A stretch of DNA of 58,022 bases. Origin: Nocardioidaceae bacterium (GTDB lineage: Bacteria; Actinomycetota; Actinomycetes; Propionibacteriales; Nocardioidaceae). Positions within the stretch are counted from its first letter, which is position 1. Each line of letters begins with the position of its first letter. This document shows, one piece after another, positions 1 through 58,022 of the stretch. Under the pieces are notes generated by a model. The model made no database searches, had not been told where the DNA came from, and was given only the letters and a program-made list of their open reading frames with translations. The stretch spans positions 1 to 58,022 of the forward strand of contig JAQSWV010000011.1 in NCBI GenBank assembly GCA_029266455.1. The letters are read 5' to 3'. The translations under genes were made by a program, and so were the position numbers.

Positions 1-948
1 GCCCAGGCCCAGGTCATCGCGACCGCCGTGCACGCCCTGCCCGACGACATCGGCGTCGACGGCAAGGCGCAGGCCGAGCGGGTGATGCTGGGCGAGGCCG
101 ACCGCTACCACGCCGGGGTGCTGGCCGCTCTCGGGTCGACCCTGCTGGAGCGGGTGGCCCCCGACCTCGCCGAGACCCGGCTCGGTGAGCAGCTGGCCCG
201 CGCTGAGGCACGAGACACCGACCGGCACAACAGCCTCAGCGGCAGCCTCGACCACCGGGGCCGGATCCGGGTCCGGGGTGAGCTCGACTGCGAGTCCTGG
301 GCACTGGTGTCGGCGGCCATGGAACCGTTGGCCAAGCCGACACCCCTACAGCACTCGGACGGCACCGTCGACCGCGACGACCGCACCGTCGGCCAGCGGT
401 ACGCCGACGCGCTGGTCGAGCTGGCCCGCCGCGCCATGACCAGCAACCAGCTCCCCACCCACGGCGGCTACCCGGCGCACCTGACCATCACCATCGACCA
501 CGACAGCCTGGTCACCGGGATCGGTGCCGGACTGCTCGACACCGGCACCCCGCTCAGCGCCCGAGCCGTACGCCGCATCGCCTGCGACGCCGCCGTGCTG
601 CCCGTGCTGCTCGGCACCGACAGCGTCCCGCTCGACGCCGGTCGCACAGCCCGCGTGTTCACTAAAGAGCTCCGCAAAGCGGTCGAGCTGCGCGACATCG
701 GGTGCACGTTTCCCGGCTGCTCACGGCCCGCAGCCTGGTCCCAGGTCCACCACATCACCCACTGGCTCGACGGCGGACCCACGTCCCTGGACAACGGCGT
801 CCTCGTCTGCGGCCACCACCACCGCACCCTGCATCGCAACGAATGGACCGTGAGGCTCGGAGCCGATCGGCGACCCGAATACACCCCACCGCCGTGGGTC
901 GACCCCCAACAACGACCCCAGCGCAACACCGTCCACCTCCGACTATGA
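1..948 (+). CDS. DUF222/13E12-family HNH endonuclease, 5' truncated by the window
   Basis: The frame is open from base 1, so the true start lies outside the window; at least 315 residues are visible. The N-terminal two thirds is the helical DUF222 region. The C-terminus carries an HNH nuclease motif: CTFPGC, then HHITHW, GG.T..N, and LVCGHHHRTLH. These proteins are multicopy in actinobacteria (the 13E12 repeat family of mycobacteria), and their DNA target and role are not established. A paralogue begins at 57,253 with closely similar blocks, for example LGEQLARAEARD in both. The family assignment is sure; the biological role is not. Confidence 0.9.
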   Translation, partial: AQAQVIATAVHALPDDIGVDGKAQAERVMLGEADRYHAGVLAALGSTLLERVAPDLAETRLGEQLARAEARDTDRHNSLSGSLDHRGRIRVRGELDCESWALVSAAMEPLAKPTPLQHSDGTVDRDDRTVGQRYADALVELARRAMTSNQLPTHGGYPAHLTITIDHDSLVTGIGAGLLDTGTPLSARAVRRIACDAAVLPVLLGTDSVPLDAGRTARVFTKELRKAVELRDIGCTFPGCSRPAAWSQVHHITHWLDGGPTSLDNGVLVCGHHHRTLHRNEWTVRLGADRRPEYTPPPWVDPQQRPQRNTVHLRL

Positions 949-1056
949 GGGCACGGGGCTCACGATCCAGCCGGGAAGTCCGTGGGGCCGCTCGCCTGCG
1001 GGCGTCTGCGGTGAACCGCCTCGGGCGGCACGCGTGCTGTGCCAGACTCCCGACAC

Positions 1057-2073
1057 GTGAAGGTCTTAGTCGCCGGCGGTGCCGGGTACATCGGGAGCAC
1101 GGTCGCATCCGCGCTCAGTGACATCGGCCACGAGCCGGTCATCCTCGACAACCTGGTCACGGGCCGGAGGGAGTTCGCGGCCGGCCGCCCCTTCTACGAG
1201 GGCGACATCGCCGACGGCGACCTCGTCGACCGGGTCTTCGCCGACCACCCCGACATCGCCGCGGTGCTCCACTTCGCGGCGCTCATCGTCGTCCCCGAGT
1301 CGGTGGCCGACCCGCTGCGCTACTACCACGAGAACGTCGCCAAGAGCATCCAGTTCTGCCAGTCCCTGCTGCGCAACGGCTGCACCCGCCTGGTGTTCAG
1401 CTCCAGCGCCTCCATCTACGGCCCGTCCGACGACTTCACCGTCGACGAGCAGTCGCCGCTGGAGCCGCAGTCGCCGTACGCGCGTACGAAGGCCGTGCTC
1501 GAGACGGTGCTGTCCGACGTGGCCGCGGGCACGAGCCTGCAGGTGATCTCGCTGCGCTACTTCAACCCGATCGGCTCCGACCCGAGCCTGCGCACCGGGC
1601 TGCAGATCCCCGAGCCGTCGCACGCGCTGGGCAAGATGCTGCAGGCCCGGCGCGACGGGACGCCCTTCAACGTCACCGGCACCGACTGGCCGACGCGCGA
1701 CGGCACCGGCATCCGCGACTACATCCACGTATGGGACCTCGCCCGCGCGCACGTTGAGGCGCTCGAGCGGTTCGACGACGTCGTGGGCATGGCCGGCGCC
1801 GACGGCAGCCTGGTCATCAACCTCGGCACCGGCACCGGCACCACCGTGCGCGAGCTCGTCGACGCGCTGGGGGCCGTCGTCGGCGAGGAGCTGCCCACCG
1901 TGGACGCGCCGCCGCGGCCCGGCGACGTGGCCGGCTGCTACACCCGCTCCGCCAGGGCCCGCGAGCTGCTCGGGTGGCAGGCGGAGCTCAGCATCGAGGA
2001 GGGCATCCGCGACACGCTGCGCTGGTTCGAGGTGCGCGAGGAGCGCCTGGACAACCTGGCGCCTAGCGCCTGA
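1057..2073 (+). CDS. galE: UDP-glucose 4-epimerase (GalE-like extended SDR)
   Basis: This 338-residue cytoplasmic enzyme would interconvert UDP-glucose and UDP-galactose for Leloir metabolism and cell-envelope sugars. The N-terminus has the NAD-binding GGAGYIGS motif. Catalytic residues are visible in SSSASIYG (Ser) and in YARTK (Tyr and Lys). RYFNPIGSDP and the late RPGDVAGCY and RELLGWQ blocks are typical of GalE. I chose the GTG at 1057, giving MKVLVAGGAGYIGS, because a CAGACT -10-like element lies 8 nt upstream, as in other leaderless genes here; an in-frame GTG at 1039 is the alternative. The 3' end overlaps the convergent sulfatase gene by 11 bp. Confidence 0.88.
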   Translation: MKVLVAGGAGYIGSTVASALSDIGHEPVILDNLVTGRREFAAGRPFYEGDIADGDLVDRVFADHPDIAAVLHFAALIVVPESVADPLRYYHENVAKSIQFCQSLLRNGCTRLVFSSSASIYGPSDDFTVDEQSPLEPQSPYARTKAVLETVLSDVAAGTSLQVISLRYFNPIGSDPSLRTGLQIPEPSHALGKMLQARRDGTPFNVTGTDWPTRDGTGIRDYIHVWDLARAHVEALERFDDVVGMAGADGSLVINLGTGTGTTVRELVDALGAVVGEELPTVDAPPRPGDVAGCYTRSARARELLGWQAELSIEEGIRDTLRWFEVREERLDNLAPSA

Positions 2074-3553
2074 GACAGCCGGCTCCCGCGCAGTCGCGCA
2101 GGTCGTCCAGCCTGGCGGCCAGCGTTGCCCGCAGCTCCGCATGCGCCGGCTCCTCCGCGAGGTTCTGCAGCTCCTGCGGGTCTGCTGCGAGGTCGTACAG
2201 CTCCACCTCGCCGGACCCGTACTCCAGGTACTTGAGCCGGTCCGGCGTACGCAGCCCGGTGTAGGAGATGGCCGCGTTCTTCTCGAACGTGCCCTGCAGC
2301 AGGATGTCCCGCCGCGGGGCCCGTCCGGCGAACAGCGGCACCCCGTCGGCTCCCGGCATCGGCCCCAGACCGTGCCAGCGTGTGATGGTCGAAGCGAGAT
2401 CGTGCAGTCCCACGGGATGTTGTCGCACGACCCCGCTCGCCGGCACGCCTGGACCTGCCATCAGCAACGGCACCTTGGCCGACGGCTCGTAGCCCCAGAT
2501 CTTGCCCAGGGGGATGCGGTGCTCGCCGAGCATGAACCCGTTGTCGGAGACGAAGATGACGTTGGTGTCACCTAGTACACCTTGACGGTTCAGCGCTGCC
2601 CTGATCGCCATCATGCCGTCGTCGACCGACTGTAGGGACTCGGCTCTCCCCTCCGCGAACAGGTCGGTGGTCTCGATCGTGGGCGGCGTCATGGCTGATC
2701 GCTGCAGACCCGTTGGCTTGTCGCTCATGTCCGGCTCGTTGAAGGCCCTGGACCGGGGAGCCTGCAGGCCGTCGTAGTCGTGCTCGTGGCTCTCGTGCGG
2801 CACGGGTGCGGTCGCGACGGTCGGCGTCAGAGTGCTGTGCGGAGCGAGGTAGTTCACCAGCAGGAAGAAGGGTCCAGCGGCATTGCGGCGAATGAACCGG
2901 GTGGACAGGTCCGTCTGGACGGTGGTCTCGTAGCCCGCGATCGTGCGCGCCACCCCGTTGAGGTTGTACGTGGTGATCCCGTCGTAGGTCGCCAGACCGG
3001 GGCCGACACCGACCTCCCAGTCGCCGGCATGGCGATACCGGTACTCGTCGAGGATGCCGGCTCGCCAGTCGCTCCACCCGGGCGGCACCCACAGATGGTG
3101 GTACTGGTTGAGGTACTTGCCGACGTAGCCGGTCGACACCCCACTGTCGTTCAGTACGGTCGCCATCGTGAGGTCGTCGTCGAACGCGCTGACGCCGCCG
3201 GGCCTGATGCCGCCCGCCAGGTTGTCGTAGACGCCGGTGTTGTGCGCGTACTGACCGGTCAGCAGGGTTGCCCGGGCCGGACAGCACAACGGCGTCGGCG
3301 CGTACGCGGCGCTGAACCGCACGCCGTCGCGGGCGAGCCACCTGCGCGTCTTCGGCAGCACCTTCAGGTCGCTGGTCCGCATGTCGTCCACGAGGACCAG
3401 CACCGTGCTCGTCGGGACGACACCGGCGCCGGACGGGGAGGGCGAGGACGGACGTGCTGATCCCGACCCCCCGGAGAGCACGACCATGGACACTGCGACG
3501 GTGATCGCGCACACCATCGAGATCGGACGCGCGCGGGAAATGCGACCGTTCAT
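2063..3553 (-). CDS. Secreted sulfatase (arylsulfatase / N-acetylglucosamine-6-sulfatase-like)
   Basis: A 496-residue hydrolase of sulfate esters. The N-terminus has a basic start and a hydrophobic stretch (residues about 12-30), indicating export. The metal-binding start VLVLVDDMR precedes the Cys-type sulfatase signature LCCPARATLLTGQYAHNTGV. Its first Cys of C-C-P-A-R is the residue converted to formylglycine, so an FGE-type activator is needed; none is in the window. FVSDNGFMLGEH and GKIWGYEPS are further family blocks. It lies close to the cysDNC genes, but its substrate cannot be read from sequence. Its stop overlaps the end of galE on the other strand. Confidence 0.88.
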   Translation of the reverse strand: MNGRISRARPISMVCAITVAVSMVVLSGGSGSARPSSPSPSGAGVVPTSTVLVLVDDMRTSDLKVLPKTRRWLARDGVRFSAAYAPTPLCCPARATLLTGQYAHNTGVYDNLAGGIRPGGVSAFDDDLTMATVLNDSGVSTGYVGKYLNQYHHLWVPPGWSDWRAGILDEYRYRHAGDWEVGVGPGLATYDGITTYNLNGVARTIAGYETTVQTDLSTRFIRRNAAGPFFLLVNYLAPHSTLTPTVATAPVPHESHEHDYDGLQAPRSRAFNEPDMSDKPTGLQRSAMTPPTIETTDLFAEGRAESLQSVDDGMMAIRAALNRQGVLGDTNVIFVSDNGFMLGEHRIPLGKIWGYEPSAKVPLLMAGPGVPASGVVRQHPVGLHDLASTITRWHGLGPMPGADGVPLFAGRAPRRDILLQGTFEKNAAISYTGLRTPDRLKYLEYGSGEVELYDLAADPQELQNLAEEPAHAELRATLAARLDDLRDCAGAGCLRR

Positions 3554-3648
3554 GTGAAGCCCCCGTGTTGCGCTGCGGCCCGCGACCGGGCCCTACGCCA
3601 CGGTACGCGTGTTCGTCAGCGCGTCCACTGTCCGAGATGTCTGTCCGA

Positions 3649-4881
3649 TCAGTCCGCCAGCGGGAACTCCCGCGACAGCAGCGAGCGGGTGGCGGCGATC
3701 ACCACGTCCCGGTTGTAGGTGACGGTGAACTCGAAGGCGCGCTCGTCCTCGCGTACGACGGAGTCGTCGAGGTCGCGGGCGAGCAGCGCGGCGGCGAAGT
3801 GGGGGGTCAGCACGACGACGTCCCACTCGGCGCGGACCGGGTCGTCGGCGTCCAGGGCGATCCCGCGTACGCCCGTGACCGGCTCGGTGGGCATGTCCTC
3901 GCCGATGACCGAGACGTAAGCGAGATGCCGGGCCAGCTCCTGGTAGCGGCGGGCGGTGCCGGGCGTGAAGTACCTCGCCTCCTGGAACGACGCGATCACG
4001 ATGCACGCTTCGCCTTCGAGGGCGGCCTTTCGCTCGAGATGCTTGCTGACCTCGACCAGCAGCGGCTTGGTCGACCGGCGAAGAACCGTCGACTCGGGAA
4101 GGCAGGCGAACGGCGAGGCGCCGGGGGACCCGGGGACCTCCATACCCGGCAGCGGAAGCCGCGAGCCGGGCAGCCCCGAGAGCAGACTGGGGTCCGGTGG
4201 GCCGAACAGCCAGCCCTGGCCGAGCCGTGCGCCCATCGCCGCGGCCACGCCGAGGTGCTCGGCGGTCTCGATGCCCTCGGCCAGGATCACGGCGCCGGTC
4301 TGCTCGGCGTAGGCGTTGGCCGCGTTGACGATGCCGGCGATCGCCGGCGTGGGCCGCTGCTGCACCAGCCGCAGGTCCAGCTTGACCACCTCGGGGCGAA
4401 GCAGTGACATGAAGGCCAGCGAGATGTCGTCCGCGCCCACGTCGTCGAGCGCCAGCCGCCAGTCGGACTCCCGCAGTCGCTGCACGGCCGCGAGCAGCCT
4501 GGCGGGGCGGGACGCCAGCGCCCGCTCGGTGACCTCCAGGATCAGCTGCACCCCGTCGGGTGCCGTGCCGGCGAGGGCAAGCAGCTCGTCGACGGTCCGG
4601 TCGTCCAGCTGCTCGGGCTCGACGTTGACGAACAGGGACAGCGGCGCGGCGATGCCGGCGTTGATGGCACAGTCGAAGGCTGCGTTGCGGCACTTCGCGT
4701 CCAGCTCGCCCAGTCGCCCCGCCATGCGTGCCTGCGCGAACAGGGAGCGCGGCAGCTCACGCCGCGACGGCCCCCGGCACAGCGCCTCATAGCCGACGAC
4801 CGCTCCGTCGTCGAGCGTCACGATGGGCTGGAACTCGGCGGTGAGGAGTCCGCCGTCGAGAACGTGCGCGATCAACGACAT
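3649..4881 (-). CDS. EAL-domain protein with C-terminal DICT sensory domain
   Basis: A 410-residue protein. An EAL c-di-GMP phosphodiesterase domain covers roughly residues 1-235: YEALCRGP, LFVNVEPEQL, LEVTER, VVKLDL, AEGIETAEHLG and GQGWLFGPP. It is followed by a DICT domain (about 265-405), a sensory module that often accompanies GGDEF/EAL proteins. The loop-6 motif, normally DDFGTG, reads DDVGAD here. The aspartates remain, so activity is plausible but the loop is altered. No membrane segment is seen. Start ATG 4881 is preceded by GAAGG and gives the usual MSLIAHVLDGG start; a longer open frame upstream looks non-coding. A second c-di-GMP protein follows immediately upstream on the same strand. 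Confidence 0.82.
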   Translation of the reverse strand: MSLIAHVLDGGLLTAEFQPIVTLDDGAVVGYEALCRGPSRRELPRSLFAQARMAGRLGELDAKCRNAAFDCAINAGIAAPLSLFVNVEPEQLDDRTVDELLALAGTAPDGVQLILEVTERALASRPARLLAAVQRLRESDWRLALDDVGADDISLAFMSLLRPEVVKLDLRLVQQRPTPAIAGIVNAANAYAEQTGAVILAEGIETAEHLGVAAAMGARLGQGWLFGPPDPSLLSGLPGSRLPLPGMEVPGSPGASPFACLPESTVLRRSTKPLLVEVSKHLERKAALEGEACIVIASFQEARYFTPGTARRYQELARHLAYVSVIGEDMPTEPVTGVRGIALDADDPVRAEWDVVVLTPHFAAALLARDLDDSVVREDERAFEFTVTYNRDVVIAATRSLLSREFPLAD

Positions 4882-5002
4882 CTGGACCCGCCTTCTCGTC
4901 CCCGGTCGCCCCGGTCTGCGAAGATCGCGGGCCACCCCCACCTCAGCACAATGTCGCACAGATCAGGGCGTACGGCAGGGCGGGCGGCAGCGCGCAGATC
5001 GG

Positions 5003-6784
5003 CTACCGGGGTGGCGTGGTCAGCAGGGCGGCCGGCCGGCGCGGGGGCGCGGTCAGCAGGGCGGTCATGGCGCCGGCGGGCAACGGGCGGGACAGCAGGT
5101 AGCCCTGCCCCAGCACGCACCCCATCCCGACCAGCGCCGTCAGCTGGGCCTCGGTCTCGATGCCCTCGGCGAACACGAACCCGCCGAGCCCGAGCGTCAT
5201 CGCCACGATCGCCTCGGTGACCCAGCGGCCGCGGTCGTTGGCGATGTCAGCGACGAACGAGCGGTCGATCTTGAGGCCGTCGACGGTGAAGCGCCGCAGG
5301 TACGACAGCGACGAGTAGCCGGTGCCGAAGTCGTCGATGACCAGCTGGGGCCCCAACGCGCGCAGCTCGTCGAGGACCAGGTTGTGCTCGGCTGAGTCGC
5401 TGAAGATGCTCTCGGTCAGCTCCATCACCAGCGCCTGGGGGTCGAGCCCGGACTCCCGCAGTGCGGCGGTCATCCGCGACACCAGCAGCGGGTCGGCCAG
5501 CTCGCGGACGGAGAGGTTCACGCCCACGCTGAACTCGCGACCGCCGAGCTGCTGCTTCCACGCAGCGCACTCGCGGGTCGCCTGGCGGACCACGGTCTCG
5601 CCGACCCGGCCGATCAGGCCGGTGGCCTCCGCCACCGGGATGAACTCCTCGGGGGAGACGTAGCCGCCCTCCCCGTCCGGCAGCCGGCTGAGCGCCTCGA
5701 CACCCACGATCACCCGGTCGGCCAGCCGGTGGATGGGCTGGTAGTGCACCTCGAAGCTGCCGTCCTCCAGCGCCTCGCGCAGCCGCTTCTCGATGCGCGC
5801 GGCGGCGCGAGCGGCGGTGACCGTCTCGCCCGAGTGCAGGGCCCACTGGCTCCTGCCGGCGCGCTTGGCTGCGTACATGGCGGCGTCTGCGCGCCCCACC
5901 AGCTGCTCCGCGGACAGGCCGGCATCGTCGGCGAGGGCGATCCCGACGCTCGCCGACAGCGTCACGCTGTGGCCCTGGACGGTGTAGGGCTGGCTGAGCG
6001 AGGAGATGATCCGTCGGGCCAGGTCCGTGGGGTGCGCCCGGCCCGTCGACGGCAGGCCGGGGCACAGCAGCACGAACTCGTCGCCGCCCAGTCTGGTCAC
6101 GGGCTCGCCGTCGACAGCCGCCGCGCGCAGGCGTTCGGCGGCCCGGACGAGCAGCTGGTCGCCGCGCGCGTGCCCGTAGTCGTCGTTGACGAGCTTGAAG
6201 CCGTCGAGGTCGACGAACAGCAGCGCGACGCTGTCGCCGGTGGCGTCGGCCTCCCGGAGCGCCTGCTCGGTGGCCTGGAACAGCCACAGCCGGTTCGGCA
6301 GGTTCGTCAGCGGGTCACGCAGCGCGTTCTCGCGCAGCCGCCGCTCCGCGGCGCGCTGCTCGGTCACGTCGCGCATGACCACGACGGCGCCGACGACCTG
6401 GTGGCGGTTGCCCAGGATCGCCCGGCCCTGGTACGTGACCAGCCGGACGGGCAGGCCGACCGGTGCGATCACCATCTCGCCGTCCACCTCGTGCTCACGC
6501 AACGAGCGCCCCAGCGGCATCTCGTCGAAGGGCAGCGGGGTCATGCCGTCAGCCCGGTAGAGGTTCAGCCGGGCGGCCGCGAACTGGTCGGTCATGGAGC
6601 CGTCCGACGACGCGCCGTGGAACTCGCGGCAGACCCGGTTGAACACGGTCACCTGACCACTGGTGTCGCACGCCAGGATGCCGACGTCGACGCCGTCCAG
6701 GACCGCCTGGCTGACCGCCGCATGAGTGGCGTCGGCCTCGCGCCGCGGACTGTGCCGGGCGGCCAAGGTCACCGGATGCGTCAT
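5003..6784 (-). CDS. PAS-GGDEF-EAL c-di-GMP turnover protein
   Basis: A 593-residue cytoplasmic protein. The PAS-like sensor is at about 25-145, with VDVGILACDTSGQVTVFNRV. The GGDEF domain is at about 160-320 with an intact LGGDEF. The EAL domain is at about 335-580 with VEALSRLP, NLSVREL, MELTESIFSD, IDDFGTGYSSL, GLKIDRSFV, AEGIETE and GQGYLLSRPL, all of the usual catalytic positions. The residues before GGDEF (VDGEPVTRL) do not form the RxxD inhibitory site. The net direction, synthase or phosphodiesterase, cannot be read from sequence. The last residues repeat LLT-(A/T)-PPR. No transmembrane helix is evident. Confidence 0.9.
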   Translation of the reverse strand: MTHPVTLAARHSPRREADATHAAVSQAVLDGVDVGILACDTSGQVTVFNRVCREFHGASSDGSMTDQFAAARLNLYRADGMTPLPFDEMPLGRSLREHEVDGEMVIAPVGLPVRLVTYQGRAILGNRHQVVGAVVVMRDVTEQRAAERRLRENALRDPLTNLPNRLWLFQATEQALREADATGDSVALLFVDLDGFKLVNDDYGHARGDQLLVRAAERLRAAAVDGEPVTRLGGDEFVLLCPGLPSTGRAHPTDLARRIISSLSQPYTVQGHSVTLSASVGIALADDAGLSAEQLVGRADAAMYAAKRAGRSQWALHSGETVTAARAAARIEKRLREALEDGSFEVHYQPIHRLADRVIVGVEALSRLPDGEGGYVSPEEFIPVAEATGLIGRVGETVVRQATRECAAWKQQLGGREFSVGVNLSVRELADPLLVSRMTAALRESGLDPQALVMELTESIFSDSAEHNLVLDELRALGPQLVIDDFGTGYSSLSYLRRFTVDGLKIDRSFVADIANDRGRWVTEAIVAMTLGLGGFVFAEGIETEAQLTALVGMGCVLGQGYLLSRPLPAGAMTALLTAPPRRPAALLTTPPR

Positions 6785-6950
6785 GCCAGTCCTCGGTCTC
6801 GTCCGCGGGGTTGCGTCTTGACGATGAGAACACGGCGACGCGCCGACGAGGCCCTCATATCGCCCACCGCGTACGCAACCGGTCCATTCGGCCGGGAGGG
6901 TGGCACCACAAGGACGAAGTCGGTGGCCGAACCGGCTGACCTCCGACCGG

Positions 6951-7010
6951 TCAGTCGGCCACGGTGCTGATCAGTCAGCGACGGTGCTGATCAGTCGGTG
7001 ACGTTGTTGA
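6951..7010. repeat. Three tandem 20-bp units covering the cysN 3' end
   Basis: Units 6951-6970, 6971-6990 and 6991-7010 share the pattern TCAGTCrGysACGkTGyTGA in perfect phase. The unit at 6991 is the end of cysN and contains its stop; the two downstream units each provide another TGA in the same frame. This looks like a duplication of the gene's terminus. Confidence 0.7.
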
Positions 7011-8262
7011 TCATGCCCGCGCCGACGGTCACGCCGGTGGCCTCGTCCATCAGGATGAACGAGCCCGTCGTGCGGTTCGTCGCGTACGGGTCGGCCAGCA
7101 GCGGCACCTGGGTGCGCAGCTGCACCCGGCCGATCTCGTTGAGGCTGAGCTCGTCGGCGTCCTGGTCGCGGTGCAGGGTGTTGACGTCCAGCCGGTACTG
7201 CACGTTCTTGACCAGCGCCCGCCCGGAGCGGGTCGTGTGCTTGATGGCCAGCTTCTGCCGGGCCTTCAACGGTGCGTTGGTCATCCAGCACACCATGGCG
7301 TCGATGTCCTGCGTCGGCTGCGGCGCGTTCTGCGGACGGCAGATCATGTCGCCCCGGCTGACGTCGAGGTCGTCGGCCAGGCGGACCGTGACCGACATCG
7401 GCGGGTACGCCTCGGCGACCTCGGTCTCGAAGAGGTCGATGCCCTCGATGGTCGAGGTGAAGCCGCTCGGCAGCACCAGCACGTCGTCGCCCGGCTTGAG
7501 CACGCCGCCGGCGACGCGGCCGGCGTAGCCGCGGTAGTCGTGGTGCGAGTCCGACTTGGGGCGCACCACGTACTGGACGGGGAAGCGGGTGTCGACCAGG
7601 TCACGGTCGCTCGCCACGTGCACGTTCTCGAGGTGGTGCAGCAGCGACGGGCCCTCGTACCAGTCCATCGACTCGGAGCGCGTCACGACGTTGTCGCCCT
7701 TGAGCGCCGAGATGGGGATGATCGTGAGGTCGGGGATCGTCAGCTTGGTCGCGAACGAGGTGAACTCCTCGTGGATGCGCTGGAAGGTCTCCCGGTCGTA
7801 GTCGACGAGGTCCATCTTGTTGACGGCCAGGACCAGGTGCGGCACCCGCAGCAGCGACAGGATCACCGCGTGCCGCCGCGACTGCTCGGTCAGCCCGTGC
7901 CGGGCGTCGACGAGCACCAGGCCGAGGTCGGCGGTCGAGGCGCCGGTGACCATGTTGCGCGTGTACTGCACGTGGCCGGGGGTGTCGGCGATGATGAACT
8001 TGCGGTTGGGCGTCGCGAAGTAGCGGTAGGCCACGTCGATGGTGATGCCCTGCTCGCGCTCCGAGCGCAGGCCGTCGGTCAGCAGCGCGAGGTCGGTGTA
8101 GTCGTACCCCTTGTCGGCGCTGGTGTGCTCGATGGCCTCCAGCTGGTCCTCGAAGATCGACTTCGAGTCGAGCAGCAGCCGGCCGATCAGCGTCGACTTG
8201 CCGTCGTCGACCGAGCCTGCGGTGGCGAACCGCAGCAGGTCCATGGTGCGTGCGGCGGTCAT
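6991..8262 (-). CDS. cysN: Sulfate adenylyltransferase subunit 1 (GTPase)
   Basis: This 423-residue GTPase subunit of ATP sulfurylase couples GTP hydrolysis to formation of adenosine 5'-phosphosulfate with CysD. The P-loop GSVDDGKST, the switch motif DTPGH, NKMD and SALKG are all present. The downstream beta-barrel domains resemble EF-Tu. It ends without a fused kinase domain; the APS kinase is a separate gene at 10,426-11,706. The start ATG overlaps the cysD stop in TGATG, which indicates translational coupling. The last 20 bp are part of a tandem repeat. Confidence 0.95.
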   Translation of the reverse strand: MTAARTMDLLRFATAGSVDDGKSTLIGRLLLDSKSIFEDQLEAIEHTSADKGYDYTDLALLTDGLRSEREQGITIDVAYRYFATPNRKFIIADTPGHVQYTRNMVTGASTADLGLVLVDARHGLTEQSRRHAVILSLLRVPHLVLAVNKMDLVDYDRETFQRIHEEFTSFATKLTIPDLTIIPISALKGDNVVTRSESMDWYEGPSLLHHLENVHVASDRDLVDTRFPVQYVVRPKSDSHHDYRGYAGRVAGGVLKPGDDVLVLPSGFTSTIEGIDLFETEVAEAYPPMSVTVRLADDLDVSRGDMICRPQNAPQPTQDIDAMVCWMTNAPLKARQKLAIKHTTRSGRALVKNVQYRLDVNTLHRDQDADELSLNEIGRVQLRTQVPLLADPYATNRTTGSFILMDEATGVTVGAGMINNVTD

Positions 8263-9203
8263 CAGAAGTAGCCCTCTCGCTTGCGGTCTTCCATGGCGGC
8301 CTCGCTGAAGCGGTCATCGCCACGGGTGGCGCCGCGCTCGGTCACGCGGGCGATGGCGACCTCGGCGATGATCTCGTCGATGGTCGACGCGGTGGACTCC
8401 ACGCAGCCGGTCAGGGTCAGGTCGCCGACGGTACGGAAGCGGACGGTGCGCTCGCTGACCTCCTCGCCCTTGCGCAGCGGGTTGGCCTCGTGCTCGGTGA
8501 GCAGCATGCCGTCGCGCTCGAACACCCGGCGCTGGTGGGAGTAGTAGATCGACGGGATCTGGAAGCCCTCCCGGCCGATGTAGTCCCAGATGTCCAGCTC
8601 GGTCCAGTTGCTCAGCGGGAAGATCCGCATGTGCTCACCGGCCCGGATGCGGCCGTTGTAGAGGTCCCACAGCTCGGGACGCTGCATCTTGGGGTCCCAC
8701 TGGCCGAACTCGTCGCGGTGGGAGTAGACGCGCTCCTTGGCGCGGGCCTTCTCCTCGTCGCGGCGGCCGCCACCGAAGGCGGCCGTGAATCCGTCCTCCT
8801 CGATGGCGTTGAGCAGCGTGCCGATCTGCAGCCGGTTGCGGCTGGTCTTGCCGTCGTCGACGACGACACCGTCGGCGATGGCCTGCTCGACGCTGGCCAC
8901 GATCAGGCGTACGCCCAGCCGGTTGACCCAGTGGTCGCGGGTCTCGAGCACCTCGGGGAAGTCGTACCCGGTGTCGACCTGCAGCACCGGGAAGGGGATC
9001 TTCGCCGGGTAGAAGGCCTTCTCGGCCAGCCGCATCATGACGATGGAGTCCTTGCCGCCGGAGAACATCAGCACCGGCTTCTCGAACTCGGCCGCCACCT
9101 CACGGAAGATGTGCAGCGACTCGGCCTCGAGCTCGTCGAGCTGGGAAAGCCGGTAGTCGGCGTGCGCCGGGGGCGCAGGCGACGTAGCGGTGGTGTCTGG
9201 CAT
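8262..9203 (-). CDS. cysD: Sulfate adenylyltransferase subunit 2
   Basis: A 313-residue catalytic subunit of ATP sulfurylase in assimilatory sulfate activation; it works as a complex with CysN. It is a PAPS-reductase-type PP-loop protein with LMFSGGKDSIVMMRLAEKAF near residue 50. The blocks FPVLQVDTGYDFPE, FGGGRRDEEKARAKER, FPLSNWTELDIWDYI and RFRTVGD are typical of CysD. ATG 9203 was chosen because AGAAGGAG lies about 10 nt upstream; an in-frame extension to 9269 lacks family character. It is followed by cysN with a one-base overlap. A TACGCT -10-like element about 40 bp upstream may give it its own promoter. Confidence 0.95.
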   Translation of the reverse strand: MPDTTATSPAPPAHADYRLSQLDELEAESLHIFREVAAEFEKPVLMFSGGKDSIVMMRLAEKAFYPAKIPFPVLQVDTGYDFPEVLETRDHWVNRLGVRLIVASVEQAIADGVVVDDGKTSRNRLQIGTLLNAIEEDGFTAAFGGGRRDEEKARAKERVYSHRDEFGQWDPKMQRPELWDLYNGRIRAGEHMRIFPLSNWTELDIWDYIGREGFQIPSIYYSHQRRVFERDGMLLTEHEANPLRKGEEVSERTVRFRTVGDLTLTGCVESTASTIDEIIAEVAIARVTERGATRGDDRFSEAAMEDRKREGYF

Positions 9204-9336
9204 AGATGGGGGCTCCTTCTGCGATGCGCGACTTGTCAGCGTACCCAACGAGGGCGGCGTTGTTGGCACGGACCGAGATATCCGGGCCGTTCGGCCACGG
9301 TTCCCGACCGGCGGCTATGACGTCCGGGCGAGGGGG

Positions 9337-10341
9337 TCACGGCTCCCTCGTGGACGTGCCGTCAGGGGTGTCGCGCTGGTCGGACGGACCCGCCGGCGCG
9401 GGTGGCCGGTCCCTCGCTGCCGTCGCGGCCGCGGCCTGACGCTGCCGCCTGGCCCGGCCGCGGAAGGGCGGCAGCCCGTACCGGCGACGGATGGCCGCCC
9501 AGGCGAACGTGCCGAGGATCATGGCGAGCACCCCGGTGACCAGCGCGATCACCGGGTCGACGCCGACCAGGCTCAGACCGGTGATGAACAGCAGGAACAC
9601 GATGCCCCGTCGGATGACCGTCTGCGGCACCCGGTTGGCGAGCTTGGAGCCGGCGTAGATACCCGGAATCGACCCGATCACCAGCGGGATCAGCACCTCC
9701 CAGTCGACCCCGCTCACGATCACGTGGCTGATGGCCGCGGCGAGGACCAGCGGCACGGCCTGGACCAGGTCGGTCCCGACCAGCTTCACGGCCTGCAACC
9801 CGGGGTAGAGCAGCAGCAGCGTGACCATGATCACCGAGCCCGACCCCACCGACGTGATGCCGACCAGGGCGCCCCCGACGGCGCCGACCGCGATCGTGGC
9901 CAGCGGCTTGATCGGAGGGTCCTCGTCAGGGCGAGCGGCGTTGAGGGTGATCTCCCGCAGGTTCACCAGCAGCCGCAGCACGTACGTGCCGGCGGCCACC
10001 AGCAGGGCGCACCCGATGGCGAGCTTGACGAAGTCCTGCTGCTGCTCGGGGCTGCCGACGGCCCGGATGATGAAGGCGCCGGCGAATGCGCAGGGCACCG
10101 AGCCGATGCCGAGCCACCCCGCGAGCTTGAGGTTCGGTGACCCCTCACGCCAGTGCACGCCGGCACCGACGCTCTTGTAGATGGCGGCCGCGACCAGGTC
10201 GTTGGCGACCGCTGCCGTCGGGTTGACGCCCAGGAAGATGAGCGCCGGCGTCATCAGCGCGCCGCCGCCCATGCCGGTCATGCCGACCACGGTGCCGATC
10301 AGCAGGCCTGCAATCCCGATCAGCAGCATGCTCTGGTCCAT
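9337..10341 (-). CDS. TSUP (TauE/SafE) family membrane permease
   Basis: A 334-residue integral membrane protein with about eight hydrophobic helices. The N-terminus MLLIGIAGLLIGTVVGMTGM runs into GGGALMTPALIFLGV, the glycine-rich repeat typical of the TSUP family, and IVGITSVGSGSVIMVTLL-like text forms the second half repeat. It lies between cysC and cysD on the same strand. Transport of sulfate, sulfite or another sulfur compound is therefore likely, but the substrate and direction are inferred from context only. The C-terminal ~30 residues are basic then proline-rich and probably cytoplasmic. Confidence 0.85.
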   Translation of the reverse strand: MDQSMLLIGIAGLLIGTVVGMTGMGGGALMTPALIFLGVNPTAAVANDLVAAAIYKSVGAGVHWREGSPNLKLAGWLGIGSVPCAFAGAFIIRAVGSPEQQQDFVKLAIGCALLVAAGTYVLRLLVNLREITLNAARPDEDPPIKPLATIAVGAVGGALVGITSVGSGSVIMVTLLLLYPGLQAVKLVGTDLVQAVPLVLAAAISHVIVSGVDWEVLIPLVIGSIPGIYAGSKLANRVPQTVIRRGIVFLLFITGLSLVGVDPVIALVTGVLAMILGTFAWAAIRRRYGLPPFRGRARRQRQAAAATAARDRPPAPAGPSDQRDTPDGTSTREP

Positions 10342-10425
10342 CAGACAGCGCTCCGGTCAAGACGTGCGGGGTGGGTGGACCAACAGGACCTGTGGAGACT
10401 ACAGGCGGCACCCCTCCGTTCGGGC

Positions 10426-11706
10426 TCAAACGCGCGTGAGCCAGCCTTCGGCGATCAGGACGGCAAGCACCTCGTCGAGGCAGTCGGCCACGGTGCGGCC
10501 GGTGGTGTCGACGACGGCGTCGGCGTCGGCCGGCGCCTCGTACGGCGAGGAGATCCCGGTGAAGTCGGGGATCTCCCCGGCCCGGGCGCGTGCGTACAGG
10601 CCCTTGCGGTCGCGGCGCTCGCACTCCTCGAGGGGGGTCGCGACGTGCACCAGCACGAAGCCGCCGCCGGCGTCGCGCGCCATGGTCCGCACCTCCTGCC
10701 GGGTCGCGTCGAAGGGCGCGATCGGCGAGCAGATGGCCATGCCGCCGTGCCGGCTGATCTCGGCGCCCACCCAGCCGATCCGGCGGATGTTGGTCTCGCG
10801 GTCCTCGCGGGAGAAGCCGAGGCCCTTGGAGAGGTGGTGGCGCACCACGTCGCCGTCGAGGCTGGTGACGGTGCGGTCACCGCGCTCGAGCACCGTGTCG
10901 TAGAGCGCACGCGCGATGGTCGACTTGCCGGAGCCGGACAGGCCGGTGAAGAACACCACCAGCCCGCGACACTCGCGCGGCGGACGGTTCTGCTCCACCA
11001 CGGCGGCCACGGCGACCGGCAGCTCCCCCTGGTACGAGGGGTGGTGGGTGCTCTCGGCGTACGCGGCCGCGACCGCGGCGAGCAGCCGCTCGTCGGCGTC
11101 GGCGGCGGACCCGTCCGGGCGGCGCCTGGCCAGGGGCACCGCCACGACCTCGGCGCCCGGGATGTCGGCCGCGGCCGCCAGGGTGGCGCGCACCAGGGCG
11201 GGCGCGGAGACGCCGCGGGGGTAGCCGGCGCCGATCAGGACGAGCAGCAGTGGCCGGCCGGCGTCCGACGCGGCGCGGATGCCCGCGATGTCGGACTCGC
11301 TCAGCGGCGCCTCGACCGGCACGGCCACCCGCCCCGCGCTCTCCTGCGGCCCGGCGACGAGACGCCGGAACGGTCCGTACACGGTGCTGGTCAGCGCGCT
11401 CAGGGGGCCTACCAGCCCGACCTGGCCGAGCGAGGGAGCCGGGCCGGCGGCGTCGGCGCCCTCCGGCCCGTCGACGGGGTAGGTGCCCGCGACGGCGAGC
11501 CGGGCCAGCGGAACCCCCTCGGGGTCGAGCAGGTCGAGGGTCCCCGCCGTCACGGCCTCCTCGGCCACCGCGGTGGGCACCGTCAGCGTCAGGCCCGGCA
11601 GTCCGTGCTCGCCCTCCGGGTGGGTGAATCCGGTGACCGGGACCGCACCGAGGCTGATCAGGTCGAGGTCGTCGAGCTCACGTTGCGACGGGGTCCACTG
11701 CGGCAC
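10426..11706 (-). CDS. cysC: Adenylyl-sulfate kinase with N-terminal ATP-sulfurylase-like region
   Basis: A 426-residue protein. The C-terminal ~190 residues form APS kinase, which phosphorylates APS to PAPS: FFTGLSGSGKSTIARALYD (P-loop), SLDGDVVRHHLSKGLGFS, RETNIRRIGWV, IAPFDATRQEVR and GLYARARAGEI. The first ~230 residues are an additional region. Its start (MPQWTPSQRELDDLDLISLG) and middle (IRAASDAGRPLLLVLIGAG) recall the PUA-like and early catalytic parts of ATP sulfurylase, but it is too short and lacks clear catalytic motifs. GTG 11,706 lies 6 nt from a TACCAT -10, which fits a leaderless start. A long upstream open frame is antisense to the asparaginase gene and was rejected. Confidence 0.88.
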   Translation of the reverse strand: MPQWTPSQRELDDLDLISLGAVPVTGFTHPEGEHGLPGLTLTVPTAVAEEAVTAGTLDLLDPEGVPLARLAVAGTYPVDGPEGADAAGPAPSLGQVGLVGPLSALTSTVYGPFRRLVAGPQESAGRVAVPVEAPLSESDIAGIRAASDAGRPLLLVLIGAGYPRGVSAPALVRATLAAAADIPGAEVVAVPLARRRPDGSAADADERLLAAVAAAYAESTHHPSYQGELPVAVAAVVEQNRPPRECRGLVVFFTGLSGSGKSTIARALYDTVLERGDRTVTSLDGDVVRHHLSKGLGFSREDRETNIRRIGWVGAEISRHGGMAICSPIAPFDATRQEVRTMARDAGGGFVLVHVATPLEECERRDRKGLYARARAGEIPDFTGISSPYEAPADADAVVDTTGRTVADCLDEVLAVLIAEGWLTRV

Positions 11707-11748
11707 GCGACGATGGTAGAGGCGGCGGCTCGCGTACCGTCGCCGCTC

Positions 11749-12720
11749 GTGGACGACGTGCGCGGGCAGAGCCGGGAGCCGGCGCTGCTGGCCGAGGTGG
11801 TGCGCAGCGGTCTGGTCGAGAGTCGCCACCGCGGGTCGGTGGTGGCGGTGGACGCGGTCGGCGAGGTGCTGTTCGCCCACGGCGACACGACCTCGGTGAT
11901 GTACCCCCGCTCGTGCAACAAGCTGCTGCAGGCCGCGGCGATGGTGCGGCTGGGGCTCGACCTGCCGGCCGACCTGCTGGCGCTCGCCTGCGCCTCCCAC
12001 TCCGGCGAGCCGTTCCAGGTGGACGGGGTACGCCGCATCCTGGCCGGCGCCGGCCTGGACGAGACGACCCTGCAGACGCCCCCCGACTGGCCGCTCGACG
12101 ACACCGCCCGCGACGACGTGGTCCGGCTCGGCGGCCGGCGCGCGCCGGTGCTGATGAACTGCTCGGGCAAGCACGCCGCCATGCTCGCCACCTGCGCGCT
12201 GCGGGGCTGGGACACGGGCACGTACCTGGACCCGACCCACCCGCTGCAGGCGGCGATCGCGCTCGCGTTCGTCGAGCTCACCGGCGATCCGGTGGGGGCG
12301 GTGGGGGTCGACGGCTGTGGTGCGCCGCTGCTCGGCACCAGCCTGTGCGCGCTTGCCCGGGGCTTCGGGCAGGTGCAGACGGCCGCCGCCGGCACCGCCG
12401 AGGCGCGGGTGGCCGCGGCGGTTCGGGAGTACCCCGAGCACGTCAGCGGCACGCGGCGGGACGAGGCGCGGCTGCTCCGGGCGCTGCCGGGCACGATCGG
12501 CAAGGCCGGCGCCGAGGGCTGCTACGCGGTGGCCCTCCCCGACGGCCGCGCCGTCGCGGTCAAGATCGACGACGGCAGCCCGCGCGCCCGCCGGGTGGTC
12601 ATGGCCGCCGCGCTGCGCGCGCTGGGCGTGGACGCCGCGGTGCTCGACGAGCTGGGGTCGGTGCCGGTGCTCGGCGGCGCCCGCCGGGTCGGCCGCATCC
12701 GCGCCACCCTCCCGACCTGA
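11749..12720 (+). CDS. Asparaginase (type-II-like, PF06089 family)
   Basis: A 323-residue protein of the thermolabile/Rhizobium-type asparaginase family, predicted to hydrolyse asparagine to aspartate and ammonia. Visible family blocks are LAEVVRSGLVESRHRGSVV, KLLQAAAMV, ACASHSGEPFQVDGVR, MNCSGKHAAMLATC, GVDGCGAPLLGTSL and GTIGKAGAEGCYAVALPDGR. I use GTG 11,749 because TACCGT lies 8 nt upstream; an ATG at 11,713 coincides with the -10 element of the divergent cysC and is less likely. The two genes share a 42-bp divergent promoter region. Two family-B repeats follow the stop codon. Confidence 0.85.
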   Translation: MDDVRGQSREPALLAEVVRSGLVESRHRGSVVAVDAVGEVLFAHGDTTSVMYPRSCNKLLQAAAMVRLGLDLPADLLALACASHSGEPFQVDGVRRILAGAGLDETTLQTPPDWPLDDTARDDVVRLGGRRAPVLMNCSGKHAAMLATCALRGWDTGTYLDPTHPLQAAIALAFVELTGDPVGAVGVDGCGAPLLGTSLCALARGFGQVQTAAAGTAEARVAAAVREYPEHVSGTRRDEARLLRALPGTIGKAGAEGCYAVALPDGRAVAVKIDDGSPRARRVVMAAALRALGVDAAVLDELGSVPVLGGARRVGRIRATLPT

Positions 12721-12731
12721 CCCACCCCGCC

Positions 12732-12826
12732 GCGCCCGCCCCTTTCGGCACTCATCCGCGCACTACGACGACGCCTGCCGCGGTGCGCCCGCCCCCTTCG
12801 GCACTCATCCGCGCACTACGACGACG
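12732..12826 (+). repeat. Family-B intergenic repeat, two tandem copies
   Basis: Copies at 12,732-12,773 and 12,785-12,826 are 42 bp each and differ at one position. They share the core CACTCATCCGCGCACTACG followed by ACGACG. They lie between the asparaginase stop and the XRE gene. Related copies occur at 14,031-14,072, 14,090-14,113 and 18,750-18,778. Confidence 0.85.
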
Positions 12827-12898
12827 GTGCGGCGCAAACCGCAGCCGGGGCCCCGCCGTCACAGAACATCCGACGTGAGCGAGGTCACGCTCGATCTG

Positions 12899-12926
12899 CT
12901 TGCAAGTGCAAGCGGCTTGCTAGCAT
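12899..12926 (+). promoter_or_regulatory. Promoter and probable autoregulatory operator of the XRE-hbhA unit
   Basis: A palindrome CTTGCA-AG-TGCAAG (12,899-12,912) overlaps the -35 position. TAGCAT (12,921-12,926) is a -10 element with 15-16 bp spacing. A further GCTTGCTAGC follows. The gene it controls encodes an HTH protein, so autoregulation is an inference from position. Confidence 0.55.
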
Positions 12927-12936
12927 AGTGGTGGCA

Positions 12937-13338
12937 ATGGCGAAGTTGGACGTGGGCGGCACGGTTGGCAGTGTCGGCGACTATCTGCTCGAACAGCGCC
13001 GGCAGGCCAAGTTGTCGCTACGACAGCTCGCCGACCTGACCGGGGTGTCCAACCCGTACCTCAGCCAGGTTGAGCGTGGCCTTCGGAGGCCCTCTGCGGA
13101 GGTCCTGCAGCAGTTGGCCAAAGCACTGCGAGTATCGGCGGAGACGCTGTACGTACGCGCAGGCATCCTGGACCCGGATGAGGACGGGTCCCGATCGGTA
13201 GAGCTGGCCGTGCTCGCCGATCCGTCCCTGTCCGAGCGGCACAAGCAGGCGTTGCTCGACATCTACGCCTCGTTCCGTCGTGAGGACGCGCCGGAACCGA
13301 AGACTTCCACCGACCCTCCTGAGGAGGAGCTCGCATGA
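12937..13338 (+). CDS. XRE-family helix-turn-helix regulator (Rv0474-like)
   Basis: A 133-residue cytoplasmic DNA-binding protein. The HTH_3 domain is at about residues 15-75: YLLEQRRQAKLSLRQLADLTG, then VSNPYLSQVERGLRRPSAEV, with the recognition helix around NPYLSQVE. The C-terminal ~55 residues are acidic. Gene order (XRE, HbhA-like, DUF2516) matches mycobacterial Rv0474-Rv0476, which supports the assignment. ATG 12,937 is used; GTG codons at 12,928 and 12,931 are possible. A palindrome overlaps its -35 region. Its end overlaps the next start in ATGA, so the two genes are translationally coupled. Confidence 0.85.
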   Translation: MAKLDVGGTVGSVGDYLLEQRRQAKLSLRQLADLTGVSNPYLSQVERGLRRPSAEVLQQLAKALRVSAETLYVRAGILDPDEDGSRSVELAVLADPSLSERHKQALLDIYASFRREDAPEPKTSTDPPEEELA

Positions 13339-13985
13339 CTCGTACTGCCCAGATCAAGAAGTCCACCCCGCTGCACGTCTTCGTCGGCGCCGGCGACCTC
13401 GTCGTCGAGCGCATCCGCAAGGGCGCAGCCAACATCGACGAGGCCCAGGCCTCGGCCCAGGCCATCGCCCAGGCACGCGTCGACGCCCTGATCGGCGAGC
13501 TGCGTGAGCTGCCCGAGCAGCTGCGCAGCCTGCCCGCGCAGACCCAGGCCGCGGCGGTCGACGCCGTGACCACAACGGTCAACCAGGCCCTCAGCACGTA
13601 CGAGGACCTCGCCGAGCGTGGCGAGAACCTCGTCGACCGGATCCGCAACCAGCGGTCCACCAAGGAGACCGTCTCCCGGGCGAACTCCACCTCGGCTCAG
13701 GCCAAGGGCACCGCCACGACCGCGAAGAAGTCGACCAAGGCGACCGCCACGAAGACCAAGAACTCGGCCAACCAGACCGCGCCGAAGGTGAAGCGTCAGG
13801 CCAAGAAGACGGCCACGACGGCCAGCGACTCGGCCAAGAAGACCGCCAGCACGGCGACCAACTCGGCCAAGGGCTCGGCCAAGAAGACCACCACCCGCGC
13901 CAAGGCCACCACCACCAGCGCCAAGAAGACCGCCTCGTCGGCCGCCACCGCGACCAACGAGGCCGCCAAGAAGGTCGGCGACTGA
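13335..13985 (+). CDS. Heparin-binding hemagglutinin-like protein (HbhA-like)
   Basis: A 216-residue protein. Residues 1-115 are helical and coiled-coil-like (LVVERIRKGAANIDEAQASA, LIGELRELPEQLRSLPAQTQ). The C-terminal ~100 residues are a low-complexity Lys/Ala/Thr/Ser tail with many KKT and AKK repeats. In mycobacteria HbhA uses its lysine-rich tail to bind sulfated glycans; similar tails also bind DNA in histone-H1-like proteins. Which applies here is open. No signal peptide is seen, as in mycobacterial HbhA. The start overlaps the XRE stop (ATGA), with GAGGAG upstream. A perfect hairpin follows at 14,031-14,072. Confidence 0.78.
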   Translation: MTRTAQIKKSTPLHVFVGAGDLVVERIRKGAANIDEAQASAQAIAQARVDALIGELRELPEQLRSLPAQTQAAAVDAVTTTVNQALSTYEDLAERGENLVDRIRNQRSTKETVSRANSTSAQAKGTATTAKKSTKATATKTKNSANQTAPKVKRQAKKTATTASDSAKKTASTATNSAKGSAKKTTTRAKATTTSAKKTASSAATATNEAAKKVGD

Positions 13986-14030
13986 CCGAGCAGGTCCAGC
14001 TCACCGCTTCCCGGCACCGCTCCGCTTCAC

Positions 14031-14072
14031 CACTCATCCGCGCAGTACGGCGACGTACTGCGCGGATGAGTG
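14031..14072. terminator. Perfect hairpin made of two head-to-head family-B repeats
   Basis: Arms at 14,031-14,048 (CACTCATCCGCGCAGTAC) and 14,055-14,072 are exact reverse complements (18 bp) around a 6-nt loop GGCGAC. It lies 45 bp after the hbhA-like stop and has no U-tract. It probably acts as a transcript end or RNA-stabilising structure, and it is also a repeat-family member. Confidence 0.65.
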
Positions 14073-14089
14073 CGTTGTGCGGGGGTGGG

Positions 14090-14113
14090 CGTCGGCGTAA
14101 TGCGCGGATGATG
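14090..14113 (-). repeat. Family-B repeat, inverted degenerate copy
   Basis: CGTCGGCGTAATGCGCGGAT followed by GATG matches the reverse complement of the family-B core, with an A for G change and one base missing. It lies 60 bp before the DUF2516 gene. Confidence 0.6.
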
Positions 14114-14173
14114 GGTAACGGGGGGGCCGCGACGTGGGGCGGCGCCGCCTGGTGTGGCGGTTAGGCTCGGGTC

Positions 14174-14470
14174 GTGGATCTCGGCCCCTTCTTCGCGATG
14201 AACGCCGTCGAGTCGGTGATCAGCCTGATCCTGCTCGGCTGCAAGGCGTTGGCCTTCGCCGACGCGGTGATCCGTCCGGCCGAGGCGTTCGTGGCCGTCG
14301 AGAAGCAGACCAAGGTCTTCTGGGTGCTCGTGCTCGGGCTCTTCCTGGTCGCGCACCTGTTGATGCCGGCCCCCATCGGGATCCTCAACCTGATCGGCAC
14401 CGTGGCCGCTCTCGTCTACCTGGCCGACACCCGGCCGGCTCTGCGGGAGCTCGGCCGGGGACAACGGTGA
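14174..14470 (+). CDS. DUF2516 small membrane protein (Rv0476-like)
   Basis: A 98-residue protein of unknown function. It has about three hydrophobic helices (around residues 5-28, 50-70 and 72-88; VFWVLVLGLFLVAHLLMP is clear). It follows the XRE-HbhA pair in the same order as mycobacterial Rv0474-Rv0476, which supports the family call. GTG 14,174 lies 6 nt from TAGGCT (14,162-14,167), so the transcript is probably leaderless. Its stop overlaps the start of the macro-domain gene (GTGA). Confidence 0.8.
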   Translation: MDLGPFFAMNAVESVISLILLGCKALAFADAVIRPAEAFVAVEKQTKVFWVLVLGLFLVAHLLMPAPIGILNLIGTVAALVYLADTRPALRELGRGQR

Positions 14471-14964
14471 CCGTCGAGATCGACGTCGTTCAGGGTGACA
14501 TCACCGCCCAGCAGGTCGACGCCGTGGTCAACGCCGCCAACCGGGCCATGCGCGGTGGTGGCGGTGTCGACGGCGCCATCCACCACGCCGGAGGCCCCGC
14601 GGTGCTGGCCGACTGCATTCGCCGCTTCCCTGACGGTCTCGCGACCGGACAGGCGGGGTGGACGACCGCAGGAAAGCTGCCGGCCGGTTACGTCATCCAC
14701 GTGGTCGGGCCCAACCGGAATGCCGGCGAGACCGACCCCGAGCTGCTGGCCTCGTGCTACCGCGAGGCCCTGCGGGTGGCCGACGAGCTGGTCGTGACGA
14801 CGCTCGCCGCGCCGCTGGTCGGGGCCGGGATATTCGGGTGGCCGCTGGACGACGCCGCCCGGATCGCGGTGGGGACCTTGCGCTCGACACCGAGTGCTGT
14901 CGAGTCGGTGACGATGGTCGGGTTCGATGAAAAGGCGGTCGCTGCCTTGCGCGCGGTCCTGTAG
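14467..14964 (+). CDS. Macro-domain protein (ADP-ribose / O-acetyl-ADP-ribose deacetylase-like)
   Basis: A 165-residue single macro domain. The N-terminal block IDVVQGDITAQQVDAVVNAA, then NRAMRGGGGVDGAIHHAGG, carries the Asn and Gly-loop residues of MacroD/YmdB-type hydrolases. Later blocks are AGKLPAGYVIHVVGP and APLVGAGIFGWPLDDAARIA, with the second substrate loop. Such enzymes remove ADP-ribose or deacetylate O-acetyl-ADP-ribose. No ADP-ribosyltransferase partner is seen nearby. Start GTG overlaps the stop of the DUF2516 gene (GTGA), so the two are coupled. Confidence 0.88.
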   Translation: MTVEIDVVQGDITAQQVDAVVNAANRAMRGGGGVDGAIHHAGGPAVLADCIRRFPDGLATGQAGWTTAGKLPAGYVIHVVGPNRNAGETDPELLASCYREALRVADELVVTTLAAPLVGAGIFGWPLDDAARIAVGTLRSTPSAVESVTMVGFDEKAVAALRAVL

Positions 14965-14983
14965 TACCCCTTAGGGTTCGCCC

Positions 14984-16798
14984 ATGAATACGGGCAGAGA
15001 CCCCAACACGATGAGTTCGCGCGACTTTCTTGCGGGACATCCTGACGAAGAAGTGAACCCTGAGGGACGCGGGGGCCTCGACAAGGTGGTGTTCGGCGTC
15101 ACCGGCGTGGTCGCCGTGGCGTTCGTGGTGTGGGGCTTCGTCGACACCAAGGGTCTCGAGAAGGTGTCCGGCGATGCATTGAGCTGGGTCATGGTCAACA
15201 CCGGCTGGGCGTTCGTCCTGCTGTCCTCGCTGTTCGTGGTCTTCGCGATCTGGCTGGCGATGAGCCGGTACGGGCGCATCCCGCTCGGCGCCGACGGCGA
15301 GAAGCCGGAGTTCCGCACCATCTCCTGGGTCGCGATGATGTTCAGCGCGGGCATGGGAATCGGCTTGATGTTCTACGGCGTGGCCGAGCCGCTGAGTCAC
15401 TTCGTCGCGCCACCGCCCGGCACGGTCGAGGGCGGCAGCAACGCCGCGGTGCAGACCGCGATGGCCACCACGCTCTTCCACTGGACCCTGCACCCGTGGG
15501 CGATCTACGCGGTGGTCGGGCTGGCCATCGCGTACGGGACCTTCCGCCGCGGACGTACTCAGCTGATCAGCTCGGCGTTCCGTCCGCTGCTCGGCGACCG
15601 CGTCGACGGACCGGTGGGACGGGTCATCGACATCCTGGCCATCTTCGCGACGCTGTTCGGGTCCGCTGCCTCCCTGGGGCTCGGGGCGCTGCAGATCGGC
15701 CGCGGCATCCAGGTCAACGGCTGGCTCGGCGAGGTGGGGTCGGTCCTGCTGGTCACCATCATCGCGGTGCTGACCGTGTGCTTCGTGGCATCGGCCGTCT
15801 CGGGGGTGGCCAAGGGCATCCAGTGGCTGTCGAACATCAACATGGTGCTGGCGATTTCGCTGGCGCTGTTCGTGTTCCTCGTCGGGCCGACGGTCTTCAT
15901 CCTCGACCTCATCCCGACGGCCCTCGGGTCGTACGTGGCCGAGCTCCCGGAGATGGCGTCACGGACCGATGCCAGCGGCAATGAAGCGATGGCGGATTGG
16001 CTGGGGGGGTGGACCGTCTTCTACTGGGCGTGGTGGATCTCCTGGACGCCGTTCGTCGGCATGTTCATCGCCCGGATCAGCCGCGGCCGGACGATCCGGG
16101 AGTTCGTCGTCGGCGTGCTCCTGGTGCCGAGTGTGGTCAGCCTGATCTGGTTCTGCGTCTTCGGTGGTGCCGCCATCGAGGCGCAGCGGGCCGGCGAAGG
16201 CATCGGTGGCCTGGAGGTCGACGCGATGCTCTTCGGCCTGCTGGACACCTTCCCGCTCAGCACGATCACCGCAGTGCTGGTGATGGTGCTGGTCGGCATC
16301 TTCTTCGTGTCCGGTGCGGACGCGGCGTCCATCGTGATGGGGGCACTGTCCGAGCGGGGCACCATCGAGCCGAGCCGGCGCACGGTCATCTTCTGGGGTG
16401 TGCTGACGGGCGCCGTTGCGGCGGTGATGCTGATCATCGGCGGCGGTGGCGCACAGGCGCTGACCGGCCTGCAGAACCTGACCATCGTGGCGGCACTGCC
16501 GTTCGCCGTGGTCATGGTGGGCCTGGCGTGGGCGCTCATCAAGGACCTGCGCCATGACCCGATGGTCATGCGCGAGCAGCTCGGCTCGCAGAAGGTCGAT
16601 GCCGCCGTCGTGACCGGCGTGTCCCATCACGGCGGCGACTTCGTCCTCGTCGTCGAACCGGACTCCGACGCCGCGACCGGCCGCTTGGCCGGGAACGGGG
16701 CCGCCCCCGACTACGAGCCGACCGCCTCGTCGACGGGCGCCTCGTCGACGGGCGCGTCGTCCGGCGCGTCGACCGGCGCCGAGGGCTCGTCCCGCTGA
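14984..16798 (+). CDS. BCCT-family transporter (betaine/choline/carnitine)
   Basis: A 604-residue membrane transporter with about 12 helices, expected to import glycine betaine, choline or a related trimethylammonium compound for osmoprotection. Diagnostic blocks are FSAGMGIGLMFYGVAEPLSH, TLFHWTLHPWAIYAVVGLAI, and WAWWISWTPFVGMFIARISR followed by GRTIREF. The C-terminal ~45 residues are soluble and end in AST-GASS-type repeats from a short DNA duplication. The exact substrate cannot be read. TAGGGT (14,972-14,977) lies 6 nt before ATG, indicating a leaderless start. It ends 13 bp before the convergent typA stop. Confidence 0.9.
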   Translation: MNTGRDPNTMSSRDFLAGHPDEEVNPEGRGGLDKVVFGVTGVVAVAFVVWGFVDTKGLEKVSGDALSWVMVNTGWAFVLLSSLFVVFAIWLAMSRYGRIPLGADGEKPEFRTISWVAMMFSAGMGIGLMFYGVAEPLSHFVAPPPGTVEGGSNAAVQTAMATTLFHWTLHPWAIYAVVGLAIAYGTFRRGRTQLISSAFRPLLGDRVDGPVGRVIDILAIFATLFGSAASLGLGALQIGRGIQVNGWLGEVGSVLLVTIIAVLTVCFVASAVSGVAKGIQWLSNINMVLAISLALFVFLVGPTVFILDLIPTALGSYVAELPEMASRTDASGNEAMADWLGGWTVFYWAWWISWTPFVGMFIARISRGRTIREFVVGVLLVPSVVSLIWFCVFGGAAIEAQRAGEGIGGLEVDAMLFGLLDTFPLSTITAVLVMVLVGIFFVSGADAASIVMGALSERGTIEPSRRTVIFWGVLTGAVAAVMLIIGGGGAQALTGLQNLTIVAALPFAVVMVGLAWALIKDLRHDPMVMREQLGSQKVDAAVVTGVSHHGGDFVLVVEPDSDAATGRLAGNGAAPDYEPTASSTGASSTGASSGASTGAEGSSR

Positions 16799-16811
16799 CG
16801 CGTGCGGGTGG

Positions 16812-18704
<1,893 letters not shown>

Positions 18705-18749
18705 GAGAGTCGAGCCTAGTCGAGGGCGGGCGTCACGCCGGCATCGTCG

Positions 18750-18778
18750 CGTGGTCGCCGTAGTGCGCGGATGAGTGC
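18750..18778 (-). repeat. Family-B repeat, inverted single copy
   Basis: The reverse complement reads GCACTCATCCGCGCACTACG followed by GCGACCACG, matching the copies at 12,732-12,826. It lies between the typA start and the stop of the SDR gene, in a G-rich stretch. Confidence 0.75.
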
Positions 18779-18847
18779 TGGGCGTCGGGGGTGGGGGCGG
18801 CGCTGGGGCAGGCGGCTGGGGGCGGCGGCGGGGGCCGGGGGGCGGGC

Positions 18848-19615
18848 TCAGCTGCCGTCGGTCGCCCGGTGCACCTGGTACTGGCTGGCCTGGGCCCGCG
18901 GCTTGATGACGAGCCGGTCGACGTTGACGTGCCAGGGCCGGGTGGCCACCCAGGCCACGCAGTCGGCGACGTCGTCGGCAGTCAGCGGTGCGTCCACACC
19001 GGCGTAGACCTTCTCGGCGGCGTCGGGGTCGCCGAGCCGGTTGACCGAGAACTCCTCGGTCTTGACCATGCCCGGCACGAGCTCGGTGACCCGTACCGGC
19101 TGGCCCAGGAGCTCCTGGCGCAGCGTCTCGGTCATCACCGCCACCCCCGCCTTGGTGATGGTGTAGCCGCCGCCCTTGACGTACGCCTCGTGGGCGGCGG
19201 TCGAGCTGATGTTGACCAGGAGGCCGTCGCCGCTCGCGATCAGCGCCGGCAGCAGCGCCTGCGTCACCCGCAGCGTGCCGAGCACGTTGAGGGACCACAT
19301 CTGCTGCCACTGCTCGGGGTCGGACTCGGCCACCGTGTCCAGCCCGAAGGCTCCGCCCGCGTTGTTGACCAGCACCGACAGGTGGGGCCCGACGGTCGTC
19401 GCCAGGTGTGCCACCTGCTCCGGGTCGGTGACGTCGCACGCCACGGCGAGGCCCCCGATCTCGTCCGCCAGCGCCTTGATCCGCTCCGCCCGCCGCGCCG
19501 CACAGATCACCGTGAACCCCGCATCGGCCAGCGCGCGCGCACTCGCCGCGCCGATGCCGCTGCTCGCGCCGGTCACCACTGCCGGACGGCCGTCCGCCGC
19601 CGCCTGCTGAGTCAT
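18848..19615 (-). CDS. Short-chain dehydrogenase/reductase
   Basis: A 255-residue classical SDR. Motifs are [17 protein letters not shown] (cofactor loop), [29 protein letters not shown] (catalytic Ser) and YTITKAG (Tyr and Lys). CAARR after the second beta strand is compatible with NADP(H). The substrate is unknown. ATG 19,615 is 7 nt from TAGGTT on the minus strand. That -10 overlaps the -10 of divergent mshA, so both genes fire from one very compact site. Confidence 0.88.
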
Positions 19616-19622
19616 GGATCCC

Positions 19623-19632
19623 AACCTATGCT
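19623..19632. promoter_or_regulatory. Overlapping divergent -10 elements of mshA and the SDR gene
   Basis: TATGCT (19,627-19,632, plus strand) lies 6 nt before the mshA GTG. TAGGTT (reverse of 19,623-19,628) lies 7 nt before the SDR ATG. The hexamers share 2 bp and the start codons are only 23 bp apart, so polymerase can probably open in one direction at a time. Confidence 0.6.
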
Positions 19633-19638
19633 GTCGGA

Positions 19639-20901
19639 GTGAGCGTGCGGCGGGTCGCCATGTTGAGCCTGCACACGTCGCCCCTCGACCCCCCGGGCAG
19701 CGGTGACGCGGGCGGCATGAACGTGTACGTGCTCGAGCTGTCGCGCCGCCTGGCGGCCAGCGGCGTCGAGGTCGACGTGTTCACCCGGGCCACGTCGTCG
19801 CAGCAGCCGCCGGAGGTCCAGGTGGCTCCGGGTGTCACCGTCCGGTCGGTGGTCGCCGGCCCCTTCGAGGGGCTGGCCAAGTCCGACCTCCCGGGCCAGC
19901 TGTGCCCCTTCGTACGCGAGGTGCTGCGTGTGGAGGCGGCGTACCCGTCGGGCCGCTACGACGTCGTGCACTCCCACTACTGGCTGAGCGGTCAGGTCGG
20001 GACCGTGCTGGCCGACCGTTGGGGCATCCCGCTGGTGCACGCGATGCACACGATGGCGAAGGTGAAGAACTCCTTGCTCGCCGACGACGACGAGCCCGAG
20101 CCGTACGGCCGCGTCGTCGGCGAGGAGCAGGTGGTCGCGGTCGCGGACCTGCTGGTGGCCAACACCGACCAGGAGGCGTCCGACCTCGTCGAGCTGTACG
20201 ACGCCGACCCCGCGGCCGTGCGGGTGATCCATCCCGGTGTCGACCTCGAGGTCTTCGTGCCGGGGCGTGCGGCGGCGCGGCGCGCCCTCGGCCTCGGCTC
20301 CGACGATCTCGTCGTCACCTTCGCCGGTCGGATCCAGGCGCTGAAGGGGCCGGGTGTCCTGCTGCGGGCGGCGGCCTCGCTCCTCGCCGAGCGTCCTGGT
20401 CTCCGCGGGCGGCTGGTGCTGCCGCTGGTGGGCGGGACCTCGGGTCCCGGTGAGTCGCCCGACGCGCTGGCCTCGCTGGCCGGGGGTCTCGGCATCGCCG
20501 ACGTCGTCCGCTTCGTGCCACCGGTGACGCAGCCGGAGCTCGCTCGCTGGTACGCCGCGTCGACGCTGGTATGCGTGCCGTCGTACAACGAGTCGTTCGG
20601 CCTGGTCGCCCTCGAGGCCCAGGCCTGCGGCACACCGGTGCTGGCGGCCCGCGTCGGCGGGCTCGAGGTCGCGGTCGACGACGGGCGCACCGGCGTGCTC
20701 GTCGACGGGCACGAGCCCGCCGACTGGGCCCGCAGGCTGGGTGACCTGCTCGACCGGCCCGAGCAGCTAGCCGTCCTCGGTCGGCGTGCGGTGCGGCACG
20801 CCCAGTCGTTCAGCTGGGAGCGCACCGCCGACCTGACCCGGTCGGTGTACGGCGAGGCGCAGATGCGGGGCACCGGCGGCCGGCTGGTCAGCGTCTCGTG
20901 A
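19639..20901 (+). CDS. mshA: D-inositol-3-phosphate glycosyltransferase
   Basis: A 420-residue GT4 glycosyltransferase that joins GlcNAc from UDP-GlcNAc to inositol 3-phosphate, the first step of mycothiol synthesis. The N-terminus [20 protein letters not shown] is characteristic of Msh[45 protein letters not shown] and [20 protein letters not shown] (GT4 donor site) follow. It matches mycobacterial Rv0486 in place, beside ybjN, gpmA and senX3/regX3. GTG start, probably leaderless. It ends in a GTGA overlap with the YbjN gene. Confidence 0.95.
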
Positions 20902-21407
20902 CCGTCCCGGGCGACACCGTGGCGGCCGCGACGGAGACCGTACGGGCGGCGCTGGTGGACAGCGGTGTCGACGTCGTCGAGGTGCGCAGCCGGGTCTTCG
21001 AGGCCACCGTGCCCGGCGAGCGCAAGCTGCAGACGACCGCGCGCTTCGAGGTCGGCGACCACGCGCTGGGTGTCCACGCGTTCGTCGCCCGGCGGCCCGA
21101 CGAGAACCGCGAGCGGGTCTACCGCTGGCTGCTCGAGCGCAACCTGCGGATGTACGCGGTGGCTTTCGCGGTCGACGCCGCCGGCGACATCTGGCTGGGC
21201 GGTCGCGTGTCGCTGCACGCTGTCACCGCGGCCGAGGTCGACCGGCTGCTGGGCTCGGTCGCGACGTACGCCGATGAGTCGTTCAACACGATCCTCGAGC
21301 TCGGCTTCGCCACGTCGATCCGCAAGGAGTGGGACTGGCGCCGCGCCCGCGGAGAGTCCACCCGCAACCTCGACGCCTTCCGCGGCTGGCTCGAGAACGA
21401 CACCTGA
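20898..21407 (+). CDS. YbjN-domain protein (Rv0487-like)
   Basis: A 169-residue cytoplasmic protein of the YbjN family, whose role is linked to secretion-chaperone-like folds but is not defined here. Its body has the alternating strands and helices of the family ([60 protein letters not shown]). The pairing with mshA is conserved in actinobacteria. The start overlaps the mshA stop (GTGA), so the two are translationally coupled. The ~450 bp after it hold only family-A repeats. Confidence 0.82.
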
Positions 21408-21420
21408 CCCCCTCGCCCCA

Positions 21421-21771
21421 CCATCCGCGACGATCCGCGACGATCCGCGACGATCCGCGACTTGTGCAGGTGCGTCCCACGGGCCCGGCGACGATCCGCG
21501 ACTTGTGCAGGCCGTGCTGCATTACCAGGCCACGATCCGCGAGTTGTGCAGGCCGGGCTGTTTTACCAGGCCACGATCCGCGAGTTGTGCAGGTTGTCAC
21601 CCGCGGTCCTCGTCCCCGGTCACCCTCGCTTCTCGTCGATCCGCGAGTTGTGCCCGGTTGTCGCCTTGGCCCTCGCGTCGGTCATCGAGATGTCGCCCGC
21701 CCGCCAGCCGCCTGCACAAGTCGCGGATCGTGGGGGGTGGTCGGGTGGTCCGCCTGCACAAGTCGCGGATC
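21421..21771. repeat. Family-A repeat array: five direct then two inverted copies
   Basis: The core is GATCCGCGACTTGTGCAGG. Direct copies start at 21,452, 21,493, 21,534, 21,575 and 21,638; inverted copies are 21,711-21,729 and 21,753-21,771. The first four are spaced exactly 41 bp apart, and the step to the fifth is 63 bp (19 + 2 x 22). Spacers 2 and 3 are near identical. The array begins with four tandem 10-mers (CGATCCGCGA, the first with one change). It fills the ybjN-gpmA gap (21,408-21,857), where no gene is seen. Confidence 0.9.
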
Positions 21772-21857
21772 GTGGGGGGAGGTGGGGGGGAAGGTGCGGC
21801 GTGGGGGGGCGGACCGGGGAAGGCGCGACCCGCGGAGGGCTATTAGGCTCGCGCGGC

Positions 21858-22610
21858 ATGAGCGCTACGTACCAGCTGGTCTTGCTCAGGCACGGCCGCA
21901 GTGAGTGGAACGCGAAGAATCTGTTCACCGGCTGGGTCGACGTCGGTCTCGACGAGACCGGGCGGGAGGAGGCGGCGCGCAGTGCTGACCTGCTGACCAA
22001 GCGGGACCTGCTGCCCGACATCGTGCACACGTCGGTGCTGAAGCGGGCGATCCAGACCGCTCAGCTCTGCCTCGAGGGCATCGACCGGCTCTGGCTCCCG
22101 GTGCGCCGCTCGTGGCGGCTCAACGAACGCCACTACGGGGCCCTGCAGGGCAAGGACAAGAAGGACACGCTCGCGGAGTTCGGCGAGGAGCAGTTCATGC
22201 GCTGGCGCCGTTCGTACGACGAGCCGCCGCCACCACTCGACGACGGCGACGAGTGGAGCCAGGTCGGCGACCCTCGCTACGCCGACCTGCCCGACGAGCT
22301 GATGCCACGCACCGAGTGCCTGGCCGACGTGCTCGACCGACTGCTGCCCTACTGGTACGACGCGATCGTTCCTGACCTGCGGACCGGCCGCACGGTGCTG
22401 GTGGCCGCCCACGGCAACTCGATGCGCGCGCTCGTCAAGCATCTCGACGACATGGACAAGAAGGATGTGGTGGACCTGAACATCCCCACCGGCATCCCGC
22501 TGCTGTACGAGTTGGACGAGTCCATGCGTCCGGTCACGCCAGGCGGCGAGTACCTCGACCCCGACGCGGCGGCGGCGGCGATCGAGGCGGTCAAGAACCA
22601 GGGTCGCTGA
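21858..22610 (+). CDS. gpmA: 2,3-bisphosphoglycerate-dependent phosphoglycerate mutase
   Basis: A 250-residue glycolytic enzyme interconverting 3- and 2-phosphoglycerate through a phosphohistidine. [20 protein letters not shown] contains the catalytic His. [34 protein letters not shown] and [14 protein letters not shown] (second His) are intact, and [12 protein letters not shown] is the typical end. It is equivalent to mycobacterial gpm1 (Rv0489). TAGGCT (21,844-21,849) lies 8 nt before ATG, a leaderless pattern. The 3' end overlaps convergent phoU by 20 bp. Confidence 0.95.
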
Positions 22611-23325
22611 CGACCCGCAGCGACCCTTCGATGGAGCCTCCGACGGGGCCGTCCAGGCGCCCCTCGAACGGGCCCTCCAAGGGCTCGGGGTGGTGCCCGG
22701 TGACCAGGTAGACCACCCGACGGGCCATCGAGACGGCGTGGTCGGCGATGCGCTCGTAGTAGCGGCCGAGCAGCGCCAGGTCGATGGCCGGCTCCACCCC
22801 GTACTCCCACTCGTCCGACAGCAGGATGCGGAACATCGACCGGCGCAGCCGGTCCATCTCCTCGTCCTCCGCCTCCAGGGCGCGGGCGGCCTCGACATCA
22901 CGGGTGCCCAGGATGCGTACGGTCTCGTCGACCATGCGCTCGGCGGTCTCGGCCATGTTCGCGATCGTGGGCCGCAAGGTGGCAGGGACCGCCTGGTCGG
23001 GCATCCGCATCCGGGCGATCTTCGCGACGTGGACGGCCAGGTCGCCCATGCGCTCGAGGTCGGCCACCATCCGCAGCGCTGCCACCAGCATCCGCAGGTC
23101 GCCGGCCACCGGCTGCTGGGTGGCCAGCAGCTCGAAAGCACGGTTCTCGAGCTGGTCGCGCAGCGCGTCGATCTCGCGGTCGCCCGCGATGACGCCCTCG
23201 GCAGCCTGGGCGTCGGTCTGCAGGAGTCCCGTGGTGGCTCGCTCCACCGCCACGCGCACCGACTCGGTCATCGTCACGAGGTCGGCCACGATGCCGTCGA
23301 GCTGGTCGTAGTACAGATCACGCAT
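22591..23325 (-). CDS. phoU: Phosphate-signalling protein PhoU
   Basis: A 244-residue cytoplasmic helical protein with two three-helix PhoU repeats, each carrying the metal-binding E/D-x3-D type motif ([36 protein letters not shown]). It modulates the phosphate sensor kinase and Pst transporter when phosphate is plentiful. It is divergent from senX3/regX3, as phoU is from phoRP in Streptomyces. The C-terminal tail repeats EG-x-GP/DGPVGG. ATG 23,325 follows TACGGT by 7 nt. No pst genes are in the window. Confidence 0.93.
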
Positions 23326-23459
23326 GCCCACCACCGTAGCCACCGTGCGGCCGCGGTCTCGGACCTTGGCCGTGAACGCCGGGCTAACAGTGGGCGAAGG
23401 GCTCGTGCCCGCAGCGGAACGCGACCGCCGAACACTCCTCTCTGCGTACGATCGAGCAC

Positions 23460-24698
23460 GTGGACTCCTGGCTGCTCGTGCTGCTGGGCGCCGTTGTGGG
23501 CGCCGGCCTGGCCGCCGCTGCCACGTTCCGGTTGATGTCTCTGACGCGTCCACGCACCGCGTCGAACGCCGCAGCGCCGGCCGCAGACAGCGGGCCGGCC
23601 GTCCCGCCCGCGGCCACCGCGGTGCTCTCGGTGCTGAACTCGTCGGCCGTGCTGGTGGGCCCGGGTGGCCGGGTGGTGCAAGCGTCCGACGCCGCGTACC
23701 GGTTGGGGCTGGTCCATGCCGACCGGCTGGTCGAGCCCCGGCTGCGCGACCTGGTCACCGAGGTGCGCCGGGACGGCGTGATTCGCGACGACGAGGTGGT
23801 GGTCCGCAGGGGCCGGCTGACCGCTGCGCACAGCCTCACGGCGCGGGTGGCTCCGCTCGACGACAACCTCGTGCTGGTGCTGATCGAGGACCGTACGCGG
23901 GAGCGGCGGGTCGACGAGGTGCGCCGCGACTTCGTCGCCAACGTCAGCCACGAGCTCAAGACCCCGGTCGGGGCGCTGTCCCTGCTCGCCGAGGCGGTGG
24001 CGTCGGCAGCCGACGACCCGGATGCGGTGCGCCGGTTCGCCACCAGGATGGAGATCGAGAGCGACCGGTTGTCGCGCCTGGTGAAGCAGATCATCGACCT
24101 CTCCCGGCTGCAGGACGACGAGCTGCTCACCGAGCCGGTACGTGTCGACGTCGACACCGTGGTCGCGTACGCGCTCGACCGCAGCGACACCGAGGCGGAG
24201 GCGCGCGACATCAGGCTGGTCGGGCAGACCGACACCGGCCTGACCGTACGGGGGAACCTGGGGCAGCTGCAGGTGGCGCTCGGCAACCTGGTCGAGAACG
24301 CGATCGCCTACAGCAACCCCGGCACCCGCGTGTCGGTGACGGCGAAGGAGGCCGACGGCACCGTCGCGATCACCGTCACCGACCAGGGCGTCGGCATCCC
24401 CGAGGGCGAGCTGGACCGCATCTTCGAGCGGTTCTACCGGGTCGACCCGGCCCGCGCGACCGCGACCGGGGGGACCGGGCTCGGGCTGTCGATCGTCAAG
24501 CATGTCGCGGCCAGCCACGGCGGCGAGGTGCGCGTCTGGAGCGTCGAGCGCACCGGGTCGTCGTTCACGCTGGTGCTGCCCTCGTGGGAGCGGCGCACAG
24601 CTCCCCGCAGTGACGACCCCGACCGTACGGCCGCTCAACCGGACGGCCCAGACCGCGTTCCCGAACGTGCGCCGGTTCCCGAGGAGGCGACCCCGTGA
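23460..24698 (+). CDS. senX3: Sensor histidine kinase SenX3/PhoR-type
   Basis: A 412-residue membrane kinase for phosphate-limitation sensing. One N-terminal helix (about 4-22) is followed by a short PAS-like region (about 55-150). The dimerisation domain has VSHELKTPVGALSLL (phosphorylated His). The ATPase domain has LVENAIAYSNPGT (N box), VTDQGVGIP (G1), IFERFYRVD (F box) and GTGLGLSIVKHVA (G2). It is followed by regX3 with a GTGA overlap. GTG 23,460 is 7 nt from TACGAT. The last ~30 residues are a charged, proline-rich tail. Confidence 0.93.
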   Translation: MDSWLLVLLGAVVGAGLAAAATFRLMSLTRPRTASNAAAPAADSGPAVPPAATAVLSVLNSSAVLVGPGGRVVQASDAAYRLGLVHADRLVEPRLRDLVTEVRRDGVIRDDEVVVRRGRLTAAHSLTARVAPLDDNLVLVLIEDRTRERRVDEVRRDFVANVSHELKTPVGALSLLAEAVASAADDPDAVRRFATRMEIESDRLSRLVKQIIDLSRLQDDELLTEPVRVDVDTVVAYALDRSDTEAEARDIRLVGQTDTGLTVRGNLGQLQVALGNLVENAIAYSNPGTRVSVTAKEADGTVAITVTDQGVGIPEGELDRIFERFYRVDPARATATGGTGLGLSIVKHVAASHGGEVRVWSVERTGSSFTLVLPSWERRTAPRSDDPDRTAAQPDGPDRVPERAPVPEEATP

Positions 24699-25375
24699 CC
24701 CACGTACTGGTGGTGGAAGACGAGCAGAGCTACCGCGAGGCGCTCAGCTACATGCTCGACAAGGAAGGCTTCACGGTCTCGACCGCCGCGACCGGGCCCG
24801 ACGCGCTGGGGCTGTTCGAGCGCGACGGCGCCGACATCGTCCTGCTCGACCTGATGCTGCCCGGGCTGTCGGGCACGGAGGTGTGCCGCCGGCTCCGGCA
24901 GATGTCGACGGTGCCGGTGATCGTGGTCAGCGCCAAGGACACCGAGGTCGACCGCGTGGTGGGGCTCGAGCTCGGCGCCGACGACTACGTGACCAAGCCG
25001 TACAGCCCGCGTGAGCTGGTGGCGCGCATCCGGGCGGTGCTGCGCCGCGGTGGCGAGCCCGTCGAGGAGGCCGGCGCGGCCGTCGAGTCAGGACCGGTAC
25101 GGATGGACGTCGACCGCCACGTGGTCACGGTGGCCGGCCAGGACGTGCGGCTGCCGCTGAAGGAGTTCGAGCTGCTGGAGATGTTCCTCCGCAACGCCGG
25201 CCGGGTGCTCACCCGCGGGCAGCTGATCGACCGGGTGTGGGGATCGGACTACGTCGGGGACACGAAGACACTCGATGTCCACGTCAAGCGGATCCGGGCC
25301 AAGATCGAGCCCGACCCGGCCCAGCCGCGGCACCTGGTGACGGTGCGGGGGCTCGGCTACAAGTACGAGGCCTGA
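24695..25375 (+). CDS. regX3: Response regulator RegX3/PhoP-type (OmpR family)
   Basis: A 226-residue DNA-binding regulator of the phosphate-starvation response, partner of the kinase just upstream. The receiver domain starts VLVVEDEQSYREAL. The phosphoacceptor is the Asp in VLLDLMLPGLSGTEV, and the conserved Lys is in YVTKPYSPREL. The winged-helix output domain (about 130-226) contains LPLKEFELLEMFLRNAGRVL, VWGSDYVGDTKTLDVHVKRI and TVRGLGYKYEA. It is translationally coupled to senX3 by GTGA. A hairpin follows 3 bp after the stop. Confidence 0.95.
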   Translation: MTHVLVVEDEQSYREALSYMLDKEGFTVSTAATGPDALGLFERDGADIVLLDLMLPGLSGTEVCRRLRQMSTVPVIVVSAKDTEVDRVVGLELGADDYVTKPYSPRELVARIRAVLRRGGEPVEEAGAAVESGPVRMDVDRHVVTVAGQDVRLPLKEFELLEMFLRNAGRVLTRGQLIDRVWGSDYVGDTKTLDVHVKRIRAKIEPDPAQPRHLVTVRGLGYKYEA

Positions 25376-25377
25376 GC

Positions 25378-25398
25378 GGCTCCTGCCCGGCTGGAGCC
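25378..25398 (+). terminator. Short hairpin after regX3
   Basis: GGCTCC and GGAGCC (6-bp stem) enclose a 9-nt loop right after the regX3 stop. There is no T-run, so it is only a candidate terminator. Confidence 0.4.
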
Positions 25399-25429
25399 AC
25401 GCGTCACCCGCCAGGGCACGCCGGCACCA

Positions 25430-26041
25430 TCAGCCGGCAGGCTCGTCGGCGCCCGGCTCGTCGGCGCCGGGCTCCTCCGCACCCGGCTCCGGCTCCTCCG
25501 CGCCCGGCTCGGGCTCGGGTATCGGCACCTCGGCGTAGTCGCCCTCGTGTGCCAGCACCGGCACCTCGGCCGAGACGGCACCTGCGCGCGCGAACTGCAG
25601 GTCGATCTGCAGCACCTGCCCGGGCTCGAGCGTCTCGCTGCTGACCCCGACCGGACCTGACTCGAGAGTGTCGTCGATCAGCTGCACGAGCTGGTCCGGC
25701 GGGAGCGGCACGGGGCTCTCCAGGCCGGTCACCGTCAGCTGTTCACCGGAGTCGGGGTCGGTGGCGGTGACCGCCACCAGCTCGTCCTCCTCGTCGGCCG
25801 TGTTCAGCAGTGCCGCCACCAGGGTGGCGGAGCCGGCCTCGTCGGCGACCACGAGCATGTTCAGGCCCTTCACGTCGCCGGTTCGGACGTCGATACCTGC
25901 CGGTGCGTTGTAGTACGTGGTGGTCTGCGCGTCGAGGCCGGTGGCGCACCCCGCGAGGCCGGCGGTGAGCACCAGAGCGATCGCGGCGAGGGCCGCACGA
26001 ACGGGCCTGGAGGACGGGAGGCTGACCGCTGGCCGGGACAC
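25430..26041 (-). CDS. LpqE-like lipoprotein
   Basis: A 203-residue exported lipoprotein. A basic start and hydrophobic core end in the lipobox LTAGLAGC near residue 33. The mature part is a beta-rich domain (VKGLNMLVVADEAGSATLVA, LNTADEEDELVAV), then a repetitive acidic tail rich in EEP and ADEP. Its divergent position beside carD equals that of lpqE (Rv3584) in mycobacteria, which is the main basis for the name. Function is unknown. GTG 26,041 lies 8 nt from GATACT on the minus strand, fitting a leaderless start and giving a normal-length signal peptide. Confidence 0.78.
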   Translation of the reverse strand: MSRPAVSLPSSRPVRAALAAIALVLTAGLAGCATGLDAQTTTYYNAPAGIDVRTGDVKGLNMLVVADEAGSATLVAALLNTADEEDELVAVTATDPDSGEQLTVTGLESPVPLPPDQLVQLIDDTLESGPVGVSSETLEPGQVLQIDLQFARAGAVSAEVPVLAHEGDYAEVPIPEPEPGAEEPEPGAEEPGADEPGADEPAG

Positions 26042-26172
26042 GGGGAGAGAGTATCCAGCGCTGTACCGGCGCGCTGACATCGGGTCACCCAGGCATGAAA
26101 CGGGCGCCTTGTCAAGACCTCAATCTGCCTCTGACCTGCGGAAACGTCCCCAGAACGGCCGAGTCGGCGTGT

Positions 26173-26195
26173 TAGGATCGGTCTCGAGGAAAGGG
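26173..26195 (+). promoter_or_regulatory. carD promoter -10 and ribosome-binding site
   Basis: TTAGGAT provides the -10 (TAGGAT, 26,173-26,178), and GAGGAAAGGG (26,186-26,195) is a strong ribosome-binding site 10 nt before the carD ATG. This is one of the few leadered genes among the housekeeping genes here. Confidence 0.55.
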
Positions 26196-26205
26196 ACTTT
26201 GACAC

Positions 26206-26691
26206 ATGGCTTTCACTGTCGGCGAAACGGTTGTGTATCCCAATCACGGGGCGGCCGTCATCGAAGATATCGAGACCCGGCAGATCAAGGGCGAGGACAA
26301 GACCTATCTCGTACTCCGCATCGTGGCGCAAACCGACCTGGTGGTCCGGGTGCCTGCCTGCAACCTTGATCTCGTCGGCGTCCGGGACGTAGTGGACAAA
26401 GCGGGCCTCGAGCGCGTCTTCGAGGTACTGCGTGCCCCGTACACCGAAGAGCCGACCAACTGGTCGCGCCGCTACAAGGCCAACCTCGAGAAGCTCCACT
26501 CCGGCGACGTCATGAAGGTCGCCGAGGTCGTCCGCGACCTGTGGCGACGGGACAAGGACCGCGGCCTGTCGGCCGGCGAGAAGCGCATGCTCGCCAAGGC
26601 CCGGCAGATCCTGGTGTCCGAGCTCGCGCTCGCCGAGCACACCAACGAGGACAAGGCCGAGACGCTGCTCGACGAGGTCCTCGCGTCCTAG
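26206..26691 (+). CDS. carD: RNA polymerase-binding transcription factor CarD
   Basis: A 161-residue global regulator that binds the RNA polymerase beta lobe and stabilises open complexes, notably at rRNA promoters. The N-terminal Tudor-like RNAP-interaction domain starts [20 protein letters not shown]. The C-terminal helical DNA-binding domain includes [20 protein letters not shown] and [20 protein letters not shown]. The wedge Trp is in the latter. Length and sequence match mycobacterial CarD (162 aa) closely. ispD lies downstream, as in mycobacteria. Confidence 0.96.
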
Positions 26692-26767
26692 CCGGGCGCC
26701 GTTCGAGACATGCCCGGCGGGTCGCTGAGCCGGGCGTGACCGGCCGTTGTGCGGACATGCTCCTGTG

Positions 26768-27466
26768 GTGACGGTGTCTGCGCTGGTGCCTGCCGCGGGG
26801 CTCGGTGTCCGGCTCGGCGGTGGGGTTCCCAAGGCGCTCCGGGTCCTACGAGGTGAGCCGCTGATCGTGCACGCGCTGCGCGGTCTGCAGGCGTGTACGG
26901 AGCTGTCGCGGTGTGTCGTCGCCGCTCCACCGGGTCAGACCGGCCGCTTCGAGGACCTGCTCGGCGCCGCCGGGCTGCGACTGGCCTGGCAGGTGGTTGC
27001 CGGCGAGGACAGCCGGCAGGCGTCGGTCGCCCGGGCGCTGGCCGCGCTCGACTCCGTTTCACCCGATAGTGGGCAGCCGGCCGGTACGGACATCGTGCTC
27101 GTGCACGACGCGGCCCGATGCCTGGTGCCCGTCGACGTCATTCAGCGCGTCGTCGATGCCGTACGCGATGGTGCCGAGGCAGTGGTCCCCGTCGTGCCGG
27201 TCGCCGACACCGTGAAGCAGGTGGCAGGCGACACCGTGGTGGCGACCGTGGACCGGGCAGCGCTACGACAGGCCCAGACCCCGCAGGGCTTCCGTCACGA
27301 CGTGCTCACGCGCTCCTACGCCGCGCTGTCCGGCCCGCTCGCGACCGACGACGCCGGCTTGGCCGAGCGTTCGGGCGCGACGGTCCGCGTCGTCGACGGT
27401 CACCCCCACGCCTTCAAGATCACCGGCCCCCTCGACCTGCTCCTCGCCGAGGCCCTTCTCCGCTGA
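26768..27466 (+). CDS. ispD: 2-C-methyl-D-erythritol 4-phosphate cytidylyltransferase
   Basis: A 232-residue MEP-pathway enzyme that forms CDP-methylerythritol for isoprenoid synthesis. The N-terminus ALVPAAGLGVRLGGGVPKAL holds the nucleotide-binding signature. Further blocks are AGEDSRQASVARAL, LVHDAARCLVP, VPVADTVK, RAALRQAQTPQGFRHDVL and TDDAGLAER. GTG 26,768 is used; it follows a weak CATGCT element by 6 nt. In mycobacteria ispF is the next gene; here a repeat-bracketed gene separates them and ispF points the other way. Confidence 0.93.
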   Translation: MTVSALVPAAGLGVRLGGGVPKALRVLRGEPLIVHALRGLQACTELSRCVVAAPPGQTGRFEDLLGAAGLRLAWQVVAGEDSRQASVARALAALDSVSPDSGQPAGTDIVLVHDAARCLVPVDVIQRVVDAVRDGAEAVVPVVPVADTVKQVAGDTVVATVDRAALRQAQTPQGFRHDVLTRSYAALSGPLATDDAGLAERSGATVRVVDGHPHAFKITGPLDLLLAEALLR

Positions 27467-27506
27467 CCCCCCGCTCCCGCGCTCGCGCCCCCGCCCCCCA
27501 GGCGAC

Positions 27507-27567
27507 GATCCGCGACTTGTGCAGGCGCCCGCCGCCCCCGTCGTCGACGGTCCGCGACTTGTGCAGG
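27507..27567 (+). repeat. Family-A repeats, direct pair left of the AbiEi/DUF559 gene
   Basis: Copies are at 27,507-27,525 (perfect core) and 27,549-27,567 (GG for GA at the start), 42 bp apart. The second has an extended 5' part (from 27,535) that pairs with 28,621-28,653 as a 33-bp inverted repeat with two mismatches. Confidence 0.88.
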
Positions 27568-27626
27568 AAGTCGCGCCCTGTGGACAACAGCGACCGCCTC
27601 GTGGTCATCACGGGCAGGGTGTCTCG

Positions 27627-28547
27627 GTGCGCCAATTGGTTAATGAGGGCAGCCCGTTCCGCTTCACGGACGCCGCGAGGCTCGGCTTCACCCGTTGGTC
27701 TCTGAGCCGCGCGGTGGGGGCAGGGCTCCTACAGCGACCACTCCGCGGCGTCTACGTCGACACCTGCACTCCCGACACGCGTGATCTTCGTATCGCCTGC
27801 CTGCGCCTCGTCATTCCGCCTTACGGCGTGGTCTGTGAACGCACCGCCGCATGGCTCTACGGAATCAGCAGCTTCGCGCCCGAGGACCAGGCCGTGCTGA
27901 CACCGGAGTTCGCGGTGCCGCACCACCGTGGCCGCTCCGGACATGGGCCGGTCCGTACGGTCGAGGCGGTGCTGCCGCCGTACGCGATCACCGAGATGGG
28001 TGGTCTCCGTGTGACCACGCCGCTGCGAACCGCCACTGACCTCGGGCGGCGACTCCGGCGCCCCATGGCCCTGGCCGCTCTGGACGCCTTCGCACACAGC
28101 GGACAGGTCACGCGCCACGAGCTGATGGCGGACCTCGACCGCTGGCGAGGCTTTCCAGGTGTCGTGCAGCTGCGTGACCTGGTGGGAGCGGTCGAGCCGA
28201 ACGCCGAGTCCCCCGGCGAGTCCTGGCTGCGGCTCAGGCTGCTTGACGCCGGCTTTCCACGACCCCGTGCACAGATCGAGATCATCGATGCCTTCGGCCG
28301 GGTCGTCTTCCGGCTGGATCTCGGGTACGACGATCGGCGGATCGGGCTCGAGTACGACGGTCGGGAGTATCACGAAGGGCGGGCGGCGATGGCCCACGAC
28401 GAACGGCGCCGGTCATTGCTCCGAAGCGTGCACGGCTGGGACGTGTATGGATTCACGCGCGAGCACGTGCTGGGTCGTCGGATCGGTCTGGAGATGTTCG
28501 TTGGTGGACTGCTGGGCATCGAGCCTCGCCTGCCGCGTAGATGGTGA
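27627..28547 (+). CDS. AbiEi-antitoxin-like / DUF559 (VSR-type nuclease fold) protein
   Basis: A 306-residue protein. The N-terminus has a winged-helix-like stretch (FTRWSLSRAVGAGLLQRPLR, GVYVD) as in AbiEi-type antitoxin/regulator proteins. The middle has the AbiEi-C-like ERTAAWLYGI and TPLRTATDLGRRL. The C-terminus has VFRLDLGYDDRRIGLEYDGR and EYHEGR, the D...E-x-D pattern of DUF559/VSR-type PD-(D/E)xK domains. Such proteins are common solitary genes in actinobacteria, without a proven role. No AbiEii toxin partner is adjacent. GTG 27,627 is used, 6 nt after CAGGGT. Inverted family-A repeats flank the gene on both sides. Confidence 0.7.
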   Translation: MRQLVNEGSPFRFTDAARLGFTRWSLSRAVGAGLLQRPLRGVYVDTCTPDTRDLRIACLRLVIPPYGVVCERTAAWLYGISSFAPEDQAVLTPEFAVPHHRGRSGHGPVRTVEAVLPPYAITEMGGLRVTTPLRTATDLGRRLRRPMALAALDAFAHSGQVTRHELMADLDRWRGFPGVVQLRDLVGAVEPNAESPGESWLRLRLLDAGFPRPRAQIEIIDAFGRVVFRLDLGYDDRRIGLEYDGREYHEGRAAMAHDERRRSLLRSVHGWDVYGFTREHVLGRRIGLEMFVGGLLGIEPRLPRRW

Positions 28548-28566
28548 GACAGGTCGAGTAGCTGGC

Positions 28567-28653
28567 CCTACAGAGGTCGCGGATCGTCGACTACGTGGGG
28601 GGTGGCGGTGCGGGGGGTGGCCTGCACAAGTCGCGGATCGTCGACTACGGGGG
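28567..28653 (-). repeat. Family-A repeats, inverted pair right of the AbiEi/DUF559 gene
   Basis: Inverted copies are at 28,567-28,585 (three mismatches) and 28,621-28,639 (perfect core). Each is followed by GTCGACTACG and a G-run, so the conserved unit on this side is longer than the core. The gap to ispF (28,548-28,668) is otherwise empty. Confidence 0.85.
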
Positions 28654-28668
28654 GCGGGGGGGTGGGGG

Positions 28669-29154
28669 TTAGCGGGGGTGGGAGACGAGGGCGGTGGCGA
28701 CGGCGGCGACGCCTTCGCCGCGGCCGGTGAGGCCCAGGCCGTCGGTGGTGGTGGCGCTCAGCGACACCGGCCCGCCGACGGCGTCGGACAGCACCTGCTC
28801 GGCCTCTGCTCGCCTCGTGCCCAGCCGGGGGCGGGAGCCGATGACCTGGATGGCGACGTTGCGCACTGCCCATCCCTGCTCGTCCAGCCGGCGGACGGTC
28901 TCGGCCAGCAGTCGCAGCCCGGAGGCTCCCGCCCAGGCCGGGTCATCGGTCCCGAACTGGCTGCCGAGGTCGCCGAGGCCCGCTGCCGACAGCAGTGCGT
29001 CGCAGGCGGCGTGCGCGGCCACGTCGGCGTCGGAGTGTCCGTCCAGCCCGAGCGGCTCGTCCGGCCACTGCAGCCCGGCCAGCCACAGGGGCCGACCGGC
29101 TACCAGCCGGTGCACGTCGACACCGATGCCGACGCGCAGGTCGGGGTCGCTCAC
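28669..29154 (-). CDS. ispF: 2-C-methyl-D-erythritol 2,4-cyclodiphosphate synthase
   Basis: A 161-residue trimeric MEP-pathway enzyme, the usual length. Metal ligands are in GIGVDVHRL (DxH) and in the later [17 protein letters not shown] (His). FPDTDP-type text is replaced by [12 protein letters not shown], and [17 protein letters not shown] is the closing signature. It is on the minus strand, opposite to ispD and cysS, unlike the usual collinear order. GTG 29,154 starts 7 nt after the stop of the secreted protease gene, so its transcription probably depends on that gene's promoter. Confidence 0.94.
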
Positions 29155-29161
29155 CGCCCGG

Positions 29162-30577
29162 TCACCGCTGGCGTGGCAGTGAGACCCGCGCCGGGCGCGC
29201 GACGTACGCCGTCCCGGCGGTGGACGTGATCCAGGCGCGCTCCAGCTGGGCGCGTGAGTAGACCCGGCGCACCGACCGGTTGCGCGGTGCCGCGGGGTCG
29301 TTGACGATCGGCCGGCCGCTCTTCGTGAAGCCCCGCAGCACCAGCAGGTGCCCGTTGCTGGAGCCGATCGGCGCGCCGTCCAGCTCGCCCGGGCCGAAGG
29401 CGATCGACAGCACCAGCGGGATGCGGGCATCGATGTAGCGCTCGGCCGCACGCAGCGAGCGCAGCCGGGTCACGAAGGCGTCGAGCCCCCGGGTGCCTGC
29501 GTAGGCCGCGGTGAACGCCCAGTTGCCGGTCCCGCGGTAGCGGTGGTCGTAGGTCATCCGGGCAGCGTGGTCGACCTGCGGGTTGCCGTGGGAGCTCTTC
29601 ACCCACGCGTACTGCTTGCGCGTCGGTCCCCGGCCCCACGAGGCGAGCACCATGGCCATGGAGGTCGGCGAGCACCAGGCCTCCCCCCCGCCGCCCCACT
29701 GCGGGTAGTGCCCCTTGTGGATCATCTGCGAGTAGCGGCGCACGCCCAGCACCGTGCCGCGGGCTCGCCCAGGCGCGCTCACCCGGTGACGTGATGGCGG
29801 CGGGGTGGAGGCCACGCCGCTCACCGACGACACCACGGGGCTGCGCGCGGTACCGGCCCGACGGTAGAGCGTGAGCCGCAGCTGCCACGCCTTCGCGGCC
29901 GAGTGGGTCTTGACCGTGTCGACCGAGACCCCCGCGACGTCGTCCTGCTGCGAGCCCAGCGTCGCGTCGTGCAGCCCGTTGATCCGTCCCTGCCAGTGGC
30001 CGAGGACGTCCCAGTCGCCGAGCCGGCCCGACCTCGTGCGGATGCGCACCTCCGGCTGCAGCCAGGTGCCGTTGCGGGACCGTGCCGACCACGAGGGGAT
30101 CATCTCGCGGAACCCGAATCCGGGCCGGACGAACGGCGAGACCCAGCGCCCGTACGCATAGCGGCGCGCCTTCGCGGACGAGTGCGGGTCGTCGAACCGG
30201 CGCACCCCCACCGGGTCGCCGATCCGGATGCTGCCGCCCCGGACCACGACGCCGCGCCGTTCTCCGCTGCGCCAGCGCTTCTCGCGCGACCACCGGGCCA
30301 GCGCGGTACGTACCGGCCGGGCCGCGCGGGCGGCCTGGTCGGTCCCGCGGCCGGAGGGGCGGTCGGTGGCGGCGGCAACCGAGGCGCCGGGGATCTCCCC
30401 CGGGCCGGCCGGGGCCGCCGCAGCACTCGCGGGAGCCGCCGGACCGACGGTCAGCCCGAGGCACAGCCCGACGGCCAGCGCGAGCGCGAGCCCGGTGGCC
30501 GGCCGGCCGGTGAGCCGGCCCCGGAGACCGCCCCCCGGCTCGGGAGCAGGGCACAGGGCTCGCGCAGTCGTGGTCAC
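29162..30577 (-). CDS. Secreted C39-type (papain-fold) peptidase
   Basis: A 471-residue exported protein. A hydrophobic signal (about residues 28-50, ending ASAAAAP) leads into a ~260-residue region with beta strands of unknown role. The C-terminal ~200 residues form a peptidase C39-like domain: [20 protein letters not shown] (catalytic Cys), [12 protein letters not shown] (His) and PIVNDPAAP (Asp). Proteins of this type are predicted envelope hydrolases; the substrate is unknown. GTG 30,577 lies 8 nt from TAGAGT on the minus strand. ispF follows within 7 nt. A longer upstream open frame is antisense to the SDR gene. Confidence 0.82.
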
Positions 30578-30688
30578 GGACAGTGACTCTAACGTGGCAC
30601 AGCGCTCCGAACCGACGCCCTGAGCCGACGATGCTGCCCGTCGGACCGGATCCCGCACCCCGAGCCCCGGCTGGCAGGCTGCGCTGGC

Positions 30689-31504
30689 ATGACGGCAGGT
30701 GGAGAGAACGTCGACAGCGACCTGACCGGCGAAGGTGGCGACAGCGACCTGACCGGCGAAGGTGGCCGGAGCCGGCCCGTCGCCGTGGTGACGGGCGGGG
30801 GCCGGGGGATAGGTGCGGCCACCGCGCGCCTGCTGGCGGCGGCCGGCTGCGACGTGGCCATCGGCTACCGGCAGCGGACCGACGAGGCCGAGCGGGTGGC
30901 CGCGGCGTGCCGGGCCGAGGGGGTGCGCGCGGTGCCGGTCCGCGCCGACGTCGCCGACCCGCAGGAGCTGGCGGGCCTGTTCGCCACGGTCGACGTCGAA
31001 CTGGGCCCCGTGTCGGTGCTGGTGAACAACGCGGGGATCGTGCCGCCGGCAGGCCGGGTCGACAGGTACGACGCGGCCCGGGTGCGGCACGTCCTCGACA
31101 CGAACGTGACCAGCGTGGTGCTGGCCTGCGGCGAGGCGGTACGCCGGATGTCGACCCGCCACGGTGGCGCTGGTGGCGTGATCGTCAACGTCTCCTCCAT
31201 CGCGGCGCGGGCGGGGGCGCCGGGGGAGTACGTCGACTACGCGGCCAGCAAGGGAGCCGTCGAGGCGCTGACGGTCGGGCTGGCCCGTGAGGTGGTCCGC
31301 GAGGGGGTGCGGGTGGTCGGCGTCCGGCCCGGCACGGTCGACACCGACATCCACGCTCCCGGGCGGCTCGAGCGGGTGACCGAACGGCTCCCGCTCGGCC
31401 GCCCGGCGTCGGTCGACGAGGTCGCCTCCGCGATCGCATGGCTCGCGGTGGGGGCCGCTCCGTACACCACCGGAGCGATCCTGGACGTGTGCGGGGCAGG
31501 GTGA
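30689..31504 (+). CDS. FabG-like short-chain dehydrogenase/reductase
   Basis: A 271-residue classical SDR with [52 protein letters not shown] (catalytic Ser) and [14 protein letters not shown] (Tyr and Lys). Its end, [20 protein letters not shown], is typical of 3-oxoacyl-ACP reductase-like proteins; the substrate is unknown. The first ~27 residues hold a doubled DSDLTGEGG from a perfect 27-bp tandem duplication (30,713-30,766) that is absent from typical SDRs. The true start could lie after the repeat. CAGGCT lies 8 nt before the ATG. Confidence 0.85.
30713..30766 (+). repeat. Perfect 27-bp tandem duplication at the SDR 5' end
   Basis: Positions 30,713-30,739 and 30,740-30,766 are identical, in frame, and encode DSDLTGEGG twice. 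Confidence 0.9.
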
Positions 31505-31590
31505 CGGCTGCGTCGTCGGCATCGGCGCAGGCTGACGGCTGCGGTCGTCGCCGCACCGGGGCGGGCCCGGCCGCGGATAGGCTGGGGCGG

Positions 31591-33006
31591 GTGAGCATCC
31601 GCCTGTACGACACCGCGAGCCGCGAGATCCGCGAGCTCGTGCCCGTCCGCGAGGGCGAGGTGGGTGTGTACCACTGCGGCCTCACCGTGCAGGCCGCCCC
31701 CCACGTCGGCCACATCCGCAAGGAGGTCGTCTTCGACGTGCTCCGGCGCTGGCTCGAGCAGGCCGGCCTCGCCGTGCGGATCGTCGCCAACGTCACCGAC
31801 ATCGACGACAAGGTGCTGGTCAAGTCGGCCGAGCAGGGGGTCGAGTGGTGGGAGCTGGCGTACGCCAACGAGCGGCTGCTGCACGAGGCCTACGAGACCC
31901 TCGGCTGCCTTCCGCCGGCCTATGAGCCGCGGGCCACCGGACACGTTCCCGAGATGCTCGAGCTGATCCAGACCCTGATCGACCGCGGGCATGCGTACGC
32001 GGCGACCGACGGGTCGGGCGACGTGTACTTCGACGTGCGGTCGTGGCCCGAGTACGGCTCGCTGTCGCGGCAGCGGATCGACGACATGGAGGCCGCGGCC
32101 GACGCCGACCCACGGGGCAAGCGCGACCCCCGCGACTTCGCGCTCTGGAAGGGCCACAAGCCCATCGAGCCGGCGACCGCCTCCTGGCCGTCCCCGTGGG
32201 GCCGTGGCCGGCCCGGCTGGCACCTGGAGTGCTCGGCGATGGCGGCCAAATACCTCGGCCCCGAGTTCGACATCCACGGTGGCGGACTCGACCTGCGCTT
32301 CCCGCACCACGAGAACGAGCTGGCCCAGTCGACCGCCGCCGGGCAGCCGTTCGCCCGGCTGTGGATGCACAACGCGATGGTCACGATGGCCGGCGAGAAG
32401 ATGAGCAAGTCGCTGGGCAACTCGGCGCTGGTCTCGGAGGTCGTGCAGCGGTTCCGGCCGGTCGAGCTGCGGTACTACCTGGTGGCGCCCCACTACCGCT
32501 CGATCGTCGAGTTCTCCGACGAGTCGGTCGCCGAGGCGGCGTCGGCGTACCGGCGGTTGGAGGGCTACGTCGCTCGCGCCAGCGAGGTGACCGGTGGCGT
32601 TGACCCCGCCGACGGCAAGCCCTCGCCCGAGTTCGTCGCGGCGATGGACGACGACCTGTCCACCCCGGCGGCCCTGGCCGCGATCCACGAGCTGGTCCGC
32701 ACCGGCAACAAGATGATCGTCGACGGCGACTCGCCCGCCCTGCACGACAACCTGGCCTCGGTACGGCGGATGCTCGACCTGCTCGGGCTCGACCCACTGC
32801 ACCCGCAGTGGACCGCCACGACGAGTGCCGGGCCGGCTCACGACACGGTGGGTGCTCTCGTCGACGCGCTGCTGCAACAGCGGCAGGCGGCCCGCGCGCG
32901 CAAGGACTGGGCGACCGCCGATGCCATTCGCGACCAGCTCAAGACGGCCGGCATAGAGATCGAGGACACTCCGGCCGGGCCGCGCTGGACCCTGGCAGGA
33001 GGCTGA
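31591..33006 (+). CDS. cysS: Cysteinyl-tRNA synthetase
   Basis: A 471-residue class I synthetase charging tRNA-Cys. [17 protein letters not shown] carries the HIGH motif (as HVGH), and [10 protein letters not shown] the KMSKS loop. Zinc ligands are visible in [16 protein letters not shown] and HHENELAQ. The first reads CGLTVQ rather than the usual CGPTVY, a mild divergence. The length distinguishes it from the mycothiol ligase MshC (about 410 aa). GTG 31,591 has TAGGCT 7 nt upstream. rlmB follows after 4 nt, as in mycobacterial Rv3580c-Rv3579c. Confidence 0.95.
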
Positions 33007-33010
33007 CACC

Positions 33011-33976
33011 GTGCCGGGCAACAGCAAGCGCAGGGGCGCCATCCGCAAGTCCAGCAAGGGGAATCCGACCGCGGGCTCCGGTGGTCGGGTGCGCCGGGGG
33101 CTGGAGGGCAAAGGACCGACCCCCAAGGCGAGCGAGCGCCCTCAGCACAAGGCGTATCGCGACAAGCGCGCCGCCGAGCGCCGGGCTGCCCGACCGGGCG
33201 GCGCCTCCGGACGGAGCCGGTCGACCGGTCGCGGCGGTGACAGCGAGTGGGTCGCGGGGCGCAACGCCGTGGTCGAGCTGCTCCGGGCGCGGGTGCCCGT
33301 GACCAGCCTGTACGTGGCCGAGCGGGCCGAGCGCGACGACCGGCTGCGGGAGGTTTTCCGCACCGCCGCCGAGCAGGGCATCGGCATCCTCGAGGTGCCG
33401 CGGGCCGAGCTCGACCGGGCCACCGACGGTGCCGTGCACCAGGGGGTGGCCGCCAAGGTGCCTCCGTACGACTACGCCCACCCCGACGACCTGCTCGAAC
33501 GGGCCGCCGACGCCGGTCGGCCGCCGCTGGTGGTGGCTCTCGACGGGGTGACCGACCCGCGCAACCTGGGTGCGGTGGTGCGGTCCGCGGCGGGGTTCGG
33601 GGCAGACGGCGTGGTGGTCCCCGAGCGCCGCGCCGCCGGCATGACCGCAGCCGCCTGGAAGTCGTCGGCCGGCGCGGCTGCCCGCCTCCCCGTGGCCCGG
33701 GCGACGAACCTTGGCCGCCAGCTGGTGACGTACCGGGAGGCGGGACTGATGGTCGTCGGCCTCGCCGCGGACGGCCACATCGCGGTCGGCGACCTCGAGG
33801 CCGCCGACGGCCCACTCGTGCTCGTCGTCGGCGCCGAGGGCGCCGGGCTGTCCCGGCTCGTCCGGGAGCGCTGCGACGCGCTGGTGACCATCCCGATGGC
33901 CTCCGGCCTCGAGTCGCTCAACGCCGGCGTCGCCGCCGGCATCGCCCTGTACGAGATCGCCCGACGCCGCGCGTAA
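33011..33976 (+). CDS. rlmB: 23S rRNA 2'-O-methyltransferase (RlmB/TrmH family)
   Basis: A 321-residue SpoU-family methyltransferase, probably modifying 23S rRNA. The first ~75 residues are a basic, Gly/Arg-rich extension that may bind RNA. The substrate-binding domain starts [18 protein letters not shown]. The SPOUT knot has [20 protein letters not shown] (motif 1), [18 protein letters not shown] (motif 2) and [20 protein letters not shown] (motif 3). GTG start, with AGGAGG lying inside the end of cysS, so the two are co-translated. Confidence 0.93.
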
Positions 33977-33986
33977 TGTGCCAGGC

Positions 33987-35141
33987 ATGGCCGTCGACCG
34001 TCTCCTGCCCACCGACGAGGCCCGTGACCTGCTGGCCCTGACCCGCGAGATCGCCGCCGAGCAGCTGGCGCCCCGAGCCTCCGCCGACGAGGCGGCGAGC
34101 GCGTTCCCCCGTGACGTGTTCGCACTGCTGGGCGGGACCGGGCTCCTCGCGCTGCCGTACGCCGAGGAGTACGGCGGTGGCGAGCAGCCGTACGAGGTGT
34201 ACCTGCAGGTGCTGGAGGAGATCGCCACCGCGTGGATGAGCGTGGGCGTCGGTGTCTCGGTGCACTCGCTGGCCTGCTGGGCGCTGGCGACGTACGGCAC
34301 CGACGAGCAGCAGAAGCGACTGCTGCCCGACATGCTGGGGGGCGACCAGCTCGGCGCGTACTGCCTGTCCGAGCCCGCCGCCGGCTCGGACATCGCCGCG
34401 ATGTCCACCCGGGCGCGACGCGACGGCGACCACTTCGTGCTCACCGGCACGAAGGCGTGGATCACCCACGGCGGCGAGGCCGACTTCTACCTGGTGTTCG
34501 CGCGGACGTCGGCCGACCGGTCCCGTGGGGTCTCGGCCTTCCACGTGCCGGCCGGTACCAGCGGGCTGGCGTTCGGCGCACCGGAGAACAAGATGGGGCT
34601 CACCGCGTCGACGACGACACAGCTGGTGCTCGACGAGGCCCCGGTGCCGGCGTCGCACCTCATCGGCGACGAGGGCGCCGGCATGCGGATCGCGCTCGCC
34701 GCCCTCGACGGTGGGCGGCTGGGCATCTCGGCGTGTGCCGTGGGGCTGGCCCAGGCGGCGCTCGACACCGCGGTGGCCTACGCGACCGAGCGCAAGCAGT
34801 TCGGCCGGCCGATCGCGGACTTCCAGGGCTTGCAGTTCCTGCTGGCCGACATGTCGGCGGCGGTGGAGTCGGCGCGGGCGACCTACCTGCACGCCGCCAG
34901 GCTGCGCGATGCCGGCCGCCCGTTCAGCCGCCAGGCATCGATCTCCAAGCTGGTCACCACGGACGCCGCGATGCGGGTGACGACCGACGCCGTGCAGGTG
35001 CTGGGCGGCTACGGCTACACCCGCGACTTCCCGGCGGAGCGGTACATGCGCGAGGCGAAGGTGACCCAGATCTTCGAGGGCACCAACCAGGTGCAGCGCC
35101 TGGTCATCGCCCGGCACCTGCTGGCAGAGCACGCCGGCTGA
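33987..35141 (+). CDS. Acyl-CoA dehydrogenase
   Basis: A 384-residue FAD-dependent enzyme that oxidises acyl-CoA to enoyl-CoA. Family blocks are YCLSEPAAGSDIAAMSTRAR (FAD and substrate binding), GTKAWITHGGEAD, AYATERKQFGRPIADFQGLQ, QVLGGYGYTRDFPAERYMRE and VTQIFEGTNQVQRLVIAR, whose Glu in IFEGTN is the catalytic base. It is closest in look to short/medium-chain enzymes; chain length is not assignable. TAATGT (33,974-33,979) lies 7 nt before ATG; the -10 overlaps the rlmB stop, so it probably has its own promoter. Confidence 0.9.
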   Translation: MAVDRLLPTDEARDLLALTREIAAEQLAPRASADEAASAFPRDVFALLGGTGLLALPYAEEYGGGEQPYEVYLQVLEEIATAWMSVGVGVSVHSLACWALATYGTDEQQKRLLPDMLGGDQLGAYCLSEPAAGSDIAAMSTRARRDGDHFVLTGTKAWITHGGEADFYLVFARTSADRSRGVSAFHVPAGTSGLAFGAPENKMGLTASTTTQLVLDEAPVPASHLIGDEGAGMRIALAALDGGRLGISACAVGLAQAALDTAVAYATERKQFGRPIADFQGLQFLLADMSAAVESARATYLHAARLRDAGRPFSRQASISKLVTTDAAMRVTTDAVQVLGGYGYTRDFPAERYMREAKVTQIFEGTNQVQRLVIARHLLAEHAG

Positions 35142-35175
35142 CGCCGAGCGGCCAGGCCCAGCGGCCCCGGCGCCG

Positions 35176-35784
35176 TCAGAGGACCGTGAAGCCCTCGGGC
35201 AGGCCGCGGCGCCCCGTCATGGCCAGCAGCACGTCGGCGGCTGTCCCGCCGTGCGCGGCGAGCGCCGCCAGCACGGCCCCCGCCTCCGCCGCCACCGCGG
35301 TCGGCAGGTCGGCCTCCAGACCGCAGGCGGCGGCGAGGTCGCAGCCGTGCACGGCCAGCTCGACCGTGCGGGTGGGCAGGTAGTCGTCCAGCCGCATGTC
35401 CGCGACGGGCGTCTCGACGTACGCCTCGAGCCCGGCGGCCGCGACCAGAGGGAGCACCCGGTCTGCGATGTCGGCGACCGACCCGGCGGGGTCGTCGCCT
35501 AGCGCCCGTCCGGCGGCCCGACCCCGCTCCGCCACCTCGTCGGCGTTGGCCAGCGCCGCCCGGGACCGGACGAAGTAGTCGACGGCAGAGGCAGCCTCGA
35601 TCTGACCGGGCTCGTCGCGCAGGTACGACTCCACGGTGAGCATGGAGCGGCTGGTGTGGCCGACCAGGTCCCGCCGGGTCCACACGCCGAGCGCGGGTGC
35701 GTCCCAGTCGCCGTCGACGCGAGCCACCAGGGTGACGTACCACGCCGCGGCCTGTCCGTACGCGACCCGCGGCTGGGGGATCAC
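35176..35784 (-). CDS. Mycothiol-dependent maleylpyruvate isomerase N-terminal-like (MDMPI/TIGR03083) protein
   Basis: A 202-residue DinB/MDMPI-fold helical-bundle protein. The start includes TRRDLVGHTSRSMLTVESYL, the conserved W-x-x-x-D-L-x-x-H segment with one metal-binding His. TRTVELAVHGCDLAAACGLE carries the second conserved H-x-x-D motif. Such proteins may use mycothiol as cofactor, which fits with mshA in this genome; the reaction is unknown. The start GTG overlaps the stop of the DUF4032 gene (GTGA), so the two are coupled. Confidence 0.75.
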   Translation of the reverse strand: MIPQPRVAYGQAAAWYVTLVARVDGDWDAPALGVWTRRDLVGHTSRSMLTVESYLRDEPGQIEAASAVDYFVRSRAALANADEVAERGRAAGRALGDDPAGSVADIADRVLPLVAAAGLEAYVETPVADMRLDDYLPTRTVELAVHGCDLAAACGLEADLPTAVAAEAGAVLAALAAHGGTAADVLLAMTGRRGLPEGFTVL

Positions 35785-37049
35785 GAGCTGGGCCAGTCGT
35801 CGTCGGTGCCCAGCGCCGGCTCGAGATCGCTCTCGAACGACTCGGGGACGACGCCCGACAAGGCCTGGGAGCGCGTCGGCAGCATCTCGTCGATGTACTG
35901 CCGGGCTGCGTCGAACAGGTCGACCTCCTCTCCCGCGCGCTCCGAGAGGTACCAGCGATGCTCCAGCACCTCGTGGAAGAGCTCGGCCCGCTCCACCTGA
36001 CCCCGCAGCTCAACCGGCACCATCGCCCACAGCGGCTCGTACACCTCGGTCAGCCAGCGGTGGGCGACCAGAGTGGGGTCCTCGTCCTGCAGGTCGGCGG
36101 CGGCCGTGTACGCGTCGAGGTCGGCCAGCAGCCGCCGTGCCTGGTGCTCTTCGACGTCCAGGCCGGTGAGGCCCTGCAGGCGGCGCGTGTGGTGGCCGGC
36201 CTCGACGACCGCCGGCCGGATGCGCACGCTGGCACCGTCGATGTCGGTCACGATGTCGAGCTCCTCGACGTCGAAGCCGAGCTCGTGCAACGAGTTCATC
36301 CGCTGCTCCAGCCGCCACATCTCGTTGGTGGTGAACTCCTCGGTTCCCGTGAGCGCGTTCCACAGGGACTCGTAGCGGCTCGCCACCCGGAAGGCCATCT
36401 CATGGGCGTCGAAGTCCTCCGACAGCAGCCCGCCCGCCTGAAGGTCCAGCAGCTCCCCGAACACGTTGGTGGTCACGAGATCGAGGTCGTGGTCGCGCTG
36501 GCCGTCGGTGAGGCTCTCGTGCAGCTCGCCGGTCTCGGCGTCGACGAGGTACGCGGCGAACTCTCCGGCGCTGCGTCGGAACAACGTGTTCGACAGCGAG
36601 CAGTCGCCCCACCAGAAGCCGTCGACGTGCAGGCGCACGAGCAGGACGACCAGCGCGTCGATGACCCGCCGCACGGTGTCCGGCTGCAGACGTTGGGAGA
36701 ACAGCGCACGGTACGGCAGTGAGTGGGCAAGGTGCCGGGTGAGCAGGCAGGGCTCGAGGGGCTCACCGGCCGCGTTCTGCCGGCCGGTCACGACCCCTAC
36801 CGGCTCGACGGTCGGCAGCCCGATGCGGCGGAGGTTGCGCAGCAGCCCGTACTCGCGCCAGGCCCACTCCTCCCGGGTCTCCTTCGCCGCGTAGATCTGA
36901 TGGTCCACGCGTACGAAGCGCACCACGTGCCGGGAGATCCCGCGGGCCATCGCTACCTGGCTCTCGGCCGGCCACTGCTCCAGAGGCAGCTGCCACGGCA
37001 GGACCAGCAGCTGTTGGCTGGGTTGGGCGGCGAGGATGCGCAGGGCCAT
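35781..37049 (-). CDS. DUF4032 protein with kinase-like fold
   Basis: A 422-residue cytoplasmic protein. The N-terminal ~200 residues look like a lipopolysaccharide-kinase/RIO-type fold: QIYAAKETREEWAWREYGLL (Lys and Glu), then LVRLHVDGFWWGDCSLSNTL (catalytic Asp and Asn) and AYLVDAETGELHE (metal-binding Asp). The C-terminal DUF4032 domain includes HHTRRLQGLTGLDVEEHQAR and HRWLTEVYEPLW. The substrate is unknown. ATG 37,049 was chosen because a -10-like CACACT lies 6 nt upstream and the longer frame has no family character. It is coupled to the MDMPI gene. Confidence 0.8.
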   Translation of the reverse strand: MALRILAAQPSQQLLVLPWQLPLEQWPAESQVAMARGISRHVVRFVRVDHQIYAAKETREEWAWREYGLLRNLRRIGLPTVEPVGVVTGRQNAAGEPLEPCLLTRHLAHSLPYRALFSQRLQPDTVRRVIDALVVLLVRLHVDGFWWGDCSLSNTLFRRSAGEFAAYLVDAETGELHESLTDGQRDHDLDLVTTNVFGELLDLQAGGLLSEDFDAHEMAFRVASRYESLWNALTGTEEFTTNEMWRLEQRMNSLHELGFDVEELDIVTDIDGASVRIRPAVVEAGHHTRRLQGLTGLDVEEHQARRLLADLDAYTAAADLQDEDPTLVAHRWLTEVYEPLWAMVPVELRGQVERAELFHEVLEHRWYLSERAGEEVDLFDAARQYIDEMLPTRSQALSGVVPESFESDLEPALGTDDDWPSS

Positions 37050-37164
37050 CGCTCCAGTGTGCCCGGATCGGCGCCGTGTGCCGATCGCGGCGTGCGGTTC
37101 CGCTCCGGACTTCAGGCGCGGCCGCTCGTGGGTGCGGAGCACGGGTGCGTGCCCGTGTCATCGC

Positions 37165-37170
37165 TAGGCT
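37165..37170 (+). promoter_or_regulatory. -10 element of the tRNA-Thr gene
   Basis: TAGGCT lies 18 bp before the mature tRNA 5' end and is identical to the -10 of several protein genes here. Confidence 0.5.
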
Positions 37171-37188
37171 GACCGGCGGTCACGACCG

Positions 37189-37261
37189 GCCGGCGTGGCG
37201 CAAATGGCAGCGCACCTGTCTTGTAAACAGGTGGTTGGGGGTTCGAGTCCCCCCGCCGGCT
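37189..37261 (+). tRNA. tRNA-Thr (anticodon TGT)
   Basis: A 73-nt cloverleaf. The acceptor stem is GCCGGCG / CGCCGGC with discriminator T. The D-stem GCGC/GCGC encloses an 8-nt loop. The anticodon stem CCTGT/ACAGG holds loop CTTGTAA, so the anticodon is TGT (codon ACA). The T-arm is GGGGG-TTCGAGT-CCCCC. CCA is not encoded. It sits at the border between conserved and accessory DNA. Confidence 0.95.
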
Positions 37262-37675
37262 CTATCTCGGTGCTGGTCAGAGCCTGATCAGGCTTGTGGT
37301 TCGGCTCGGCCGACCGCCCCGGAGAGCCGATTTGCCAACACTTTGCTAACGGGAGATGTGTCAGGAGGCCGCGTCAATGGCATGGAGCGGCTGACGGTGG
37401 AGCGCCCCAAGGGCTTAGGGACTGAACCGCGCTCGCTGCACCCGGCCCCTCACCGTGGCGTTGAACGCCGCTTGCTGAGTGCGCATCAGGTGGCTGGACG
37501 TGAACCCCAGGACAGCCGGGCCGCGTGGTGGGGATATGTCACCTCTACGTCATGGACGTGGGCCTGATGCATTGGCAGTGGAAGCATCAGGACGATCTGC
37601 GGCGGCAGGAATAGGCGCGGGCCCAACAGTAGCGCCCCTGGCCATCATTGGTCAGGGGCGCTTCTGCGGCTGGGA
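37262..37675. other. Non-coding stretch after the tRNA
   Basis: This 414-bp stretch has no convincing gene. It has a direct repeat TTTGCCAAC-AC-TTTGCTAAC (about 37,331-37,350) of the type often seen beside tRNA-borne insertions. A short frame ending MHWQWKHQDDLRRQE could be a remnant. The right end holds the terminator at 37,631-37,662. No integrase or copy of the tRNA 3' end was found. Confidence 0.45.
37631..37662. terminator. Strong bidirectional-looking hairpin
   Basis: AGCGCCCCTGGCC and GGTCAGGGGCGCT pair (12-13 bp with one mismatch) around a 6-nt loop. It lies 14 bp beyond the stop of the minus-strand secreted-protein gene, which it probably terminates. Confidence 0.75.
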
Positions 37676-38125
37676 TCAGATCAGGTCTGTGGTGGAAATG
37701 ACCTGGCCGCCCTGGATCAGTGTCAGGGTGGCGTCAGTGAACTCCACGTCGGTGACGGTGGCGGTCCACTTCGGGTTCGGGCAGGCTTCTGCGCCACTGA
37801 CAGTCGGCGCGTCGGTGAGCACGTTGAAGGTGGCGCGACCGTTCTTGACCTGGATGTCATCCTGCGAGCCAGAGACATCGACCGAGGTGTCCTGGCCAGG
37901 AGCAACGTTGCCGGCGGGGTTGGAGCATTCGACCGTGGCGATGCCGGTGGCGTTCACGATGGCGGTCAGGTCCTCGTTGCCGAGGCCGGACACGTTGCCT
38001 GTGACTCGCAGTTGCGTGCCTTCATCGGTCACGTTCAGTGAGTGGAACTTGACGGCCGCGTGGGCGGCGGTGGGTACCAGCATGACGGCCAGTGCGGTGA
38101 TGAGTACTGCGAGGAATTTGCGCAT
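37676..38125 (-). CDS. Small secreted protein of unknown function
   Basis: A 149-residue protein with a clear Sec signal: MRKFLAVLITALAVMLVPTA followed by AHA (cleavage near residue 23). The mature ~125 residues are beta-rich, with two cysteines (VECSNPAG and EACPNPKW) that could form a disulfide. It alternates strands ending LIQGGQVISTTDLI. I do not recognise the family. ATG 38,125 has AGGAG 5-9 nt upstream; the longer open frame lacks a signal. The gene has a ~200-nt leader from a classical promoter, an inverted repeat upstream of that promoter, and a strong terminator. Confidence 0.75.
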   Translation of the reverse strand: MRKFLAVLITALAVMLVPTAAHAAVKFHSLNVTDEGTQLRVTGNVSGLGNEDLTAIVNATGIATVECSNPAGNVAPGQDTSVDVSGSQDDIQVKNGRATFNVLTDAPTVSGAEACPNPKWTATVTDVEFTDATLTLIQGGQVISTTDLI

Positions 38126-38324
38126 GCGAATCTCCTGAATGATGTTCGAGTAGCCGCACGGAATCGACGCACCTACGATGGGCGCGCCTCCCGGCTGACC
38201 TGGGACTGAGCGGTACTGGCAAGAGTGCTGAGATTGTTTTGGGTTGGCCGGGTGGCCCACGCTCGGTGGCCTCGCTAGATAAAGATCCGGTCACCCCGAC
38301 CACATTGGCCCTGGCTTGTACCAC

Positions 38325-38404
38325 TGTAAAGATTCTTCCGCAAACTATGACAATCTGTGATGTCGCTGTACGCACCGTTACACGCGCGCCGTCAAACGGT
38401 GCGT
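38325..38404 (-). promoter_or_regulatory. Promoter of the secreted-protein gene with upstream inverted repeat
   Basis: On the minus strand TTGTCA (38,353-38,348) and TTTACA (38,330-38,325) are separated by 17 bp, a near-consensus housekeeping promoter in an AT-rich pocket. Upstream, ACGCACCGTT and AACGGTGCGT form perfect 10-bp arms around a 15-nt loop (38,370-38,404), a plausible activator or repressor site. Confidence 0.55.
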
Positions 38405-38768
38405 CCGTAAGGGCGACGCGCGCCGCCTCAATACGCTGATGTGGTGCTTGGCTGGACGACGACGGGCAGCCCGTGCGGCTGGCCCTTAGCACCGGTGAGC
38501 CCATGAGCACGACGATGCCGGAGTGGCCTCAGTCCCGGCAGAGTGTTTGTCTCGCCGCTGCCTCGGGTATTGGTGAGCGGGCATCCTCGGGCGTGAGCCC
38601 CCGACTGACCGCTCGGGGACGCCCACCCAACCGACGTGAGCCGCTCTCCCGGCCAGTGCGCGACGCGGCGCGGGGCTGGCCTTGGCGGAATCCGATCTCG
38701 GCTTAGGCTCCGCGGGCCATCACTCGCGAACCTCGCGCGCTTCCCACACGCCGGCCCGAACACCGCCG
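38405..38768. other. Gene-poor stretch
   Basis: Open frames on both strands cross this stretch but none has a credible start, family or signal. I see no clear gene, repeat or RNA. Confidence 0.4.
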
Positions 38769-38879
38769 TCACCAACGGTCAGCCGCAGGATCTCCAGCGG
38801 GCCGACCAGCGCGCCTCCCGTGCACCATCAGCGCGAATGGCAGAACCATGACCAGCAGTACCTCGAGCAGTGTTCTCAT
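38769..38879 (-). CDS. Possible 36-residue single-helix membrane peptide
   Basis: MRTLLEVLLVMVLPFALMVH is hydrophobic and is followed by a basic tail (GRRAGRPAGD...). The start ATG overlaps the stop of the preceding small frame in ATGA. It is too short for homology calls; the support is the overlap and the membrane helix. Confidence 0.35.
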   Translation of the reverse strand: MRTLLEVLLVMVLPFALMVHGRRAGRPAGDPAADRW

Positions 38880-39025
38880 GACATCACCGGAGCCATCGGA
38901 GCGGACGTAACGAACGCCGGCTGCCCCTGGGCATGCACCGGCTGCTGCGGTCCCAGCTGGCAGTCGACTCCCACCGTGTTGCACAGGAACAGCATCAGGA
39001 CGAGTGCGCCCTCCCACGGGCTCAC
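38876..39025 (-). CDS. Possible 49-residue membrane peptide
   Basis: MSPWEGALVLMLFLCNTVGV forms one hydrophobic helix, followed by a Gln/Pro-rich tail. GTG 39,025 overlaps the stop of the upstream frame (GTGA), and its own stop overlaps the next start (ATGA). Third codon positions are GC-rich, as in real genes here. Confidence 0.38.
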   Translation of the reverse strand: MSPWEGALVLMLFLCNTVGVDCQLGPQQPVHAQGQPAFVTSAPMAPVMS

Positions 39026-39204
39026 CCGAGCCACCCCGTCCAGCTCAGGACGTGACACGTGCCCATGGAGACGACGACGCGTTGCTCGGCGGAGACGGCG
39101 CGGCGTTTCCATGTGTTCCGGGGCTCCGGCGGACGGTGACCGAATGGCGAGGGTACGGCGACGTCGTTGTCGTGGTCAGAGACCCACTGCGCGGTGGTCC
39201 TCAT
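39022..39204 (-). CDS. Possible 60-residue soluble protein heading a micro-gene chain
   Basis: It begins MRTTAQWVSDHDNDVAVPSP and ends VLSWTGWLG. GAGGGG lies about 8 nt before the ATG, and an in-frame ATG 30 bp upstream is an alternative. Codon usage is GC3-rich. No family is recognised. It is the first of three minus-strand frames joined by 4-nt overlaps. Confidence 0.38.
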   Translation of the reverse strand: MRTTAQWVSDHDNDVAVPSPFGHRPPEPRNTWKRRAVSAEQRVVVSMGTCHVLSWTGWLG

Positions 39205-39533
39205 GATGGCGCCCCTCGCTGCTGGTGCACTCATGATGCGCCCCAGATTCCGACAAGGGGCTGAAACAGCACAGATATGCCTGGCCGTCGCGCGCTGCAG
39301 GGTCGGCTGAGCCTGCGGGGGGACGCCCGCTCGCGCCCGGCTCGCCAGGGCTGACGGGTCTAATCGCGACGACGTGCGGGCCGTGTACGTGGCACACCTG
39401 ACCGGCGGCGACCAGGCCACGACGACCTCGGCTGTCGCATGACGTTTCCTCAAATGCCAGCCGATTCTGTGATTTCGTATACATCGTCGCTGTGGACGCG
39501 CATACTTCGAGTACCTCTTGGACGGAGGTGCTC
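39205..39533. other. Intergenic region between divergent small-gene groups
   Basis: No gene is supported. It should hold divergent promoters; TATACA at 39,478-39,483 is a good -10 for the rightward genes, 50 bp before the first start codon. Confidence 0.45.
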
Positions 39534-39629
39534 ATGCGCCAAGTCTGCATCGTTGTGCTGATGCTCGGCACATTCGTCGCGGTCATGTGGATCGCGCGAG
39601 AAGACCGCCAAGAGCATGAGAATCGATAG
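39534..39629 (+). CDS. 31-residue membrane peptide coupled to a lipoprotein gene
   Basis: The peptide is MRQVCIVVLMLGTFVAVMWI followed by AREDRQEHENR: one transmembrane helix and a charged tail. GGAGG lies 6 nt before the ATG, and a TATACA -10 lies 50 bp upstream. Its stop lies inside the next gene (14-bp overlap), so translation of the lipoprotein is probably coupled to it. No family is known to me; the start signals make it more than chance. Confidence 0.5.
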   Translation: MRQVCIVVLMLGTFVAVMWIAREDRQEHENR

Positions 39630-40032
39630 GTCGGCTGTCGCCGAATCGGGTCGTCGATGGGTTCTGGTGTGCGTCGCCTTTGCCCTTGCCGCGACCGGCT
39701 GTGGCTACGACCTGTCCGCCGACGAGGCGGGACGGCCAGCTGGCGGGCGGGATGCAAAGGTCGACTGGTCCACCGACGAGGACGTTGCGTCCCGACTGCA
39801 CATCGTCCCGATAGCGCGCACGGCCATTGAGCAGAGGTTTGTGCACGCCAAGATCGCCGATGTGGCGTGTGCGTCCACGCACATGTACGTCAGCGCGGGC
39901 GCCGTGACAGATTGCACGGCGACGATCAACGACGTGGCGAGTGGCTGGACCCTCACGTTCCGGGACGCCACAGGGTCGAGCACGCTGGTCAGAAGGCCGG
40001 GCGCACCGTGGCGGTTCACCACCCCTGAGTGA
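39616..40032 (+). CDS. Putative lipoprotein, DUF4333-like
   Basis: A 138-residue exported protein. A basic start and hydrophobic core (WVLVCVAFALAAT) end in the lipobox AATGC at about residue 29. The mature part has a Cys pair (VACASTHMYVSAGAVTDC), with the V-x-C...G-x-x-x-x-C-x-A spacing of DUF4333 domains, then a strand-rich end (WTLTFRDATGSSTLVRR). Function is unknown. It overlaps the 31-residue membrane peptide gene by 14 bp. It may localise with that peptide at the cell surface. Confidence 0.65.
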   Translation: MRIDRSAVAESGRRWVLVCVAFALAATGCGYDLSADEAGRPAGGRDAKVDWSTDEDVASRLHIVPIARTAIEQRFVHAKIADVACASTHMYVSAGAVTDCTATINDVASGWTLTFRDATGSSTLVRRPGAPWRFTTPE

Positions 40033-40229
40033 GGCACAGTCCACTGTTGGTCACCGGTCAGCGGTGCAGCTTGATGAACGCACGTCGAGAAACTGATGCC
40101 GACGAGCACACTTTGCGATAACGGCCCCTGCGGCACCCGGTCACGATAAGTTCCACGACGTTGAGAGGTTTGGGGGATCACGCCTGCAGACGCTCAGCGA
40201 GGGTCTGCTCCGAAACAGGAGAAGATCAC

Positions 40230-41519
40230 GTGAAACAACTCCGTCTGCGTCGATCGGCTGTCGCACTCACGGCCGTCGTCATGAGCGTCGGGCTCGCAGC
40301 GCCGACTCATGCGTCGATCTCGCAGCCGGATGTGGTCTCCGAGACGCCGTCCTCGCGGACGCCGCACGCCATCGACGATGGCGTCGTGGCCAACGCGGCT
40401 GTGAACGCCTTCAGCCAAGCCGGTCCGGTGATGTACGCCGGTGGCCGGTTCCACAGCGTCCAGGATCCGACCCGGCGCTCCACGCTCGTGCGCAACAACC
40501 TGTTCTCGTTCGACGTGAGCACCGGTGTTCCGACCGGCTGGACGCCGGACGTCAACGGTGAGGTCAACGCCATCCAGTACATCGCGCCGTACCTGTACGT
40601 CGGCGGGGGATTCACGGCCGCGGACGGGGTCAGCGGGCAGCTCGTCCGCTACCGCGTGGACGGCGGGACACCGGTGATCGACCAGGGATGGCAGCCCGCC
40701 CGAGTGTCGGCGAAAGTCACCGACCTCGACTACACCGGCGGTCAGCTCCTCGTCGCAGGATCCTTCCGCAAGAAGCTCACGGCACTGGACCCCGACACGG
40801 GCAGGGACACCGGGTACATCAATCTCGAGGTCTCAGGCAGCGTGAAGCGGAACGAGGCCGGACCGATCCAGGTCCTCCGCATCGCCGTCAGCCCGGACGG
40901 CAGCCGGCTCGTCGGTATCGGCAACTTCACGACGATCGGCACTGCCAGCCGCCCTCGGGCCTTCATGCTCGACCTCGGCGCCGGCTCGGCGACCGTGGCG
41001 TCGTGGTACTACCAGCCTCTCGTGAATCCGTGCGCGGCCGCGAGCCTGGCCGCGCAGCTGCGCGACGTCGACTTCAGCCCTGACGGCAGCTACTTCGTCC
41101 TCGCCGCCACGGGCTACATTCCGAGGTCCGGCGGGGTGGGCAGGGACATCTGCGATGCCGCCGCCAGGTTCGAGACGGCGATCGCCAACCCGACCCGACC
41201 GACGTGGATCAACTACACCGGCGGGGACACCCTGCACTCCGTGGCGGCCACCGGTGCCGCGGTCTACGTCGGCGGGCACCAGCGGTGGCTGGACAACCCG
41301 CTCGGCAACAACAGCGCCGGCCCGGGCGCGGTCCCGAGGCAGGGCATCGGGGCCATCGACCCGACCACCGGTAAGGCCCTGCCGTGGAACCCCGGCAAGA
41401 CTCGTGGCGTCGGCACCACGGTCATCTACCCGACCGCTACCGGTGTGTGGTTCGGCTCCGACGGTCGCCGGTTCGCCGGGGACGTCCACGACTCGATCGC
41501 GTTCACTCCCCTGCCCTGA
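40230..41519 (+). CDS. Secreted beta-propeller protein
   Basis: A 429-residue exported protein. The signal peptide MKQLRLRRSAVALTAVVMSV is followed by GLAAPTHA (cleavage about 28). The mature part is a series of WD/PQQ-like blades: VMYAGGRFHSVQD, YLYVGGGFTAADG, LLVAGSFRKKLTALDPDTGR, LRIAVSPDGSRLVGIGNFTT and VYVGGHQRW. The motif V-x-G-G-x-F-x-x-x-x-G resembles delta-60-type repeats. No catalytic residue can be assigned; a binding or surface role is likely. GTG 40,230 has AGGAGA about 7 nt upstream. Confidence 0.78.
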   Translation: MKQLRLRRSAVALTAVVMSVGLAAPTHASISQPDVVSETPSSRTPHAIDDGVVANAAVNAFSQAGPVMYAGGRFHSVQDPTRRSTLVRNNLFSFDVSTGVPTGWTPDVNGEVNAIQYIAPYLYVGGGFTAADGVSGQLVRYRVDGGTPVIDQGWQPARVSAKVTDLDYTGGQLLVAGSFRKKLTALDPDTGRDTGYINLEVSGSVKRNEAGPIQVLRIAVSPDGSRLVGIGNFTTIGTASRPRAFMLDLGAGSATVASWYYQPLVNPCAAASLAAQLRDVDFSPDGSYFVLAATGYIPRSGGVGRDICDAAARFETAIANPTRPTWINYTGGDTLHSVAATGAAVYVGGHQRWLDNPLGNNSAGPGAVPRQGIGAIDPTTGKALPWNPGKTRGVGTTVIYPTATGVWFGSDGRRFAGDVHDSIAFTPLP

Positions 41520-41771
41520 TCCGCGCATGGCCGACTGGACCGGCGCGGGCGTCAACACCATCCTCGACACCCCGCGCCCGGTCGAGGTGTGACACAGGGT
41601 CCGCTCCAGATCGCGGCAGGAACGAGCCGAAATCCTCCGCTGCGCCAATCCACAGACCGGGCAGGCCCGAATGGCTACCAGAGACGTGGTGGGCGTCGGT
41701 GGCAGCGACGGTTGCCGGCGTCCACTGCACCAACGCCGCGAGAGCGTGGAACAGAAGGAGGCCGGTCGGAC

Positions 41772-41987
41772 ATGGCATCGAGTGCTCGGACCCCCGTGCT
41801 ACACCCGTTCGTACTCGGCCTGCTCATCGCCACGGTCACCACGGGACCGGTGGTGGGCGTCATCGCCTACCAGCTGAGTGCGGGGTCGCGGTACCTGTGG
41901 CTCATGGCGCCACTCGTGGTGCTGGTGTGCACGATCGCTGTGATGAGTGGTGCGGGCACGACGAACAGGCGCAAGCGCTTCGTCTGA
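41772..41987 (+). CDS. Small two-helix membrane protein
   Basis: A 71-residue protein with two hydrophobic helices (FVLGLLIATVTTGPVVGVIA, then LWLMAPLVVLVCTIAVMSG) and a basic end (TTNRRKRFV). AAGGAGG lies about 10 nt before the ATG. I do not recognise a family. The 250 bp before it hold no gene. Confidence 0.6.
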   Translation: MASSARTPVLHPFVLGLLIATVTTGPVVGVIAYQLSAGSRYLWLMAPLVVLVCTIAVMSGAGTTNRRKRFV

Positions 41988-42094
41988 CGCTCGGCGACAC
42001 GCCGGCACCGCCGCCGTCAGCCCAGGTGCTCACCGAGAAGCCATGCGCGCTGGCGCCGGCTGAAGTGGTACTGCGTGCCGAAGTGGTGCTTCAC

Positions 42095-42478
42095 TCAGGC
42101 CGTCTCCCAGAGCCCGATCAGGTTGCCCTCGGTGTCGGTGAAGTAGCCGGCGAAGCCCATGTCCCCGACCGGAATCTTCTCGCGGACGATCTTCCCGCCC
42201 GCTGCCTCCACCTTGCGCAGCGCGTCATCGATGCTGGCCACGTCGATCACGATGTTCGGCGCCTTGCCGGGGTACTCCTCGCTGCGCCCGAACATGCCCC
42301 CGTTGATGAAGCCCGGCTCGGTCGGGCCCTTCTCAGGGTCGCTCGGACCGGTCATCACGATCGTGTAGTCCATCTCGGGGAGCGGCATCACCTGCCACCC
42401 GAAGGTCTCGCCGTAGAACGTGCGTGCCCGGTCGCCGTCGTCGAACGGGATCTCGAAGTGGACCACCTTGCCGGACAT
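42095..42478 (-). CDS. VOC-family (glyoxalase-like) protein
   Basis: A 127-residue protein with one vicinal-oxygen-chelate unit made of two beta-alpha-beta-beta-beta halves: VVHFEIPFDDGDRARTFYGE with FGWQVMPLP, then VASIDDALRKVEAAGGKIVR with GYFTDTEGNLIGLWE. Candidate metal ligands are the early His and the final Glu. Substrate unknown; relatives include 27-kDa antigen-type glyoxalases. GAGGAGG lies 5 nt before the ATG. Confidence 0.85.
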   Translation of the reverse strand: MSGKVVHFEIPFDDGDRARTFYGETFGWQVMPLPEMDYTIVMTGPSDPEKGPTEPGFINGGMFGRSEEYPGKAPNIVIDVASIDDALRKVEAAGGKIVREKIPVGDMGFAGYFTDTEGNLIGLWETA

Positions 42479-42604
42479 ACTGCCTCCTCGGAGTGGGTGT
42501 GAGCGTCCAGCAAACTGCCGCGCGGTACGGCGGTCAATGGGTGGAGCCGACCCGAGCCGGGAGGCTCCAACCGGCCTGCCGGCGTGGCTGTCCGCCGTGG
42601 TGGC

Positions 42605-42946
42605 TCATCGAGGTGTCCGGAACCAGGACACGGTGTCATCCAGGTAGTTGGTGACGTAGGTGTTCCCTCGCCTCTTGTCCAGCGCCCCAGCCCGACTGGC
42701 TCGGTGCAGAGCCTGATGACGCGCCTCACCTCGAGCGAGCGCGTGTCCAGGACCGAGACGCCACCTCGGGCGGGCGAGTCGGGGACGGTGGAGTTGACGA
42801 CGTGCTGCCGTCCCCGCCCGGTTGAGGGCGATCGCAGTGGGGTTGATGTTCTGGGTGCCGGGAAACAGTCTCGTCCCGGAGACGAAGTGAAGCACGTTCC
42901 CCGTGCGCACCGAGACCACACGACTCCGCCGAGACCGCTGACCCAC
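42605..42946 (-). pseudogene. Frameshifted remnant of a YVTN beta-propeller protein
   Basis: On the minus strand, pieces in different frames join into one propeller: VRTGNVLHFVSGTRLFPGTQ and PTAIALNRAGT, then (shifted) HVVNSTVPDSPARGGVSVLD and TRSLEVRRVIRLCTEPVGLG, then (back in the first frame) GNTYVTNYLDDTVSWF. These are the standard VSVxD / VRR.I / YVTNYxDDTVS elements. At least two frameshifts break it, and the ends are missing. It lies between the VOC gene and the DUF1905 gene. Confidence 0.7.
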
Positions 42947-43060
42947 GCACGCTTGCTCCCGGGACCGAAGGCAGTCGAGCTGACTGGCCCCGACCTCGGT
43001 ACGGAGAGCGTCGCTTCATCGGTTGCATCGCGCTTCGTGCAGCAGGGCGATACTTGCCGC

Positions 43061-43366
43061 ATGGCGTCCATGGACTTCGAGTTCGAGGGTCCGGTGGTGG
43101 AGTGGCGGGGTCCGGCACCCTTCTACTTCGTCGCCATCCCGGAGGAAGAGAGCGGGGACATCAAGTTCGCCGCCAAGGGAGTGGAGTACTGGGGCCAGGT
43201 GCCGGTGACCGTGTGCATCAGCGACATCGAGTTCACGACAGCGCTGTATCCCAGGGACGGCCGATACCTCCTCCCGCTGAAGGCCGTCGTCCGCAGGTCC
43301 GCGGGGATCGAGGTGGACGCAGTCGTGGCCGTGGCATTGAGGGTCGGCCGTTCGCCGGCAGCCTGA
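43061..43366 (+). CDS. DUF1905 protein
   Basis: A 101-residue soluble protein with the DUF1905 pattern: FEFEGPVVEWRGPAPFYFVA, IPEEESGDIK, WGQVPVTVCISDIEFTTALY and YLLPLKAVVRRSAGIEVDAV. The family forms a small beta-barrel and is sometimes fused to a YdeI/OmpD-associated domain, which is absent here. Function is unknown. GATACT (43,049-43,054) lies 6 nt before ATG, a leaderless pattern. Confidence 0.85.
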   Translation: MASMDFEFEGPVVEWRGPAPFYFVAIPEEESGDIKFAAKGVEYWGQVPVTVCISDIEFTTALYPRDGRYLLPLKAVVRRSAGIEVDAVVAVALRVGRSPAA

Positions 43367-43407
43367 GCCACCGCTGGCAACAGCGACGAGAAAAATCGAG
43401 CCAGTGT

Positions 43408-43428
43408 CGGGGACTCAGCCGCTATTGT
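43408..43428 (+). promoter_or_regulatory. Promoter of the receiver/TrxR fusion with DosR-like half site
   Basis: TATTGT (43,423-43,428) lies 7 nt before the ATG. GGGGACTCAGCC sits at the -35 position and resembles one half of a DosR/DevR box (GGGACT...). The match is partial. Confidence 0.35.
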
Positions 43429-43435
43429 CATCTCG

Positions 43436-45196
43436 ATGAGTGGACCGCTCCTTGTGGCAGTCGACGAAGATCCGGCTCTGCTCCGGGACGTTGAGCAGGA
43501 GTTGCGCGATCGGTATGCCCGCACGTACCGCGTCATGTGCTTCACCTCGGCGGAGGAGGCGCTCGCCGGGCTCGAGTCGCTGGCCGCCGCTGACGAGGAA
43601 GTCGCGCTGGTCCTCGCCGCTCAACGGCTCGCCGGAGGGACCGGTACCGAGCTGCTGGGGAAGGTCCGCCGGCTCCACCCGCACGCAAGGCTCGGGTTGC
43701 TCATCGGCTGGGAGAACTGGGGCGACCAGTCGACGGGGACGGCGCTGTTCGAGTCGATGACACACGGCCGGCTCGACCAGTACGTGATGAGACCCTCCAG
43801 CCCACCGGATGAGCGCTTTCACTCCACCATCTCCACGTTCCTCCTCGAGTGGGCCGAGGCCAGGCGCGTCGCGCCCAACACGGTGCACGTGATCGGTGAG
43901 ACGTGGTCCGGCAGAGCGTACGAGCTGCGACAGGTTCTCGGACGCTGCGCGTTCCCGCACACATTCCTGTTGGCGGACTCGGACGAGGCCCGCGCACTGC
44001 TGCAGAATGCCGGGACGGAGAATCGGTTCCCGCTCCTCGTGATGCCAGATGGGACGATCCTGCCCGACCCGACCGACGCGGACGTCGCACGGGCGGCTGG
44101 AGCGACGGTGGACCCTCAGGGCAGTGAGTTCGATCTCGTCATCATCGGCTCTGGGCCGGCCGGCCTGTCCGCGGCCGTCTACGGTGCATCCGAGGGTCTG
44201 CGCACCCTCGTCATCGACAAGGGCGGCCTCGGCGGCCAGGCCACCTCCAGCTCACTCATCCGCAACTACCTCGGCTTCCCCCCTGGTATCGGGGGCGGCG
44301 CGTTGGCCCGCAGGGCGTACGAGCAGGCGTGGGTGTTCGGGGCGAGCTTCGCCTTCATGCAGGAGGCGATTCACCTGCGGCGTGAGGGTGACCGAACAGT
44401 GATCCGCCTCGCGCATGGCGGGAAGGTGGCCGCACGCGCGGTCGTCCTCGCCACGGGCGCCAGCTATCGGCGACTTGGCATCCCGGAGCTCGAGGCGCTG
44501 AACGGCGCGGGTGTGGTGTACGGAGCCGCGGCCTCGGAGGCGCCGGCGACGGTCGGTCAGGACGTCTATGTGCTGGGAGGGGCGAACTCTGCCGGACAGG
44601 CCGCCCTGCACCTGGCGCGCTATGCCCGGCACGTCACTCTGGTGGTGCGAGGCTCGTCGCTGGGCGCGGGGATGTCCCACTACCTGACGCGTCAGGTGGA
44701 GGCGACCCCTGCTCTCGATGTCCGCCTCGACACCGAGGTCGTCGGCGGGGGCGGCGACGGGTGGCTGGAGCACCTGACCCTTCGCGCTCGGGCGACCGGA
44801 AAGACCGAGCGGGTGGCCGCCGACGGGCTCTTCCTCATGATCGGAGCCCGCCCGCACACGGAGTGGCTGCCCGCCGACATCGACCGAGACAACGAGGGGT
44901 TCATCGTGACGGGGCCGGACCTCTCCGAACGCCGAGCCAAGGTCTTGGGCCATCGTCCGTTCCCGCTGGAGACAAGTCTGCCCGGAGTGCTGGCAGCCGG
45001 CGATGTGCGGCATGGATCGGTGCGTCGGGTGGCCTCGGCAGTCGGCGAGGGCTCGGCCGCGATCCAGTCGGTCCACCGGATCCTCGCCGCCGGGTCCGTC
45101 CCCGCGACCATTCCCATGACCGGGCCGTCATCCGCCGCAGCGGTCACGGTCGGCTCGGGCAGCGGCCACGGGTCCGCCACCAGCACGCTCTCCTAG
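43436..45196 (+). CDS. Degenerate receiver / glutaredoxin-like / thioredoxin-reductase-like fusion
   Basis: A 586-residue cytoplasmic protein. Residues 1-125 resemble a response-regulator receiver (acidic pair D10-E11), but the phosphoacceptor position is Ala (VALVLAAQRL) and the conserved Lys is Arg (YVMRP). Residues 147-225 look glutaredoxin/thioredoxin-like (VHVIGETWSGRAYELRQVLG) without a CxxC. From 233 on it is a TrxB-type flavoprotein: VIIGSGPAGLSAAVY (FAD), LGGQATSSSLIRNYLGFP, VLGGANSAGQAALHLARYA (NAD(P)H) and GVLAAGDVRHGSVRRVASAV. The redox CxxC of TrxB is replaced around GAAASEAPATVG. Similar three-part fusions exist in actinobacteria; the electron acceptor is unknown. Confidence 0.82.
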   Translation: MSGPLLVAVDEDPALLRDVEQELRDRYARTYRVMCFTSAEEALAGLESLAAADEEVALVLAAQRLAGGTGTELLGKVRRLHPHARLGLLIGWENWGDQSTGTALFESMTHGRLDQYVMRPSSPPDERFHSTISTFLLEWAEARRVAPNTVHVIGETWSGRAYELRQVLGRCAFPHTFLLADSDEARALLQNAGTENRFPLLVMPDGTILPDPTDADVARAAGATVDPQGSEFDLVIIGSGPAGLSAAVYGASEGLRTLVIDKGGLGGQATSSSLIRNYLGFPPGIGGGALARRAYEQAWVFGASFAFMQEAIHLRREGDRTVIRLAHGGKVAARAVVLATGASYRRLGIPELEALNGAGVVYGAAASEAPATVGQDVYVLGGANSAGQAALHLARYARHVTLVVRGSSLGAGMSHYLTRQVEATPALDVRLDTEVVGGGGDGWLEHLTLRARATGKTERVAADGLFLMIGARPHTEWLPADIDRDNEGFIVTGPDLSERRAKVLGHRPFPLETSLPGVLAAGDVRHGSVRRVASAVGEGSAAIQSVHRILAAGSVPATIPMTGPSSAAAVTVGSGSGHGSATSTLS

Positions 45197-45371
45197 GGCT
45201 CGAGCTCCACCACGTCTCCACGTGACTCGCGCCGCCCGGCGTACCGGACCATTGCGCTCGAATTCCTGGACGCGACGGACCACCGTCTCAGGACCTTGGA
45301 CCCTCCCTTGCGGTGCCGTCGGGCGGCACCCTGGTCATAGGTGGCACCGACACCGGACAGGAGGGACATCG

Positions 45372-45941
45372 ATGACATCCCGGGCCCATGACGAAGCCCG
45401 TACCGAGGACATCGCCGTCGTGGTGGTGGAGTCGATGTGGGGCAACACCCGAGCAGTGGCGGAAGCGGTCGCGGACGGCCTGTCCGAGCACCTGCCTGCG
45501 CATGTCGTCGGGGTCTCCGAGGCACCGCTCGCGCTCAGCGGACCGACCCGCCTGCTGGTCGTGGGCGGCCCGACCCACGCGTTCAGCATGAGCAGGACAA
45601 CGACGCGACACGACGCCGTGACACGCGGAGCCGACGCCGCTGGCGCGACGGAGGTCGGGCTGCGCGAGTGGCTCGACGACATCGCCCGCCTTCCGGCGTC
45701 TGTGCAGGTGGCGGCCTTCGACACCAAGGTGCGCAAGCCGCGCCTACCGGGTTCGGCGGCCCATGCCGCGGCCCGTCGCCTCCGCAAGAAGGGCGGCCGG
45801 GTGAGCCTGCCGCCGGAGACGTTCTATGTCCTCGACTACGAGGGGCCGCTCGCACCCGGTGAGCTGGACCGGGCTCGCGCCTGGGGCGCGCGTCTGGGTG
45901 CCACGCTTCCGGACTCCGCCTCTGCCGCCGAGCGCCGCTGA
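45372..45941 (+). CDS. Flavodoxin-domain protein
   Basis: A 189-residue soluble protein. The FMN phosphate loop is VVVESMWGNTRAVAEAVADG. LLVVGGPTHAFSMSRTTTR is the second loop. VAAFDTKVRKPRLPGSAAHA carries the third flavin-binding segment, and the end (FYVLDYEGPLAPGELDRARA) is typical of the family. It may exchange electrons with the flavoprotein encoded just upstream; this is inferred from proximity. GGAGG lies 6-10 nt before ATG. Upstream is a hairpin GGTGCCG-TCGGG-CGGCACC (45,312-45,330) and a partial DosR-like box. Confidence 0.85.
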   Translation: MTSRAHDEARTEDIAVVVVESMWGNTRAVAEAVADGLSEHLPAHVVGVSEAPLALSGPTRLLVVGGPTHAFSMSRTTTRHDAVTRGADAAGATEVGLREWLDDIARLPASVQVAAFDTKVRKPRLPGSAAHAAARRLRKKGGRVSLPPETFYVLDYEGPLAPGELDRARAWGARLGATLPDSASAAERR

Positions 45942-46087
45942 GCGCCGCTGAGCGAGGCACTCAGGGGCCGAGCGTCCCGGCGGCGCTCCAGACAGCAGGA
46001 CGGGTTCAGCCCAGCAGCTGAACGAATGTGCCCGCCTGTCCGGCGCGTCGGCACCACCGGGCGCGAGGTCGCGCACGAAACTGGGAT

Positions 46088-47971
46088 GTGCAGACTGCGA
46101 GCCTGGCGAGTCCTGCGTCCGCCGTCATCCCCGAACGAACGACGCAGCGGACAGGTCTTCCGCGGTCACCGGGCATGGACGGGCTGCGCGCGATCGCCGT
46201 CATCGGCGTGGTCCTCTACCACCTCGACCTGCCGTGGCTGCCGGGCGGCTTCCTCGGAGTCGACGTCTTCTTCGTGCTCTCGGGCTTCCTGATCACCACG
46301 CTTGTGCTCGAGGAGATCGAGCGAACGGGTCGCCTCAGCCTGCGCGCCTTCTATCTGCGCCGGGCCCGACGCCTGTTGCCGGCGCTGCTCCTGGTCCTGG
46401 CGGTGATGTCGCTCCTGGCGGTTGTCATGCTCCCCGAGGAGCTCGCGGAGCTGCGCCGCGACGTGGTGGGAGCCCTGCTGTACGTCTCGAACTGGACGTA
46501 CGTGTTCAGCGACCAGTCGTACTTCGAGGCGGCCGGGCGCCCGCCGCTGCTGCAGCACCTGTGGTCCCTGGCCGTCGAGGAGCAGTTCTACGTCGTGTGG
46601 CCCGCGGTCGTGGCCGCCGCGATGGTGGCCGGCCGGCGTCGGGTACGCCGGATCGCGTTGTGCTGCGCCCTGCTGTCCGCGTCGTGGATGGCCGCACTGG
46701 CGATGCTGAACGGCTATCCGGTGCCCAACGACCCCAGCCGGGCCTACTTCGGTACGGACACGCACGCGGCCGGTCTGCTGATCGGCGCGACAGTCGCGAC
46801 CTTCTGGGCGCCGTGGCGGGTCTGGTCGACGGACCACAGCTGGCTCACGAGCTCCCGGCCGGCGAACCAGCGGGCCGGGACGGCGATCGTCGATCTGGTG
46901 GGCGCCCTCGCGCTGGTCGGGATCGTCTGGGCGTTCCTCTCGGTGGGCGAGTTCTCGCCGGTCCTGTACCGCGGCGGCTTCCTTGTCCTGGCCGCCTGCA
47001 CCGCGGTCCTGGTGGCCGCCCTCGCGCACCCTGCCGGCCTGCTCGGCCGCGCTCTCGCCGTGCAGCCGCTGCGCTACCTGGGCGAGCGGTCCTACGGCAT
47101 CTATCTGTGGCACTGGCCGATCGCGCTGCTCACCCGGCCCGGGTTCGAGCTTCCCTTCGGAGGCTGGCCGTCGGTGCTGCTGCGCCTGGGCATCATCCTG
47201 TGTGCCGCCGAGCTGTCCTACCGGTACGTCGAGCGGCCCATCCGCGACGGCGCGCTCGGTGTGCTGGCGGGACGGGTACGGGGGCGGAGCGCCGAGCCGG
47301 TCCGATCCAGGGCCAAGGTCCTGGGCGGCGGGTTCGCTGTCGCGCTGGGCGTGACCACGATCGGCGTTGCCCTGTTCATCGCTCCTGCGTCGACCGGATC
47401 GCCCACCGACGAGGCGGGGTACGTGCAGCCGCGGCCCGGCCCGGCCACCGACGCCGAGCAGCCCGGGCCGGACCCCGTTGCCGAGCCGTCGGATCCCGGC
47501 CAGCCGGTGGATCCGGACGGGATCTCGGTCTTCGGCGACTCGGTCGTGTACGGCGCGGCGTACCAGCTGCGTGCCGCGGGTGCGCGGGTGAGCGCCGCAG
47601 AGGGGCGGCACTTCGCGGACGTGCTGGCGGCGCTGGCGGACGCTCGTGACCGGGGCACGCTGAGGAGCACCGTCGTCCTGCACGCAGGCAACAACGGGCC
47701 GGTCGACGAGGATGCCCTCGACGAGGCGCTGGCAGCGCTGAGCGAGTACGACGTGTATCTGGCCAGCCTGCACGTGCCGCGGTCGTGGGAGACGTACAAC
47801 AACGAGCTGTTCGCGCGGATGGCGTCTCGGTACCCGCACGTCACACTGCTCGACTGGAACGAGAAGGCCTCGAGCCATGTCGACTGGCTCTACCCCGACG
47901 GCACCCACCTGACAGCGGAGCGAGGCCGGGACGGCTACGCGAAGTGGATGCTCCGGAACGTCACGGAGTAG
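46088..47971 (+). CDS. OafA-type acyltransferase 3 with C-terminal SGNH domain
   Basis: A ~627-residue membrane enzyme predicted to O-acetylate a surface glycan. The N-terminal acyltransferase_3 domain has about 10-11 helices, with MDGLRAIAVIGVVLYHLDLP (catalytic His), GVDVFFVLSGFLIT, RRARRLLPAL and LWSLAVEEQFYVVWP. A Pro/Asp/Gly-rich linker (about 470-505) leads to a short SGNH domain: SVFGDSVVYG (block I Ser), LHAGNNGPVDE (Asn) and LYPDGTHLTAERG (Asp and His). The start is uncertain: GTG 46,088 is used because family members have residues before GLDGLRA; ATG 46,175 is possible. Confidence 0.88.
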   Translation: MQTASLASPASAVIPERTTQRTGLPRSPGMDGLRAIAVIGVVLYHLDLPWLPGGFLGVDVFFVLSGFLITTLVLEEIERTGRLSLRAFYLRRARRLLPALLLVLAVMSLLAVVMLPEELAELRRDVVGALLYVSNWTYVFSDQSYFEAAGRPPLLQHLWSLAVEEQFYVVWPAVVAAAMVAGRRRVRRIALCCALLSASWMAALAMLNGYPVPNDPSRAYFGTDTHAAGLLIGATVATFWAPWRVWSTDHSWLTSSRPANQRAGTAIVDLVGALALVGIVWAFLSVGEFSPVLYRGGFLVLAACTAVLVAALAHPAGLLGRALAVQPLRYLGERSYGIYLWHWPIALLTRPGFELPFGGWPSVLLRLGIILCAAELSYRYVERPIRDGALGVLAGRVRGRSAEPVRSRAKVLGGGFAVALGVTTIGVALFIAPASTGSPTDEAGYVQPRPGPATDAEQPGPDPVAEPSDPGQPVDPDGISVFGDSVVYGAAYQLRAAGARVSAAEGRHFADVLAALADARDRGTLRSTVVLHAGNNGPVDEDALDEALAALSEYDVYLASLHVPRSWETYNNELFARMASRYPHVTLLDWNEKASSHVDWLYPDGTHLTAERGRDGYAKWMLRNVTE

Positions 47972-48156
47972 CGATGACGGCCGCGGTCGTCCGATCGGAC
48001 ACAGCAGGACTGTCTGCGCATCACGCTCGGGGCGTTCTCAAACAGGAGGGGTTCGTGCCATAGTGCAGCCGTTCCACGAGCGGCTCGTCCGATGCGCCCG
48101 CGATCGCGTCTGGCCGGTTCGTCCCGCGTCACCGGTCAGAAGCTGCGAGGACACCC

Positions 48157-49770
48157 ATGCTCGAATCTCTTGCCCGCCGTCGGACACCGCTTCTCGTCGC
48201 AGGTGTCACCGGTGCACTGCTGCTTGCCTGCACGGCCTCGGCGAGTGGGGGACCGGGCTCCGACGTACGGCTGCCGCCGGTCGGTGACAAGGATCCCGCG
48301 GAGTACTCGGTGATGCCGATCACCGATGCCAACATCCGGCTGGCCGTCGACAGTCTGGACGGCATCGTGCAGGACGTCATGCAGCGTTCTCGCGTGCCCG
48401 GCATGGCGGTCGCGGTCGTCCATGACGGGGAGATCGTCCATGCGAAGGGCTTCGGTGTGAAGAAGCTCGGCGAGCCGGGCAAGGTCAACCGCAACACGGT
48501 CTTCCAGATCGCTTCTCTGTCCAAGTCCGTCGGTTCCACGGTGGTGTCCCGGGCCGTCGGACAGAAGAAGGTCAGCTGGTCGGACCGGGTGGTCGAGCAT
48601 CTGCCGAGCTTCCGGCTGTCTGACCCGAAGGTGACCAAGATGGTCACGATCGGGGACCTGTACTCGCACCGCAGCGGCATCCCCGGCGGAGCAGGCGACG
48701 ACGCGGAAGGCATCGGCTTCACCCGGGCACAGATCATCGAGAAGCTGCGGCTCTTTCCGCTCGACCCCTTCCGGATCTCCTACAACTACACCAACTTCGG
48801 TCTGACCACCGGAGGTGAGGCGGTAGCCCGAGCGGCCGGCACGAGCTGGGAGCGGCTGAGCGAGCAGCTGTTGTACAGGCCGCTCGGAATGAGCTCGACC
48901 AGCTCGAGGTACGCGGACTTCCTCAAGGAGAAGGACCGCGCCACCCTCCATGCCAAGGTCGGCAAGCACTTCGCACCCAAGTACATCCGCGACCCTGACG
49001 CGCAGTCTCCCGCAGGGGGCGTCAGCTCCACGGTGATGGACATGAGCAAGTGGATGATGCTGAACCTTGCCTCGGGCAGGTGGGACGGCGAGCAGCTCGT
49101 GAAGCGAGCCCCGCTGCTGGAAGCACACACTCCACAGAGCCTCAGTCAGCCGCCCACCACGCCTGATGCGAGAAGCACTCACTACGGCTACGGGGTCAAT
49201 GTCACCCCGACGTCATCGGGACAGGTCCAGTGGGGACACTCCGGCGCGTTCTACGTCGGCGCTGCAACGGCCTACCGGATGCTGCCGGCCGCCGACGTCG
49301 GCATCGTGGCGCTGACCAACGCGGCGCCGGTCGGGGCGCCCGAGGCGGTGGTCGAGAGCTTCGCGGACCTGGTCCGGACCGGAGAGGTGGAACGCGACTG
49401 GCTGGACTACTACGGCGGGCTGTTCGCGCAGCTGTTCGTGAACCACAGCCCGGTGGCCGAGCCGCCGCCGGCCACCCCGGCACCGCCCCGGAAACCGTCT
49501 GCCTACGTCGGCACGTACACCAACGAGATGTTCGGGGACGTGCGGGTCACGGCGGATGGCTCGGTGCTGCGGGTCGTCAGCATCGGCCCGGACAACCTGC
49601 GGGGGCGCATCCGGCACTACGACGGCGACGTCTTCGCCTGGAGACCGCCGGGAGGCAACGACGACCCGTTGTCGGCGGTGACCTTCGCGGGTGACCGCGA
49701 CGGCAAGGCGAGGACCGTGACCCTCGAGTTCCTCGACGCCTACGGGTTCGGCACGTTCACTCGCCGCTGA
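48157..49770 (+). CDS. Exported beta-lactamase-family serine hydrolase (class C/PBP-like)
   Basis: A 537-residue serine hydrolase. The N-terminal hydrophobic stretch ends LLLAC, a possible lipobox (Cys about 25). The beta-lactamase/esterase domain (about 60-410) has IASLSKSVGS (S-x-x-K nucleophile motif), YNYTNFGLTTGGEAVARAAG (Y-x-N) and WGHSGAFYVG (H-S-G in place of K-T-G). The C-terminal ~95 residues, after a Pro-rich linker, resemble the DUF3471-type domain (YVGTYTNEMFGDVRVTADGS). Substrate may be a peptide or ester; true beta-lactam hydrolysis is unlikely to be its main role. GAGGAC precedes the ATG. Confidence 0.88.
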   Translation: MLESLARRRTPLLVAGVTGALLLACTASASGGPGSDVRLPPVGDKDPAEYSVMPITDANIRLAVDSLDGIVQDVMQRSRVPGMAVAVVHDGEIVHAKGFGVKKLGEPGKVNRNTVFQIASLSKSVGSTVVSRAVGQKKVSWSDRVVEHLPSFRLSDPKVTKMVTIGDLYSHRSGIPGGAGDDAEGIGFTRAQIIEKLRLFPLDPFRISYNYTNFGLTTGGEAVARAAGTSWERLSEQLLYRPLGMSSTSSRYADFLKEKDRATLHAKVGKHFAPKYIRDPDAQSPAGGVSSTVMDMSKWMMLNLASGRWDGEQLVKRAPLLEAHTPQSLSQPPTTPDARSTHYGYGVNVTPTSSGQVQWGHSGAFYVGAATAYRMLPAADVGIVALTNAAPVGAPEAVVESFADLVRTGEVERDWLDYYGGLFAQLFVNHSPVAEPPPATPAPPRKPSAYVGTYTNEMFGDVRVTADGSVLRVVSIGPDNLRGRIRHYDGDVFAWRPPGGNDDPLSAVTFAGDRDGKARTVTLEFLDAYGFGTFTRR

Positions 49771-49796
49771 CGTGGGAACCGGTTCTCTCGTACCGG

Positions 49797-51617
49797 TCAG
49801 GCGGGTGCCGTGACCAGCCGGTCGTGTCCAGCCTCGAGCAGCGCCGTTGCCCCGGGATGGACATCCAGTACCAACGGCTGCAGCGCCTGCAGGCCCGTGG
49901 CGAGGACACCGGGCGACACACCTCTGTGCACGAGCAGCTCCCGAAGCCAGATCACGAAGTCGGTGAACACCGACGGGTCGTCGGCCAGCATCGCCGCACC
50001 GAGGAACTGGACGATGAACACCAGATCCTCACGGGTGCGGCTCAGCTGCCGCGAGTCGTAGTCGGCCATTACCGGCAGGTGGTCGGCGAGCTCGGCGAGC
50101 GCCGCAGCTCCCAGCGTCTCGGCGGCCAGGAACAGCCGCATGCCGGCGGCATCGACCGTGGTCGGCCCACGGCTGACCGAGGGCGGGCTCGCCCGCCACT
50201 CGGCGAGGAGGGCAGCGGCCTCGCCCGCGGTCTGGGCCCAACCGTCCGCGCCGAGCCGCTGCGCCCGGCGGGAGTCCGTACCGAAGGCGCGACCGCCCAT
50301 CATCACCGGGACGCCCACGCGATGGGCGGCGTCCGCCAGGTGCACCGCTCCGGGGAAGAAGGTGGGTACTGAGCAGGAGATGGCGAGCGAGTCACTTCCC
50401 GAGCGCACGAGGAAGTCGGCGACCACGTCGGCCGGGGTCGACGCACCGAGGACCCGCACGTCGACGCCGTGGGACCGCAGCGACTCGCCGAACATCTGCG
50501 CGGCCAGGGAGTGCCAGTCCCCCTCGGCGCAGGTCACCACCGTCACCCCGCCGTCGCCGGCCGGCGACGAGCTCTCTCCCGTCAGCGCGTCCAGGGCGGC
50601 GGCGGCGACACCGCTGGCCAGGTGCTCGTCGGCGGCGGTCAGCTCGTTCACGTGCCAGCGATCGCCGACCTGCCGCTGCGCAGCAGCAAGCAGGTCCACG
50701 ACGATCCGCTCGCGGGGAACCCGGTTGTCGAGCAGGTCGAGGGTGAGCCGGACGGCCGGTTTGCGCCTGCCGAGGACGGCGTCGGACAGGTACGGCTCGA
50801 CGCAGTCCAGCGGAGCCTCGCCCGCGAGCGGGTGCTGAGCGCTGGCCCAGACCCATTGGTCACGTCCGGCGTCCTTGGCCTGGTACAGGGCCGCGTCGGC
50901 CAGGGCGATCGTCTCGTCGGCCTTCCCGACCGACCGGGCGATCCCGGCCGAGAACGTCACCGGGAACGGCCGGTGGACGAGCCACTCGGCCCGAATCCGC
51001 TCGAGGAAGACCTCGGCCCCTTCTGGCGACCCGACCACGGCGGCGAACTCCTCACCGCCGAAGCGTCCGACGAAGTCCCGGCCCCGGGCTGTGGACCGCA
51101 GCACCCTGCCGAACACACGGAGGACCTCGTCGCCCGCCGCGTGCCCGAAGCCGTCGTTGACCTTCTTGAAGTGGTCGAGGTCGAGGAGGATGACCACGTC
51201 GTCGTCGGTGAGCCGGCCGAGCGCCCGGTCGAGCATGCGACGGTTGGACAGCCCGGTGAGGGCATCGGTCGACGCGGACTCCGCGAGCCGCTCGGCCCGG
51301 CCGCTCAGCTCGAGGGCGTGGCTGGCGTCGAGCAGGAACGTCGTCAGATGCCGGTCGAGCAGTGTGCGCGCCTTGCTCCCGAGCGGCGCATCCACCAGAA
51401 CCGGCTCCCCGTAGCCGAAGGACACGTCGGCCAGGATCGCGCTGGTGTCGGCCGTGTCGGGCGAGACCAGGGAGCCTCCCAGTCCGCGGACCAGGTCCTC
51501 TGCGGCGCGCCTGGCCTCAGCCGCCCCGCTCAGCCTCAGCAGGGAGCGCGTTGCCTCGTGGACCACCACGGGGACCTCCGCAGGCGTGCCGGGGGGAATG
51601 TCGCCCTGGTGCGCCAC
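49797..51617 (-). CDS. Diguanylate cyclase with CarH-like cobalamin-binding domain
   Basis: A 606-residue cytoplasmic protein. Residues 1-110 are a sensor-like alpha/beta region. The GGDEF domain (about 115-262) has FGGEEF at 186-191 and an inhibitory RGRD five residues before it, so it should make c-di-GMP. Residues about 285-475 look like a cobalamin module: the cap helix has W321 then nine residues then E331-H332 (W-x9-EH), as in CarH-type photoreceptors. The Rossmann part has GDWHSLA (His369 as lower ligand; usual final Gly is Ala). A helical domain follows (about 490-590). GTG start with GGGAGGA upstream. Confidence 0.82.
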   Translation of the reverse strand: MAHQGDIPPGTPAEVPVVVHEATRSLLRLSGAAEARRAAEDLVRGLGGSLVSPDTADTSAILADVSFGYGEPVLVDAPLGSKARTLLDRHLTTFLLDASHALELSGRAERLAESASTDALTGLSNRRMLDRALGRLTDDDVVILLDLDHFKKVNDGFGHAAGDEVLRVFGRVLRSTARGRDFVGRFGGEEFAAVVGSPEGAEVFLERIRAEWLVHRPFPVTFSAGIARSVGKADETIALADAALYQAKDAGRDQWVWASAQHPLAGEAPLDCVEPYLSDAVLGRRKPAVRLTLDLLDNRVPRERIVVDLLAAAQRQVGDRWHVNELTAADEHLASGVAAAALDALTGESSSPAGDGGVTVVTCAEGDWHSLAAQMFGESLRSHGVDVRVLGASTPADVVADFLVRSGSDSLAISCSVPTFFPGAVHLADAAHRVGVPVMMGGRAFGTDSRRAQRLGADGWAQTAGEAAALLAEWRASPPSVSRGPTTVDAAGMRLFLAAETLGAAALAELADHLPVMADYDSRQLSRTREDLVFIVQFLGAAMLADDPSVFTDFVIWLRELLVHRGVSPGVLATGLQALQPLVLDVHPGATALLEAGHDRLVTAPA

Positions 51618-51842
51618 TCGCCCGTCCTCCCGCCGCTCGGCCGTACGGGGCCGAATATGGTCCCACGATACTCCGCTGAGTGACGGCTCCTTTGCGCTAT
51701 GTCACGCTATGCGCAGGTCGCTGCGACGTTTCCGGCCCGTTCGCCGAAGAGGCGGGCCGATCGGAGGCGACCGGCGCGGGTCGGCAGGGTCACTCCGTAG
51801 GTCAGCGTCCGAGTGCCGCCAGCAGTTGGCAGCCCCGTCGCT

Positions 51843-54800
51843 CTAGCCACTACTGGCTCCGGAGCGACCGGGCGCGCCTGCTGCCCGGTCGATCAGGGCG
51901 GTGAGCTCCTGGCGCGCCGTCCGGACGACGTCGGCGGCCGGTACCGTCTGTGCTTCGCGACGGATCTCCGCCAGCGCCGCCGGCCCGAGAACAGCGTCCA
52001 GGTCCGCGTAGGTGCGCCGGAGCCGCTCGGCGATGCCCTCGTCGAGGCTCGCGGCGGATTCCGCCGCATCCGCGGCGGACAGGAGCAGCGCGGCCGTGCG
52101 CTCCCGCTCGTGCTCCAGGAGCAGCCAGGCGACGTTGCGCGCAGTGGTCCAGAACTGGGTGGCGTTCCCCGTGGTCTGCCAGTACTCGAGCAGGAAGCGG
52201 AACCCCCCGGCCGCCGCGACGACATCGCCCGTCACCGTCCACGCCGACGCCAGCCCGACCGTCGCCACGCCCTCGACGAAGCCCGCCCCGCAGCGCCTGG
52301 CCTCGTCCACGGCAGCGCTGTAGAGGGCGATGGCCGCCTCCAGGTCGTCGCCCGCCGCGAGCTCGCCGCGGACGTACATCAGAAAGGCAGAGGTCGTCCC
52401 GTTCGGCCGGCGCCGGATCGCCTCGGCCGCACGGGCCACCAGGTCGGCTGCTCGCGGCTGGTCGCCGGCGTAGATGGCGCCCAGGGCGGCCGCCGCCAGC
52501 AGGACCCCGGGATTCGGGTAGGTGGCGGCGGAGCGCAGGTACGCATCGGTGGAGACGGCGAAGTCGCCGCGGAAGAGGGCGACCGCCCCGATCGCGCCCC
52601 AGCAGCGCCGCTGCTGGTCCTCCGGCACGCCCCGGGCAGCCGCCAGATCGAGACCGTGCCAGGCGAGCTGCCACGAACGCTCGAGGTCACCGAGCAGCCA
52701 GGCGGCCTCGGCGGCGCTGCCGAGCACGGCGACCTCGCGGCCATGGCCGGACAGATCCGGGTCGTCGACCAGTCCGAGCGGCCAGGACCACAGCTCGCGC
52801 AGGTCACGCCAGACCGACGCGTCGTCCAGCGCCAGCGTGATGTCGATACGCAGATCGAGGTCCCCGCGGCTGCGGGCCAGGTCGCGAGCGGCCCGGAGGT
52901 TGGGCAGGTCTGCGCGCAACCGCCGGTCCGCTGCGGGCTCGTCCGGTCCGGACAGGCCGACACCGATCTCGTGCGCCGCCTGGCGTGCCCAGGCCAGGAA
53001 GCGGTCCTCTGCCTGTGTGCGCTCGTCGTCGGCGTCGAGCTCGTCGAGGAGAAAGGTGCGGACGGTGTCCAGCAGCAGGTACCGCCCGCCGGTCGGGTCG
53101 GCGGCGACCAGCGACGCGTCGACCAGGCGGGACAGCAGCACGAGCGGGTCCGTGCCCGGCACGGTCTCGGTGGCCAGCTGCTCGACGGTGGCCAGATCCG
53201 TGCCGCCCGGGAAGGGCGCGAGCGCACGCAGCACGGCACGCTCACCCGGCGAGAGCAGTCGGTAGGACCAGCTCACGGTGGTGCGCAGGGTGCGGTGCCG
53301 CGAGTCGTCCTCGGGCCGCTCGGCGGACAGGGCGTCCAGTGCCCGCCCCAGCCGGTCGCGCAGCGCCTCGACCGGCATCACCGCCAGCTGTCCGGCGGCC
53401 AGCTCGATCGCCAGCGGCAGACCGTCGAGGCGGCGGATCACCTCCACGACCGGCCCGGCATCGGCGCTGCTGAGGGTGAAGCCGCCGCGCCGCCGCCGGG
53501 CGTGCTCCACGAACGCCTGCACGCTCGGCTGACGCAGGAGGCCGTCGTGGTCGGTGTCGTCCCGCGGCAGGGGCAACGGCTGCAGTCGGATGACGAACTC
53601 GCCAGGTGCGTGCAGCGACACGCGCGACGTGGCCAGCACGCGCACTCCGGGGGCCCGGGATCGGAGTGCGGTGACGAGCTCGCGGCAGGCGGACACGACG
53701 TGCTCGCAGTTGTCGAGGACCAGCAGCAGCTGCTGGCCGGCCAGTGCGTCGGCAACACCGGCGGGCGACGTGTGACCGGCCAGGCGCAGGCCGAGCGTGG
53801 AGGCGACGGCATCCGGAACCCTGTCGGCGTCTGCCACCGCGGCGAGTGTGACCAGCACGGCGTCGCCGGCGTCGCGCTCGCCGAGCGTGGCCGCCACGTC
53901 GAGAACCAGCCGGGTCTTGCCGACGCCGCCCGGGCCGGTGACGGTGACCACCGGATAGGACGCCAGCAGCCGGTGCAGCTCCTCGGCGTCCCGCTCCCGT
54001 CCCACCATCGGCCCGGCGGGGCGTACGACGGTGCGGGTAGGGGTGCGGGCGGGCGCCGGAGCAGGTGCGGCCGCGGTCGCGTCGGTCGTCGACGCCGGTG
54101 CTGCGTCCGGCGCTGAGCGCGGTGTGGCCGCCAGCGTGCCGGCCGCGATCTCCCGTTCCAGGGTCGGCAGACCCGGTCCGGGGTCGAGGCCTGTCTCGTC
54201 GGCCAGCCGTCGCCGGTATGCCGAGGCGACGGCCATGGCATCGGCGGTGCGTCCCTCAGCCGCGAGCGCGCGCATCAGCAGTGTCACGGTCCGCTCGCGA
54301 AGCGGCTGGGCATCGGCGGCAGCAGCAGCGTCCGCGGTCACCGAGCGGTCCCCGCCTCTCAACCGGCCCTCGAGCTCGTCGTCGCGCAGCTGGACGTGCA
54401 GCTCGGACAGTCCCACGGCGTCGGCCGCGAGGGGCGCGACCTCGGGAAACTCCTCCAACGCATGGCCGCGCCACAGGTCGAGCGCCTCGCGTGCCACCGC
54501 AGCCGCCCGTCGGGGGTCGGTGTCGAGAAGTCCGGTGACCGACCTGGCCAGCCGGCGTGCGACAGCGGCGTCCAGCTCCTCGGGAGTCAGGTCGAGCACG
54601 TACCCCGCTCCCTGGCGGCGCAGGCGGGAGGCTGCCGGGCCGAGGTCGCGGCGGAGCCGCGAGACGTGGCTGTGCAGCGCGGCGCCGGCGTTGTCCGGCG
54701 GGCCGTCGGACCACAGCGCATCGATCAGGAAGTCCGCGCTCAGCGCTCGCCCGCCCGACAGCGCCAGCACGGCGAGCAGCGAGCGGCGTCGCTGACCGGG

Positions 54801-54902
54801 CACCTCCAGGTACCTCCCGCCCACGCAGAGGCGCAACGGGCCGAGGACATCGACGCGGAGCGCACCGGTCCCCGCCCCGATGCCCTGGTCAGGCGGGTGC
54901 AC
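51843..54902 (-). CDS. AfsR/SARP-type transcriptional regulator with NB-ARC ATPase
   Basis: A 1019-residue regulator. Order: an OmpR-type winged helix (LRVDVLGPLRLCVGGRYLEV, LIDALWSDGPPDNAGAALHS); a bacterial transcriptional-activator domain (about 105-240, ending in YRRRLADETGLDPGPGLPTL); an Ala/Thr/Pro linker; an NB-ARC-like ATPase (VTVTGPGGVGKTRLVLDVAA Walker A, LLLVLDNCEHVVSAC Walker B); then a winged helix and TPR-like helices to the end. Such proteins activate secondary-metabolite or local genes. The target is unknown; the adjacent deacetylase and methyltransferase genes are candidates. GTG 54,902 follows GGGAGG. The PIG-L gene lies 54 bp upstream on the same strand. Confidence 0.88.
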   Translation of the reverse strand: MHPPDQGIGAGTGALRVDVLGPLRLCVGGRYLEVPGQRRRSLLAVLALSGGRALSADFLIDALWSDGPPDNAGAALHSHVSRLRRDLGPAASRLRRQGAGYVLDLTPEELDAAVARRLARSVTGLLDTDPRRAAAVAREALDLWRGHALEEFPEVAPLAADAVGLSELHVQLRDDELEGRLRGGDRSVTADAAAAADAQPLRERTVTLLMRALAAEGRTADAMAVASAYRRRLADETGLDPGPGLPTLEREIAAGTLAATPRSAPDAAPASTTDATAAAPAPAPARTPTRTVVRPAGPMVGRERDAEELHRLLASYPVVTVTGPGGVGKTRLVLDVAATLGERDAGDAVLVTLAAVADADRVPDAVASTLGLRLAGHTSPAGVADALAGQQLLLVLDNCEHVVSACRELVTALRSRAPGVRVLATSRVSLHAPGEFVIRLQPLPLPRDDTDHDGLLRQPSVQAFVEHARRRRGGFTLSSADAGPVVEVIRRLDGLPLAIELAAGQLAVMPVEALRDRLGRALDALSAERPEDDSRHRTLRTTVSWSYRLLSPGERAVLRALAPFPGGTDLATVEQLATETVPGTDPLVLLSRLVDASLVAADPTGGRYLLLDTVRTFLLDELDADDERTQAEDRFLAWARQAAHEIGVGLSGPDEPAADRRLRADLPNLRAARDLARSRGDLDLRIDITLALDDASVWRDLRELWSWPLGLVDDPDLSGHGREVAVLGSAAEAAWLLGDLERSWQLAWHGLDLAAARGVPEDQQRRCWGAIGAVALFRGDFAVSTDAYLRSAATYPNPGVLLAAAALGAIYAGDQPRAADLVARAAEAIRRRPNGTTSAFLMYVRGELAAGDDLEAAIALYSAAVDEARRCGAGFVEGVATVGLASAWTVTGDVVAAAGGFRFLLEYWQTTGNATQFWTTARNVAWLLLEHERERTAALLLSAADAAESAASLDEGIAERLRRTYADLDAVLGPAALAEIRREAQTVPAADVVRTARQELTALIDRAAGAPGRSGASSG

Positions 54903-54956
54903 GCCACCTCCCGTCCGGTCGGGCGGCTCGCCGGAACTCGTTTGTCCGCGCTCGTC

Positions 54957-55751
54957 TCACTCTGCCGCACGCGATGCGGCGTCGTCAGCAGGAATCGCGC
55001 CCTGGGGCTCTGGATCAGCGAACGCCTCGACCGAGACCCAGTCGGCGAACGGTTCCACTCCCATGGCCTCGATGAGGCCTGCGGTCTGGCTGTGCTGAAG
55101 ACGCAGCGCCGCGACCTTGCGGTCGAGAGCCGAGCCCTTCAGGGCCAGCCGGACGGCCAGCTCGTGCTCGTGACACTGACGCGGAGCGCCGAGCGCGTAG
55201 ACACCGTAGGTGTCGCCGAGCGCGAGGGAACCGTACCTGGCGACCGCGTGCAGCACCCTCGGGCTGCTGGCGGAGCGAGCCACTGCGCGGTCGGTCCAGG
55301 CGCTGACAACGCGGTGGTCGGGGTGGCCCGTGAAGCCGTCGGGTCCGAATGTCAGCACGGTGTCGGGCTCGACCTCGTCGAGGATCTGCGCCAGCCGGGA
55401 GGCCGCCTCGCCCGGGTCGACCGCACTGCAACCGCCGTCGGGGTAGTCGAGCCACCGGTGATCGCTTACACCCAGGAGCCGCAGTGCGGCGGCGAGCTCG
55501 GAGGTTCGCAGCCGGACGAGCTCGTCGCGGGCGGCCTGGTCAGCGGTCGGGTCGGCGGCCTCGCCGCGGGTCGCGGTCACGCACACCACGCGCTGCCCGG
55601 CGTCTGTCAGAGCCGCCAGCAGCCCCCCGGCGAGGTAGGTCTCGTCGTCGGGATGGGCCCACACGGTGAGGACCGTTCCCAGCGTCGCCAGCGTGTCGGC
55701 ATCGATCGGAACCGTTGCGTGGCTCGCCTTCCCGGGTCGCGCTCTGGGCAT
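54957..55751 (-). CDS. PIG-L/LmbE-family deacetylase
   Basis: A ~264-residue zinc-dependent N-deacetylase of the MshB/PIG-L type. Zinc ligands and catalytic Asp are in VWAHPDDETYLAGG and in DGFTGHPDHRVVSAWTDRAV. VTATRGEAADPTA and LRTSELAAALRLLGVSDHRW are typical of the family. It could be MshB or Mca (mycothiol metabolism) or act on another N-acyl sugar; the sequence does not decide, and it lies far from mshA. The start is uncertain: ATG 55,751 is used, with ATG codons at 55,763 and 55,781 as alternatives. An AfsR-type regulator gene follows on the same strand. Confidence 0.82.
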   Translation of the reverse strand: MPRARPGKASHATVPIDADTLATLGTVLTVWAHPDDETYLAGGLLAALTDAGQRVVCVTATRGEAADPTADQAARDELVRLRTSELAAALRLLGVSDHRWLDYPDGGCSAVDPGEAASRLAQILDEVEPDTVLTFGPDGFTGHPDHRVVSAWTDRAVARSASSPRVLHAVARYGSLALGDTYGVYALGAPRQCHEHELAVRLALKGSALDRKVAALRLQHSQTAGLIEAMGVEPFADWVSVEAFADPEPQGAIPADDAASRAAE

Positions 55752-55910
55752 GGCGCCCACCATGCCGGAGCGCGAGCGCACGCGGCTGTCATGGCGCTGT
55801 CGTGGTCCTCGACGGTCACGCTACTGCGCTGCCAGCCGGCTGCCAGACCGGGAGGTCACCGTCGTGGCAGCCGGCGCCACCAGGCGCTGATCGACGGAAG
55901 GGACATCACC

Positions 55911-57026
55911 ATGTCAGTGCTGGAGAGCGAGCGGCAGAACGAGACGGAGGTGGCGCAGAGCGCGACCGGCGTCGTCGACGTCGCAAGGGTCGAGGAGTTC
56001 GCCGAGAAGGTCGCGGGTGACCACGCAGTGGCCGTCAATGCCGTACTCGCCTACCTGGGCGACCGGCTCGGGCTGTGGAAGGCGCTGGCATCCGTGCCGA
56101 GCGCCACGAGCCGCGAGCTGTCCGAACGGTCCGGGCTCGCCGAGCGCTACGTCCGCGAGTGGCTTTCCGCCGAAGCCGCGGCCGGCTACGTCGAGTACGA
56201 CCCGGACGGCTCTCGCTTCCGGCTTCCCCCGGAGCATGCCGCCGTACTCGCCGACGACAGCAGCCCGGCCGCGCTGGCCGGCACCTTCGAGCTCACCGCC
56301 GGGCTCTGGGCATCGGTCGACCGGTTGGCGCACGTGTACGCCACCGGTGAGGGTTTCGGGTGGCACGAGCACGACTCACGGATGTTCAACGGGGTGGATC
56401 GCTTCTTCCGCCCGCTCTACAACAGCTCGCTGGTGGAGCAGTGGCTGCCCGCCGTGGACGGCGTGGTCGCCCGCCTGGCGTCCGGCATCCGCGTGCTCGA
56501 CGTCGGCTGCGGGCTCGGCTCGGCAACGCTCCTGATGGCCGAGACCTTCCCCGCCTCGACCTTCACCGGCGTCGACTACCACGACGAGTCCATCGTCCGG
56601 GCCTCCGCCTCCGCAGCACGGGCCGGCGGCAGTGACCGCGTGCGCTTCGAGCGTGCCGGAGCCGAGGACTACACCGGCGGGCCGTACGACCTGATCTGCT
56701 TCTTCGACGCCCTGCACGACATGGGGGACCCGGTCGCCGCCCTGCGCCACGCCCGGGCCGAGCTGGCAGACGACGGTGTCGTCCTGGCCGTCGAGCCGTT
56801 CGCGAACGATCGGCTCGAGGACAACCTGACCCCGCTGGGACTCAGCTACTACGCCGCGAGCGCGACCATCTGTGTGCCCAACAGCCTGTCCCAGTCCGGG
56901 CAGGCGGCGCTCGGCGCCCAGGCGGGTCCCGGGCGGATCGTCGACGCGTTCCACGAGGCAGGGTTCGGTACGGCGCGCCAGGCGGCGGCCACACCGTTCA
57001 ACCTGGTGATCGAGGGCCGTGCCTGA
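55911..57026 (+). CDS. SAM-dependent class I methyltransferase (Rv2258c-like)
   Basis: A 371-residue protein. The N-terminal ~110 residues form a winged-helix dimerisation domain (ATSRELSERSGLAERYVREW followed by LSAEAAAGYVEYDPDG). The methyltransferase domain has VLDVGCGLGSATLLMAETFP (motif I), FTGVDYHDESIVRA (acidic loop) and YDLICFFDALHDMGDPVAAL (motif IV region). The substrate is unknown; relatives are annotated as small-molecule methyltransferases. ATG 55,911 has GGAAGGG about 10 nt upstream; the long frame before it runs antisense to the PIG-L gene. A hairpin follows the stop. Confidence 0.87.
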   Translation: MSVLESERQNETEVAQSATGVVDVARVEEFAEKVAGDHAVAVNAVLAYLGDRLGLWKALASVPSATSRELSERSGLAERYVREWLSAEAAAGYVEYDPDGSRFRLPPEHAAVLADDSSPAALAGTFELTAGLWASVDRLAHVYATGEGFGWHEHDSRMFNGVDRFFRPLYNSSLVEQWLPAVDGVVARLASGIRVLDVGCGLGSATLLMAETFPASTFTGVDYHDESIVRASASAARAGGSDRVRFERAGAEDYTGGPYDLICFFDALHDMGDPVAALRHARAELADDGVVLAVEPFANDRLEDNLTPLGLSYYAASATICVPNSLSQSGQAALGAQAGPGRIVDAFHEAGFGTARQAAATPFNLVIEGRA

Positions 57027-57075
57027 TCAGGCGATCCGGCGGAGGTTGCTGCCGGGCCCCGGTCGGGAGACCGCA

Positions 57076-57103
57076 CTGCCCAGGTGTGGTGGCGCCTGGG
57101 CAG
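57076..57103 (+). terminator. Hairpin after the methyltransferase gene
   Basis: CTGCCCAGG and CCTGGGCAG (perfect 9-bp stem) enclose a 10-nt loop 50 bp after the stop. There is no clear T-run. Confidence 0.55.
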
Positions 57104-57252
57104 CGTGGTTCTCCCTCGACCGCAGCCGCGTCTCCCGGTAGAAGGGATCAGGTCGTCGGTGCATACCGGCACGACTTTCCCCTTGTGTACAACGGTGTTG
57201 AGCCTGCTCGCATCGGTCGGGGAGTGTCGGTGGCGGGGTCTAGGTTGTGGGT

Positions 57253-58022
57253 ATGTCGCAGCAGCCGAACGATTCGGGAGGGCATCCGCTGGCAGTGCTG
57301 TGTGCCCGGCTGGGTGCCCGGCTGGACGAGATCGGCGAGGCGCCGTTGTGGTCGGCCGGTGACGCCGAGATCACGGACCTGGTGCGAGCCCTGGAGGTGC
57401 AGCAGCGGCGGCTGGCGGCCTGGCAGGTGAGCGTGGTGGCCGAGGCGACCCGCCGTGATCTGCCCAAGACGGTGGCAGCGACGGGTCCGGTGCCGTGGTT
57501 GGCCGCGTTGGTGACCAGCCGGCCCCAGCAGGCGCGCCGGGTGTCCCGGTTGGCCGAGGCGCTCGACTCGGAGGTGGCCGCCACCGGGGCGGCGTTCGCT
57601 GCCGGGCTCGTTGATGCTGACCAGGCGCAGGTGATCGCCACCGCAGTGCACCAGCTGCCCGACGAGGTGGGGACCGAGGCGCGGGGTCGGGCGGAGCAGA
57701 TCATGCTCGGCGAGGCCGACCGGTTCCATGCCGGTGTCCTGGCCGGGCTGGGGCATACCTTGCTCGAGCGCGTGGCGCCCGAGGTCGCCGAGGCCCGGCT
57801 CGGCGAACAGCTCGCCCGGGCCGAGGCACGCGACGAGCAGCGGCGCAACACGCTCATCGCCAGCCTCGACCATCGCGGCCGCACCAGGCTGCGCGGCGAG
57901 CTGGACACCGAGTCGTGGGCTTCGGTGTCGGCCGCGTTGGAGCCGTTGGCCAAGCCGGTGTCGGCAGTCGGCCCCGACGGCGCCGCGGTCCGCGACGAGC
58001 GGTCGGTCGGCACCCGGCAGGC
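57253..58022 (+). CDS. DUF222/13E12-family HNH endonuclease, 3' truncated by the window
   Basis: The first 256 codons are visible; the HNH part lies beyond the window. It begins MSQQPNDSGGHPLAVLCARL and continues with the DUF222 helical region (LVDADQAQVIATAVHQLPDE, ERVAPEVAEARLGEQLARAE). It closely matches the gene at 1-948, so the two are paralogues. TAGGTT (57,241-57,246) lies 6 nt before the ATG, indicating a leaderless transcript. Role unknown. Confidence 0.88.
   Translation, partial: MSQQPNDSGGHPLAVLCARLGARLDEIGEAPLWSAGDAEITDLVRALEVQQRRLAAWQVSVVAEATRRDLPKTVAATGPVPWLAALVTSRPQQARRVSRLAEALDSEVAATGAAFAAGLVDADQAQVIATAVHQLPDEVGTEARGRAEQIMLGEADRFHAGVLAGLGHTLLERVAPEVAEARLGEQLARAEARDEQRRNTLIASLDHRGRTRLRGELDTESWASVSAALEPLAKPVSAVGPDGAAVRDERSVGTRQ

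Follow-up and report, generated by a model that had tools for sequence, protein, structure and literature searches.

The window analyzed here, 58,022 nucleotides of a Nocardioidaceae contig (JAQSWV010000011.1), contains on its minus strand an open reading frame encoding a protein of 606 amino acids. Pfam recovers a GGDEF domain together with B12-binding_2 and B12-binding domains, confirming the cyclase–cobalamin domain fusion that a preliminary description had read from the sequence. Neither the first ~110 nor the last ~130 residues have a Pfam match. An RxxD inhibitory site is present, again as described; it lies five residues ahead of the GGEEF motif, the canonical spacing. Elsewhere in the window, also on the minus strand, are genes for an EAL-DICT protein (3649-4959) and a GGDEF-EAL protein (5003-6784), and the genome encodes around 20 GGDEF domains.

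Table 1. Features of the gene encoding the 606-residue protein, in window positions.
Feature	Position	Strand	Basis
Whole gene, N-domain/GGDEF/B12/bilin-globin (predicted diguanylate cyclase (DGC)-photocobilin), 606 aa, GTG start	49797..51617	-	ORF, Pfam, PDB search
GGGAGG ribosome-binding-like site ahead of GTG start	51626..51631	-	sequence
N-terminal domain, aa 14-112	51282..51578	-	conservation, without Pfam match
GGDEF diguanylate cyclase domain, aa 115-254	50856..51275	-	Pfam E 8.9e-30
RxxD inhibitory site R178-G-R-D181	51075..51086	-	sequence
GGEEF active site, aa 187-191	51045..51059	-	sequence
B12-binding_2 four-helix cap, aa 281-345	50583..50777	-	Pfam E 9.4e-10
W321, cap Trp = SasPcob Trp61 / CarH Trp131	50655..50657	-	alignment
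E331-H332 = SasPcob Glu71-His72, dimer interface	50622..50627	-	alignment
B12-binding Rossmann domain, aa 358-467	50217..50546	-	Pfam E 7.3e-18
H369, predicted lower axial cobalt ligand = SasPcob His108	50511..50513	-	alignment
Bilin-binding globin domain (photoglobin/BBD), aa 480-606	49800..50180	-	PDB search, model superposition
D531 = SasPcob Asp270 (biliverdin rings A-C); His in AbDPcob	50025..50027	-	alignment; PMC10979010
W557 = SasPcob Trp296, packs on ring D	49947..49949	-	alignment; PMC10979010

The preliminary description had also pointed to the W-x9-EH signature of CarH and to a lower-ligand histidine, and both are present. The spacing W321-x9-E331-H332 is exact, with the CarH W-H-x8-E-H aligning over the same motif, and H369, within EGDWH (D367-W-H369), is aligned with the histidine of the CarH GxxH. 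In a protein of such composition W-x9-EH is expected by chance about 0.012 times. It is absent from MetH and from two other corrinoid-type domains of the same genome. Our comparison covered 98 non-redundant photocobilin loci. Residues were counted in an alignment of 90 photocobilins, and the cap Trp, the EH pair and the lower-ligand His are each found in 89 of the 90. Judged from these sequences, the motif is not a chance occurrence; W-x9-EH is a signature of light-responsive domains (PMC10979010, PMC11796333). The genome encodes an ATP:cobalamin adenosyltransferase, so adenosylcobalamin (AdoCbl) can be made from cobalamin. H322, which adjoins the cap Trp and is found in 7 of the 90 photocobilins, aligns with the His after the cap Trp in CarH, which we take to be His132, the bis-His light-state ligand. 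A bis-His light state is possible for the 606-residue protein. Two further proteins of the genome carry W-x9-EH B12 domains (L003 and L007, G000:C104 and G000:C93), the former resembling a MerR/CarH regulator. These bring the organism's candidate B12 light sensors to at least four.

The best PDB match by phmmer, 8j2y (E 1.2e-117), spans residues 267-597, the B12 part and the C-terminus; 8j2w (E 4.5e-53) and CarH 5c8a (E 1.6e-12) are also matched. 8J2Y is the crystallized B12/bilin module of AbDPcob, a diguanylate cyclase photocobilin from an Acidimicrobiaceae bacterium (Zhang et al. 2024, PMC10979010). A template-free AlphaFold2 model of the 606-residue protein has a mean pLDDT of 91.7 and a pTM of only 0.62, so that the relative placement of its domains is not predicted reliably. 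Superposition of the model on 8j2y covers 327 residues at Z 39.6 and an rmsd of 1.9 Å; SasPcob is matched at Z 33.3 and, by the GGDEF part, known cyclases at Z ~22. The C-terminal region forms a five-helix globin domain that superposes on biliverdin-binding domains, and the sequence of residues 470-606 contains no Cys for covalent bilin attachment. Structural modeling had been proposed as a check on whether the motifs belong to a cofactor pocket, and its outcome did not refute the proposal: residues 267-599 of the model fit the crystal structure with bound AdoCbl (rmsd 1.9 Å), with the motif residues located by sequence alignment. The protein shares its domains, motifs and fold with AbDPcob and is its kin. 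Alignment and model together identify it as a fusion of diguanylate cyclase and photocobilin, in the AbDPcob architecture.

Cyclase turnover of AbDPcob rises more than 10-fold after illumination, and the protein has a green/red spectral response; at full length it binds AdoCbl, which lowers its activity relative to the apo protein, and it binds biliverdin weakly, at ~20% occupancy (PMC10979010). Homology to this light-activated enzyme supports the light- or B12-controlled c-di-GMP synthase proposed in the preliminary description, which missed the bilin-globin domain as a third sensory part. Its core inference, a CarH-type cobalamin sensor controlling a c-di-GMP synthase, is well supported by that homology. 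The coupling was there thought not to be widely described, but it has already been demonstrated experimentally in AbDPcob (PMC10979010). What is new is a second fused member, one with Asp at position 531.

The N-terminal domain has no sequence match in Pfam or the PDB. Its model is a confident, weakly GAF-like fold ending in a long helix that runs to the GGDEF domain, and the best fold match, the GAF domain of KdpD, is not significant (E 0.066). The cyclases that partner other photocobilins conserve this domain, which is also fused directly to photocobilins in L138 and L130; it is possibly a coupling element. L138 (G000:C115:30000-45000, 3303-9640) holds a second photocobilin of the window's genome (7755-9314, plus strand), with the same N-domain and no GGDEF. 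An antibiotic biosynthesis monooxygenase (ABM) gene follows it within ~20 bp, and it is divergent to KaiC, KaiB and a PAS-GGDEF-EAL gene, making it a candidate light sensor adjoining clock-type genes.

Among the 98 loci, L059 alone shares the fusion. Its photocobilin region matches 8J2Y with zero branch length and we therefore take it as the genome of AbDPcob, so that the window protein would be only the second fused DGC-photocobilin found in this set. In quick trees the two are sisters (SH-aLRT 94 for the photocobilin, 91 for the cyclase) and are joined by L150, which is not fused (support 98), a pattern that fits one fusion event. About 25 of the 98 loci have a separate homologous GGDEF gene, with the same N-domain type, directly upstream on the same strand. 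Several of these genes overlap by 4 bp, and in many cases an ABM gene or fusion, IsdG-like, lies between. The neighborhood of N-domain-GGDEF, ABM (separate or fused) and photocobilin is seen at L058, L060-L063, L065-L067, L069-L071, L077, L078, L148 and L157 (ABM only in L157). Among the papers searched, none combines GGDEF, antibiotic biosynthesis monooxygenase and B12-binding, although Schneider et al. 2022, on photoglobins, may already report the neighborhood. The partner cyclases keep GG[DE]EF throughout and form a group separate from 21 further GGDEF domains, of which the window's genome supplies 19 (2 label changes versus 14.6 in shuffles). The upstream homologous genes and this separate cluster thus give independent support for cyclase–photocobilin coupling. 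In a genome of the same family, a 944-residue open frame (L011, G049:C4) that falls among the partner cyclases is 40% identical to the N-domain-GGDEF part over residues 21-258; the stretch examined there holds no photocobilin.

The weak biliverdin binding of AbDPcob is attributed by its authors to a His in place of SasPcob Asp270 (PMC10979010). In the window protein, D531 occupies the Asp270 position in an ungapped alignment; SasPcob numbering was checked at Trp61, His108, His137 and Trp296, all at the same offset. The Asp270-type residue is found in 71 of the 90 aligned photocobilins and the Trp296-type residue in 88. SasPcob His137, which contacts biliverdin across the dimer, is replaced by Val. 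Because D531 is kept, unlike in AbDPcob, red as well as green sensing may occur, and the window protein is a better candidate for cyclase switching by red light and biliverdin. We predict from its sequence that it binds biliverdin better than AbDPcob does and responds more to red.

The red-light part is nevertheless the least certain, since the genome, 97% complete, yielded no PF01126 (canonical) heme oxygenase as a chromophore source, and the bilin pocket may be empty in vivo. The family is also missing from most genomes of the surrounding clade. These observations favor a B12-only green-light switch whose globin domain has a structural role, with biliverdin left unused by the organism, as does the low biliverdin occupancy of AbDPcob. 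Against it, D531 and W557 are retained, as are their counterparts in most photocobilins, where AbDPcob has lost the Asp, and many genomes without PF01126 still encode the Asp, which suggests that bilin comes from another source. We consider the B12-only switch a serious possibility, though less probable than the AbDPcob-like mechanism set out below.

The ABM domains near related photocobilins have the heme-degrading monooxygenases HmoB, MhuD and IsdI among their nearest solved relatives, and score below the cut-off of NCBIfam HmuQ. IsdG-type heme oxygenases require an N-W-H triad (PMC5557675). The ABM domains have S-Y-H, or S-W-H in two, so that membership of the canonical IsdG type is unsupported. 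Canonical heme oxygenase occurs in 0 of 15 genomes with an ABM beside the photocobilin versus 27 of 52 without (Fisher p 0.00016), but p is 0.11 inside the window's clade alone, and the contrast may therefore stem from shared ancestry and from MAG incompleteness. It is conceivable, but rather unlikely, that the lineage has a three-part light-signaling operon of cyclase, IsdG-like ABM and photocobilin, in which the ABM would be an unrecognized bilin-forming heme oxygenase supplying chromophore where the canonical enzyme is absent.

Taken together, the alignments, the model and the analogy with AbDPcob indicate that the 606-residue protein very probably works as AbDPcob does; from that analogy we infer cofactor binding, light response and the direction of regulation. 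In the dark, AdoCbl would be bound base-off/His-on through H369, its adenosyl group packed on W321 and E331-H332 where two subunits meet head to tail in the dimer, and the N-terminal cyclase would be kept in an arrangement of low activity. The Co-C bond would be broken by green light, or by red light that biliverdin absorbs in the pocket of the C-terminal globin (D531, W557); the cap helix with E331-H332 would shift and the assembly open. The cyclase would then convert two GTP to c-di-GMP, and RxxD would give product inhibition.

Two other readings concern the input and the output of this scheme. The protein might sense cobalamin availability, AdoCbl loading lowering cyclase activity and light being incidental. 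The lower activity of AdoCbl-bound AbDPcob relative to apo protein would fit, as would the contact of the W-x9-EH cap with the adenosyl group, but the large effect in AbDPcob is the light activation, and W-x9-EH marks light-responsive domains (PMC10979010, PMC11796333); we find this reading improbable. That the GGDEF domain is inactive or purely regulatory is hardly credible, given its intact GGEEF and RxxD, its structural match to active cyclases and the retention of GG[DE]EF across the partner cyclases.

The predicted DGC-photocobilin may also be of use in optogenetics. Comparing the operons adds independent genetic evidence that photocobilins work with this cyclase family, and raises the question of the bilin source in genomes lacking heme oxygenase.

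With CarH/LitR, the MerR repressors (5C8A etc.), the protein shares the W-H-x8-E-H AdoCbl cap, the base-off His ligand and the light-sensing principle. CarH, however, carries a MerR DNA-binding domain and lacks a bilin globin, and the predicted output here is c-di-GMP synthesis; Pfam finds no MerR domain in the window protein, and the NCBIfam CarH equivalog scores 57 bits, far below its cut-off of 400. The globin of the window protein belongs to the lineage of the photoglobins (Schneider et al. 2022) and BBAG-2 bilin-binding globins (PMC10151467), non-covalent biliverdin binders without a Cys-containing motif, which differ in being mostly stand-alone or joined to other partners. SasPcob of Saccharothrix syringae (8J2W/8J2X) has the same B12 and bilin-globin module, and the equivalents of its Asp270, Trp296, Trp61, Glu71-His72 and His108 are all present in the window protein; SasPcob stands alone without a cyclase, is ~36% identical and differs at His137. 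AbDPcob has the same four-part order of N-domain, GGDEF, B12 and bilin globin, and the same W-x9-EH, DxH and biliverdin-pocket Trp. Its identity to the window protein is 60% in the photocobilin region, 67% in the cyclase domain and 45% in the globin, the least conserved part. The two differ where the window protein has D531 (His in AbDPcob) and H322, at the CarH His132 position (Tyr in AbDPcob).
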